In this document: in pieces, positions 1-43,708 of the stretch
How the letters are laid out: every line of letters starts with the position of its first letter
Numbering within the stretch: position 1 is the stretch's first letter
Source: Promethearchaeota archaeon
Lineage (GTDB): Archaea; Asgardarchaeota; Lokiarchaeia; Sigyniarchaeales; SOKP01
Direction: 5' to 3'
Assembly: GCA_011364925.1 (NCBI GenBank)
Contig: RDOA01000028.1
Location: 1 to 43,708, forward strand
DNA length: 43,708 bases
Notes under the pieces: generated by a model
The model's database searches: none
Seen by the model: the letters and a program-made list of their open reading frames with translations, nothing else
What the model was told of the DNA's origin: nothing
Translations under genes and position numbers: made by a program

Positions 1-141
1 TTCCGTATTTTCTGGCAAAATCGCAAATTTGGGAACATTAAAGAGTGTTTCAAAAATTTTAACTTGTTTTTCAATATCTTTATACACAAATCCCAATTGA
101 TCAACTTTTAAACTGCCTAAATCAATCTTAAATTCTTCCAT
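1..141 (-). CDS. VOC (glyoxalase/methylmalonyl-CoA epimerase-like) family protein, N-terminal fragment
   Basis: The minus strand starts with ATG at 141 and stays open for 47 codons to the window edge, so only the N-terminus is present. After a short lead the residues QLGFVYKDIEKQVKIFETLF follow, which is the usual first beta-strand and helix of vicinal-oxygen-chelate proteins (hydrophobic strand, then a 'V.D.....F.. .F' helix). No metal ligand can be checked because the motif carrying the second half of the fold lies outside. The next gene on the same strand (NOG1) begins its 3' end 67 bases away, so read-through is possible. The substrate cannot be told from this fragment. The gene call is fairly sure; the family call is moderate. 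Confidence 0.6.
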   Translation of the reverse strand, partial: MEEFKIDLGSLKVDQLGFVYKDIEKQVKIFETLFNVPKFAILPENTE

Positions 142-208
142 AATTAATTTTCTTTAGAAAAACATATAAAAATTTCTAGTCAGAATTGTCTCATAAAGAA
201 TTTATTTT

Positions 209-1249
209 CTAATTTTCCTTCCCGTAACGTTTTGATAAATACTCCTCTATCAAATGTAGGTTTTCTCCAGAAAGGGCATTAATTAAAAAACACTCACTTT
301 CCTTGATCTTCAATTGATCTCTAAGAAATTCAATTTCAATTTCACTGGCTAAATCCATTTTATTGAATATAATAACAATATCAATTTTTCCTTCCCTTGT
401 GAAATTATTTTTAACTTCATGATATAAATCTAGTTGAGATTCAATTGAATAACCACAAGCGGGAGTTGGATCAAATATAAAAATAATAAGGTCTGAAATT
501 AATCGTAAAGCTAAAATTGCTTGAAGTTCTATATTGTTCCTTTTAGCCATCGGGCGGTCCAATATGCCAGGAGTATCGAGAAATTGAATTTTGATCTTCT
601 CAAATTGTTTTTCGACATCAAAATGTCCCATTATAAGCTTTTTGGTGGTAAACGGGTATTCTTGAACTTCAATTTTCTTATTAGTGGAAATTTGCCTTAC
701 GAAACTACTTTTGCCTACATTAGGATATCCCGCAACCACAATACAATGCAATGTATCATCAATCGAGGGTATCTCTCTTAATCTTCCCCTAACACTGTTT
801 AAATACTCAAGGCTTTCTCTCTGTTTGCCTATTATCGAAGAGATTCGACCAAAAGCAGACCTTCTTATTCGATCTGCGTCTTTTGGAGCTTCAATTTGGC
901 TTAACTTTTTTGAATATTCTCTTTCTAATTTGCTAAGGATTGGTAGAATCCCGTTAAGTTTACCGAGGTTAAGTCTTAACTCGTCAACATCTACCAATAA
1001 AGAAGCGAGTTCTCTATAAAAGTCGGGAAGGTCGTTAATGACAGGCACGCTTTTAATAATTGTTAAAACTTTTTCGACTAACTCATCAATAGCTACTTTA
1101 ATTCTTTTGAGTTCCTTTTTCTTTGCTTTTAATAATATAGGGGCGTTCTTTGAAACTTGAGCGCTACTTTTCATAGCTCTACCGAACGCAATATCTAAAA
1201 GCTCTTTAGAATCTGGTACGTGATAAAAAGACGAAAAAGGATTCTTCAT
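209..1249 (-). CDS. NOG1-family ribosome-assembly GTPase
   Basis: This 346-residue protein has an N-terminal helical region (about 1-160) followed by a G domain. The nucleotide motifs are all present: Walker A GYPNVGKSS, a switch with the TT pair in EYPFTTKK, the Walker B motif DTPGILDRP, the NKMD base-recognition motif and a late 'NALSGEN' in the G5 position. The helical N-terminus plus the order 'YPNVGKSS...YPFTTK...DTPG.LDRP' is typical of NOG1, an Obg-related GTPase that in eukaryotes assists large ribosomal subunit maturation; archaeal members are shorter, as here. It begins with ATG at 1249. Function in large-subunit assembly is inferred from the family. Neighbours (a VOC protein and a TPR-like protein) do not add information. 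Confidence 0.9.
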   Translation of the reverse strand: MKNPFSSFYHVPDSKELLDIAFGRAMKSSAQVSKNAPILLKAKKKELKRIKVAIDELVEKVLTIIKSVPVINDLPDFYRELASLLVDVDELRLNLGKLNGILPILSKLEREYSKKLSQIEAPKDADRIRRSAFGRISSIIGKQRESLEYLNSVRGRLREIPSIDDTLHCIVVAGYPNVGKSSFVRQISTNKKIEVQEYPFTTKKLIMGHFDVEKQFEKIKIQFLDTPGILDRPMAKRNNIELQAILALRLISDLIIFIFDPTPACGYSIESQLDLYHEVKNNFTREGKIDIVIIFNKMDLASEIEIEFLRDQLKIKESECFLINALSGENLHLIEEYLSKRYGKEN

Positions 1250-1298
1250 GTGATCTCGTGAACTTATATTGATATTAAAAAAAAAGAAGCGTAAAATA

Positions 1299-2717
1299 TT
1301 ACACTTTCCCTTTTAATTCTGAAATCTTTTCTTTTGTATTTGAAATTTCCTCCGATAAATCAATAGCTTCTGTAGGAATAGAATTATACAATGAGAGGAT
1401 ATATTCGTACCTCGCTAAAGCTCTTGCGATATTGATACTGGATTCTTCCTTATCAGCTTTAGCGCGAATAAGCTCAATTTTATCTAGAGTGTTTTTAATT
1501 TCAGGGGTTACTGCTTGTTTTCTCTCTAGTTGTTTTGCTTGAACTTTTTCTTTTTCGGATAAAACATCTGAAACTCGTCTTTGAAAGTCTTGTTCTTCTT
1601 TAACCCGAGTATATGTTGCCTGTTTTAACTTAATTTCTTCTTCCCTCTTGTAACCATCGATATTCCGTAGTTCTTTCTGAAGAATAGTAATTTGATCATG
1701 CCACCCAAGTTGAGTAAAAAGTTGAATTGCTTGGGAGTAGAAAGCTTTTGCGGCATCGTAATCTTTTTGTTTTAGCTTTTGATTACCCACTTTTAGTAGT
1801 TCTTGACCTTTATTAATTAATTCTTCCTCTTTTCTTCTCTGTTCTTTTAATATATGAAGTTTTTCTTGTTTTTCCCTAATTTTAATTTTTTGTTGTTCTT
1901 GTTGCTCTTTTACAAATGAATTGGTTTGATTTCTTAATCTTGCTTCCTTTTGTTCACTTACTTTCATTTGTTCAAATAATTTATGGGAGGTTATTGCAGA
2001 TTTCCCAGTTTTATTTGATTCTGGTCCCGTAAATTCTTGAGGGGCACTTTTCACGCCCAAACCCTTTTGAATTTTTTCGCGTCTTTTTTCAGCGGAAGCT
2101 AAAGCCACAATATCTCTTAGATTAAGTGGAATTCCTTTAGATTTTCGTAGCTGCGCTCCTCTTTGATAATCCCTAATCTCATTTAGCTGCCATAATATTT
2201 GTTTACATTCATAATCATAATTAAGGTGCTTGAAAATGCTATGTGCCTCGTTATAAAATTTTATAGATTCGTCGTAATTGTCTTTGAGAGCTAGATCTCT
2301 GGCTTTTTCTAATATTTGATACCCATTCGCCTCAGATATAGATGTATCTTTTGTTTTTAGTTCCTTAAGTTTATCAAGACCTGCTTTAAATTGTGTAGGT
2401 TCCTCAACAGCATGCTCAGTTTCTTGAGTTGGAGCTAAAGCTATGTTTCCTGAAGGTACTAGATTTTTAAGCCGTACAATTTCCTTTATAACTATTGAAA
2501 CTTGTCCATCTAAACCAACTTTTGTATAGATATCTTTTGCTTTCATTAAAGCTTGAATCGCTGAACTATACTTTTTATCTCTTGCAGCGATTTTTGATTG
2601 ATGCTCTAACTCTGCTGCTTCTTTTAACAATTCTTCATCTCGATTTAACATAATTTGAACAACAGATTCTTTCTTGATATTATAATAATTCTTAACAAAT
2701 TCAATAAAATTATTCAA
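1299..2717 (-). CDS. TPR-like helical repeat protein with a central charged coiled coil
   Basis: No named family was recognised. About four related helical-hairpin units are visible, each of roughly 50 residues with the pattern 'A.....Y..Ai..y..A..iy..lg...q': near residues 28-85, 130-180, 295-350 and 425-465. Units two to three are separated by a very charged coiled coil (about 240-300, rich in K, E, Q and R), and a second coiled-coil stretch lies at 355-420. This resembles tetratricopeptide repeats used as protein-binding scaffolds. The listed start is a TTG at 2717; an ATG at 2651 would remove 22 residues. A TATA-like run at 2742-2752 lies about 27 bases upstream of the TTG, which fits a leaderless message from 2717. 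It is divergent from asd, with 48 bases between them. There is no signal peptide or membrane segment, so it is probably cytosolic. Confidence 0.7.
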   Translation of the reverse strand: MNNFIEFVKNYYNIKKESVVQIMLNRDEELLKEAAELEHQSKIAARDKKYSSAIQALMKAKDIYTKVGLDGQVSIVIKEIVRLKNLVPSGNIALAPTQETEHAVEEPTQFKAGLDKLKELKTKDTSISEANGYQILEKARDLALKDNYDESIKFYNEAHSIFKHLNYDYECKQILWQLNEIRDYQRGAQLRKSKGIPLNLRDIVALASAEKRREKIQKGLGVKSAPQEFTGPESNKTGKSAITSHKLFEQMKVSEQKEARLRNQTNSFVKEQQEQQKIKIREKQEKLHILKEQRRKEEELINKGQELLKVGNQKLKQKDYDAAKAFYSQAIQLFTQLGWHDQITILQKELRNIDGYKREEEIKLKQATYTRVKEEQDFQRRVSDVLSEKEKVQAKQLERKQAVTPEIKNTLDKIELIRAKADKEESSINIARALARYEYILSLYNSIPTEAIDLSEEISNTKEKISELKGKV

Positions 2718-2741
2718 TACTCACTCATTGTAGAAGTTAAA

Positions 2742-2752
2742 AATATAATATA
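2742..2752. promoter_or_regulatory. TATA-like element in the asd / TPR-protein divergent gap
   Basis: The 48-base gap between the two divergent genes contains the AT run AATATAATATA. It sits about 27 bases upstream of the minus-strand TTG at 2717, the usual distance of an archaeal TATA box from a leaderless start. It is only about 20 bases from the asd ATG at 2766, too close for a normal TATA position, so asd may use another site further left. No Shine-Dalgarno sequence precedes either start. Prediction by eye only. Confidence 0.35.
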
Positions 2753-2765
2753 AACACGAATTAAT

Positions 2766-3860
2766 ATGTCTTCGGATAAAATTAAGATTGGAATTTTAGG
2801 AGCAACTGGAGTAGTAGGCCAAAATTATATTAAACTTTTGGTGGAGCATCCGTGGTTTGAAATTGTTGATGTTGCAGCATCACCCCGATCCGCAGGAAAA
2901 CCTTATAAAGAGGCTGTGACGGGAAGATGGCGTATGCCAATAGAAATCCCTAGGAATGTAGAAAATTTAATTGTAAGGGATGTACAAGATTTTGCATCGC
3001 TTAAATCAAATGTAAGTTTTGTGTTTTCTGCTATGGATTTACCAAAAAAAGAAGACACAAAAGCAATCGAATTTAAGTACGCAGAAAACGGTATCCCTGT
3101 AATAAGTAATAGTTCAGCAAATCGATGGACTCCTGATGTACCAATGATTATTCCTGAAATTAACCATAACCATATAGATGTGATACCCATACAACAAAAA
3201 AACAGAGGATTTTCTAGAGGGTTTGTCACAGTTAAACCCAATTGTTCTATTCAAAGTTATATGACTCCTATTTACGCTCTTGAAAAGAGCGGTTATAAAG
3301 TAGATAAAGTGATTGTCACCACCCTTCAAGCGGTTTCTGGGGCCGGATACCCGGGAGTGCCCTCTTTAGATGTAGTTGACAATATAGTGCCGTATATAGG
3401 TGGTGAAGAAAAAAAATCCGAGGAGGAACCTTTAAAGATTCTAGGGAAAGTTGGAGAAAAGGGAATAATCAATGACGATTCAATTCAAATAAGTGCAACT
3501 TGTACCAGAGTTTCCGTTTCAGACGGTCATACGGCGTGTGTTAATATTAAGTTTAAAGACAAAATTCCCAATAAAGAAGATATTATTAAAATTTGGAATG
3601 AATTCACATCAATTCCTCAAAAGTTAAATTTGCCCTTTGCACCTAAGCGACCCATTATTTATTTAGATAACGATGATCGTCCACAACCTAGTAAAGATAG
3701 AGACAACGATAAAGGAATGGCAGTTACTATTGGTCGATTAAGAAAGGATAATGTTTTTGATTACAAATTCGTAGCGTTAAGTCATAACACAATCAGAGGT
3801 GCTGCGGGAGGGGCAATCTTAAACGCTGAATTGCTAAAAATAAAAGGTTTCTTAAATTAG
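2766..3860 (+). CDS. asd: Aspartate-semialdehyde dehydrogenase
   Basis: The enzyme reduces L-4-aspartyl phosphate to aspartate semialdehyde with NADPH, the branch point to lysine, threonine, methionine and isoleucine. The 364-residue protein opens with the Rossmann motif GILGATGVVGQNY, has the family's SNSSANR segment, and places the catalytic cysteine at Cys160 in KPNCSIQSY. The substrate loop 'SGAGYPGVPS' and the active-site His255 in 'SDGHTACV' follow. Length and motifs match the archaeal/fungal-type ASADH subfamily rather than the shorter enterobacterial form. It is transcribed alone and divergently from the TPR-like gene. The next gene is convergent, its stop lying 9 bases away. No other pathway gene is adjacent. 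Function is well supported. Confidence 0.93.
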   Translation: MSSDKIKIGILGATGVVGQNYIKLLVEHPWFEIVDVAASPRSAGKPYKEAVTGRWRMPIEIPRNVENLIVRDVQDFASLKSNVSFVFSAMDLPKKEDTKAIEFKYAENGIPVISNSSANRWTPDVPMIIPEINHNHIDVIPIQQKNRGFSRGFVTVKPNCSIQSYMTPIYALEKSGYKVDKVIVTTLQAVSGAGYPGVPSLDVVDNIVPYIGGEEKKSEEEPLKILGKVGEKGIINDDSIQISATCTRVSVSDGHTACVNIKFKDKIPNKEDIIKIWNEFTSIPQKLNLPFAPKRPIIYLDNDDRPQPSKDRDNDKGMAVTIGRLRKDNVFDYKFVALSHNTIRGAAGGAILNAELLKIKGFLN

Positions 3861-3869
3861 CTTTTCGGT

Positions 3870-5411
3870 TTAAAATTCGTGCCTATCTATAACGATCGAC
3901 AGCACTTCTCTTAAAAAAGAGAAACTGTTTTTCTTTTTTAACAAAATATACGGAGGGATTTCTGGATACATCCTGAAAAACCGAGGATTTTTAAGCTTTT
4001 TAATAATTTTTAAGAGAGAAAATATCGATATTTTGTGAAAGTTAAATAACAAATCGTTTAGAATTGACTTAATGAGGTCTATATCCACCATTAGAACATG
4101 AGAGATATAGCTATAATAATCAGAAATTGTTAATCTAACCGATTCTAAGGATTGAACATCTATTTTTGTTCTAATCTCTTGTTTATTAACATAGTTAAAT
4201 TCTATTATCGAGCCATTTTCAACTCTAATGAGGAAAATCTTGGTAGCAAGATCTTTATTTTTATCAGTTAAAATCAATAATAAACTAGCGTTTAATCCTA
4301 AAAAAGTGGCACATATGTCGAATAAAAATTCAGGTATTGCCCAGTGTGATATTTTTTTTAGATTTAAGTTCATTCCTAATAGACGAATTAGAAATCTAAG
4401 TAAAAAGTTGTTAATTTTTGGTTTAGGATACATGTTCCAGTTTATATCGTAAGTTCTTATACCGTATAATGCCTTCTGAAGCAAAATTTTCAACTTTTCG
4501 GTGGTTGCAGGTACTTCTGTTTCAAATAATTCTATTAAGAATGTAAGAATTGGATATATATTAAAATTGAAAATTCTATCAACATTGAAATCGGTTTGAA
4601 TTTGTTTGCGATTAAATGTTAACAATTCATTGTTTAATTTATACTTTTCAGCATCCAGCAAGAAAAAGTTTACTTCCATTTCGGAGTTGTTAAAATCTTT
4701 GTTCTCATGCTTAATTTTAATACCAAATGGCAGATATACAGAATTTAATATTAATAATACGTTCATCGAAGGGATTAAATTGAAAAAGGATGTAATAACT
4801 TTAGACAATTGAAGCCCATTAAGAAACTCAACACAATCCTTAACAAATCCTAGAAAATTAGGTTGAGGATAAATAAAGAATAAATTATCTTTAAGAAAAA
4901 TCTGAATTAAATTTATAAGGTTTACCAGTGATTCTGATATTGAAATCTTGGTTAATCTTTCGGAATAACTATTGATCAAATCAATTCCTCTTTTTCGTAT
5001 CAGTCTCGAGCAGGATATCTTAATTCCATGCTCTTTTAAGATAAATGCTTGAAGTTTATTAAATAGAGTCTTCAAATCACTCGTTTCCTTTTGTTTAATT
5101 ACAATGGAATCTGGTGGTATTACCTTTAGAGCACGATGGATTCCTGGTTTTGTTGTTTCGTATAAATAAAGTCCAAATACAATATTATCAAGCTCATAAT
5201 CTGAGACAATTATATCAAGAATATGTTGTTGATCGTTAACAAATTTAGGATATAGCAATTCAAAAAGCGTGTATAAAAGAAAAGCATCAATTTCGATTGG
5301 AGTTAAAGGAATTCTTACTGATTCTTTTATTTCTTCCGGTTTAGAGACCAGATCAACATTTGAGTTGAATTTTATAATTTTAAACCAGTTATCTTTGAAT
5401 TTTTCGTTAAT
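3870..5411 (-). CDS. Unknown protein, translationally coupled to the DUF362 gene, with an unconventional start
   Basis: I do not recognise this protein. The frame is open from a TGA at 5421-5423 to the stop at 3870. The first conventional start in frame is a TTG at 5258, but the 51 codons upstream read like protein (for example FKDNWFKIIKFN and RIPLTPIEIDAFLLYTLFEL) and contain no ATG, GTG or TTG. A Shine-Dalgarno GAGG lies at 5419-5422, with 7 bases to an ATT at 5411 and 4 to an ATA at 5414. I chose ATT, giving 513 residues. The start overlaps the stop of the upstream DUF362 gene, so the two are probably co-translated. The protein is rich in Leu, Ile, Asn and Phe with amphipathic helices. 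Several hydrophobic stretches, such as SLLLILT, look like a buried core rather than clear membrane spans. There are no cysteine clusters or nucleotide motifs. Confidence 0.65.
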   Translation of the reverse strand: MNEKFKDNWFKIIKFNSNVDLVSKPEEIKESVRIPLTPIEIDAFLLYTLFELLYPKFVNDQQHILDIIVSDYELDNIVFGLYLYETTKPGIHRALKVIPPDSIVIKQKETSDLKTLFNKLQAFILKEHGIKISCSRLIRKRGIDLINSYSERLTKISISESLVNLINLIQIFLKDNLFFIYPQPNFLGFVKDCVEFLNGLQLSKVITSFFNLIPSMNVLLILNSVYLPFGIKIKHENKDFNNSEMEVNFFLLDAEKYKLNNELLTFNRKQIQTDFNVDRIFNFNIYPILTFLIELFETEVPATTEKLKILLQKALYGIRTYDINWNMYPKPKINNFLLRFLIRLLGMNLNLKKISHWAIPEFLFDICATFLGLNASLLLILTDKNKDLATKIFLIRVENGSIIEFNYVNKQEIRTKIDVQSLESVRLTISDYYSYISHVLMVDIDLIKSILNDLLFNFHKISIFSLLKIIKKLKNPRFFRMYPEIPPYILLKKKNSFSFLREVLSIVIDRHEF

Positions 5412-6835
5412 TATTGTTCCTCACCCCTATAGGTTGTAGATTTCGAAGGTGGTTTGTAATATGTTTTCATTAGGTCAGCATAAAAAGATAAAAATGGTGT
5501 TTGAGATTTCCCGTAATATCGCTGAATTGAGAGTAGACTTAGATTCAGATCTGGAGGACACCCTGGAAGTTCGAGAATCGCTTTATTTTTTCTTTCTTTT
5601 ATTTTTTGTCTTTTTGAAGCTTTATAATCTTTTTTCATCCTTTCCTTAACGCTCTCAATATAGTTTCTATCACTTGATGTACGAATAATCCTAAATCCCC
5701 GATTTTTGGTACTTTCTATAGCGCAATCTCCAAAAATAATAATCTGATCATATGGATTAGGCTCTGGAGGATTTTCCCCGACTAAAAACTGTTGCCTTTT
5801 AATGTATTTTAAATCTTTCGTCATATGAGTTTTGAAACTATTCAGCAAATAATATGCTTCTCTGTGGCATCCAGAACATATTCGCCCAGCGTTGATTGCA
5901 GTGTTTTTTATTGAAATGTCGTCTAACTTATCTACAGAGAATTTAACATTCAAATTTATATTAGTTTCACTTTCACCAACCGTTTTAATTTTCGATAGAT
6001 CTGTTATACCTAAATTTCTCCTCCGAGCTTCTAAAATAATGTCACTACTTAAAGGATCAATACCAACTAAACTTAAAGTGATAAAATCTACCGCTATTGC
6101 GTCTCGCCCAATGATATGTAATCCAGTAAAAATTAAATTAGAATCTTTGTATACATATGGCCCCGCACTTTCTAAAAAATAAAACATATCGTTAATAACT
6201 AGAGCTGGTTTTTTAATGCTATAAATATCTAAGATGTTTGAAACTAAGTCTTGTTTGTATTGATCCTGTAATAAATAATTATTTCTATTAGAATTTGCTT
6301 TTTTAATTCTTTGATAATGAGTCGGTACTAATGAATATGAATTTAAAACAGATAACGTAATTCTAAAAACTGGATCTACACTAACCTGGTTAAATAATAT
6401 CAATTTGTCTGAATTAAGTACTATTTTAGGAATCTTTACTATGCGGTCCTTAAGTTTATAGTCTTCTAAAGGGTACTTTTCCTGATCTTCAAAAAATACT
6501 AGTTCTGCTCCAAGGTTTCTAAAATAGGCTTGAATCCCTATTATCGAAGCAATTGTTTGAGCTTTTGTGCCATTGACAGGGAAATTACCAATGAACACTT
6601 GTTTCGCTCCAGCTTCTTTACATAAAACGATGAGATCTCTTAAGGACTCAAAATTAACATTTGCTGGAAATCCATAAGGCATTCGTAGGTTAATGTTAAT
6701 GAAAATTTGATCTCCACTTTCTATGAATGATGAGATTCCGCCTAATTGTTCCATTCCTTTATTGAAGGACTTACTAGGCTTTGTACTTTTGATTATTGCA
6801 ACTTCAGTACTAATTAATTTAGAGTTCTCTATCAT
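5411..6835 (-). CDS. DUF362 family protein
   Basis: The 474-residue protein matches the DUF362 pattern: an N-terminal domain beginning with 'VAIIKS', the 'GDQIFININLRMPYG' segment, the 'LCKEAGAKQVFIGNFP' strand-helix, and a central segment on conserved 'D.......' helices ending in 'GLHIIGRDAIAVDFI'. The C-terminal part has Cys motifs CSGCHREA, GDCAIEST and ELPGCPPD. These last motifs look like redox or metal sites but no complete ferredoxin CxxCxxCxxxC is present. DUF362 proteins are often fused to or encoded with ferredoxin domains; their reaction is not established. The last ~40 residues are basic and low-complexity. ATG at 6835 is divergent from the PanK gene with a 53-base gap, and its stop overlaps the following gene's start. 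Confidence 0.75.
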   Translation of the reverse strand: MIENSKLISTEVAIIKSTKPSKSFNKGMEQLGGISSFIESGDQIFININLRMPYGFPANVNFESLRDLIVLCKEAGAKQVFIGNFPVNGTKAQTIASIIGIQAYFRNLGAELVFFEDQEKYPLEDYKLKDRIVKIPKIVLNSDKLILFNQVSVDPVFRITLSVLNSYSLVPTHYQRIKKANSNRNNYLLQDQYKQDLVSNILDIYSIKKPALVINDMFYFLESAGPYVYKDSNLIFTGLHIIGRDAIAVDFITLSLVGIDPLSSDIILEARRRNLGITDLSKIKTVGESETNINLNVKFSVDKLDDISIKNTAINAGRICSGCHREAYYLLNSFKTHMTKDLKYIKRQQFLVGENPPEPNPYDQIIIFGDCAIESTKNRGFRIIRTSSDRNYIESVKERMKKDYKASKRQKIKERKNKAILELPGCPPDLNLSLLSIQRYYGKSQTPFLSFYADLMKTYYKPPSKSTTYRGEEQ

Positions 6836-6888
6836 TACAAAGTATTAAAATTAAAGAATCAAATAAATCTTTATTAAAATAAATCGAG

Positions 6889-7794
6889 TTGTTAAAAATT
6901 TCTACGCAAAAAACAGTTAAAATTGAATTAGATGATCTGGTAGATAAATTCTCACCTGATATCGTAGGAATAGATATCGGTCAAAGCTTAACGAAAATAG
7001 CCTACTCGAAAAAGAATGAGGTCATCCTAACATTATACCAGACAGATTCTAATTTTATGTATATAAATGAATTTTTAGAAAAAAATAAAGACCTTTATAA
7101 AACGATAAATTTTACTGGCGGAAAGGCGTTTATTCCCTATACAAAATATTCAAGCAATTTTAAAACAAATTTAATTAATGAATTTGAAGCAAATATAGCA
7201 GGACTTGAATTTTTATACAAAATTACGAAAAGTAAACCGCTACCTGCTTCAATTGTAGTTACGTTAGGAACAGGCACTTCTGTAGTTTTAAAAGCCGATG
7301 TTACGAAACATCTTGGTGGTTCTGCAATGGGAGGAGGATTTTTCATGGGTTTAATCCGATTAATTTTTCACCAATCAAGAATAGATTATTCAAATGCAAT
7401 TGATTTAGCTAAAACAGGAAACAGATATCAAGTTGATTTAAAAGTAGCTGATATTTACAATATTGAAGACAAAAGAGTGGATAAGCTATTTAGGGAATTT
7501 ACAGCAGCTTCACTTGGTAAGATTACCAAGAATATCAATGCTGAAGATGTTAAAAAAGAACACGTTATCGCCTCGTTAATTGGAATTATTGGAGAGAATA
7601 TAGGAACAATGGCAACTCTAATGGCAAAGCTCCATGATGTGAGGAATGTCATATTCTGTGGAGGATTTCTCGTTGAAAACAAACCATTAAAACAGACGTT
7701 ATCTTTAGTATGCAAATATAACGGAATTAAACCAATTTTTTTAGAAAATTCTGTCTTTGCGGGATCAATAGGTGCACTAAGTTTTAAGAATTAA
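6889..7794 (+). CDS. Type II (Fumble-type) pantothenate kinase-like protein
   Basis: Type II pantothenate kinases phosphorylate pantothenate in the first step of coenzyme A synthesis and belong to the ASKHA ATPase fold. Visible motifs are phosphate 1, VGIDIGQSLTKIAY; a FTGGKAF strand; the acidic helix NEFEANIAGLEFL, which aligns with the helix bearing the catalytic Glu; phosphate 2, VVTLGTGTSVV; the GGSAMGGGFFMGL substrate loop; and the adenosine segment VIFCGGFLVEN. Length (301) is near bacterial CoaW and shorter than eukaryotic PanK. The start must be TTG at 6889, since an in-frame stop (6880) lies just upstream and no ATG precedes the first motif. Many archaea make CoA through pantoate kinase and phosphopantothenate synthetase instead, so this eukaryotic-like enzyme stands out. 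BadF-like ASKHA proteins are the main alternative. Confidence 0.75.
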   Translation: MLKISTQKTVKIELDDLVDKFSPDIVGIDIGQSLTKIAYSKKNEVILTLYQTDSNFMYINEFLEKNKDLYKTINFTGGKAFIPYTKYSSNFKTNLINEFEANIAGLEFLYKITKSKPLPASIVVTLGTGTSVVLKADVTKHLGGSAMGGGFFMGLIRLIFHQSRIDYSNAIDLAKTGNRYQVDLKVADIYNIEDKRVDKLFREFTAASLGKITKNINAEDVKKEHVIASLIGIIGENIGTMATLMAKLHDVRNVIFCGGFLVENKPLKQTLSLVCKYNGIKPIFLENSVFAGSIGALSFKN

Positions 7795-7821
7795 GCAAAA
7801 AAATCTTGATCAAAATAAAGC

Positions 7822-7894
7822 GTGCCCATGGGAGATATCTATTCATAGAAATTTTAAAATAAAACTACTCTCATAGATACACTATAATGGGCAC
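7822..7894. repeat. Imperfect inverted repeat between convergent genes
   Basis: Left arm 7822-7842 and right arm 7873-7894 are near complements. The outer 8 bases (GTGCCCAT / ATGGGCAC) and the inner 7 bases (TATCTAT / ATAGATA) match perfectly, with a 6-7 base unmatched bulge between them and a 30-base loop. It lies between the stop of the PanK-like gene (7794) and the stop of PHI (7970), and is GC-richer than its surroundings. It could form an RNA hairpin acting as a two-way terminator or 3' stabiliser, or be a small mobile-element relic. No target-site duplication was evident. Confidence 0.5.
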
Positions 7895-7969
7895 ATGAAT
7901 TGTACAGTAAGAATAACTTTTATATCTTAAACCAAAATAAATTTGAAAGTTAATTATAAAAAAAAGAAC

Positions 7970-8617
7970 CTAAATAGTTTCTGAATGCTTTTTTAGCATA
8001 TCAGTGTTTGTTCTCCCCATTTTTATTGCTAATTCCGCTATAATGGCATCTAAATATACAAATGCTGCAATCTCAAACATTGTGCCTTCAGGTGTAAGGA
8101 TTGCTGTATCGTCATGAAGATCGACTTGATCCCTTTTAGATCTACCTTTTAGTTTTATAGTAATATCCCCAACTCTCCCTATTATGGTTTCGGGGTGAGA
8201 TGTTATAGAAACGATCCCAAAAGGCTTCGCGGTATTAACATAATTTTTAAGCAAGCTCACAACAATTGATGTTGTACCAGACCCTGAAAGGACAATCAGT
8301 ATATCCTCGTTTGAAAGCGCAGGTATAGAACCAAGGTTAGTAACCATATAAACATCCGCACCTAAATGAACCAATCTAGTAGCAAAGCACTGTAAAATGA
8401 AAGCCGAACGCCCACTGGCTAATAGGAAAAACTTACGCTTTTTAATTAAACCATCGTAAACTAAATCTATGAATTTTCTAGTGTGTTCGAAATGTTTAAT
8501 TTTGCTCAGGTGTTCCATGTTTGCTTGGAGATTTTGCAGCATGACATCCATTGATTGGAATAAAATCTGTCTTTCTTTTCCATTTAGTCGTTGTTCATTA
8601 CTAACTTTATCAGCCAT
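7970..8617 (-). CDS. hxlB: 6-phospho-3-hexuloisomerase (SIS domain)
   Basis: PHI interconverts 3-hexulose-6-phosphate and fructose-6-phosphate. With HPS it forms the ribulose-monophosphate route, used by many archaea to make ribulose-5-phosphate (running in reverse of formaldehyde fixation). The 215-residue protein is a single SIS domain. The sugar-binding 'ASGRSAFILQCFATRLVHLG' and 'VLSGSGTTS' loops are present, as is the C-terminal PEGTMFEIAAFVYLDAIIAEL segment with the catalytic Glu region. Length is usual for PHI; the first 15 residues are an extra polar tail. The matching HPS gene lies far away (30577). ATG at 8617, followed downstream by the histone gene on the same strand upstream side. 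Confidence is good; a different SIS sugar isomerase is less likely. Confidence 0.85.
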   Translation of the reverse strand: MADKVSNEQRLNGKERQILFQSMDVMLQNLQANMEHLSKIKHFEHTRKFIDLVYDGLIKKRKFFLLASGRSAFILQCFATRLVHLGADVYMVTNLGSIPALSNEDILIVLSGSGTTSIVVSLLKNYVNTAKPFGIVSITSHPETIIGRVGDITIKLKGRSKRDQVDLHDDTAILTPEGTMFEIAAFVYLDAIIAELAIKMGRTNTDMLKKHSETI

Positions 8618-8894
8618 TTTTATTCAAATTGCATTAATTTTGAGTATATGTAATATAAGTTAACTTCTAAAAAATACATTTTGGTAAGTAGTACTTCTTT
8701 TTAAACTCTTTTAAAGTCAGTATATCAATGGATTAATCTAGGTATAAGATGAAAAAGATAGTTTTATTGAAGCATTTTGAAACTAGCGAACGAATAATAA
8801 ATTGGTTTAGTAATTTCTAAATATCTTTAAGCAATAAAATCAAAATATAAAAAAAAGATAAAATATGATTAGAGCTCTAAACAAGAATTTCTCT

Positions 8895-9113
8895 CTATTT
8901 ATATTTAATGGAAAGCAAGAGATCGTTCTTTGTTATTTTCTTTCTGTTAGCGTGCATGGTAAAAGCTCGAGCTTGTTCCGTTAAACCTGAAGCAGTCTTT
9001 TCAAGATGGTCAATTAAAAGATCTACTGCGTTTCTTGCTACGATGCTAGCACCCTGTTGTTTCATGAGTCTCCTGATAGGTGACCATGCAAAACTATGTT
9101 TCTTTTTAGCCAT
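8895..9113 (-). CDS. Archaeal histone (HMf/HTa-like, single histone fold)
   Basis: The 72-residue basic protein is one histone fold with almost no tails. It starts MAKKKHSFAWSPIRRLMKQQ, where the helix-1 'pirrlmk' pattern is typical. Then come 'GASIVARNAVDLLIDHLEKT' (helix 2) and 'RKKITKNDLLLSIKYK' (the KIT-DL loop and helix 3). Archaeal histones dimerise and wrap DNA in extendable rods. The ATG at 9113 is preceded by a strong GGAGGAATA ribosome-binding site (9116-9126). The usual archaeal 'RVS..A' DNA-contact segment is replaced by GASIVARNAVDL, which still keeps the Arg. A 0.6-kb non-coding region lies upstream. Confidence 0.93.
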   Translation of the reverse strand: MAKKKHSFAWSPIRRLMKQQGASIVARNAVDLLIDHLEKTASGLTEQARAFTMHANRKKITKNDLLLSIKYK

Positions 9114-9198
9114 TTTTTATTCCTCCACTATTAGGGTTTTTTAAAGTTTTTATTTTTTATTTTTTTTGTAATAATTATTAAAGGTTCTTAGATAGTAA

Positions 9199-9240
9199 TA
9201 TATCCGAAGAGTTATTTAAATATTTTGTTATATCTGAAGA
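9199..9240 (-). promoter_or_regulatory. Candidate histone promoter: TATA box flanked by direct repeats
   Basis: A 12-base element (TATATCCGAAGA at 9199-9210, TATATCTGAAGA at 9229-9240) is repeated with one mismatch and a 30-base period. The 18 bases between the copies hold TATTTAAATA (9213-9222), a good archaeal TATA box. A start about 25 bases on, near 9190, would leave a 5' leader of roughly 75 bases before the histone ATG. The even spacing of the repeats around the TATA box suggests a repressor or activator binding pair. Inference from pattern only. Confidence 0.4.
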
Positions 9241-9307
9241 ACTTCAAGATGTTAGTGCATAAAAAATCACGACAAAAAATCTTGGTTTTATTTTAATTGG
9301 TAATATC

Positions 9308-9332
9308 AATGATCATGCAATGGTTGATCATT
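9308..9332. repeat. Perfect inverted repeat, possible operator
   Basis: AATGATCA (9308-9315) and TGATCATT (9325-9332) are exact reverse complements separated by 9 bases. The 25-base element resembles a dimeric regulator site. It sits in the histone-proteasome gap about 400 bases upstream of the proteasome gene and about 195 bases upstream of the histone start. A second partial GATCA occurs at 9491-9495. Confidence 0.35.
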
Positions 9333-9498
9333 CGAAAAATTTGAATTAACTTTGTTAGAGACAAAACAATTCGGATTTCAAAATAGAGGAAGTTATGTTT
9401 TATCTTTATTTTTTTATCCTTTAAGGGGTTATTAAAAAATTTTGAGGTAAACAAAATCATCCCCAATGAATACTATACCAAATTATGTATGATCATTA

Positions 9499-9524
9499 TA
9501 ATTAAGTTATAATCAACTTAATTA
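9499..9524. repeat. Perfect 10-base inverted repeat upstream of the proteasome gene
   Basis: TAATTAAGTT (9499-9508) and AACTTAATTA (9515-9524) are exact reverse complements around a 6-base centre. It lies about 210 bases before the psmB start. It could be an operator or a weak hairpin. AT-rich sequence makes chance occurrence possible. Confidence 0.35.
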
Positions 9525-9736
9525 ATAAAAATAAGTCTTATTTGAGAAATCACGAGATTAAATCTAATATGATAAGCAATTATTATGAATTATGGAACAG
9601 AAAACTGAATTGTTTGAAAATTTCAATAAATTGTTATAATTTAAAAAGCAAATTTTATTTAATTTTGATTTTTTTATAGATATAAGAAAGTATAATTCTA
9701 TATGTTCTAAAACTACATATTAAAGGGAAAAAACAT

Positions 9737-10354
9737 ATGTCTCAAGAAATAATGATCCCAGGAGCTACTGCAGTAGCAATTAAGTGTAAAGACGGAGTTG
9801 TATTAGGAAACGATCGTAGGGCAACATGGGGATATACTGTAACCAACAAAGCCACTCAGAAGTTATTTAAAATCACTGATCATATTGGATTAGCAGCTTA
9901 TGGATTAATTGGTGATTTTCAATTTGTTTCTCGAGTATTAAAGGCTCAAGCGGTGCTATATGAGTTAGACGCTTACGATAGAATAAATACTAAAAGCGTT
10001 GCAAAGATGGTTTCTAATATGTTATATTCTCGCAAAATGGCTCCATTATACACCAATCTGATAATCGCCGGTGTAGACAAAGATGGACCGCAATTATTTA
10101 CATTAGATGCGCTTGGTTCTTTAAATCCGGAAGATTATGGTGCTACTGGAACAGGAATGTTGCTCTCTATGGGAATTTTAGAAGCCGAATACAAACAAGA
10201 TATGACAATCGAAGAGGGTATAAAACTCGTTGAAAAAACGATTAGAAACTCGATTAAAAGAGATGCAATGTCTGGTAATGGAATTGATTTATTAATTATT
10301 ACCCAAGACGGAGCAGAAGAGAAACGAATTGAGATTAAGGAATTAGGCGAATAA
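9737..10354 (+). CDS. psmB: Proteasome beta subunit lacking the catalytic Thr1 (non-catalytic type)
   Basis: The 205-residue protein has the beta-type N-terminus: a short propeptide-like lead ending in Gly, then the Ntn-hydrolase strand. Where active beta subunits read G-TTTVG, this one reads G-ATAVA, so the nucleophile Thr1 is Ala (codon GCT). Counting that Ala as 1, Asp17, Arg19 and Lys33 keep their places (NDRRATWG, TQKLFKI) and the Asp166/Ser169 motif persists in RDAMSGNGID; Ser129 becomes Thr in ATGTGM. It lacks the alpha-subunit N-terminal helix, so it is not an alpha subunit. This pattern resembles the inactive beta subunit of Sulfolobus, which mixes with an active one in the 20S core. 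An active beta gene is expected elsewhere. ATG at 9737 follows AAAGGGAAAA. A T-rich run after the stop may end transcription before the RING-like gene. Confidence 0.9.
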   Translation: MSQEIMIPGATAVAIKCKDGVVLGNDRRATWGYTVTNKATQKLFKITDHIGLAAYGLIGDFQFVSRVLKAQAVLYELDAYDRINTKSVAKMVSNMLYSRKMAPLYTNLIIAGVDKDGPQLFTLDALGSLNPEDYGATGTGMLLSMGILEAEYKQDMTIEEGIKLVEKTIRNSIKRDAMSGNGIDLLIITQDGAEEKRIEIKELGE

Positions 10355-10443
10355 AAAACAAATTTTTTATACTCTTACTGGTTCTTATTTTTACAAAAAA
10401 ATTTAATGGAATGCCACATTTGTTTAATTGTTAGTTATTTTTT

Positions 10444-12501
10444 ATGAGTGTGGTGGGCTTTTTGCGTCTTTTCAACAACGACTTTGATGGTTATAGAGAG
10501 ATTAGAGGATATGACCAAAATAAAATGCTACAAGTTAAAAATACAATAACAAATCTTAAAACAGACAAAATAAAAGCGGAAGAACTTAGTAATTTTCTAA
10601 AAACCGAATTTAAGGTTGAGGTAATTAATTCTTTTTCTGATTATTACAGCAATATCAAGGTGTATAGTGAAAAATATCTATTTTCACATTCGAAAAAAGA
10701 CTATTTCTCCCTAAAACAAGCGATAAAGAACGAACTAAAATTAATTTCAACAAACTTATCGAATGTAAACTCAAATGGAAGGAATGTGAAAAGATTAGTA
10801 AAAAGTCATGAATTTCTTGATGGATTTTTAAGCAATAGTAAGGAATTAACTACTTACATCGATGAGTTTATTCCTCGCTTGGAATCTTTTATAGAAAAAC
10901 CAGAAGCAGAATATGATGACAATGGAGCCCTCTGGATTGAAGCTAATAAAATAAAAAATCTATTTTTCAAATTTAACCACATTCCCGAGAATCTGAAGAA
11001 ATGGGAGGAAGTTCAAGAAATTGTTGAATATATAACTAGTTTAGTTGAGTCTAAGTTTACTAAAAAGGTTAAATCTCATAAAGAAATCGTATTAAACTTT
11101 CATTTTGACGAATTATATCAATTTTTTCTCAGCAAAGCAGAAGAGAACATAGAAGTGTATAATGATTTCATTTATATGCTTTATCAAAATGATTTAATTG
11201 AAGATTATGAAGGAGAAGCGTTCGTAAATGTCTTGGAAAGGAAAGAGTCAATACAAAATTTAAAAAATAAAGCGCGTCCAATTGTAGTTCAGTTAATTAA
11301 AGATAAGCTAAATGATCATCTTCAAGAAATTGAAGATTTTGATAAGCATTACGATTTAAATGGGCACGGATTAGGTAAATTAAAGATTGAGCTTTTACTA
11401 GAACAAAAATTCAGTGAATTTCTTCCAAAGATTGTGGATTTATATTTTAAAGGTTTAGATAAGAAATTTCAAGGTTTAATAAGCGATACGGGCGATTCTG
11501 AGGAATTTGTAAAAGTTATAAACGAAAATTACAAAAAAGTTGATGAATTTTCACTAAAAATTGATGAAATTGATGCATGGATCTTAAATTTCGATAAAGT
11601 ATTAAAACCCTATACTAACATTACGTCTACATTAAAAAAAACATTAGCATCTATCATATCAGAACTTATTCGAAGAAAGGAGGAGTATTCAAGTTACCTT
11701 GATAACATTAAGGACGAGGGTTTGCGAGTAGATGTGAGGAATTATGTCAATGAAAAAATTGAAGAGGTTAACAAAATAATAAATTCTTATGAAGATGAAA
11801 CATCACTTATCATTAAGGAAGAATTACCGCAACTTAGAAAAATAAAAGATTTGTTAAATGAATATAAAGCACAAATTGAGCAGATAAAAGGGGAAGTTTA
11901 CAACAAACTAGACAGATATAAGAGGAATAATATCGACATATATTCTGTTATTAAAAGTTGGGAGGATAATTTTAACAGGAAACAACAACAACTCACATTT
12001 TTACTGACCATTTTAATGAATAAGATTTTCAAAAGTTTTAAAGATTTAATAGATACTGAATCAATTTTATTTGCTGAAATCACAGAAATAACTAAACAAA
12101 CAGAAAATTTTGAAGGATTACCTTTCAATTTTGCATTATCTTCATTTCTGGCGAACAAACTATCTGAAGATGAACTAAGAGAAAGAATTTCTGAAATTAA
12201 TTCGAAAATAAATCACCTAACATCGAACCTTGGTTTGTACGAAGTAGAACGTGCTAAATTAGAGGAGATTTTATCAAATAAAGTCAAATTAAGAACGGGT
12301 ATCTCAACCTCTAATGTCCAATGTACAGTCTGTCACAAATATATTAATTTTGTTGAAGATAGGTTAATAACGTGTGTCTTTTGCAATTCAACCTACCATT
12401 ATTTGTGTGTTGCGGATTGGCTTTCAAAACATAATTCATGTCCTATGTGCCAGAATACTTTTCTCGACCCAAATATAGGTTTATTTGAAGGCGATGAATG
12501 A
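10444..12501 (+). CDS. Long helical protein with a C-terminal RING-like C4HC3 zinc finger
   Basis: Residues 1-620 of this 685-residue protein are charged and helical with coiled-coil stretches and no recognised domain. The C-terminus is a zinc finger with Cys627, Cys630, Cys644, Cys647, His652, Cys655, Cys666 and Cys669. The spacing is C-x2-C-x13-C-x2-C-x4-H-x2-C-x10-C-x2-C. The tail HYLCVADWLSKHNSCPMC is very close to the RING-H2 signature (H..C...WL.....CP.C), while the C-x2-C-x4-H part resembles PHD or the RING-like domain of NSE1. RING domains recruit ubiquitin-loaded E2 enzymes, and Asgard archaea are known to carry ubiquitin, E1, E2 and RING genes, none of which appear in this window. 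It follows the proteasome beta gene on the same strand after 89 bases. E3 activity is inference. Confidence 0.75.
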   Translation: MSVVGFLRLFNNDFDGYREIRGYDQNKMLQVKNTITNLKTDKIKAEELSNFLKTEFKVEVINSFSDYYSNIKVYSEKYLFSHSKKDYFSLKQAIKNELKLISTNLSNVNSNGRNVKRLVKSHEFLDGFLSNSKELTTYIDEFIPRLESFIEKPEAEYDDNGALWIEANKIKNLFFKFNHIPENLKKWEEVQEIVEYITSLVESKFTKKVKSHKEIVLNFHFDELYQFFLSKAEENIEVYNDFIYMLYQNDLIEDYEGEAFVNVLERKESIQNLKNKARPIVVQLIKDKLNDHLQEIEDFDKHYDLNGHGLGKLKIELLLEQKFSEFLPKIVDLYFKGLDKKFQGLISDTGDSEEFVKVINENYKKVDEFSLKIDEIDAWILNFDKVLKPYTNITSTLKKTLASIISELIRRKEEYSSYLDNIKDEGLRVDVRNYVNEKIEEVNKIINSYEDETSLIIKEELPQLRKIKDLLNEYKAQIEQIKGEVYNKLDRYKRNNIDIYSVIKSWEDNFNRKQQQLTFLLTILMNKIFKSFKDLIDTESILFAEITEITKQTENFEGLPFNFALSSFLANKLSEDELRERISEINSKINHLTSNLGLYEVERAKLEEILSNKVKLRTGISTSNVQCTVCHKYINFVEDRLITCVFCNSTYHYLCVADWLSKHNSCPMCQNTFLDPNIGLFEGDE

Positions 12502-13371
12502 TTACTCAACATCAATTTCCTTATAAAGATCGCTTAAGAATAAACGTATTTGCTTGTTGGAGTTAGGGTCGTTGTTAAAATTCGAATAAAGGTAGTTACC
12601 TAAGAAAGATTTTATTTCGACTTCAAAATCTTCGTGTGTTATAAACTTAAATCCTTTTTCAAGTTGCTTCTTATCAATTATTGGTTGTATATGTTTCTTT
12701 ATTAAGTACAAAACGAAGTTTACGAGGATTTTGTCAATATTCTCCTCGTCATCACCCGAGAGTTCGTAATCTCCTCTCACAATTCCATCTTTAATGTTGT
12801 TCAATTGTAACAATGTTATTTCGATGTCTTTAGGAAGTTCTAAACGTTTGATTTTGTTAGCCATATTTTTATCGTTTTTCATTCCAAGTTTTAAGTCGCA
12901 ATAGTTCTCTAAATTGGCGAAGAACCTGACTAAAAATTTAAAATTATCATCAATTTTATACAAATTTTCCCAAGCACTGAAATTTAGATCTTCCAATTCC
13001 TCTTCAATTTTACCTTTTAAGTCACTAGTCAATTTTTTTAGGTGTTGTGAATAATCACCGTAGGGGAACCCATAGTAGTAGCTGTTATATTTTTCATTTA
13101 TGTCCTGCGAAGGAGGGTTTTGAATAATTAATTTTTCCTTTCTTACAATTTCTTTCACAAATCTTAAAATGTAATTACAAGAAGGGCAGTAAGTTACCCA
13201 AGAGCTCAAAATAACTTCTTGAGGTTTAACTGTTTCCGAACTAATGTATCCATTAAACCCAGACACTTTTTTACCTCCATGAGTAGAAAATACTGCTTCG
13301 TCTGGGTAAAATGTTCTTGGAATGAACTTCATTTGACAAACAGGACAACTTATCATTTGATTATCAGTCAT
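12502..13371 (-). CDS. DUF2225-like zinc-finger protein
   Basis: Two CxxC pairs frame the N-terminus: CPVC at residues 9-12 and CPSC near 63-66, with the intervening DEAVF and polar loop typical of DUF2225-like proteins. They would form one zinc ribbon. The remaining 220 residues are helical and charged with no motif I can name. The function of DUF2225 is not known. Its stop abuts the stop of the RING-like gene exactly (12501/12502), so the two genes converge without any gap. The start ATG at 13371 follows an AGTGAATT site. Family assignment is tentative; the gene itself is sure. Confidence 0.6.
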   Translation of the reverse strand: MTDNQMISCPVCQMKFIPRTFYPDEAVFSTHGGKKVSGFNGYISSETVKPQEVILSSWVTYCPSCNYILRFVKEIVRKEKLIIQNPPSQDINEKYNSYYYGFPYGDYSQHLKKLTSDLKGKIEEELEDLNFSAWENLYKIDDNFKFLVRFFANLENYCDLKLGMKNDKNMANKIKRLELPKDIEITLLQLNNIKDGIVRGDYELSGDDEENIDKILVNFVLYLIKKHIQPIIDKKQLEKGFKFITHEDFEVEIKSFLGNYLYSNFNNDPNSNKQIRLFLSDLYKEIDVE

Positions 13372-13445
13372 AATTCACTTGATAATGGGTTTTTTGGTAT
13401 TACTTAATTTTAATTACTTTATGAACTATGCAATTGAGAGTAGAG

Positions 13446-13556
13446 AATCTTTAATTCGGTCAGACTAAAAATATAATGTTCTTACCTTGTAATTGCCTAT
13501 AAATTTCGAAATTTATATTCTTAAATTAAAAAATTTAAATTCTCGAATTAAAGAAT
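13446..13556. repeat. Nested inverted repeats around a 20-base perfect palindrome
   Basis: The arms AATCTTTAATTCG (13446-13458) and CGAATTAAAGAAT (13544-13556) are complementary at 12 of 13 positions. Between them lies TATAAATTTCGAAATTTATA (13498-13517), a perfect 20-base palindrome. The structure sits 56 bases after the LysE stop (minus strand) and 75 bases upstream of the DUF2225-like gene. It may be a terminator for lysE, an operator, or a folded RNA. Confidence 0.5.
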
Positions 13557-13611
13557 GTGTGATACTAGGATATTTCTTCTTGTTGCATGAGTGTAATAAT
13601 ATCCCAAAGAT

Positions 13612-14271
13612 TCATATTGGAGGAGGGTTGAAAACTATATTTAACGCAAGATAAACGCCGAAAACAATCATGAAAATACCGCAAGCTATTAAAACATATT
13701 TGTAAATTTTAGGATTTAACGATTTTCCTCCTAAAGATACAAATATAGATATAGGTAAGTACCAGATGATATCTCCCATCTCGTGTCCTAAGAAGAATAC
13801 TATCATTTTAAGAGGATTAAAAAGAGTAATAGATAAAGTCACCATTAAGGAGAGCCCAATCACTGCCCACCAAAAAGTCCAAAAAGGATTTGACAAGCTG
13901 ACTAAAATCCCTCCTACATAACTATTTCCCTTGAATCCTTTAATCGTTTCACCCTCAAGAGTATAATTTTTTTCAAAGTCAGATTTTAAAATATCCCTTA
14001 TGGTAAAGATTCCGTATATCACCAATAAAGTTCCTCCTATAATTCCAACTAAAGTTAAAAAAATAATGTTTTGAAAAAAGAAGGAAGCTCCAGCAAGTAA
14101 AACTATTATTAAAGCCAATTCAATTGTAGCATGTCCAAGCAGAATGTATATAGCTGCTAAATACCCTCTCTCTTGTCTTAATGACTTATATATGGTAAAG
14201 GTTAAAAGTGGACCGGGTGACAAAGCTCCAGATAGGGCAACTATGAACGAAGTTATAAAAATCTCAATCAT
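13612..14271 (-). CDS. LysE/RhtB-family amino-acid exporter
   Basis: The 219-residue membrane protein has about six hydrophobic segments and the family's hallmark early motif 'ALSGALSPGPLLTFTI', with the conserved S.GP pair. The central loop is polar (RDILKSDFEKNYTLEGETIKG) and is followed by the second half, including the LSNPFWTFWW stretch typical of the family. LysE-type proteins export basic or neutral amino acids by proton exchange. The substrate cannot be told here. The stop is followed by the inverted-repeat structure near 13500. It begins at ATG 14271 and lies just downstream of the tail-anchored protein gene (22-base gap), so the two may share a message. The family call is strong. 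Confidence 0.85.
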   Translation of the reverse strand: MIEIFITSFIVALSGALSPGPLLTFTIYKSLRQERGYLAAIYILLGHATIELALIIVLLAGASFFFQNIIFLTLVGIIGGTLLVIYGIFTIRDILKSDFEKNYTLEGETIKGFKGNSYVGGILVSLSNPFWTFWWAVIGLSLMVTLSITLFNPLKMIVFFLGHEMGDIIWYLPISIFVSLGGKSLNPKIYKYVLIACGIFMIVFGVYLALNIVFNPPPI

Positions 14272-14293
14272 TCTAAACGAAACCTATAATTTT

Positions 14294-14878
14294 TTAGAGA
14301 TTGAATAACCAACTGATTAACGCTACAATGACGATTAAAACGATTAGAATTGGAATCATGAAAAGAAGAAACATGTAGGATCCTTTAATCATTTCCCATC
14401 TGAACGTTTTAAGCCCTTTTTCCCAATCTTTTTTAGTTTTTTCTTGCCAATTCTTTATATCCTCACTTATTTTGAGTTTCTGTGCTTCCCATTGTTCCTT
14501 TGTCTCAATCTGTCTTTTTCCTAAATCCATTTGCCAATCTTTAAGCTTTTTATTCCAAGATTCTTGATTTTTTTTAAAAAAATCGTTAATTTTTTCAACA
14601 TTATTTTCCCACTTATCCAAGTTTTCCTTGTGTACCTTCTCTAATTCAACGCCCCATTCTTTTAACGATGTTTCCCAGTTTTCTCTAGAGTCTTTAAAGA
14701 ATTGGTTGATCTTTTCCTGATTTTGATTCCATAATTCTTTATTCTTTTTTGTACTCTCCTCAACACTCTTTTGAAATTTTTTGTAGTCAGCTGTAATATT
14801 AGAAACGAAATCATTCCAACCATTCGATATAATATTCTCCTTTACATTGCTCGTATCAGTTTCTTCTTTTTCAGACAT
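14294..14878 (-). CDS. Tail-anchored protein with 40-residue tryptophan repeats
   Basis: No family was recognised. The body is a charged coiled coil with Trp at a regular spacing. Numbering from a GTG at 14890, Trp54, 72, 79 are repeated exactly 40 residues on at 94, 112, 119, and the third unit starts at Trp134 (then decays to 148 and 156). Units read like W...EKINQFFK...W...LKEW and W...EKINDFFK...W..KLKDW. A single hydrophobic segment (about residues 170-198) ends the protein, so the coil faces the cytosol and the C-terminus anchors it in the membrane. A TATA-like GATATATAAA (14913-14922) supports a start near 14890; I chose the ATG at 14878 and leave the GTG as the alternative. Possible roles are membrane organisation or tethering; this is inference. 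Confidence 0.75.
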   Translation of the reverse strand: MSEKEETDTSNVKENIISNGWNDFVSNITADYKKFQKSVEESTKKNKELWNQNQEKINQFFKDSRENWETSLKEWGVELEKVHKENLDKWENNVEKINDFFKKNQESWNKKLKDWQMDLGKRQIETKEQWEAQKLKISEDIKNWQEKTKKDWEKGLKTFRWEMIKGSYMFLLFMIPILIVLIVIVALISWLFNL

Positions 14879-14912
14879 ACGATTCTTCACATTTTTTGGT
14901 TGCTTATATTAC

Positions 14913-14922
14913 TTTATATATC
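14913..14922 (-). promoter_or_regulatory. TATA box of the Trp-repeat gene
   Basis: On the minus strand the sequence reads GATATATAAA, a close match to an archaeal TATA box. Counting about 27 bases from its centre gives a start near 14890, next to the GTG/ATG starts of the Trp-repeat gene. This predicts a leaderless or very short-leader message. Confidence 0.45.
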
Positions 14923-15063
14923 TTTAGTTCTATTTAAATTCATTAATTAGATTGCTCTTCAAATTTTATTACTTCTAACATACCATTAATCTCAATTTAT
15001 TAAATAAATTCTGAAGAAGACCAGTTTAAAATTTTTATTAAATAAAAAATTACAAATACTATC

Positions 15064-16443
15064 ATGCAATTTGAAGTAATTAAAAAAACTCCCCTCTATT
15101 CTGCTTTATCAGAGCAAGGAAAAAGGATTTATTTGCCTCAAGGGATTTTTTATTGGTCAGGAAGGGGAAAAAAAGAAGCTGAAATAAATAGTACGTTAGG
15201 ATCCGCCTTTGGATATGAGAATAGTTTTATTGAAGGCGGTACTTCTGAGTGGGTACCGTTTTACTTAGAAGATATTAAAGCGTATTCAACACTTAGCGTA
15301 AACGAGGTCGTGTCATACTCTAAAGTCTCTGGTCTCGAAGATTTAATTTCTATTTGGAAGAAATGGTTAATAAAAAAATCTTTATTGGACATAGAATCCG
15401 AACCGTCGAAGCTTAGCAAGCTTGAAAATTACATAACTAATCCTGTAGTAACTGCTGGACTTACAAATGGAATATTTTTAAGTTGTAGTCTATTCTTAAA
15501 TCCCGGAGAAATCGTCATATCTCCTAATAAGAGATGGGGGAATTACGATAATATTATTGAAAACCTAATTGGTGCGAAAATCAAATCGTTCGAATTTTTC
15601 GTGGAAGATCAGATTAATATCGAGGGATTAAAAAACGCAATTCACGAAGTTTCGGAGGTTCAGGAAAAAGTTATACTTATTTTAGGATTTCCTAACAACC
15701 CTACGGGTTATATTCCTAAGGAAGAAGAATTGGAAGCTATGATCCAAATGTTGAGACAAACTCAAAGAGAACTTATAAAACCAATTGTTGTTTTGGTTGA
15801 CGACGCCTACGAACCATATGTGTATTCTACTTCTGTAATAAAGCGTTCAATTTTTTACGCACTACATGACATAGAAGAGGATGTGATCCCTATCAAACTA
15901 GATGGGATTACTAAAGAACTGTTATTGTATGGAGGGCGTATAGGATTCATTACCGTAGGATTAAAACCGGGCTGGGTTAGCAATGAAGAAGAATTGAATA
16001 CGTTAAAAAAAGAATTAGATAATAAGTTATCCGGTTTAATAAGAACTACGATTTCAAATTCTAATCATTTCTATCAGGCTTTAGTCATTAAATTATTTAA
16101 TAATCTAGGTATGGATGGTATAATTCAGAAAAGAGAGAAGATTAGAAATATTCTTAAAAATAGATACGAAAAAATTAATAGCGAACTGAGGAAGATCGAT
16201 AATTCGATCATATCGGTAGATCCTAATGCGGGTGGATTCTTTCTTTTCTTAAATATCAATCCAGAGAGAATAAGCGCTAAGAATTTTGCTGATCATCTTC
16301 TAAGAAAGTATAAGGTTGGAGTGATCCCAATTGAAAAACACGAAGATAATATTAATGGAATCAGAATCGCCTATTGTTCAATAGATATCAATGAAATTGA
16401 TGAATTTGTTAATCGCATTAAATTAGCGTTAGAAGATTTTTGA
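15064..16443 (+). CDS. PLP-dependent aminotransferase, class I/II fold
   Basis: The 459-residue protein has the fold-type I signature: a GFPNNPTGY motif (residues 208-216), the Asp-Ala-Tyr pair in VDDAYEPY (Asp247, Tyr249) that binds the PLP nitrogen and oxygen, the Schiff-base lysine Lys284 in GITKELLLYGGR, and the phosphate-binding Arg292 in GGRIGF. The C-terminal SVDPNAGGFFLFLNI segment carries the carboxylate-binding region. It probably moves amino groups between an amino acid and 2-oxoglutarate; the substrate is unknown. At 459 residues it is longer than typical AspC (about 400), with extra loops near 105-130 and 255-280. It begins with ATG at 15064, and no other gene overlaps it. The neighbouring LysE and distant APC and ELFV genes also concern amino acids. 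Confidence 0.85.
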   Translation: MQFEVIKKTPLYSALSEQGKRIYLPQGIFYWSGRGKKEAEINSTLGSAFGYENSFIEGGTSEWVPFYLEDIKAYSTLSVNEVVSYSKVSGLEDLISIWKKWLIKKSLLDIESEPSKLSKLENYITNPVVTAGLTNGIFLSCSLFLNPGEIVISPNKRWGNYDNIIENLIGAKIKSFEFFVEDQINIEGLKNAIHEVSEVQEKVILILGFPNNPTGYIPKEEELEAMIQMLRQTQRELIKPIVVLVDDAYEPYVYSTSVIKRSIFYALHDIEEDVIPIKLDGITKELLLYGGRIGFITVGLKPGWVSNEEELNTLKKELDNKLSGLIRTTISNSNHFYQALVIKLFNNLGMDGIIQKREKIRNILKNRYEKINSELRKIDNSIISVDPNAGGFFLFLNINPERISAKNFADHLLRKYKVGVIPIEKHEDNINGIRIAYCSIDINEIDEFVNRIKLALEDF

Positions 16444-16570
16444 GTATAATTAAATCCGTTTGTTATAATTCTCTACTACTTTTATTTGTTTTTGCACACA
16501 GTTATAAAGTCTGAATCTATAATTTTTTCGTATAATAAAATAATAAAAAAAATTATTTGAGGCTTTATAC

Positions 16571-17587
16571 ATGAAACTGTTTTTAGTTGATCAAGGTAAT
16601 TTAAGCGAAATAACTAAACCAATTTTCTCAACAGGAGACGTGTATGTTGTTGACGACGATAAAACGATTTACATATGGATAGGTAACAAGGCTTCAGTCG
16701 ATGAAAAGACAGCAGGAGCTGCCCAAGCTCGAACTTTAGACCAACAGAGGGGTGGAGCTGCAAAAATAATTACTGTTGACGAAAATCAAGAACCTAGCGC
16801 GTTTTTGAAAATAATTAATCCAATGGGTGCAATGAAAGTCGTTGAAAAGAACATCGCTAAAACTCTTCTCAAAGATGTATCTACAGGAGATTGGGCAGGA
16901 TTTGAAGAATGGAAAAATATATTGTATCGCGTTTCGTCAGAAGAATTTGAAGGTATCAATTCAATGAAAATGATCCAAGTTCCTTTTACTAAGGAATCGT
17001 TAGATTCAGAAGACTGTTTTGTTGCTGATTTAGGAAATAAAGTTTATATTTGGCAAGGCCAAGCATGTAATGTTAAAGAAAAAGTTAAAGCGGGTCAATG
17101 GGCTAGAAATATTGATGCTGAGAGAGCAGGGGCTCAAAATGAACGGATTTTTGAAGAAGGAGACGATTCAGAATTTCTCGCAGCATTGGAGAGAGGAGTA
17201 AACTACAAAGAATCTGACGCTGTCCAATTAAGAGCTGAATCAGTATTAGAACCCGAAACAGAGGCGGATAGAACAGTTGCAGAAATCCAACCAGAGTTTA
17301 AATCGGAGGTCAGGGAGGTTACTCCTAATGACATAAAATCAGAGATTAACCATATTAAAGGAATAAGTGCTTCTAGTGCTGGCCCAGGAATTCCTGGCTC
17401 TGTGGATGACTCAATCTTGACTATTGAAAAATCTGAAGGTCGGAGAAGATGTCCAAAATGTGGGACTGAAGACAAGTTAATGATCCATGAGAGTGTTGAT
17501 AAAAGCAATATAATATTAGATTATCCACGTGTATACGGCAAAAAGTTTAAATGTGGAGAATGTGGGATAGAATGGAGGGAGAAATAA
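16571..17587 (+). CDS. Two-gelsolin-domain protein with a C-terminal zinc ribbon
   Basis: Gelsolin domains bind, sever or cap actin. Domain 1 (about 1-95) runs GDVYVVDDDKTIYIWIG, then a long helix with AGAAQART, then RGGAAKIITVDENQE. Domain 2 (about 115-210) repeats this with DCFVADLGNKVYIWQG, KAGQWARNIDAERAGAQN and EEGDDSEFLAAL. A disordered acidic linker (about 215-285) leads to a C-terminal zinc ribbon with Cys294, Cys297, Cys328 and Cys331 (CPKC...CGEC), which resembles the TFIIS/RPB9-type ribbon ending in CGEC..EW. Two-domain gelsolins are known in Asgard archaea and act on their actin; I do not recall the ribbon as part of that family. The start ATG at 16571 follows a GAGG at 16559-16562. 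There is no signal peptide, so it is cytosolic. No actin gene is in the window. Confidence 0.88.
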   Translation: MKLFLVDQGNLSEITKPIFSTGDVYVVDDDKTIYIWIGNKASVDEKTAGAAQARTLDQQRGGAAKIITVDENQEPSAFLKIINPMGAMKVVEKNIAKTLLKDVSTGDWAGFEEWKNILYRVSSEEFEGINSMKMIQVPFTKESLDSEDCFVADLGNKVYIWQGQACNVKEKVKAGQWARNIDAERAGAQNERIFEEGDDSEFLAALERGVNYKESDAVQLRAESVLEPETEADRTVAEIQPEFKSEVREVTPNDIKSEINHIKGISASSAGPGIPGSVDDSILTIEKSEGRRRCPKCGTEDKLMIHESVDKSNIILDYPRVYGKKFKCGECGIEWREK

Positions 17588-17653
17588 CTCCCAACCAAGA
17601 AATAAATAATTATTTTTCTCTTTTTTTAAATTATATCTTAAGAATGTATGATA

Positions 17654-18931
17654 TTAAGATTTTGTAACATCCCTACGCAGAATTTTAATCTTTTTCTTTA
17701 ACTCGACTATTTCTTGTTCTTTATCTTCGAGTTGAGATTCTACTTTTAGCTTTTCATCTTTTACATTTTGCATTTCAGTTAATATTCTATCTTCAATTTG
17801 TTCAGCTTCGAATAATTTATTTTTCAATGAATCTTCTTTTTCTCTCAATTCTTTTATTTCAGCAACTTGTTCGTCAACTACATTTCTTAAATTCATTATT
17901 TCTAATTCAAGTTTTCCACTAATATTACCAGATTTTTCTTGAGACTCTTCCAATCTTGCCTGAAGTTGATTGATAAACTCATCGTTTGTTTGATTTTTTT
18001 GAGTTAATTTTTCGACTTCCGTGACTAAATTTTTAATACGCTCTTCTTTTTTAGACAGATCTTTTTTGACTAAGCTAAATGTTTCTAATTTCTGCTGCAA
18101 TTCTTTAATTGATTGAACTGACGATTGATGAGAGTTTTCGAGTTTAAAAATCTCTTTTTCTTTCTCAGTAATAATTTCATCCTTCTTTTCGAGTAACACT
18201 TTCACTTTCTCAAATTTGGATTTCTGGACTGTATCATTCTCTAAATATTGAATTTGTTCCATTAGTTCTTTGATTTTTTCGTCCTTTTCTTGTAACCTTC
18301 CGATGAGTCCAGCGTTAGCTTCCTGTTGAGATTTTAATTGTTCTAATTCTGAGCTAAACCCTTCTATTTGTTTTAATTGCTCGGCAATTGTATTATTCAG
18401 TTTATCAATATTATTGGTTTGATCTTGAATGATTTGATTTTTTTCTTTCACAGAAAGATCTAATTCCTCAATCTGTTTGTTTTTGACACTTATCTGAGAT
18501 TGTAGAGTATTGAGTTCCTTTTCTTTAATTTCAAGTGATTTGTTTATTTCTAAATCTACTACGTTTGTTTCATTTAAAAATTCAATATTTGATTCAAGCT
18601 CGTGTATAAGTTTGTCTTTTTCAACGATTTTTTGCGTTAAATCTTCTATTGTTTCATTATTTTCTTTTACTAATTGAATAGATTTTTCTTTCTCTTCGTT
18701 AAAAGCATCTGTTATAGATTTAAGACTCTCGTATTCTTCGCGAAGTGTACTTATTTCTTCATTGAGTTTCTTATTTTGTTCAATGAAGAAGTTTAATTGT
18801 TCTCTTATTTGGTCTTCCTCTGAGCTTGGAATCTCCTCTTCCTCATCTTTTTCTTCAATCCAACCAAGTGAACTTAGAGCATCTACCATAGATGTGTCTT
18901 CTTCTTTTTTATCCCTCTGTTCATCTGACAT
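17654..18931 (-). CDS. Long coiled-coil protein with an acidic N-terminus
   Basis: No family was recognised. Residues 1-45 are acidic and disordered with a short hydrophobic patch 'DALSSLGWIEEK' that could be a docking motif. From about residue 45 to 420 the sequence is an almost unbroken heptad-like coiled coil rich in E, K, Q, I and L. There is no ATPase head, hinge or membrane segment, so it is not an SMC protein. It might be a structural or tethering protein, comparable only in form with golgins or intermediate filament-like proteins. It ends 66 bases from the gelsolin gene's stop, the two genes being convergent, and starts with ATG at 18931. Confidence 0.65.
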   Translation of the reverse strand: MSDEQRDKKEEDTSMVDALSSLGWIEEKDEEEEIPSSEEDQIREQLNFFIEQNKKLNEEISTLREEYESLKSITDAFNEEKEKSIQLVKENNETIEDLTQKIVEKDKLIHELESNIEFLNETNVVDLEINKSLEIKEKELNTLQSQISVKNKQIEELDLSVKEKNQIIQDQTNNIDKLNNTIAEQLKQIEGFSSELEQLKSQQEANAGLIGRLQEKDEKIKELMEQIQYLENDTVQKSKFEKVKVLLEKKDEIITEKEKEIFKLENSHQSSVQSIKELQQKLETFSLVKKDLSKKEERIKNLVTEVEKLTQKNQTNDEFINQLQARLEESQEKSGNISGKLELEIMNLRNVVDEQVAEIKELREKEDSLKNKLFEAEQIEDRILTEMQNVKDEKLKVESQLEDKEQEIVELKKKIKILRRDVTKS

Positions 18932-19102
18932 AATATTATTAAATCAATACTCGTATTTATTTTGATCTAAACTTCTTTTACATCGTTTATCCATGGTTTT
19001 TATTGAACTCTAAATCTATTAAACAAGAAAAAGAGTTTTAATCTCAAAAACAGCAAGCACCTTAAATTAAGAATCTAAGAAAAAAATTAAGAATTGTAGT
19101 TA

Positions 19103-19594
19103 TTAATATTCTTTATTAAATACATACTTTCTATCCAAAAAGAACTTAGTTACATATCCAATCGTTAAAGCTACAATAAAACTGAGTTCCAACGGTGAAT
19201 TAAAGAAATTAGACAATATAAACTGTATTCCTATATTTTCAATTGTGGTTAAAATCGCAAATCCAAAATATTTTAAAAATTCAAGTGTCGTTTCTTTAGC
19301 TTTTAAACTCGATTTCTTGAAAACAAAATATTTGTCCAAAAAAAATTTGATAATGTAGGTGATTCCAACTGCTGCAATTGAACCAATCAACTCAGGCATG
19401 TTAATTGGATTAGTAGAACAGTAGAAAATTTGAATGAATTCAATACCTCCAAAATTCGTGCATATAAAAGGAGCGATAGCGAGTTGGTTAACTTTTTGGA
19501 TAAAATAGTTTAAGAAGATCATACAAGCAGCAAAAATTAAATAAAGAGTCATTTGTTTCTTAATATCACTTTGTTCCTTCATATGCCTAATCAT
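19103..19594 (-). CDS. GtrA-like membrane protein
   Basis: The 163-residue protein has four hydrophobic segments and the GtrA hallmark, a repeated 'K(F/Y)FLD(K/R)x(Y/F)VF' motif. It occurs once as KFFLDKYFVFKK after the second segment and once as KFFLDRKYVFNK at the end. GtrA-type proteins help flip or transport polyprenyl-linked sugars and often work with glycosyltransferases. The first 12 residues are polar (a second ATG lies at 19582). It follows the EMC3-like gene by 24 bases on the same strand, so the two are probably one operon. No glycosyltransferase is adjacent. Family assignment is good, substrate unknown. Confidence 0.8.
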   Translation of the reverse strand: MIRHMKEQSDIKKQMTLYLIFAACMIFLNYFIQKVNQLAIAPFICTNFGGIEFIQIFYCSTNPINMPELIGSIAAVGITYIIKFFLDKYFVFKKSSLKAKETTLEFLKYFGFAILTTIENIGIQFILSNFFNSPLELSFIVALTIGYVTKFFLDRKYVFNKEY

Positions 19595-19618
19595 CTAAAA
19601 ATAGTGATTTAAATTAAA

Positions 19619-20254
19619 TCATTTCTTTATGCGATCCTTCCACGAAATAACTTTTGGTTCTTCAAAGTTTTTACCTTGTATTTCTTCTCCGTTCATTTCC
19701 TCTGCTGATTCTTGAGGAATTGATCTAGTCAACTGGAGGTTAACTTGCTCTTCAGTTTGATGTGAAAAGGCCCCTAGTAATCCTCCTAAGGCTCCACTTC
19801 GTTTTACTTCTTTCCCAGTTAATTTTCTATATAATCTTTTAAATCCATATAAAATTACACTAAAAGTAATCGAGAACAAAAAGTAAATCGCGAACCAACC
19901 TGACCCGAAAAATAAAATTGGAAAGGGGAGTAATCCTTCTGCGTAATTTGCATACAAAACTCCAACTAGAGCAAAGATACCTATAAAGATAATACATCTG
20001 ACACACGATGGGATTAGTTGTTTTTTCAACATTAATTTTGATATTTCAATCGAATCTCGGTTAAGCTGTATCATTTCTTCGCGATCTCCAGAGATTCTTG
20101 CATTCGCCATCCGTTGTTGCAATTCTTGCGATTTTTCTCTTAATAATTTTGCAGTTTCCATGTTTAAACCAAAGATCCTATTGAGAATCTCGCTTAACGC
20201 AACCATTCCAATGGTGATAAACATTATTTGGATGATAATTTCTCCATTTGTCAA
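19619..20254 (-). CDS. EMC3/TMCO1-family membrane protein (DUF106, Oxa1 superfamily)
   Basis: The 211-residue protein has an N-terminal membrane segment (about 5-25), a cytosolic charged helical pair (about 30-75, with REKSQELQQRMANAR), then two membrane segments (about 85-105 and 115-140). The C-terminus is polar. This layout, one helix, a coiled coil, then a two-helix block, is that of the archaeal DUF106 proteins related to EMC3, TMCO1 and Oxa1/YidC insertases. They help place membrane proteins with short soluble tails, and EMC in eukaryotes inserts tail-anchored proteins. The start is TTG at 20254 preceded by GTGATG. It sits upstream of the GtrA-like gene with a 24-base gap. Insertase activity is inferred by family. 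Confidence 0.8.
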   Translation of the reverse strand: MTNGEIIIQIMFITIGMVALSEILNRIFGLNMETAKLLREKSQELQQRMANARISGDREEMIQLNRDSIEISKLMLKKQLIPSCVRCIIFIGIFALVGVLYANYAEGLLPFPILFFGSGWFAIYFLFSITFSVILYGFKRLYRKLTGKEVKRSGALGGLLGAFSHQTEEQVNLQLTRSIPQESAEEMNGEEIQGKNFEEPKVISWKDRIKK

Positions 20255-20500
20255 TATTTCATCACTAATAGTGGAAAAGTATGATTTTAATTAAATTTTT
20301 TTAATTCATAATAGGAAAAACGAGAACAAAGTTTTTCTCTCATAGTCAAGCAGATTTTTATATGTTCTCCCTGTCAGAGAAATTAAGATTAGTTTTAGAT
20401 ATTAAGCTATTCATCTTTCACAATATCATTTAATTACAATTAAGAAAAAATGATTGTAGTAGAATCTGAACAACAAGAGAGTCCTAAGTAATCAGAATTG

Positions 20501-20785
20501 CTATACTATTGGAACTTTTAATTTCTTATCTGATTTTTCATTGGGTTGAGATTTTTTCTCTCGGATATATGTATGTACTCCTAAACCTACTATAAAAATA
20601 GATAATGCTAAATAACCTAACCAAAAAATTAGGCCTCCTGTAAAGAAATACATATATAGGGGATTATCTGGTCGTGAAAAAAAGAAAATACCAACAAGGG
20701 CTGATATTGAACAGATTGCTCCGCAGATACAATCAACATATACTTGTGTCCTCTGAGATTTTGCACTTTTGTGACGTGTCCACAT
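20501..20785 (-). CDS. Small two-helix membrane protein, unknown
   Basis: The 94-residue protein has a basic N-terminus (RHKSAKSQRTQ), two hydrophobic segments (about 17-37 and 47-70), and a basic, polar tail ending in VPIV. The positive charges at both ends suggest that both ends face the cytosol. The first segment contains the cysteines CICGAIC. It begins with ATG at 20785. No family or operon partner was seen. Confidence 0.55.
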   Translation of the reverse strand: MWTRHKSAKSQRTQVYVDCICGAICSISALVGIFFFSRPDNPLYMYFFTGGLIFWLGYLALSIFIVGLGVHTYIREKKSQPNEKSDKKLKVPIV

Positions 20786-20872
20786 AATTTTCTCGTTAAT
20801 ACAGATATATGCTAATTAAGTATTCTTAGAATAATAATATAAAATTTTGTAAAACAAACAAAAAATTTTTTA

Positions 20873-21328
20873 TTAAGATCCCCTTCTACTTCCCTCAATA
20901 GATTCAAAGTAATCAAGTATTGATTCTTTTATTTCAATAGCTGGAAATACTAATCTAGATTTATTTACGTAATCTAAAGCGTCGTTCCAGCTCCATGTCG
21001 GATTTATTCTTAAGAGCCAAGCTATAACAATTCCACCACTTCGCGATATACCCATTGCGCAATGGATTAAAACCTTTCCAGTCTGTATATGTTGATCTAT
21101 AAAGGATAAAATTTCTTTCAGATAACTGTGTGGAGGATACCAGTCATCTGGAAAACCTTTGTATAAATAATTAAATCCTAAGGTTGTTGGATCATAGAAA
21201 TTCTCTTCCATTAAATTTACAATAGCAGTTATGCCAAGCTCTTTAAATTTCTTAAAGTTCAATCTTGGCCAATAAGCACCAATATATAAATTTGGATGTA
21301 CCTTATAGATTTGATCCAGTTCTACCAT
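20873..21328 (-). CDS. Dual-specificity protein phosphatase
   Basis: The 151-residue protein has the cysteine phosphatase signature HCAMGISRSGG: Cys90 is the nucleophile and Arg96 the phosphate-binding residue (HC-x5-RS). A likely general acid is Asp61 or Asp62 in the FPDDWYPP loop, and the N-terminal 'I..NLYIGAY' start is the usual beta-strand of DUSPs. It is a single domain of minimal size. DUSPs remove phosphate from Ser/Thr/Tyr or, in some cases, from other phospho-substrates such as RNA or phosphatidylinositols. The gene follows the three-gene G3P operon on the same strand after a 116-base gap, and starts at ATG 21328. Substrate unknown. Confidence 0.85.
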   Translation of the reverse strand: MVELDQIYKVHPNLYIGAYWPRLNFKKFKELGITAIVNLMEENFYDPTTLGFNYLYKGFPDDWYPPHSYLKEILSFIDQHIQTGKVLIHCAMGISRSGGIVIAWLLRINPTWSWNDALDYVNKSRLVFPAIEIKESILDYFESIEGSRRGS

Positions 21329-21444
21329 AAGTCTTAGAGAATTTTATCAAACATAAATTTTTTTAATTGCTTTCATGGAAAGTATTACCAAAAAATGTTC
21401 CAATTCCCATTTTAATAATTGAACATAAAAGAACTTTAGAATAT

Positions 21445-21834
21445 TTATTTTTGAGTCAAGTTGCGACTAGCAATTACATTTGATTCTAATCCAAGGATAT
21501 TTTCAATTAATATGTCTCCCATTACAATAGGAGCGCTTACAACTGTTTTTGCAATCTCACTTAAGGCTTCATCTAACTTCTCCTTGAGAATTGGTTTATC
21601 AGTTCTCACTGGGAGCAAGGGGAGAAATCCATTCTCGACTCTGATTGTCGTCGTTAAAATTCTTTTTGGTTCGTAATATTCTTGTTCTGCGTATTCTAAT
21701 CCTCGTTTACAAGTATATCCTTCAAACACAATATCTGAACCTTTTGAAATTGCTTGTATTTGACAACCGGTAGGGCATACTATACACCTAATAACTTTTA
21801 CAACACTCGCGCTACTTTCGCTCACTTTTAGCAC
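21445..21834 (-). CDS. DUF1667 protein of the GlpA-type operon
   Basis: This 129-residue protein carries the family's N-terminal Cys cluster RCIVCPTGCQI (C-x2-C-x3-C) and a fourth Cys in GYTCKRGLEYAEQEYYEPKR. The central 'P.R..TTT.R' strand is also conserved. DUF1667 genes routinely follow a GlpA-like dehydrogenase and a pyridine-nucleotide oxidoreductase, so this is the third subunit, perhaps binding metal or an Fe-S cluster. The upstream sequence AAGGAGGAA (21837-21845) lies very close to the listed GTG at 21834; a second GTG at 21825 gives more usual spacing. There is a 12-base gap to the upstream FAD gene. Gene and family are confident, biochemical role is not. Confidence 0.85.
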   Translation of the reverse strand: MLKVSESSASVVKVIRCIVCPTGCQIQAISKGSDIVFEGYTCKRGLEYAEQEYYEPKRILTTTIRVENGFLPLLPVRTDKPILKEKLDEALSEIAKTVVSAPIVMGDILIENILGLESNVIASRNLTQK

Positions 21835-21846
21835 TTCCTCCTTATT

Positions 21847-23145
21847 TTATTCCTCCTCGATTAATACCTCTGGTCGGGGTATTACTTCTACTGTAATTGA
21901 TTTACAAGTTGGATCAATTTTCGTTTCTTCTAAATTTAGGTTTAGCTCTATCATTTCGCTAGGAATGACATATATTTTCTTTTTCTTATAAATAACATTA
22001 TTATTTTCATCTTTAAATTGAATTTGAACTCTTCGGTCTGGATATCTTACTCTAAAAGTGAATATTATCTCTTCAGAAAGATCTCGTTTATTAATAATGT
22101 CGGGTTTTATGTAATTAACATTTTCCCCCGGAATGCATTTGATTATATCTTTTTTCTTTAGTTCCTTTCCATATCTTCCATTAATGTATTCAACTGCGTT
22201 TAATCCAGCTCTTTTAGCCTCGTTAGTAACCATATCCACCAAATCATGTACTTGTAAAACATTTCCACACGCGAATATCCCTTCGATTGTCGTTTCTAGA
22301 TTTTCGTCAATGATGGGACCGCCATTATCTGACAACTCAGCACCTGCTTGTAGCGTTAACTCATTCTCAGGAATTAAACCTACGGACAAAAGAAGTGTGT
22401 CACACTCAATAAATTTGTCCGAACCTATAATCCTATCAAAATTTCGATCAACTTTCGAAATAGTAACTCCTTTTATCCGTTCTTTTCCGTGTATTTTTGT
22501 CACAGTGTAGTTTGTAATTAGGGGAATATCGTAATCTTCAAGACATTGTACTTGATTTCGAAGTAACCCACTGACATACGGAAGTATTTCCACCACTGCT
22601 TTGACCTTACATCCCTCCCAGGTTAATCTTCTTGCCATTATCATCCCAATATCTCCACTTCCCAATATTACATATGTGCTTCCCGGTAAATATCCTTCAA
22701 TGTTTACAAATCGTTGAGCTTGTCCAGCAGTAAAGATACCTGCTGGACGAAAACCAGGGATATTAATCGCCCCTCGGGTTCTTTCCCTACAACCCATGGC
22801 AAGAACGACTGCTTTTGCTTCTACTTCAATTAATCCTTCGTTGTTATTAACAGCGTATACTTTCTTTTCTTTCGTGATTTCTATTACCATCGAATCTAAC
22901 AAATATGGGATCTTTAAGTCAATAACTTGATTAATAAATCTTTGAATGTATTCTGGACCTGTTAATTCCTCTTCAAATTCTTTCAATCCAAATCCGTTAT
23001 GAATGCACTGCAATGTGATACCCCCTAATTCTTTCGCTCTTTCAACAATTAGCACATCTAATTTCGCCTTTTTAACTTCAAGAGCGGCAGCTAATCCCCC
23101 TGCTCCCGCACCGATTACTACAACATCTGCTTTGTATTTCTTCAT
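21847..23145 (-). CDS. FAD/NAD(P)-dependent oxidoreductase of the GlpA-type operon
   Basis: The 432-residue protein has two nucleotide-binding folds. The FAD motif VVVIGAGAGGLAAALEV is at the N-terminus, a second Rossmann motif YVILGSGDIGMIMARRL around residue 155-170, and the FAD-closing GIFACGNVLQVHD near 290. An additional ~85-residue C-terminal domain is beta-rich. It lacks the redox-active CxxC of thioredoxin reductase, matching the middle subunit seen in Thermotoga-type glycerol-3-phosphate dehydrogenase clusters. It probably passes electrons between the GlpA-like subunit and NAD(P) or another acceptor. ATG at 23145 overlaps the upstream stop by 4 bases (ATGA) and follows AAGGAGGAG. Electron partner not known. 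Confidence 0.85.
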   Translation of the reverse strand: MKKYKADVVVIGAGAGGLAAALEVKKAKLDVLIVERAKELGGITLQCIHNGFGLKEFEEELTGPEYIQRFINQVIDLKIPYLLDSMVIEITKEKKVYAVNNNEGLIEVEAKAVVLAMGCRERTRGAINIPGFRPAGIFTAGQAQRFVNIEGYLPGSTYVILGSGDIGMIMARRLTWEGCKVKAVVEILPYVSGLLRNQVQCLEDYDIPLITNYTVTKIHGKERIKGVTISKVDRNFDRIIGSDKFIECDTLLLSVGLIPENELTLQAGAELSDNGGPIIDENLETTIEGIFACGNVLQVHDLVDMVTNEAKRAGLNAVEYINGRYGKELKKKDIIKCIPGENVNYIKPDIINKRDLSEEIIFTFRVRYPDRRVQIQFKDENNNVIYKKKKIYVIPSEMIELNLNLEETKIDPTCKSITVEVIPRPEVLIEEE

Positions 23146-24611
23146 TCTTCGGCTCCTCCTTTGATTGTATTGAGTCTAAAATCCTTAGTTCTCGCAATAA
23201 GGTAGTTAGTATCTTCTCCCATTTTTGTTACTTCTTCGTAGGGGATGTTTAATTCTCTTGAAAGAATTTCGATTAATCTTGGTCTACAAAAACCACCTTG
23301 GCATCTACCCATTCCAGGTCTGCACCTAAATTTAATACCGTCTAATGTGGTTGCTCCAACGGGTGAGTGGATAGCGTTTAGAATTTCTTTTTCTGGAATA
23401 GTTTCGCATCTACATATGATTCTACCCCATGTGGGATCTTCTTTGATTTTAATGTCTAACTCTTTTTTAGTAAAATCCTTAAAATTTTCAGGCTTAGGGC
23501 GGATTGGATTATAATCATCCTTAACTTTAGTGTTGACACCTAACAATTCTAAAAATTCGACTACTCGCTCAGCAATAGCATAACAAGAAGTTAAACCTGG
23601 AGATAAAATGCCAACTACATTGATAAAACCATATACATCAGTATTGTCAATAATAAAATCATAATTGTCTGATACTGCTCTCAATCCAGCAAAATTTCTG
23701 ATGGATGCTCTTACTGGTAAATTAGGGACTAATTTCTTTCCACCTTCTAAAATTTCTTTTAGTCCTGCTTCCGTTGTAGAAGTATCCTTTTTATCAGTAA
23801 TGTTCTGAGCGTTCGGTCCAACGAATGTGTTCCCACTCACAGTTGGACAAACAAGAATACCTTTAGAGATTTTAGTGGGAGTAGGAAATAAAATTTTGTT
23901 TAAATGCATTGCGTTTCTATCAAAAAGGATATACTCTCCTTTTCGAGGTGTTATTGTGAAGTAATCTAAACCAACCATTTTGGAAATTTTCGAGCCGTAC
24001 AATCCCGCTGCGTTAATAACATTGCTCGCTTTAAACTCTTTATTCTTTGTTTTAACCGTAAAGGTGTAATTTTGGTGAATAATTTTACTAACTTTTTGAT
24101 TTCGGAAGAATTTAACTCCATTCATTGCAGCATTATCAGCAAGTGCGATAGTCATTCCATATGGGCTAACGATACCCGCTGTTGGTGCATGTAATACACC
24201 GACTACTTCGTCAGTGATGTTGGGTTCCATGTATTTTATTTTCTCTTTGTCTAAAATGACTTCTAAGCCTGGTACTCCGTCTTGAGTTCCTTCACGTCTT
24301 TGTTCTTCAAGTTTTTTGATTTGGCCATCCTCTAACGCGACCACAAAAGATCCAATTCTTTGAAATGAAAAGTTCAGCTCCTCGACAGCTTGATTATAAA
24401 GTTTATTTCCTCTAATACACATATCCCGCTTTAGATATTCTCGTGGTGAGGCAAAACCTGCGTGTACTACGCCCGAATTTGCTTTACTAGTACCTGATGC
24501 AATATCAGCTTCTTTTTCCAATAAAGCAATTTTAAGATCAAATTTTGACAAAGTCCGTGCGATGCAACATCCAGTAACTCCACCACCTATAATAATAACA
24601 TCGTAGATCAA
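23142..24611 (-). CDS. glpA: Glycerol-3-phosphate dehydrogenase (GlpA-like) with a C-terminal [2Fe-2S]-binding domain
   Basis: The enzyme oxidises sn-glycerol-3-phosphate to dihydroxyacetone phosphate with FAD. The 489-residue protein starts with the FAD motif VIIIGGGVTGCCIARTL, has ASGTSKANSGVVHAGF and VVGILSPGLTSCYA, and ends with a BFD-like cysteine domain: CRCETIPEKEI and FRCRPGMGRCQGGFCRPR. This is the GlpA subunit of anaerobic G3P dehydrogenases. It opens a three-gene operon (GlpA-like, FAD oxidoreductase, DUF1667). The start is TTG at 24611 with a strong AGGAGGT (24619-24625) 7 bases away. There is no glycerol kinase or glycerol facilitator in the window, so its G3P may come from lipid turnover rather than glycerol uptake (inference). 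A hairpin precedes the operon. Confidence 0.88.
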   Translation of the reverse strand: MIYDVIIIGGGVTGCCIARTLSKFDLKIALLEKEADIASGTSKANSGVVHAGFASPREYLKRDMCIRGNKLYNQAVEELNFSFQRIGSFVVALEDGQIKKLEEQRREGTQDGVPGLEVILDKEKIKYMEPNITDEVVGVLHAPTAGIVSPYGMTIALADNAAMNGVKFFRNQKVSKIIHQNYTFTVKTKNKEFKASNVINAAGLYGSKISKMVGLDYFTITPRKGEYILFDRNAMHLNKILFPTPTKISKGILVCPTVSGNTFVGPNAQNITDKKDTSTTEAGLKEILEGGKKLVPNLPVRASIRNFAGLRAVSDNYDFIIDNTDVYGFINVVGILSPGLTSCYAIAERVVEFLELLGVNTKVKDDYNPIRPKPENFKDFTKKELDIKIKEDPTWGRIICRCETIPEKEILNAIHSPVGATTLDGIKFRCRPGMGRCQGGFCRPRLIEILSRELNIPYEEVTKMGEDTNYLIARTKDFRLNTIKGGAEE

Positions 24612-24618
24612 TAGATTG

Positions 24619-24625
24619 ACCTCCT
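24619..24625 (-). promoter_or_regulatory. Strong Shine-Dalgarno site fixing a TTG start of glpA
   Basis: On the minus strand AGGAGGT (24619-24625) is followed by 7 bases and the TTG at 24611. It is the strongest ribosome-binding site in the window together with the AAGGAGGAG and AAGGAGGAA sites of the next two genes, and it settles the start although no ATG is nearby in frame. Confidence 0.75.
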
Positions 24626-24726
24626 TTAATCTTAAGAGTAAGTGAAATAAATTATATAATAAAACATCTTATTTCTTTAAAATTTATTTAGAACATTATA
24701 AGATCCTAACTGAATATGAGAATCTA

Positions 24727-24756
24727 ATCGTTGAAATTTATTTAGATTTCAGCGAT
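24727..24756 (-). terminator. Hairpin immediately after the tail-anchored protein gene
   Basis: ATCGTTGAAAT (24727-24737) and ATTTCAGCGAT (24746-24756) pair over 11 bases with one possible wobble, around an 8-base loop. It begins 12 bases beyond the stop of the minus-strand gene at 24768, and is well placed as a terminator or 3' stabiliser before the glpA operon. There is no U-run directly after the stem, so it may not be a classical intrinsic terminator. Confidence 0.5.
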
Positions 24757-24767
24757 CAGCAATAAAT

Positions 24768-25106
24768 TTAAATAAAAAAGAACAAGAGTATGTTAAATAT
24801 CAAACCAATTAAAATTAAGGCAATCGTTATAGGGTTAACTATTGTACTTCTTAAAGCTTTTGAGTATTTAGCTTCGAGATCTCCCCTTAATAGAGTATTT
24901 AATGTCTTGTATTTTGGATTAATATCTTCTTTCATGTGATACGAACCAAGAAATTTGGGATTTGTTAAATTTCTTAACTGGGTATTATAATCAACAGAAG
25001 GAAATAAATGTAGCTTATCGTTATTGAGAACATCCTCGTAATCCTTTATAAAACGAGTTTTGGTAAATTCCTTTTTAGCATCTATTTTCTTATTATTATC
25101 GCTCAT
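24768..25106 (-). CDS. Small tail-anchored protein, unknown
   Basis: The 112-residue protein has a polar, lysine- and asparagine-rich body and a single hydrophobic stretch at the extreme C-terminus (about residues 90-112, ending LIFNILLFFFI). It therefore has the topology of a tail-anchored membrane protein. The body includes FPSVDYNTQLRNLTNP and a moderately helical segment (about 65-88). No domain was recognised. The ATG at 25106 is clear; it is followed downstream by a hairpin and the glpA operon. A possible client of the EMC3-like protein encoded 4.5 kb away (inference). Confidence 0.65.
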   Translation of the reverse strand: MSDNNKKIDAKKEFTKTRFIKDYEDVLNNDKLHLFPSVDYNTQLRNLTNPKFLGSYHMKEDINPKYKTLNTLLRGDLEAKYSKALRSTIVNPITIALILIGLIFNILLFFFI

Positions 25107-25228
25107 TATTATAATGACTAACTAAGTTTATCTCATGATTTTAATATCAATTTATTCTTAAATCTTTTACGGTTATTTAAAATAAAAAACATTACCTATA
25201 GACATTTTAATGTAAATTTTTAGTTCAC

Positions 25229-25618
25229 TTATTTTTCCAAAGATTTATCTATATAGTCCCCAAAATCAGAAAAGATACTTATATCGTTATCCCAATCTAT
25301 CAGATCTTTTGCATAAATTTTAAAAAATGTGTCAGAAATTCGCATTAATTCATCAATTATTTTTTTTTCCTTTATTTTAGTTAAGGAACTTCCAATAAAA
25401 AGAAAATTTCTCCGCTTAATTATAACGAACCGAAGATCGGATTTTTCAAATGAGCTAATTCCGCCATCGCTTAGAGCTTCAGCGAATTTGTTTAGAGCAC
25501 TCATCAATGCTCCAAAAAGTTGAGGGTTTACTTTTTGATCGAATACTTTTGAGTATAGGGTGGTCCCATTATCTGTTAAAACCCAAAAATCTTTCAATAG
25601 CTTTGGCAATAATACCAC
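25229..25618 (-). CDS. Longin-like / roadblock-type domain protein
   Basis: The 129-residue protein fits the alpha-beta layout of longin-like GTPase-associated domains common in Asgard archaea: 'WVLTDNGTTLYSKVF' (strand and turn), 'FGALMSALNKFAEALSDGGI' (long helix), 'LRFVIIKRRNFLFIGSS' (paired strands), and 'IIDELMRISDTFFKIY' (C-terminal helix). In eukaryotes longin and roadblock domains act as GTPase-binding or GEF/GAP-related modules in membrane traffic and TOR signalling. It lacks a transmembrane segment. The start is uncertain: a GTG at 25618 or a TTG near 25609. A longin-like domain fused to a GTPase is encoded at 28090. Family assignment is moderate, as sequence conservation in this fold is low. 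Confidence 0.6.
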   Translation of the reverse strand: MVLLPKLLKDFWVLTDNGTTLYSKVFDQKVNPQLFGALMSALNKFAEALSDGGISSFEKSDLRFVIIKRRNFLFIGSSLTKIKEKKIIDELMRISDTFFKIYAKDLIDWDNDISIFSDFGDYIDKSLEK

Positions 25619-25790
25619 ATATATACTTGTTTACTTGATCTTATATTCAATTAAACTCGTGTTTTCACTATTTAAAAATCTTTTTTAGAAATTTTTAATA
25701 ACTGTATTTTAAGTAAAATAAGAAAAAAAAATAAAAATTTGTATTTTATCTTCAATTAATTTTTTTTTTAACGATATAGATTTAAATTCA

Positions 25791-26672
25791 ATGATTTGGA
25801 ACACTAGAATAACCCAAATAACAGGGGTCAAGTTACCATTAATAATGGGCGCTTTTGCAATAATAGGACGAGCAGAATTTGCAAGTGCTTTTTCTAACTC
25901 TGATGGATTAGGTATTATTACTGCTATTAATTATCCAAAAATTAAAGCTTTCCAAAGCGATCTAGAACTAATGCTAAAATTAACAGACAAGCCTTTTGGA
26001 ATTAATTTCACCATCACTCCGCCATATCTCTTAAAAAAAAGGTTTGGAAGAACCGAAGAGTCTTACTTCGATTTTTTAGATTTGGCTATTGATATGGGAG
26101 TATCTATCTTCAGTACTTCGGCGTACCAAGCTCCAGAATTAGGAAACAAGATAAAAGACGCGGGGTGTTATTGGTTCCATAAATGTGTTACTATGAAACA
26201 CGCGTTAGCAGCTCAAAAGAATGGAGCTGATGCCGTTACACTTGTTGGACTAGAAGGAACAGGCTTTAAGAATCCAATTCAAAATACAACCTTAGTAAAT
26301 ATAACTATGGCACGAAAATTACTTAAAGTACCTTTAATTGCTGCTGGAGGAATTGGGGATGCTAGAGGTTTTCTTGGAGCGTTAGCAATGGGTGCAGACG
26401 CAGTTTGTTTAGGAAGCTCTATTATTGCTACATCTGAAAGCCTTGCTTCAGACAATTGGAAGCAGAAGGTGTTAAATCAAAATATTTTTGACGAAAAATA
26501 TTACAAGAAAATTTTTCATCTCGAGTTAAAAGATTCTCCCATCGCTTCAATGGCGATTGGTCACATTAAAGAAATAATGCCAATAAAAGTTTTTATTGAT
26601 AAGTTAATGAACGAAACTGAAAGTATTTTAAGAGGTTGGGGTTACAAATCTGATACTTTTAACACATTATAA
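25791..26672 (+). CDS. Nitronate monooxygenase-like FMN protein
   Basis: The 293-residue protein is a TIM-barrel FMN enzyme of the NMO/2-nitropropane dioxygenase family. The start TQITGVKLPLIMGAFAIIG is the family's 'P.i.apM' segment and the C-terminal VPLIAAGGIGDARGFLGALAMGADAVCLG strand-loop is the phosphate-binding site for FMN. A 'HKCVTMKHALAAQKNGADAVTLVG' segment lies in between. Members oxidise nitronates, or act as enoyl-ACP reductases (FabK) or other reductases. The substrate here is not certain. The start ATG at 25791 is preceded by a T-rich and A-rich stretch without a Shine-Dalgarno site. The LarA-like gene follows after 79 bases. Confidence 0.8.
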   Translation: MIWNTRITQITGVKLPLIMGAFAIIGRAEFASAFSNSDGLGIITAINYPKIKAFQSDLELMLKLTDKPFGINFTITPPYLLKKRFGRTEESYFDFLDLAIDMGVSIFSTSAYQAPELGNKIKDAGCYWFHKCVTMKHALAAQKNGADAVTLVGLEGTGFKNPIQNTTLVNITMARKLLKVPLIAAGGIGDARGFLGALAMGADAVCLGSSIIATSESLASDNWKQKVLNQNIFDEKYYKKIFHLELKDSPIASMAIGHIKEIMPIKVFIDKLMNETESILRGWGYKSDTFNTL

Positions 26673-26751
26673 ATATTTGCATATCATGCAATAATAATAA
26701 GTATATTTTCCTTTTAATAGAAATAAAAAGTAGAAGTTAACGATTAAACTA

Positions 26752-28032
26752 ATGAAATTGGACTATGGCAAAGATGGACTTGAAGTGACGATTAGCCCTA
26801 ATTGGAACACCACAGTTTTACGACCTCAGAAACAAGAAGTAATAGCTAATCCAATCAAAGCGATTAGAGATGCAATAAATAATCCTATAGAAAGCTCTTC
26901 TTTAGAAACAATTATTAAAACTCGAACGACGGTAAAATCTGTTTGCGTTGTCGCTTCGGACCAAACGAGACCTGTTCCGACTAATCTAATTTTAGAAGGT
27001 GTTATAAGTGAATTAATTGATTGCGGAATTCAAGAAAAACAAATCATAATTTTAATTGCCACAGGACTGCATCGCGCTTCTCGTAAGGAAGAACGAGCAA
27101 GGATATTAGGAAATATTGTTAATAGTGATGTAAGCGTTGTTAACCACATTGCAACGGACCATAACTCCCTCGTATCCTTAAGCAACAGTAAAATTAATGG
27201 ACCAATTTCTATTAACAAACTTTATACCGAGAGTGATTTAAAAATTCTAACTGGTTATGTTGAGCCCCATTTCTTCTTTGGTTTTTCTGGTGGGAATAAA
27301 TCGCTCGTACCAGGGATAGCAGGCGCGGAAACCATATTAGCAAATCACTCTGCTGAAAACATAGCATCACCGTACGCTCGATTTGGAAGCTACAAAATGA
27401 ACCCGTTGTCTGTTAAATCCGCTAAAATAGCTAAAATGATTGGCGTAGATTTTACCGTTAATGTATGCATTAATGAAAGCCACGAAATAACCCAAGTAGC
27501 AGCTGGTAATGTAAACGCTGTTCATAAGAGATTGGTTGATTTTCAAAACACACACGTGTTCAAAGAAATTCCTAAGCCCTATGACATTGTAATTTGTGGG
27601 AATGGGGGGTATCCGTTAGATCTCAACTTATATCAGGCTGTAAAGAGCATGGCGATTGGAGAAATTGCCGTAAAGCAAGGAGGAACTATCATTTCTGTCA
27701 ACGAGTGTAGAGAAGGTGTCGGCTTAGGACAAGATAAGTTTAAAGAACTTATTTTCTCTGGAAAAACTCCAAAGGAGATATACAATAAAATTCTAAGGAA
27801 GGAAATCGTTGTTCCTGATCAATGGGAAATTCAAGTATTAACCCGTATATTAATGAAGGCGGAAGTGTATCTTGTATCTAATATGAGAAAAGAAGAAATC
27901 GGAAATATAGGATTAAGATATGCTGATACTGTAGAAAATGCCATTGAACAATCGTTAGTTAAGCATGGAAAAGATGCAAAGATACTTGTGCTGCCTAATG
28001 GTCCTCAAATCCTCCCTGTCATAAACACATAA
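26752..28032 (+). CDS. larA: LarA-family (DUF2088) nickel-pincer racemase/epimerase-like protein
   Basis: LarA from Lactobacillus interconverts L- and D-lactate using a nickel-pincer nucleotide; relatives act on other 2-hydroxyacids. The 426-residue protein holds the family residues: DQTRPVP, GLHRASRKEE, His in HIATDHNS, the EPHFFFGFSGGNKSLVPG segment with conserved His and Lys, and ILANHS with the nickel-ligand His. The C-terminal half has the SMAIGEIAVKQGGTIISVNECREGVG segment. The cofactor needs LarB, LarC and LarE, which are not in this window, so the substrate is undecided. The start ATG at 26752 is 79 bases after the NMO-like gene. A free-standing larA is usual in archaea. Family assignment is strong. 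Confidence 0.85.
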   Translation: MKLDYGKDGLEVTISPNWNTTVLRPQKQEVIANPIKAIRDAINNPIESSSLETIIKTRTTVKSVCVVASDQTRPVPTNLILEGVISELIDCGIQEKQIIILIATGLHRASRKEERARILGNIVNSDVSVVNHIATDHNSLVSLSNSKINGPISINKLYTESDLKILTGYVEPHFFFGFSGGNKSLVPGIAGAETILANHSAENIASPYARFGSYKMNPLSVKSAKIAKMIGVDFTVNVCINESHEITQVAAGNVNAVHKRLVDFQNTHVFKEIPKPYDIVICGNGGYPLDLNLYQAVKSMAIGEIAVKQGGTIISVNECREGVGLGQDKFKELIFSGKTPKEIYNKILRKEIVVPDQWEIQVLTRILMKAEVYLVSNMRKEEIGNIGLRYADTVENAIEQSLVKHGKDAKILVLPNGPQILPVINT

Positions 28033-28089
28033 TTTAAATCAGAGAATTGGTAATTTTATATAAGAATTGTAGATTTTAAAAAAAGTGAA

Positions 28090-29115
28090 ATGGAAACATC
28101 AAACGCAATCATTTACATTGATATAGATAAAGATACTCCAAGAATTAATTTTTGGTATCCTACAAATCTTCCAGAAGATTATCGAAATTATATTGCTGAC
28201 GAGTGTATTTCGATTATTTCTGGTGATCCAACTTTCATACCAGAGGTTCTCTTGATATTTCCAATATCAGCCCTCAAAATAAAAGTCCTAATAAAATACT
28301 TCAAAAGAGAAAATTTTAATATAAATAAAAGTGCTTCAAAATCGGCAATCATCTTCATTTTTGACGAAGAAGAAGATCAAATCTATTACCGGTATATGAG
28401 CTACATAGATTCGTATTTTAGTAACACAGTTAGTACACTACTCAATCTTGAAAAAAACGGAATCTCCGCCGAAGAAATTCACGATGAAATAGTTAAATTG
28501 CACATGATCTTATGTAATCTAACCGATTATTTGTCTGCGAAAAGCGAGTACGTACCGGAGACAGTGGAACCATCAAAAAAGATAAGCTTTGATCGACAGG
28601 TAGATAAAAGAAAGTATAAAGTCGTTGTGCTGGGAGACCCACATGTGGGTAAAACATCTACAATTCTCAGATTTACGGATAATGTCTTCTTGCGGGCCTA
28701 CATTCCTACAATGGGTTTAAACATCACCCAAAAAATATTTGATGTTGATACGAGCCTCGTTGAATTGGTTCTCTGGGATATCGGAGGTCAAACTAAATTC
28801 GAACTCATCAGAAAGAAATTTTACGAGGGAGCAAGCATTATTCTCGTTCTTTTTGATTTATCAAACGCGATGTCGTTTGCTAACGTTCCAAAATGGTACC
28901 AAGATGTGAAATCTTATATGGAAAATAATCAAGCACTCAAAGGATATCTTATTGGAAATAAAAACGATCTCGTCAATAAGAGAACTGTAAACGAATCTGA
29001 TGCGAAAAAATTAGCGTACGCTTTAGATCTTGAATATCTTGAAATATCTGCTCTAACTGGTCATAATGTTGAGAGTACTTTCCAGAAAATCGCAAGAAAG
29101 TTACTAAATTTTTAA
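28090..29115 (+). CDS. Longin-like domain fused to a Ras/Arf-type small GTPase
   Basis: The N-terminus (about 1-155) is a longin-like domain (strands, long helix EEIHDEIVKLHMILCNLTDYL). It is followed by a full G domain (about 175-341): GDPHVGKT with Gly182-Lys188-Thr189 (G1), the switch I Thr in YIPTMGLN, WDIGGQ at 229-234 (G3), GNKND at 289-293 (G4) and SAL in the G5 position. The G3 motif WDxGGQ is Arf-like rather than the WDTAGQ of Rab and Ras, while the rest is Ras/Rab-like. The C-terminus lacks a Cys prenylation motif. Longin and GTPase pairs occur in eukaryotic membrane trafficking; here they are in one chain, so the longin part may regulate or localise the GTPase (inference). ATG at 28090. 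Confidence 0.85.
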   Translation: METSNAIIYIDIDKDTPRINFWYPTNLPEDYRNYIADECISIISGDPTFIPEVLLIFPISALKIKVLIKYFKRENFNINKSASKSAIIFIFDEEEDQIYYRYMSYIDSYFSNTVSTLLNLEKNGISAEEIHDEIVKLHMILCNLTDYLSAKSEYVPETVEPSKKISFDRQVDKRKYKVVVLGDPHVGKTSTILRFTDNVFLRAYIPTMGLNITQKIFDVDTSLVELVLWDIGGQTKFELIRKKFYEGASIILVLFDLSNAMSFANVPKWYQDVKSYMENNQALKGYLIGNKNDLVNKRTVNESDAKKLAYALDLEYLEISALTGHNVESTFQKIARKLLNF

Positions 29116-29180
29116 TCTCCAATTTCATTTTTGCTAAGATAAATTTGTTTAATTATCGAAATTTTGATCTTAAAACCGAT

Positions 29181-29204
29181 AAAATTAGAAATTTGTCTAA
29201 TTTT
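29181..29204 (+). terminator. Candidate terminator hairpin after the longin-GTPase gene
   Basis: AAAATTAGA (29181-29189) and TCTAATTTT (29196-29204) are perfect complements around a 6-base loop, 65 bases after the stop of the longin-GTPase gene. A T-run follows the second arm. The same layout (9-base stem, 6-base loop, about 65 bases after a stop) occurs at 32635-32658. Confidence 0.4.
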
Positions 29205-29360
29205 TGATACTATCGTCGTTAAAAACACCGAGATCGATGTGGCAGTAAAATCCCACGAAATACATTTATAAAAAATAAGTTGACTTCTTCCCACCATTTA
29301 CCCGCAAATCTCGTCTAAAATTATGTTCTGGGACATATCACATCGATACATAAAAACATT

Positions 29361-29368
29361 TTTAAATA
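29361..29368 (+). promoter_or_regulatory. Candidate TATA box of tfb
   Basis: TTTAAATA lies in an AT-rich run about 170 bases upstream of the TFB start codon, preceded by a run of A and T. If used, it gives a 5' leader of about 145 bases. Other TATA-like runs lie nearer the ATG, so the choice is uncertain. Confidence 0.3.
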
Positions 29369-29535
29369 GTGGAGTTACATAAATTACATTAGTACATTAA
29401 TAATTGATTATTTGTCGTAATATTTTCGAAAAAACTTATGATTTAAAACAAAAATAAATATTAACAGAAGTTAACGTAATATTCTTGAATAATCATTTAT
29501 GATTACAAAAATATCAAAGAAAAAAGTGAAAATAC

Positions 29536-30459
29536 ATGTCGTATCGAGACCGCCTACGATCAGCGAAGGTTAGTTCAGATGAGGATAGCCCTATTGGACA
29601 ATGTTGCGACGAACCAGTTGTCGAGTCCAGAGATGGCGATGTTGTCTGTTTAAATTGCGGTATGATTCAACACAGGAATTTAGTTGGAAACGAAAGACGT
29701 GCTTACACTGTAGAGGAAGTAAATAAGCGTCGCAGAACTGAACCTCGATGGAGGGAATTTGGACCTAGGACCATGTTGCCCAACTCGAAAATCGATTCAA
29801 AAGGAAGGCTAATTAACGCAAAAGGAAAGACCCTATTTTCTAGACTTTCAAAAATTCAGAACTCGTTAATTTCCAGCATTGAAAGAAACTTTTGGGAAGC
29901 AAAACCAAAGTTAAAAATGCTCACATCGAAATTAAACATTCCTGAGTATATCAAAGAAACTGCGTGGAAGATATATAGCGTTGTTGCAAGGAAAAAGTTA
30001 ACTATGGGTAGATCAATCGATGGTTTTATTGCTGCTTCGTTATATGCTGCAATCAGAGTTCACGAATTCCCACGTTTATTAGAAGAGGTATGCGATGCTT
30101 CAATGACTCCAAGAAGAACTGTCCACCGAAGCTTAGGTATGGTTGTAAAAGAAGTATTACCGGAATTAAATCTTAGGTATAAACCAATTACAGCCGAACA
30201 GTTAGTATTCCGATTTGGAAACGATTTAGGTTTACCTATGGAAGTTCAGAAGAAAGCAATTGACATGCTCGCAGACGCATCGAAGAACGGACTATTACGA
30301 ACTGGCAAAGACCCAAAGGGCTTAGCGGCAAGTGTAATTTATATGGCGGCCAAATCAAGTAACTGCCGAAAAACACAAGCAGAAGTCTCAGAAGTGGCCA
30401 AAGTAACTGAGGTCACATTAAGGTCCCGATCTAAGCAAATTAGAATGAAATTAGCTTAA
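29536..30459 (+). CDS. tfb: Transcription initiation factor B (TFB, TFIIB-like)
   Basis: TFB bridges the TATA-binding protein and RNA polymerase. The 307-residue protein has a zinc-ribbon (Cys24, Cys38, Cys41), a B-reader/linker (REFGPRTMLPNSKIDSKGR) and two cyclin folds (about 110-200 and 205-300). The final DNA-binding helix is VTEVTLRSRSKQIRMKL. In the ribbon, the usual first Cys (C-x2-C) is replaced: the sequence reads IGQCCDEP, so the first normal ligand is Gly21 and an adjacent extra Cys23 is present. The other two conserved ligands remain (VCLNCG). The ribbon may still bind zinc with Cys23. ATG at 29536 follows AAAAGTGAAAATAC. It is probably one of several TFBs, as archaea often have more than one. 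Function is well supported, the ribbon variant less so. Confidence 0.92.
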   Translation: MSYRDRLRSAKVSSDEDSPIGQCCDEPVVESRDGDVVCLNCGMIQHRNLVGNERRAYTVEEVNKRRRTEPRWREFGPRTMLPNSKIDSKGRLINAKGKTLFSRLSKIQNSLISSIERNFWEAKPKLKMLTSKLNIPEYIKETAWKIYSVVARKKLTMGRSIDGFIAASLYAAIRVHEFPRLLEEVCDASMTPRRTVHRSLGMVVKEVLPELNLRYKPITAEQLVFRFGNDLGLPMEVQKKAIDMLADASKNGLLRTGKDPKGLAASVIYMAAKSSNCRKTQAEVSEVAKVTEVTLRSRSKQIRMKLA

Positions 30460-30576
30460 TCGGTTCAGAACTAACAATAAAAATTTTTTTATATATTTTT
30501 TTTCTTTACTATAATATTTTTCATTGTGAAATCCCCATTATCTTTTAAAAAAATAAAAACAATGGAATAAATATAC

Positions 30577-31269
30577 ATGAATACAAAAGAACAGCAAAAA
30601 GAACCCCTTTTACAAGTAGCTTTAGATTTTATAAACCTCGAAGAGGCTTTGACAATAGCAGAAAAGGTAGCGCCATTTGTCGATATTTTGGAAGCTGGAA
30701 CGCCTTTAATAAAATCTGAGGGCATAAGTGTAGTTCAAACGCTTAAGAAATTGTTTCCTGATAAACAAATTTGTGCTGATTTAAAAACAGCAGATGCAGG
30801 ATATCTCGAAGCACAGATAGCAGCACAATCAAAAGCAGATATAATAACTGTTCTCGCTGATGCTTATAATGTCACAATTCAGGAAACGTTACACGCAGCG
30901 CGTGATTATAATATAAAAGTTATGGCAGATCTTATCGTTTCACGTCGACCAATTAAGAGATTAGCGGAAATAATAGATCTTGAGTTCGAAGGGATAAAAA
31001 TACATTACGCATTAGTACATAGTGGTTTAGATCGCCAAGCATCAAGGCATAAACCTTTATCAGACCTGAAATCAGTTGCTGAGTTGATGAACCATCCTCC
31101 TTTAGCGATTGCGGGTGGAATTCAAGTCTCTGATATTTCGACGATTTCACAATATCCGTTAGAGATTATTATTGTTGGTGGCGCAATCACGAGAGCAAAA
31201 GATCCAAAACTTACAGCAGAAACCATTAGAAAAAAGATTTCTAATATCAGATGGTCAGCAACAAGATAA
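30577..31269 (+). CDS. hxlA: 3-hexulose-6-phosphate synthase (OMPDC-like fold)
   Basis: HPS forms 3-hexulose-6-phosphate from formaldehyde and ribulose-5-phosphate, and in archaea mostly runs in reverse to supply pentose phosphate. The 230-residue TIM barrel shows the family residues: LQVALDFINLEEAL, VDILEAGTPLIKSEG, the catalytic ADLKTADAGYLEAQ (D-x-K-x-x-D), and the phosphate-binding IAGGIQVSD and IIVGGAITRAKDP. The partner PHI is at 7970. The N-terminus is short and polar. An overlapping short frame runs past the stop. It begins with ATG at 30577, and no other pathway gene is adjacent. It could in principle be a 3-keto-gulonate-6-phosphate decarboxylase, but the PHI partner in the window favours HPS. 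Confidence 0.87.
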   Translation: MNTKEQQKEPLLQVALDFINLEEALTIAEKVAPFVDILEAGTPLIKSEGISVVQTLKKLFPDKQICADLKTADAGYLEAQIAAQSKADIITVLADAYNVTIQETLHAARDYNIKVMADLIVSRRPIKRLAEIIDLEFEGIKIHYALVHSGLDRQASRHKPLSDLKSVAELMNHPPLAIAGGIQVSDISTISQYPLEIIIVGGAITRAKDPKLTAETIRKKISNIRWSATR

Positions 31270-31309
31270 ATTTGGAAAATCTGGTTATTGTGGTCCTGCT
31301 CCTTTGAAT

Positions 31310-31438
31310 ATGACACACAGAGACATATTTAAAGTTGATAAGTTAAAAGATTTTTACAAGAAGAATTTCCATGAGGAAATGGACGATCAAATTAAAGAAT
31401 CGGTAGAATTGATTGGACTGTCTAATTTCGAAAATTAA
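31310..31438 (+). CDS. Possible small protein after hxlA
   Basis: A frame on the plus strand runs from within hxlA to 31438 and continues past the hxlA stop. From an ATG at 31310 it gives 42 residues, MTHRDIFKVDKLKDFYKK and on, ending GLSNFEN. A TTG at 31304 or an upstream start inside hxlA would give a longer product containing GKSGYCGPAPLN. The composition (charged, helical, no repeats) resembles a real small protein, but there is no Shine-Dalgarno site and no family was recognised. A sequencing frameshift of hxlA is unlikely because HPS is already full length. Confidence 0.3.
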   Translation: MTHRDIFKVDKLKDFYKKNFHEEMDDQIKESVELIGLSNFEN

Positions 31439-31614
31439 AAATTAATTATAAATTTTTCTTTAATTCTACCTTACATAAATTTTTTTTAAAACGAAAATAG
31501 GGTATTTTACTAATATAATGATCTTTCTAATAACATTTTTTATTAAATAAATGAAAAAGGTTATAAACTCAAAAAAATTTCATAATCTCATCTAATAATA
31601 TGGGAGTGACATTT

Positions 31615-32283
31615 ATGGAAACCATAAATAAGTTTGAGACTATGGCTCAAGAAAACTTGAGAATAGCAAAGCAAGAAAAGGCATTAGCAAAAGAGTCGAA
31701 ATTAGTCGGTGAAACTGAATTAAAAAGAGCAAAGGCGCGTGAATCGCTTGTAGAAAAAGAATTAGAACTTGCAAGAATAAAACGAGCGTGGGCTGAAAAA
31801 AAAATTAATCTTGTAATTGATAAACGCAATCTTAAGAATAAAGGATATATTGGGATACAAGAGAACGATCTAAAAAGTGAGGAAAAAACAGCTCTATTTA
31901 GTCAGAAAATAGCGATAATCCAAGAGCAAATTGCCCAATTAGATAGTGAAGTTGCTTTTTTAGAAAAGAAAATAGCTAAAAAATTAATAAATCTCGTTAA
32001 TGACAAATTAGAAGCGGTAAAAGAGAGAGAAAAACTTTCAAAAGTCCAAGAGAATTACGTTAAAGATTTGAAAACAAAAGTTCCTGAAACCAATCTGACA
32101 AAGGATTTAGATATGATAAACAATCAAGAAAAAGCATTAAATAAAGCTAGAAGCATAATTGTTGAAGAAGAAACTGAGATAAATAATAAACATAATGAAT
32201 TGGCTAATTTAAAGAAAGAACTTTCCTTAAAACTCTCTGAAAGAGAAAAAATTAGACCTGGTCAAAATGATTTTGATCTATAA
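31615..32283 (+). CDS. Coiled-coil protein, unknown
   Basis: The 222-residue protein is almost entirely helical coiled coil, with heptad-like spacing of L, I, A and K/E/R from about residue 10 to 210. There is no membrane segment or catalytic motif. The ATG at 31615 is preceded by GGGAGTGACATTT, giving a plausible ribosome-binding site; an ATG at 31600 (inside that site) is the alternative. It may be an oligomeric scaffold of unknown role. It is followed after 76 bases by a small membrane protein on the same strand. Confidence 0.65.
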   Translation: METINKFETMAQENLRIAKQEKALAKESKLVGETELKRAKARESLVEKELELARIKRAWAEKKINLVIDKRNLKNKGYIGIQENDLKSEEKTALFSQKIAIIQEQIAQLDSEVAFLEKKIAKKLINLVNDKLEAVKEREKLSKVQENYVKDLKTKVPETNLTKDLDMINNQEKALNKARSIIVEEETEINNKHNELANLKKELSLKLSEREKIRPGQNDFDL

Positions 32284-32359
32284 TGAAAAGCAAAAAAATC
32301 AAACTAATCTATTCTAAAAAAAGAAAATTGCAAAATTAGTTGAATTGGTGTATAAGATC

Positions 32360-32569
32360 ATGACTCTTGAAAAAGGGAAAGATATTTCGTGGGTTTTTAA
32401 AATAATATTGATTATTGCTGTTCTAATTGTCGTGATTATAATAGGATTTATATTAAATTTCTCAATTGCTTTCTTCATTGGATTAGCAATTGGGATAGTA
32501 GCAGCTATAATAATATTATTGATAATTTTCAAAATGCCAAAAATTTATGTTAAAGTAAGTAAATATTAG
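32360..32569 (+). CDS. Small two-helix membrane protein, unknown
   Basis: From the ATG at 32360 (an upstream TTG at 32345 is the alternative) the 69-residue protein consists of a charged lead (LEKGKDISW) and two long hydrophobic segments, rich in I and V, ending with KMPKIYVKVSKY. No family was recognised. It may be transcribed with the coiled-coil gene just upstream, since the gap is 76 bases. Confidence 0.5.
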   Translation: MTLEKGKDISWVFKIILIIAVLIVVIIIGFILNFSIAFFIGLAIGIVAAIIILLIIFKMPKIYVKVSKY

Positions 32570-32634
32570 ATTTTTTGGAAATAAGCAAAATTCCTTTTTT
32601 TTCTAATAATTTCTAATTTAAAATTTTTTTAAAA

Positions 32635-32658
32635 TTGAATTATAATTTAATAATTCAA
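32635..32658 (+). terminator. Candidate terminator hairpin after the small membrane protein
   Basis: TTGAATTAT (32635-32643) and ATAATTCAA (32650-32658) are perfect complements around a 6-base loop, 65 bases after the stop at 32569. A T-rich stretch precedes it. The layout matches the hairpin at 29181-29204. AT-rich composition lowers confidence. Confidence 0.4.
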
Positions 32659-32857
32659 ACTTTAATTTAGCAATCTTAACTTAGTTGACATTAGAGAGCT
32701 TAAAACTGCGTTAAAATGCTTTACTTATCCTATTTAAGTTTTTACATTTTCGTCTTATTTTCCTATTTTGAACAAATAAGGAAAATTATGGCGGTCTTTA
32801 TTTTACGTTTATTTTTTATTCTAATTAATAATTAGGGTTTAAATTAGCGGATAAAGA

Positions 32858-32867
32858 TATATTTATA
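32858..32867 (+). promoter_or_regulatory. TATA box before the membrane esterase
   Basis: TATATTTATA lies about 65 bases before the TTG at 32928. A start about 27 bases from its centre, near 32889, gives a leader of about 39 bases. No clear Shine-Dalgarno site precedes the TTG. Confidence 0.4.
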
Positions 32868-32927
32868 AGCTTAATTGAAAGGTATTCGAGTCCTAGTTAA
32901 GAAGACACAGCTATATAAGCGGTTTAA

Positions 32928-34658
32928 TTGAACTTAAAATACATTGTACGGAAACTTAATGGAATTTTTACCGTAAGGAATGTAAGTTATTCTCTACTTT
33001 TATTAAACGTATTTTGTTTTGTCTCCGGTGTTTTATATATTGTTATTCCTGGTTATATGTTATTTTGGGACGTATTTGGAGTAATTTTAACAATTACACT
33101 TTTTGACAACCTTTTATTAGTGTATCTTAATTTGGTGAAAGTGAACAAAAGGAGTAAACTAGGATTTAGATTATATTTAGTGGGTTTTTTCTATCTTGTT
33201 TTTATGATTTTGGCGATGTTCGGAATGGAACAAGGCAATTTAATAAGTTCTAGCACAGTTTCCGACAGTTTTTTGGGAGGATATGCATTAACTTATCTTA
33301 GTTACTTCGGGATTTTAACATTTGGAATTGGATTGGGATTATATGATATTTTAACCCGAAAAAATCCTGCTTTATGGGATAAAGAATATGGTCATGAAAG
33401 AATAAAATTCATGAAAAATGCAAGAGTTCAACAAATTCTAAGGAAATTTTTAGTCGTTGTATCGTGGAGTGGTTTTATTTTCGGCGCTTTTTGCGGTTTT
33501 ATTACAGTTTTCGGTGTATTTGAATTTGTAACAACTCAACTTACTTACATATCATCTCAGTATGGAGTTTTTCTATCGTTTATCTTCTTATCTAACACGA
33601 TCATTTTATTGAAGTTAAAGCGAGGAAGATGGGAAAGGAAGAAATTTCGAAGAGTTGCAATCGTCGGAGTTTTTATATCTGTAGCATTACTAAGTCCTCT
33701 AATGCTTTCAAAAGTGACTGCTATGGATGCTGAAGCGCGCTTTTCTGAAGCGTTTGGTCGAAATTGGCAACAGGAGATTCCTTCAGAAATTAACGACTAT
33801 TTTTTACAAACTTCGTTTTCTCCAGCAGGGTATTATTTAGGAATCCCTCCTAAAGATTGTAGAATAATAGAAAATGTTTTATTTTACGATAATGAGAGTA
33901 TTAAATTGTATTTTGATGCATATATGCCGTTAGGGAAAGGTAAAGATCTTCCAGGCCAGAATTCCACCTTAATTCGGATTCATGGGGGAGGTTGGGTATC
34001 AGGAGATAAAGGAGAGTCAAACATGATGCAGATGAATGAATATTTTGCAGCCCAAGGTTACATAGTGTTTGATATTCAATATGGATTACACGATTCCTCA
34101 ATTTCTGGAATTGATTTCATTACGCCTAGTTATAACAAGGGAGATTTTAATATTGACGATATGATTCGTCATATTGGTATATTTACAAAATATATTGGTG
34201 AAAATGCCAAAATTTATGGTGCTAATTTAGATTCTGTTTTCTTTAGTGGAGGATCTTCAGGAGGACACCTCGCAAGCGCAGCAGGCTTAGCATTATCAAG
34301 TGGAAATTATTCAAATTTGTTCAATCAAAACCTAACAGTTAAAGGAATAATCCCATTTTATCCATCAAATGGCCAAACGGTATTTTTTGGTATTGATGGA
34401 AAAGACGAATTTATTCACCCCGCGAAATTAATCATCCTGGATAGTCCCCCCTGCTTAATATTTCAAGGAACTCACGATGTTCTTACATATTTTGGCATAA
34501 GTAATCACTTCAGAGACACCTATCTTGCTAAGGGTAATAATAATTGTGCTATTATATGGATGTTGATGGGTGGCCATTCTAGTGATGTTTATTTTTCTGG
34601 GTATTACAACCAGATTTTTCTCTATTTTATGGAACGATTTATGTATCTCTACCGGTAG
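32928..34658 (+). CDS. Seven-helix membrane protein with a C-terminal alpha/beta-hydrolase (HSL-type esterase) domain
   Basis: The 576-residue protein has about seven hydrophobic segments in residues 20-265. The loops between helices 2-3, 4-5 and 6-7 are basic (VKVNKRSKLGFR, ERIKFMKNARVQ, KLKRGRWERKKFRR), so these face the cytosol and the domain after helix 7 faces outside. That domain (about 290-576) is an alpha/beta hydrolase of the HSL/esterase type: HGGGW (oxyanion motif), FFSGGSSGGHLAS (nucleophile Ser in G-x-S-x-G), and a likely acid and base in GTHDVLT and GGHSSD. It probably hydrolyses an ester outside the cell; the substrate is unknown. The start is TTG at 32928, since no ATG is in frame upstream. 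No recognised partner gene is adjacent. Confidence 0.8.
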   Translation: MNLKYIVRKLNGIFTVRNVSYSLLLLNVFCFVSGVLYIVIPGYMLFWDVFGVILTITLFDNLLLVYLNLVKVNKRSKLGFRLYLVGFFYLVFMILAMFGMEQGNLISSSTVSDSFLGGYALTYLSYFGILTFGIGLGLYDILTRKNPALWDKEYGHERIKFMKNARVQQILRKFLVVVSWSGFIFGAFCGFITVFGVFEFVTTQLTYISSQYGVFLSFIFLSNTIILLKLKRGRWERKKFRRVAIVGVFISVALLSPLMLSKVTAMDAEARFSEAFGRNWQQEIPSEINDYFLQTSFSPAGYYLGIPPKDCRIIENVLFYDNESIKLYFDAYMPLGKGKDLPGQNSTLIRIHGGGWVSGDKGESNMMQMNEYFAAQGYIVFDIQYGLHDSSISGIDFITPSYNKGDFNIDDMIRHIGIFTKYIGENAKIYGANLDSVFFSGGSSGGHLASAAGLALSSGNYSNLFNQNLTVKGIIPFYPSNGQTVFFGIDGKDEFIHPAKLIILDSPPCLIFQGTHDVLTYFGISNHFRDTYLAKGNNNCAIIWMLMGGHSSDVYFSGYYNQIFLYFMERFMYLYR

Positions 34659-34702
34659 GTCTTCAAAGGATTCCCGTTTTTTCCATATTTTCTATTTTTC
34701 AC

Positions 34703-34713
34703 ATATATATTTA
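34703..34713 (+). promoter_or_regulatory. TATA box of the PlsY-like fusion gene
   Basis: ATATATATTTA is a good archaeal TATA box. A start about 27 bases from its centre, near 34735, lies 37 bases upstream of the ATG at 34772, with GACGTGATA as a weak ribosome-binding site. It separates this gene from the esterase gene, whose stop is at 34658. Confidence 0.45.
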
Positions 34714-34771
34714 AGGAATCGTATAATAATATTCCCGTATACACAATTTTGTAAATTTGGGACGTGATAAT

Positions 34772-35980
34772 ATGGAACCTTTTACAATTTTCATAAATAT
34801 TATAGGCATTATACTAGGTTATCTTATCGGTTCAATAAATCCATCTTACATTTTCGGCAGATCGAAAAAACTCGACATACGAGAACAAGGATCCGGTGTT
34901 GCTGGTACGGTTAATACATTTCAAGTTTTAGGTCTGAAATACGCTATACCAACGGGCACTTTTGATTTTTTCAAAGGTATCCTAACGATCTACTTATCTT
35001 TATTAATTGGCGCTGATTTTATATTTGCGCAAATTAGCGGGTTAGCAGTTATAGCGGGTCATGTCTTTCCTATTTATTTTAAATTTCGTGGAGGTCAAGG
35101 TATGGCAACTGCTTCAGGTATCATGCTTGCGTATTTGTTACACTATCTTCTTATTGGTCCTGAAATGCTTATCTTTATCTTCGTATATTTAATTTTCGTA
35201 CTCGGTATTTTTCTTTATGTGACGAGAATAGGTATTATTGTGGCGATTATAGCTCTTGGTTTAATTGGATACGCAGCGTTTTTGTATTATCCTGGTAATC
35301 CTTATAATCTTTTCTTTTTGATTGTTGTCGTATACAACATGTTAGTTTCGCTCTACGATACAATAAAAGGAAAAGTTATAAAAATCGAAGATGAGGATTT
35401 CAAAAGTCATTGGTGGCGAGTAGCAACGAGACCTTTTGCTTTCTTGTTCATTTTTTTTTATCTACTCTCCACTAAAATAGTAGCTCTTCTTATCATAGGA
35501 GTTGTTGCAATAGTTTTCATCGCGGTTGACATAACAAGATTCTTGAATAAACAAACAAACGAACTCCTGACAGTAAAAGTCAAATCTATTTTTCGGAAAG
35601 GTGAAGAGAAGAAGTTTTCTTCTATGACCATATTTCTTGTCGCGACTTTCATAACACTCCTATTATTCGACAAGGATATAGCTGTTACGGCCCTGACTTT
35701 TCTAATTTTTGGTGATATCTTTAGTAAAATATTTGGATTAGCTTTTGGTAAGCATAAAATATTCCAAAAGACCTTGGAAGGAACACTTGCATATTTTGGG
35801 TGTGTACTAATCTGTGGTTTTGTCCTTTACAACACTTTAGGAGTGCCTTTACTAATATTACTAATAGGAGGAATCACTGCTCCGCTTGTTGAATTATTTT
35901 CTTTTCAACTCAACGATAACTTTACAGTCTCTCTAATTAGCGGTTCTGTAATGACAGTGGCAAGAATATTTGGCCTTTAA
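34772..35980 (+). CDS. PlsY-like acyltransferase fused to a dolichol/phytol kinase-like (SEC59/DGK1/VTE5) domain
   Basis: The first half (about 1-205) is a PlsY-type membrane protein: GSINPSYIFGRSKKLDIRE, GSGVAGTVNTFQVLG, FDFFKGILTIYL and HVFPIYFKFRGGQGMATASG match the acyl-phosphate:glycerol-3-phosphate acyltransferase motifs. Two changes stand out: the Asn of 'GSGN' is Val, and the second Lys of 'GGKGVA' is Gln. The second half (about 215-402) has the CTP-dependent lipid kinase pattern, with IFGDIFSKIFGLAFGKHK, KTLEGTLAYFG and APLVELFSFQLNDNFTVSL. PlsY makes lysophosphatidate from G3P; the second domain phosphorylates a lipid alcohol. The fusion could couple both, or the first domain may act on another substrate. 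An upstream TTG (34757) is the alternative start. About ten or more membrane segments are expected. Confidence 0.75.
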   Translation: MEPFTIFINIIGIILGYLIGSINPSYIFGRSKKLDIREQGSGVAGTVNTFQVLGLKYAIPTGTFDFFKGILTIYLSLLIGADFIFAQISGLAVIAGHVFPIYFKFRGGQGMATASGIMLAYLLHYLLIGPEMLIFIFVYLIFVLGIFLYVTRIGIIVAIIALGLIGYAAFLYYPGNPYNLFFLIVVVYNMLVSLYDTIKGKVIKIEDEDFKSHWWRVATRPFAFLFIFFYLLSTKIVALLIIGVVAIVFIAVDITRFLNKQTNELLTVKVKSIFRKGEEKKFSSMTIFLVATFITLLLFDKDIAVTALTFLIFGDIFSKIFGLAFGKHKIFQKTLEGTLAYFGCVLICGFVLYNTLGVPLLILLIGGITAPLVELFSFQLNDNFTVSLISGSVMTVARIFGL

Positions 35981-36068
35981 TCATACTTATAATCGCTTTA
36001 AACCATCTTTTTTTATTTTTTCTTTGCTAAAAAAATATGATAGTTTTTGAATTTGGTAAAAAATAGTG

Positions 36069-36079
36069 TTATATATATT
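36069..36079 (+). promoter_or_regulatory. TATA box fitting a leaderless start at 36101
   Basis: The run TTATATATATT lies with its centre 27 bases upstream of the ATG at 36101, the distance expected if transcription starts at that ATG. This argues for the later start of the following gene over the upstream TTG (36047) and ATG in-frame codons. Confidence 0.5.
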
Positions 36080-36100
36080 TACTATATGTTATTTATAAGA

Positions 36101-36889
36101 ATGTCTTATATTGAAAAAAAGTATAACAGTAAAATATTAGAAGTATTCGATGAACTTACTAAATTAGAGCAAGATATTCTTGAGCTCTTTGCATTTAAAT
36201 CAATAGAATATTCTGATAAGGTCGCAAAATTATGCGCGCTTAGTACCAATAAAATAAATCTCATTCTTAAGAAATACTATCCAGAAATTAAACAGATTAG
36301 TGACAAGCTTAGAATAAAATCTCGATTGAAATTTTATTTCGATTTAATAGATAAATTGACTCATTATATACGGTGTGTAGAAGAATTTCAAAACTTAGAT
36401 GATCAGTATTACGAGACTATAATAGAATTCATCAATGATAAGGAAAATCTAATCTCGGGTAAATATAAAGACATCAGTTCTAATGAACTAACAGTTTTTT
36501 ACGACAAAAAAACACGCGAAGAATTAGAAAGAGTTCTTGCAGAAAAGATCGAAGCAGGAAGTACCCAATTCTTTACTTTCGGATCCTTGGAAGCGGAAGT
36601 TAAAAAAATTGCGAGGATCGCTGGAGCAGAAGAGATTGCAATTCTTAAGGATGAAGAGTTATTAAGAAGAGCGGAGTTTATTAACGATCCAAAAACAATT
36701 GTTCATTATTCGGTGTATTCTAAAGATGAAGATTTACTGAAAGAAATTGGCAGAGAAATAAAAAATTACCTTAACTCAAAAGGATTTGAAGCGATTATTC
36801 TCTTGTTAGAAATTACAGATACTATGCAAGAACGAGAATTTATAGCAGGATCGGTTATTACTAACGCAGATTTACTTCCTGATCCTTAA
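36101..36889 (+). CDS. Unknown protein with a helical, possibly HTH N-terminus
   Basis: No family was recognised. Starting at ATG 36101 (262 residues), residues 10-75 are helical with 'LTKLEQDILELFAFKSIEYSDKVAKLCALSTNKINLILKK', an arrangement compatible with a winged-helix or HTH domain. The central region (about 80-150) is helical and tyrosine-rich. The C-terminal part (about 165-262) is alpha/beta: QFFTFGSLEAEVKKIARIAG, an IAILKDEELLRRAEFI strand-helix, and GFEAIILLLEITDTMQERE. This could be an effector-binding domain, so a transcription regulator is possible but unproven. There is no zinc or signal motif. Confidence 0.5.
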   Translation: MSYIEKKYNSKILEVFDELTKLEQDILELFAFKSIEYSDKVAKLCALSTNKINLILKKYYPEIKQISDKLRIKSRLKFYFDLIDKLTHYIRCVEEFQNLDDQYYETIIEFINDKENLISGKYKDISSNELTVFYDKKTREELERVLAEKIEAGSTQFFTFGSLEAEVKKIARIAGAEEIAILKDEELLRRAEFINDPKTIVHYSVYSKDEDLLKEIGREIKNYLNSKGFEAIILLLEITDTMQEREFIAGSVITNADLLPDP

Positions 36890-36997
36890 ATCTATCATAT
36901 TATATTAATAGTTAACTTCTATCACTCATTTTTAAAAAGAATTGAGTTTTTCTCAAAAAATATTTAACTTTTAATGTATTTATTTTGATGATTATTT

Positions 36998-38473
36998 ATG
37001 GCTTATAAGAAAAAGGAAGCTCCCATAACTGGAATAACAATATCAAAGGAAGAGGATTTTTCTGGTTGGTTCACAGAGTTAATAACTAAGGCAGATTTAG
37101 CAGATGTTAGATACAACATTAAAGGCTTTGTTGTATATCGAGAATGGGCAACTATCACCATAAAAAAGATGTATGCCAAGTATGAGAAATGTCTGGAAGA
37201 TAAAGGACACATGCCGCTGACGATGCCTTCGTTAATCCCAGAATCTAATTTTTTCTTAGAAGCAGAACACGTAAAAGGTTTCACTCCAGAAGTTTTTTGG
37301 GTGACTGAAGCGGGTAGTTCGGGTAAGCTAGCAGAACGGTTAGCTTTACGCCCTACAAGTGAAACAGCTCTTTATAAAATGTATTCGTTATGGATTCGGA
37401 GTTATAAAGATCTGCCTTTTAAAAGATATCTCTCGTGTCAAGTTTGGAGGTATGAAGGCAAATCTACGAGGCCATTTTTTCGCGCAAGAGAATTCCATTG
37501 GATTGAGTCTCATAATGTATTTGCTACATTAGAAGAAGCGATGAATCAAGTAAAAGAAGATATGGAAACTACCTATCAAATGCTTCGGGATGAGTCTTGT
37601 TTACCTATTATCTTTTTCCAAAGACCCGAATGGGATAAGTTTCCTGGAGCGGTGCATACATACGCCGCAGATGCATTAATGGGTTCTGGTAAGGTTATTC
37701 AATTACCATCAACACACTTGCTAGGACAAAATTTTGCGAAACCATTTGATGTAAAATTTATCGATACTGATGGAACAGAGAAATACGGGTATCAAACATG
37801 TTATGGACCAGCACAAAGCAGGAACTATGGGGCAATGATTGCATATTTGGGGGACGACAAGGGTTTAGTGTTGCCTTTTGATTTTGCACCAATTCAAGTG
37901 ATAATTATACCTATCATCTTTAAAGGAAAAGAAAAAATAGTTTTAGATAAAGCGGATAAATTGTATAATCTATTTAAGGGTAAATATAGCGTAAAAGTTG
38001 ATGACTCAGATGAATCTGCTGGAAATAAGTTCTATTACTGGGAATTAAGAGGAGTTCCTATTCGAATAGAGATTGGTCCTAAAGACATTACAAAAAACCA
38101 AGTAGTTGTCATTAAAAGACACGACGGTCAGAAATTTTTTGTAAAAGAAAACGAAATAGAGAAATTCATCGATAACATTGCTACTAATTATACAAAAGAA
38201 CTCAGAGAGAAGAGTATGATTGATTTTGAATCACAAGTAGAAGTTGTTTATGAAAAAGATAGTGCAATTGAAGCAATTAATAACGGAAAAATCGTGTGTT
38301 GTGGATTTTGTTCAATAGATTTTGATGGAGAACCTTGTGCTGAAGTTGTAGAGAAAGAAGTTGGAGGATTCGTTCGTGGTAAGAGAGTTGACGAGGAAAA
38401 GCACGAATTTAAAACTTGTTTAATTTGTAACAAACCTGCAACTTGCACAGTTTATATTGCCAGAAGTTACTAG
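36998..38473 (+). CDS. proS: Prolyl-tRNA synthetase, archaeal/eukaryal type
   Basis: The enzyme attaches proline to its tRNA. The 491-residue protein has RPTSETALY (proline-site loop), motif 2 in WRYEGKSTRPFFRAREFHWIES, and motif 3 region SRNYGAMIAYLGDDKGLVLP. An anticodon-binding domain follows (about 300-400), then a C-terminal zinc-binding domain (CCGFCSIDFDGEPC and CLICNKPATC). The C-terminus ends in Tyr, as is typical of this class. One residue is unusual: after GLVLP the family's Pro-Pro-(Arg/Lys) is Pro293-Phe294-Asp295, replacing the basic motif 3 residue. Whether related archaea share this is unknown to me. ATG at 36998, 109 bases after the previous stop. Function is well supported by overall similarity. 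Confidence 0.93.
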   Translation: MAYKKKEAPITGITISKEEDFSGWFTELITKADLADVRYNIKGFVVYREWATITIKKMYAKYEKCLEDKGHMPLTMPSLIPESNFFLEAEHVKGFTPEVFWVTEAGSSGKLAERLALRPTSETALYKMYSLWIRSYKDLPFKRYLSCQVWRYEGKSTRPFFRAREFHWIESHNVFATLEEAMNQVKEDMETTYQMLRDESCLPIIFFQRPEWDKFPGAVHTYAADALMGSGKVIQLPSTHLLGQNFAKPFDVKFIDTDGTEKYGYQTCYGPAQSRNYGAMIAYLGDDKGLVLPFDFAPIQVIIIPIIFKGKEKIVLDKADKLYNLFKGKYSVKVDDSDESAGNKFYYWELRGVPIRIEIGPKDITKNQVVVIKRHDGQKFFVKENEIEKFIDNIATNYTKELREKSMIDFESQVEVVYEKDSAIEAINNGKIVCCGFCSIDFDGEPCAEVVEKEVGGFVRGKRVDEEKHEFKTCLICNKPATCTVYIARSY

Positions 38474-38502
38474 GCAGGCTTAAAAAAGTTTAGAATGTAT
38501 TG

Positions 38503-38796
38503 CTATTTATCCGTATAACCAATAAATCCAGCAATTAAAGTTAAAATTCCTCCCGCTAAGCTACTGAAGATTATTGTGATTATACCGATTCCTACAAACA
38601 ATAACCAATTCAGAGGTATGGGATCGCCGGGTTTAATAACACTAAGTAAAATGACTACCGATAAAACTATTGAAACTACTAATAAAATTACATATGAATA
38701 GTCGACCCTTCTCACATTAAAACTTATGATAGTTTCAATTAACGTAATTACTCCGCCTAATCCTCCTAACAATCTCATTAAATCTTCTTCTCTCAT
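38503..38796 (-). CDS. Small three-helix membrane protein, unknown
   Basis: The 97-residue protein has three hydrophobic segments (about 10-28, 34-52 and 63-92) with RRVDYS between the first and second and IKPGDPIP before the third. A charged MREEDLMRLL lead starts it. The family is unknown; the glycine-rich first and third segments may pack tightly. It is convergent with proS and ends 30 bases from its stop. Confidence 0.5.
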   Translation of the reverse strand: MREEDLMRLLGGLGGVITLIETIISFNVRRVDYSYVILLVVSIVLSVVILLSVIKPGDPIPLNWLLFVGIGIITIIFSSLAGGILTLIAGFIGYTDK

Positions 38797-38994
38797 AAAA
38801 TCACATAATTTTTTTTGAAATAGAAACAGTTATCACATCGTTCAATAACTTCTCTTGAAGCAATGATGTTGGGTTAGTTATTTAAAACCAATTGGAATAA
38901 AATTAACAACTTTTTTAACTTATTATTTTGAGTGATATGGTTTAAATCCTTTCCTAAACAAGTTTTGTATAAGTAACAGGATGAATTTAGAACA

Positions 38995-39630
38995 ATGAAA
39001 CAGATAGATAAGCTTTATAGTAGTGCTATTGTAAGTTTTATGATTGTAATTGGTGCTCTCATTGGTTTTTTATCAGCTATTGTAGCAATAATATTATATT
39101 TTTTAGCTGATCCCAACTTTAGCTTTCTAACACATTGGGTTAGCCATCTAGGAATAGGACCAAACGGTTCGAATCTTGTCTTTAATGGTGGAATGATTTA
39201 CTCTGGAGTTATTTGTTGGGTGTATACTTTATACTTATCTGGGTATTTACATAAAAGGGGGGCAATGAATTTCTTAATTCTAATCTCTCTCGTTTGTGGT
39301 GTTATATTAGGAGTTGGTCTTCTTTTACTTGGAATCTTCCCTTTAGGAAAAATATTTGGAATGCATAATATTGCTGCTGGACTATTCTTTTTTGGAGGAT
39401 TATTTAGTAGTATTTTTTACGGGATTACTACGTATTTCACACCAAACATTTCGAAATTTCAATCACTCGTAGGTTTCCTGGTAGCGACTATATTTTTGTC
39501 CTATATTATTATTAATTCTTTACCGATTAGCAATTCTTTTAAAATGATCGCGGAGTGGTCAGTGTTCTTCGCAATTCCTACATGGATTTTATCTCAAGGA
39601 GTTCTTATTTTACACTCAGAAAAACCATGA
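38995..39630 (+). CDS. DUF998-family membrane protein
   Basis: The 211-residue protein has about six hydrophobic segments. It shows the DUF998 features: an early SHLGIGPNGSNLVFNGGMI segment, a central GIFPLGKIFGMHNIAAGLFFFGG stretch with the conserved His, and another helix pair at the end. DUF998 has no known function; members occur across bacteria and archaea. Starts at ATG 38995, and it precedes the MBL-fold gene on the same strand by 56 bases. Family assignment is good. Confidence 0.75.
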   Translation: MKQIDKLYSSAIVSFMIVIGALIGFLSAIVAIILYFLADPNFSFLTHWVSHLGIGPNGSNLVFNGGMIYSGVICWVYTLYLSGYLHKRGAMNFLILISLVCGVILGVGLLLLGIFPLGKIFGMHNIAAGLFFFGGLFSSIFYGITTYFTPNISKFQSLVGFLVATIFLSYIIINSLPISNSFKMIAEWSVFFAIPTWILSQGVLILHSEKP

Positions 39631-39698
39631 TTTAAAATTCCAAAAACTTAAGAGATTTAGTTCTTTTCCTTTCAAAAATAGGTAAATTGTATGTTATA

Positions 39699-40607
39699 AT
39701 GGAAGATTTTGTTATACCACTTTCAGACGAGTATAGCGACATTTATTTCGTTGAGGGTGAACTATCTGCGAGATACCCCTATTCGAATTCAATGTTGATC
39801 GGGGATTATCTAATTGATACGGGTATATCTCCAAAACGATTGAAGAGATTAAAAAAACGGTTCCCAATCAATCATGTTTTGCTGACCCATTGGCACGAAG
39901 ATCACATTTCTGGTAATTACATTATGAAAAATGTCAAGTTTTACTGTCATTCAAAAGATAAATTACCAATCGAAAATGTTGACAAAATGATTCCTCTCTA
40001 TAATGTCCATAATACACCAGTTGAGGACGAATTAAAAAGTCTAATTGAAATACTACGGATGCAAAATGTTAGAGTGGATAGAGTATTCCAAGACAATGAT
40101 ATTTTCAACATCGGAGAACAGTTCAAATTAAAAGTTCTTCATACTCCTGGCCATACAGCTGGACATTGTGCATTTTATGAACTCAATTCAAAAATAGCGT
40201 TCCTTGGTGATATCGACCTTACTAAACATCCATATTATGGGAATCTGGATGCTAATTTAATTGAATTCGAAAAGTCTATTGCTAAGATTAAGAAATTAGA
40301 TGTAAATGTTGTAATTACAGGACATAGAGGAATTATTAACGGAAAGAATAATATTATCGAAGAAATTAATAAATACGAGGCAGTTTTACGAGAGAGAGAT
40401 GATAGAATTCTTTCAATCCTCGCCGAAAAAAAAACTCCTACTAGTCTAGCTGAATTTAAGGGTAAAAACGTGATTTATAGAAAGTATAATTCGGCATATA
40501 AAGATTTTGAACTGATCGCCGAGCTTCTCATGATTGAGAAACATTTTGAGAAACTCATAAAGATGCACAAAATCATTAAAAAAGACGAAGGTTACGTTTT
40601 AAATTAA
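39699..40607 (+). CDS. Metallo-beta-lactamase-fold hydrolase
   Basis: The 302-residue protein is an MBL-fold enzyme with the metal-binding HWHEDH motif in LTHWHEDHISGN, a downstream metal His in HTPGHTAGH, the bridging Asp in LGDID, and the last His in VITGHRG. The C-terminal ~85 residues form a small helical domain like that of LACTB2-type ribonuclease relatives. Zinc hydrolases of this type cleave diverse substrates: lactones, glyoxalase II substrates, RNA. The substrate is unknown. The ATG at 39699 is chosen over an upstream TTG at 39687. It may share a message with the DUF998 gene. Confidence 0.85.
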   Translation: MEDFVIPLSDEYSDIYFVEGELSARYPYSNSMLIGDYLIDTGISPKRLKRLKKRFPINHVLLTHWHEDHISGNYIMKNVKFYCHSKDKLPIENVDKMIPLYNVHNTPVEDELKSLIEILRMQNVRVDRVFQDNDIFNIGEQFKLKVLHTPGHTAGHCAFYELNSKIAFLGDIDLTKHPYYGNLDANLIEFEKSIAKIKKLDVNVVITGHRGIINGKNNIIEEINKYEAVLRERDDRILSILAEKKTPTSLAEFKGKNVIYRKYNSAYKDFELIAELLMIEKHFEKLIKMHKIIKKDEGYVLN

Positions 40608-40629
40608 ATGAAATAAAAAATAAAAGAAG

Positions 40630-42066
40630 TTAATCCTCAAGTGTTACCGATTCTGGTAACTTTTTCATCATTGCTTTAACATCAAGTCCTTTCCTTTTAA
40701 GCATAGCATTCCTAATAAGGTATACTATTGCTCCTATGCCCATAAAAGGGAAAACAATCAAGGAGATTATTAATCCCGCGTCAGGATCAAGAAATAGAAG
40801 GAGAAGGAAAAGAGCTGAAAAGACAGCGCCAAGAATTCCAAAAATTACGATCCAAACCTTAGAGGGTTTGAATCCCGCTTTATCATGCCATTCAGGAAAT
40901 TTTCTTTGAAAGAAAATCGCTCCGATGCATAGAGGTATTTGAATGATTAGGACTACCACTCCAACTATTGCGCTTAATAATGTAGCTGCGAGTTCAATTG
41001 TAAGACCAGCTAGCATAGTTAGTGCTGGTATAAAGGTAATTAAGAAGATAATACCAACGATAAACAATAATGTTAAAGCGTGTCTGGGAGTTTTATGCTT
41101 TTCATTGACTTTTGAAAATATTTTAGGAAATAGATGTTCCCTACTTATCATTAAAATATCGCGTGAATAAGCCATATAGGAGGGATGGATTGTAGAAGCG
41201 ATTGCGACAGCTATTAAAATTCCTATAAAAACTACTGCTCCTTGTGGAAGCAATCCATGTGTAATGATTATCTCAAGAACAGTTCCTATTGGAACATTCC
41301 AAGGTTGTACACCAGCAACCATGAAAGCTTGCAAAGTATATAAGGAGATTAATATAATGAAACTAATTAACAAAGCTCTTGGAATATTCTTTTTGGGATT
41401 TTTAACTTCCCCCGCTACATCTAAAATTAATGTGAATCCAACGTAGGAAAAGAAAAAGATTAAGGCTGCAAATAAAACGGGTGAAATTCCTATAGGAAAT
41501 AAATTCGCAATATTAGATGGATTGAATGCAGGTATTGCAGCAATAATAAAGATGATCATTACCAAAATATCTCCAAATATTGTAATAATTAACTCAATTA
41601 AACCAGATAATTCTATTTTGATCCAGTTTAAGAAATAAAATACCATTAGTACGACTATCCCAATTAATATAACAACTATTAAATCAAGTCCAGCTGGAAT
41701 AAGAAATGCCTGAGCTAGGAATAAGCCAAACATTGACGATAAATAAGCTAGAGTTGTTCCTACTGCTAAAATTATTAACCATACTACCATAAAACCTCCA
41801 AATTTACCTAATAATCTACTTGTGATAACATAAGAGCCACCTGCTACGGGAAACGCTGAACCTAAATATGCTGAAATAAAAGCCACAAAAATTGATGGAA
41901 TTACCGCTATTAAGTATGATATAAAGATTGCTGGTCCAGTTCTAGAAAGATAGGCTGCAGGGTTAAGCCAAATACCTGCTCCAATGACCATACCGACGAT
42001 GATGAAGATCGCAATGGGTAGATTAATTCCACGACTGAGTTCTTTGTCTTTAACCATTATTTTCAC
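40630..42066 (-). CDS. APC-family amino-acid permease
   Basis: The 478-residue protein has about 12 hydrophobic segments and the APC-family N-terminal signature with helix-breaking glycines: FIIVGMVIGAGIWLNPAAYLSRTGPA. The 'AGGSYVITSRLLGKFGG' and the FFFSYVGFTLILDVAGEVKNPKKNIPRAL segments (TM6 region and following loop) are also typical. It probably imports an amino acid or polyamine with sodium or protons. Substrate unknown. The ATG at 42066 is clear. The gene is on the same strand as the ELFV dehydrogenase 61 bases upstream; together they suggest amino-acid uptake and oxidation, though no direct proof is in the sequence. Confidence 0.88.
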   Translation of the reverse strand: MKIMVKDKELSRGINLPIAIFIIVGMVIGAGIWLNPAAYLSRTGPAIFISYLIAVIPSIFVAFISAYLGSAFPVAGGSYVITSRLLGKFGGFMVVWLIILAVGTTLAYLSSMFGLFLAQAFLIPAGLDLIVVILIGIVVLMVFYFLNWIKIELSGLIELIITIFGDILVMIIFIIAAIPAFNPSNIANLFPIGISPVLFAALIFFFSYVGFTLILDVAGEVKNPKKNIPRALLISFIILISLYTLQAFMVAGVQPWNVPIGTVLEIIITHGLLPQGAVVFIGILIAVAIASTIHPSYMAYSRDILMISREHLFPKIFSKVNEKHKTPRHALTLLFIVGIIFLITFIPALTMLAGLTIELAATLLSAIVGVVVLIIQIPLCIGAIFFQRKFPEWHDKAGFKPSKVWIVIFGILGAVFSALFLLLLFLDPDAGLIISLIVFPFMGIGAIVYLIRNAMLKRKGLDVKAMMKKLPESVTLED

Positions 42067-42127
42067 TTTTTTGTAAAAATTCCAAATTGTTTTAAAATTT
42101 TAAATTACTTTAAACTTTGATCGATTT

Positions 42128-43327
42128 CTATTTAAATCTTTTATTTAATTTTTCAATTAAATTTACCTTTCTTTTTATTTTTTTTTTAAGTTCATTCAAA
42201 GCGTCATTAACAGCATAATCGTAAGGCGTTATCCTCTCATTATAAGCCTCCTGTATTACATGAAAAGTTTTTTCACTTATTTTAGATTTGATATAATCAA
42301 ATATCTCATTGCAATCCTTAGCTACCTTATTAACTAAAACCGCTAACACTTCGCCTGCATTTGCAACAAAATCTGGAAAAGCAATTATTCCTTTTTCCGC
42401 CAAAATGCTAGTTATTCCTTTCTCGTAAGGAATATTAGCCGCTGGAACGAGAGCAATAGTTTCAATGTTATCGACATTTTGTTTGTTTATGACATCTGGT
42501 CGGGCTCCAGGGATAATGAAGTCGGTTTTGAATTCAGAAGATAATTCAAATAGTTTCTCTTTAGGAATTTTCATTAGATTTTTACTACTATATTCGTTTA
42601 CCAAGTCGTCGCCATATTCCAATTTAAGTCGTAATAGCTCATCAATATTTAACCCATCATCGTCATAAATCGCACCTTTAATCGTAGAAACTCCCGTGAG
42701 TAAATACCCCTTATCCTTTAAACTCATAGCTATGGCAGTTCCTACTTTACCAAACCCCTCTAATAGAATTTTCGGTCTTTGAGTCGCTACCTGTTTCAGT
42801 CTTGTGAGCTTGTCGATATTATTATAGATAACTTCAAGGCAATCAATTACTCCATATCCAGTAAATAATTCTTCTACCGGGATTCCTTCTTTGAATAAAC
42901 CTATTTTGTTCGGTGCGAGATTTGGAACTCCCATCACACTAAACATTTTAACCAAATCGTTATCATCTGTGCCCATATCTGGTCCGGGATAATATACATC
43001 ATTTTTCACGTAAGTTCCAATTGCTTTTGCAAAACCTGTGAGTAAGACGCCCTTATTGTCATCCAAGGGATTTCCTAATACGCCTGATTTAGCTCCTCCC
43101 ACCTTTAATCGATAAGCGCAAAATTTTAGAGACATTGCACGAGATAAACGTACTATTTCATCAACCGTGATATCTGGAGCCAATCTAACACCACCAGCAG
43201 GAATACCATATACTGAATTATCTATTGATAAAACTCCCTTTAAACCAATAGAAGGATTATTAATCAAAATGACTTGTTCAGGACCAATTTCGTCCAAAAG
43301 AGACATATCTTGTATTTCAAATTTCAT
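42128..43327 (-). CDS. Glu/Leu/Phe/Val (ELFV) dehydrogenase-family protein
   Basis: The enzymes deaminate an amino acid to its 2-oxo acid with NAD(P). The 399-residue protein has the substrate-binding IPAGGVRLAP and the catalytic Lys in VGGAKSGVLG. PGPDMGTDDND carries the conserved Asp, and the Rossmann motif ILLEGFGKVGTAIAMSL begins the nucleotide domain. The C-terminus has DFVANAGEVL, typical of the family. It differs from ordinary GDH at several family positions, so leucine/valine-type or another substrate is possible. I chose ATG 43327; the GTG at 43339 overlaps the AAGGAGT site (AAGGAGTG), which fits a ribosome-binding site for the ATG. It lies just upstream of the APC permease gene. Confidence 0.87.
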   Translation of the reverse strand: MKFEIQDMSLLDEIGPEQVILINNPSIGLKGVLSIDNSVYGIPAGGVRLAPDITVDEIVRLSRAMSLKFCAYRLKVGGAKSGVLGNPLDDNKGVLLTGFAKAIGTYVKNDVYYPGPDMGTDDNDLVKMFSVMGVPNLAPNKIGLFKEGIPVEELFTGYGVIDCLEVIYNNIDKLTRLKQVATQRPKILLEGFGKVGTAIAMSLKDKGYLLTGVSTIKGAIYDDDGLNIDELLRLKLEYGDDLVNEYSSKNLMKIPKEKLFELSSEFKTDFIIPGARPDVINKQNVDNIETIALVPAANIPYEKGITSILAEKGIIAFPDFVANAGEVLAVLVNKVAKDCNEIFDYIKSKISEKTFHVIQEAYNERITPYDYAVNDALNELKKKIKRKVNLIEKLNKRFK

Positions 43328-43396
43328 TTTCTTTTTCACTCCTTATGATTAATAAATTACTTTACTCAAAATAAAACTTAATTTCTTCTTATTTTT

Positions 43397-43406
43397 GATA
43401 TATATG
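43397..43406 (+). promoter_or_regulatory. TATA box before the terminal PLP enzyme gene
   Basis: GATATATATG lies about 60 bases upstream of the ATG at 43463; a start near 43429 gives a leader of about 34 bases. It sits in the divergent gap with the ELFV gene, whose own promoter also lies here. Confidence 0.4.
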
Positions 43407-43462
43407 TCTAATTCGAGGGTCAGAAATACAACCTTTTTTTGCAATAACAAATTTTCTTTTTT

Positions 43463-43708
43463 ATGACAATTGGACTCCCTGTTCTATTTGAGTTATATCC
43501 AAAATTAAAAAATAAAGTACCATGGGTAAAAATATTAACCCAAATTCCTACTGATGTTGACCGGTTAACCGAACTTGAAAAATACTTTGAAATGAAAGAT
43601 GGAGGGATATATGTAAAACGTGATGATAAAAGTCATCACATATATGGGGGTAATAAATTAAGGAAATTTGAATTTATTTTCGGAAAAGTATTGAAAAATA
43701 AAAAAAAG
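43463..43708 (+). CDS. ACC deaminase/D-cysteine desulfhydrase-like PLP enzyme, N-terminal fragment
   Basis: The gene runs off the window after 82 codons. The fragment contains VKRDDKSHHIYGGNKLRK, the family's PLP-lysine segment (Lys in GGNKLRK). This belongs to fold-type II enzymes that act on D-cysteine or 1-aminocyclopropane-1-carboxylate. The N-terminus 'LTQIPTDVDRLTELEKYF' is also family-like ('P.T.......L......i..KRDD'). The active-site nucleophile and the substrate residues lie beyond the edge, so deaminase and desulfhydrase cannot be told apart. ATG at 43463 has no clear ribosome-binding site; a TATA-like run lies about 60 bases upstream. Confidence 0.75.
   Translation, partial: MTIGLPVLFELYPKLKNKVPWVKILTQIPTDVDRLTELEKYFEMKDGGIYVKRDDKSHHIYGGNKLRKFEFIFGKVLKNKKK

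What the first reader, a model, noticed from the sequence alone, without database searches (positions are those of the whole stretch)
34772..35980. PlsY-like domain fused to a dolichol/phytol kinase-like domain
A bacterial-type G3P acyltransferase motif set and a SEC59/DGK1/VTE5 motif set (GD...G..FGK, K(T)LEG, DNFTV) appear in one chain. Archaea normally build lipids on G1P ethers. The PlsY half has changed 'GSGN' to 'GSGV' and 'GGKG' to 'GGQG', so the activity may be new. Similar PlsY/CDP-lipid-enzyme fusions may have been noted before in archaea; I cannot check.
Basis: partly seen in the sequence, partly recalled or inferred. Interest (0 to 1): 0.65.

Follow-up and report, generated by a model that had tools for sequence, protein, structure and literature searches.

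The report
PlsY–lipid kinase fusion in Lokiarchaea
A lokiarchaeon carries a membrane protein, probably acquired from bacteria, that joins a bacterial-type phospholipid acyltransferase whose glycerol-3-phosphate grip has eroded to a dolichol/phytol-kinase-like enzyme; because all but one of the acyltransferases of this type found in its family are this fusion, the idea that these archaea make bacterial phospholipids needs re-testing.

Summary
Confirmed: window 34772-35980 encodes 402 aa, a PlsY half (Pfam PF02660, E 8e-31) plus a SEC59/DGK1/VTE5-type kinase half. No assembly artefact: 32 of 65 genomes of this lokiarchaeal family carry PF02660 proteins, essentially all this fusion, often in tandem and also on two chromosome records; no ordinary PlsY was found, one divergent protein excepted. 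The fusion also occurs in bacteria (WOR-3, Calditrichota, Aminicenantota, Bipolaricaulota and others); Loki copies form one clade (100/99) next to WOR-3, suggesting transfer from bacteria. The C-half is not CDP-archaeol synthase. Both halves are under purifying selection, but both active sites are altered: the acyl-phosphate pocket (H97, GGxG loop) is kept, while three of four G3P-clamp residues are changed in the window (R45Q, K104Q, N180 missing), whereas most sampled standalone Asgard PlsYs keep them; the kinase clamp RKxxH reads RhxxRP. The genome lacks PlsX, FakA and FakB. Most likely: a CTP-type lipid kinase joined to a PlsY domain that no longer uses free G3P; a G3P-independent route to lysophosphatidate (acylate glycerol, then phosphorylate) is possible but unproven. 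Known parts; the architecture was not found described in the open-licence library searched.

The parts
34772..35980 (+). PlsY-SEC59-type fusion protein, 402 aa, integral membrane
34814..35332 (+). PlsY (PF02660) domain, residues 15-187
   Evidence: PF02660 E 8e-31; only PF02660 match in the genome; Foldseek to 5xj6 TM 0.68 normalised by the target
34889..34924 (+). PlsY motif 1, residues 40-51 (GSGVAGTVNTFQ): aaPlsY Ser35 kept, Asn37->Val, Thr41->Val, Arg45->Gln
   Evidence: alignment to aaPlsY and residue table; mutagenesis PMC5700162
35060..35062 (+). His97 = aaPlsY His92, acyl-phosphate pocket, kept in 62 of 62 fusions
35090..35101 (+). PlsY motif 2 GGQG, residues 107-110: phosphate-hole loop kept, aaPlsY Lys104 (G3P clamp) -> Gln
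35324..35386 (+). region where PlsY motif 3 (HxxNIxRLxxGxE) should lie, residues 185-205: absent
   Evidence: HxxN is not found at this site in any of 62 fusions; present in 10 of 15 standalone Asgard PlsYs
35390..35977 (+). SEC59/DGK1/VTE5-type kinase domain, residues 207-402
   Evidence: alignment with standalone relatives, two of which pass the PF01148 cut-off; hhalign 1.3e-17 and 1.3e-15 to two standalone relatives in the same genome; AlphaFold pLDDT 92.0
35417..35434 (+). RVATRP, residues 216-221: position of the SEC59-family RKxxH charged clamp
   Evidence: clamp described for PfPolK in PMC10849223
35711..35752 (+). GDIFSKIFGLAFGK, residues 314-327
   Evidence: D315, G322, G326 invariant in 49 fusions
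35768..35782 (+). KTLEG, residues 333-337
   Evidence: G337 invariant, K333 and E336 nearly so in 49 fusions
35915..35929 (+). DNFTV, residues 382-386
   Evidence: D382, N383 invariant in 49 fusions
32928..34658 (+). 576-aa alpha/beta hydrolase (BD-FAE) with a hydrophobic N-terminal half, just upstream and co-occurring with the fusion
   Evidence: PF20434 1.8e-17; recurrent neighbour of the fusion; close homologs in 20 of 32 fusion genomes against 1 of 33 others, genus g8 8/10 against 0/9, Fisher p 0.0007

Best explanation
A two-domain integral-membrane lipid enzyme. The C-half is a SEC59/DGK1/VTE5-type kinase that phosphorylates the hydroxyl of a membrane lipid, probably with CTP. The N-half is a PlsY domain that still binds an acyl-phosphate (or similar lipid phosphate) in the conserved His97/GGxG pocket but has lost most of the clamp for the phosphate of G3P, so its acceptor is probably not free G3P. 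Preferred coupling, inferred only: the PlsY half acylates an unphosphorylated acceptor such as glycerol and the kinase half phosphorylates the monoacylglycerol to lysophosphatidate in the same chain, bypassing G3P; PlsC proteins in the genome could then act on it. The gene probably came from bacteria and was then duplicated in tandem. Shown: architecture, conservation, altered sites, distribution, selection on both halves. Inferred: kinase activity, nucleotide, substrates, coupling, direction of transfer.
For: Architecture and folds. Kinase family: hhalign 1.3e-17 and 1.3e-15 over about 190 columns to two standalone SEC59-like proteins of the same genome, against 1.1e-5 over 80 columns to CdsA and nothing to CarS. 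Acyl-phosphate pocket kept: H92 equivalent 62/62, G102 62/62, G103 61/62; G3P clamp changed: K104 kept in 3 of 62, R45 in 18 of 62, HxxN motif absent from its site, while standalone Asgard PlsYs keep R45 15/15, K104 14/15 and HxxN 10/15. aaPlsY clamp alanine mutants lose over 92% of activity with 5- to 36-fold higher G3P Km (PMC5700162). Purifying selection, omega about 0.1 (PlsY) and 0.05 (kinase) in window comparisons. Acyl-phosphate link in bacteria: fusion, PlsY, FakA, FakB in a row in Aminicenantes L068; FakB/DegV beside the fusion in Caldisericum L079.
Against: No assay of any member was found. The Lys of the kinase clamp is lost in nearly all fusions and its His is Arg, so ordinary CTP-kinase activity is not assured. 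Arg or Lys is kept at position 45 in 34 of 62 fusions, so G3P may still bind in some members. The genome lacks PlsX, FakB/DegV and FakA/Dak2, so no known acyl-phosphate source was found in it.
Confidence: 0.45

Rival explanations
1. The PlsY half is no longer catalytic and serves as a lipid-binding or stabilising N-domain; the protein works only as a polyprenol/dolichol/DAG kinase.
For: Kinase half is about twice as constrained; PlsY G3P site eroded; no known acyl-phosphate source in the genome. Dolichol kinases carry poorly conserved N-terminal domains of unknown function (PMC11542857), and another Asgard protein joins a HAD-like region to the same kinase (L138).
Against: Catalytic-site residues of the PlsY half (H97, GGxG, D65, K68) are invariant or nearly so across Asgard and bacterial fusions, more than expected of a mere scaffold; FakA/FakB beside the fusion in bacteria.
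Confidence: 0.25
2. The PlsY half is still a G3P (or G1P) acyltransferase and the kinase half separately salvages DAG or MAG; the fusion makes bacterial-type lysophosphatidate.
For: PlsY family membership is clear; bacterial PlsY accepts both G3P and G1P (PMC13400652); part of the family keeps Arg45 and Asn37; PlsC proteins are in the genome.
Against: In the window R45Q, K104Q and loss of the N180/H177 motif; single clamp alanine mutants of aaPlsY lose over 92% of activity (PMC5700162); no PlsX or FakAB.
Confidence: 0.17
3. The kinase half phosphorylates a fatty acid to acyl-phosphate and hands it to the PlsY half in cis.
For: Would explain a PlsY domain in genomes without PlsX or FakAB and the altered kinase clamp.
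Against: No SEC59-family member is known to me to phosphorylate carboxylates; one bacterial fusion sits next to FakAB, which already makes acyl-phosphate.
Confidence: 0.08
4. The second half is CDP-archaeol synthase (CarS) or CDP-DAG synthase.
For: CdsA-type cytidylyltransferases are distantly related (hhalign 1.1e-5 over 80 columns).
Against: No match to CarS; a separate CarS gene exists; DDN and charged-clamp positions of SEC59 kinases present.
Confidence: 0.03
5. Assembly artefact.
For: The genomes appear to be metagenome-derived.
Against: 43 near-complete copies in 65 genomes of the family, two chromosome records (CP070805.1, CP070831.1), several bacterial phyla, purifying selection across both halves.
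Confidence: 0.01

Closest known systems
PlsY, acyl-phosphate:G3P acyltransferase (PF02660; aaPlsY, PDB 5xj5-5xj9)
   Same: Same family, fold and acyl-phosphate pocket
   Different: G3P clamp changed (K104Q, R45Q, motif 3 missing), joined to a kinase; scores below the NCBIfam PlsY equivalog cut-off, 99.6 against 137.2 bits
SEC59 / DGK1 / VTE5-FOLK type CTP-dependent lipid kinases
   Same: GD..G..FGK, K(T/S)LEG, DN(F/L)(T/S)V and position of the charged clamp shared
   Different: RKxxH is RhxxRP; N-terminal domain is PlsY; nucleotide and substrate untested
FakAB-PlsY fatty-acid activation route
   Same: FakA, FakB and PlsY adjoin the fusion in one Aminicenantes locus, FakB in Caldisericum
   Different: FakA and FakB were not found in the window's genome
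CDP-archaeol synthase CarS (PF01864) and CdsA
   Same: CdsA is a distant relative of the kinase half
   Different: CarS does not match and exists separately in the genome
PlsY homologs of Loki- and Thorarchaeota in the literature (PMC6737245, PMC9385802, PMC6431249)
   Same: Bacterial-type plsY genes in Asgard archaea, function stated as unresolved
   Different: The passages read do not mention a kinase domain; in this family nearly all PlsY homologs are the fusion, whereas sampled relatives in other Asgard families are standalone

Membership tests
PlsY (PF02660) | Profile match over the domain | tested here: met
   8e-31, 107.8 bits against cut-off 24.1
PlsY (PF02660) | Acyl-phosphate pocket (His92, GGxG loop) | tested here: met
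   H97, GGQG in window; H in 62/62 fusions
PlsY (PF02660) | G3P phosphate clamp Ser35, Arg45, Lys104, Asn180 | tested here: not met
   Ser, Gln, Gln, motif 3 missing
PlsY (PF02660) | Equivalog score (TIGR00023) | tested here: not met
   99.6 against 137.2 bits
PlsY (PF02660) | Acyl transfer from acyl-phosphate to G3P | not testable with these tools
   needs assay
SEC59/DGK1/VTE5 kinases | Full-length profile similarity, better than to CdsA or CarS | tested here: met
   1.3e-17 and 1.3e-15 against 1.1e-5 and 0.23; the standalone references are assigned by motifs and PF01148, not by assay
SEC59/DGK1/VTE5 kinases | GD..G..FGK, K(T/S)LEG, DNxTV motifs | tested here: met
SEC59/DGK1/VTE5 kinases | RKxxH charged clamp | tested here: not met
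   RVATRP; R216 and R220 invariant in 49 fusions
SEC59/DGK1/VTE5 kinases | CTP-dependent lipid phosphorylation | not testable with these tools
   needs assay
CDP-archaeol synthase CarS | PF01864 profile match | tested here: not met
   no Pfam hit on the C-half, hhalign E 0.23 to the genome's own CarS

The most novel reading that the evidence does not exclude
A single enzyme that makes lysophosphatidate without glycerol-3-phosphate: its PlsY half acylates an unphosphorylated polyol such as glycerol and its kinase half phosphorylates the product. This would be a new entry into ester phospholipids, present in bacteria and transferred to Lokiarchaea.
Probability: 0.18. Interest if true: 0.85.

Novelty: new variant of a known kind. 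Interest (0 to 1): 0.5.

Why it matters
PlsY genes in Lokiarchaea have been cited as a sign that archaea close to the eukaryote ancestor might make bacterial-type phospholipids. In this lokiarchaeal family nearly every such gene turns out to encode a fusion with an altered G3P site and an attached lipid kinase, probably obtained from bacteria. That weakens the simple reading of plsY as G3P acyltransferase there and turns an open question (PMC9385802: function to be elucidated) into a defined protein that can be expressed and assayed half by half.

Tried and rejected
Pfam and NCBIfam on the C-half of the window protein give nothing; it had to be placed through standalone relatives and hhalign. 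PDB sequence search with the kinase profile gives only weak CdsA (0.005), and Foldseek with the kinase half alone gives no significant solved structure. Assembly artefact rejected. CarS rejected. Own-genome supply of acyl-phosphate by PlsX, FakA or FakB not found. A gene downstream (36047-36889) recurs beside the fusion but is also present in genomes without it, so it is no evidence of partnership. The paper reporting yeast Dgk1 active-site mutants is not held, so it is not used.

Full report
Observation. The ORF at 34772-35980 (+) encodes 402 residues. Residues 15-187 match PF02660 (8e-31) and A. aeolicus PlsY (1.1e-19). AlphaFold from an alignment of 49 fusions gives a confident model (pLDDT 89.9, pTM 0.85), whose N-half matches PlsY 5xj6 (TM 0.68 normalised by the target) and whose only other hint is CDP-DAG synthetase (probability 0.47, not significant).

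Distribution. In 65 genomes of the window's family, 32 have a PF02660 match. All 43 near-complete matches lie in frames of 392-433 aa, i.e. the fusion; the remaining four are three fragments of it (two cut off by the end of a contig, one decayed) and one divergent 264-aa standalone protein in G147. Of 42 genomes at least 90% complete, 24 have the fusion, so it is accessory. Tandem pairs or triplets occur in several genomes. Named relatives are Candidatus Lokiarchaeota/Lokiarchaeia, two on chromosome records, and bacteria of WOR-3, Calditrichota, Aminicenantota, Bipolaricaulota, Thermotogota, Caldisericota, Dictyoglomota, Spirochaetota and others, plus a divergent woesearchaeal one. In the tree the Loki rows form one clade (100/99) that joins WOR-3 and Caldithrix (98/94, 99/99); the simplest reading is one transfer from bacteria to Loki. 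The root is uncertain and several bacterial branches are long.

Kinase half. Standalone relatives in Zixibacteria, WOR-3 and Poribacteria align over the whole half; two of the sampled relatives pass the PF01148 cut-off. The profile matches two standalone proteins of the window's own genome at 1.3e-17 and 1.3e-15, E. coli CdsA at 1.1e-5 over 80 columns, and the genome's own CarS not at all. The SEC59/VTE5 family has a charged clamp Arg-Lys-x-x-His, proposed from a model of the Plasmodium prenol kinase (PMC10849223). Standalone relatives mostly show RKxxH; fusions show R-hydrophobic-x-x-R-P as a rule, with both Arg invariant in 49 sequences. So the half is in the superfamily, but one hallmark is altered.

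PlsY half. With aaPlsY numbering (PMC5700162), the acyl-phosphate pocket is kept: His92 in 62 of 62 fusions, Gly102 62 of 62, Gly103 61 of 62. The G3P clamp is Ser35, Arg45, Lys104, Asn180. In the window these are Ser, Gln, Gln and missing; His177 is missing too. Across 62 fusions Lys104 survives in 3 and Arg45 in 18 (Lys in a further 16). Among 15 standalone PlsYs from other Asgard families Arg45 is 15/15, Lys104 14/15, and motif 3 (HxxN) 10/15. The HxxN pattern was not found at its site in any fusion; four chance matches lie elsewhere in the scanned stretch. Window-to-relative omega is about 0.09-0.12 for the PlsY half and 0.04-0.06 for the kinase half, so neither half is decaying. This was computed by the Nei-Gojobori method; dS is high, near or beyond saturation in the more distant pairs, and the figures are rough.

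Metabolic context. The genome has CarS and PlsC-type proteins, including a frame of 560 aa with two PF01553 domains, but no PlsX, FakB/DegV or FakA/Dak2 was found. In Aminicenantes L068 the fusion is followed by a standalone PlsY, FakA and FakB; in Caldisericum L079 a DegV/FakB gene lies next to the fusion on the other strand. This ties the family to acyl-phosphate in bacteria, in two loci only. Upstream of the fusion in the window and many Loki loci lies a 576-aa alpha/beta hydrolase with a hydrophobic N-terminal half. Its close homologs (E below 1e-180, a limit chosen after seeing the list) occur in 20 of 32 fusion genomes and 1 of 33 others, and in genus g8 in 8 of 10 against 0 of 9 (Fisher p 0.0007). 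Related genomes are not independent and the genes are linked, so this shows an island gained or lost together rather than a proven functional partnership.

Interpretation. Shown here: a conserved two-domain membrane protein with an intact acyl-phosphate site, an eroded G3P clamp and an altered SEC59-type kinase half, wide in bacteria and Lokiarchaea. Inferred: it phosphorylates a lipid hydroxyl and uses its PlsY half on an acceptor other than free G3P. The specific scheme acyl-phosphate + glycerol -> MAG -> LPA is my preferred but unproven coupling; the scaffold rival and the canonical rival remain open.

Literature. Loki/Thor plsY genes are known and their function is called unresolved (PMC9385802, PMC6737245, PMC6431249). 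Bacterial PlsY takes both G3P and G1P (PMC13400652). No paper in the open-licence library holds both PlsY and dolichol kinase; subscription papers were not searched, so prior description cannot be excluded.

Noticed in passing
G000:C38:89021-90205 (own genome, outside the window): A frame of 560 aa holds two PlsC-type (PF01553) domains; similar double-domain frames of about 550-580 aa recur through the family, beside a single-domain protein of about 240 aa.
   Followed up: partly
window 21445-24611 (-): GlpA-like FAD protein (DAO plus BFD-like domain), NAD(FAD) oxidoreductase and DUF1667: resembles an anaerobic glycerol-3-phosphate dehydrogenase operon about 10 kb from the fusion; the first gene recurs near the fusion in ten loci. 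Published surveys report such genes as rare in Asgard.
   Followed up: partly
L138 (another Asgard genome, G175): A HAD-phosphatase-like N-terminal region fused to a SEC59-like kinase, recognised by eye: the kinase may be a module joined to different lipid domains.
   Followed up: no
L114, L115 (own genome): Two standalone SEC59-like kinases with the ordinary RKxxH clamp, PF01148 just over the cut-off.
   Followed up: partly
L145 (G140:C9): Decayed fragment of a fusion copy with an internal stop, suggesting birth and loss of tandem copies.
   Followed up: partly
L143:353-1147 (G147:C89): Divergent 264-aa standalone PlsY-like protein without the ordinary motif 1, the only standalone PF02660 protein found in the family.
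   Followed up: partly
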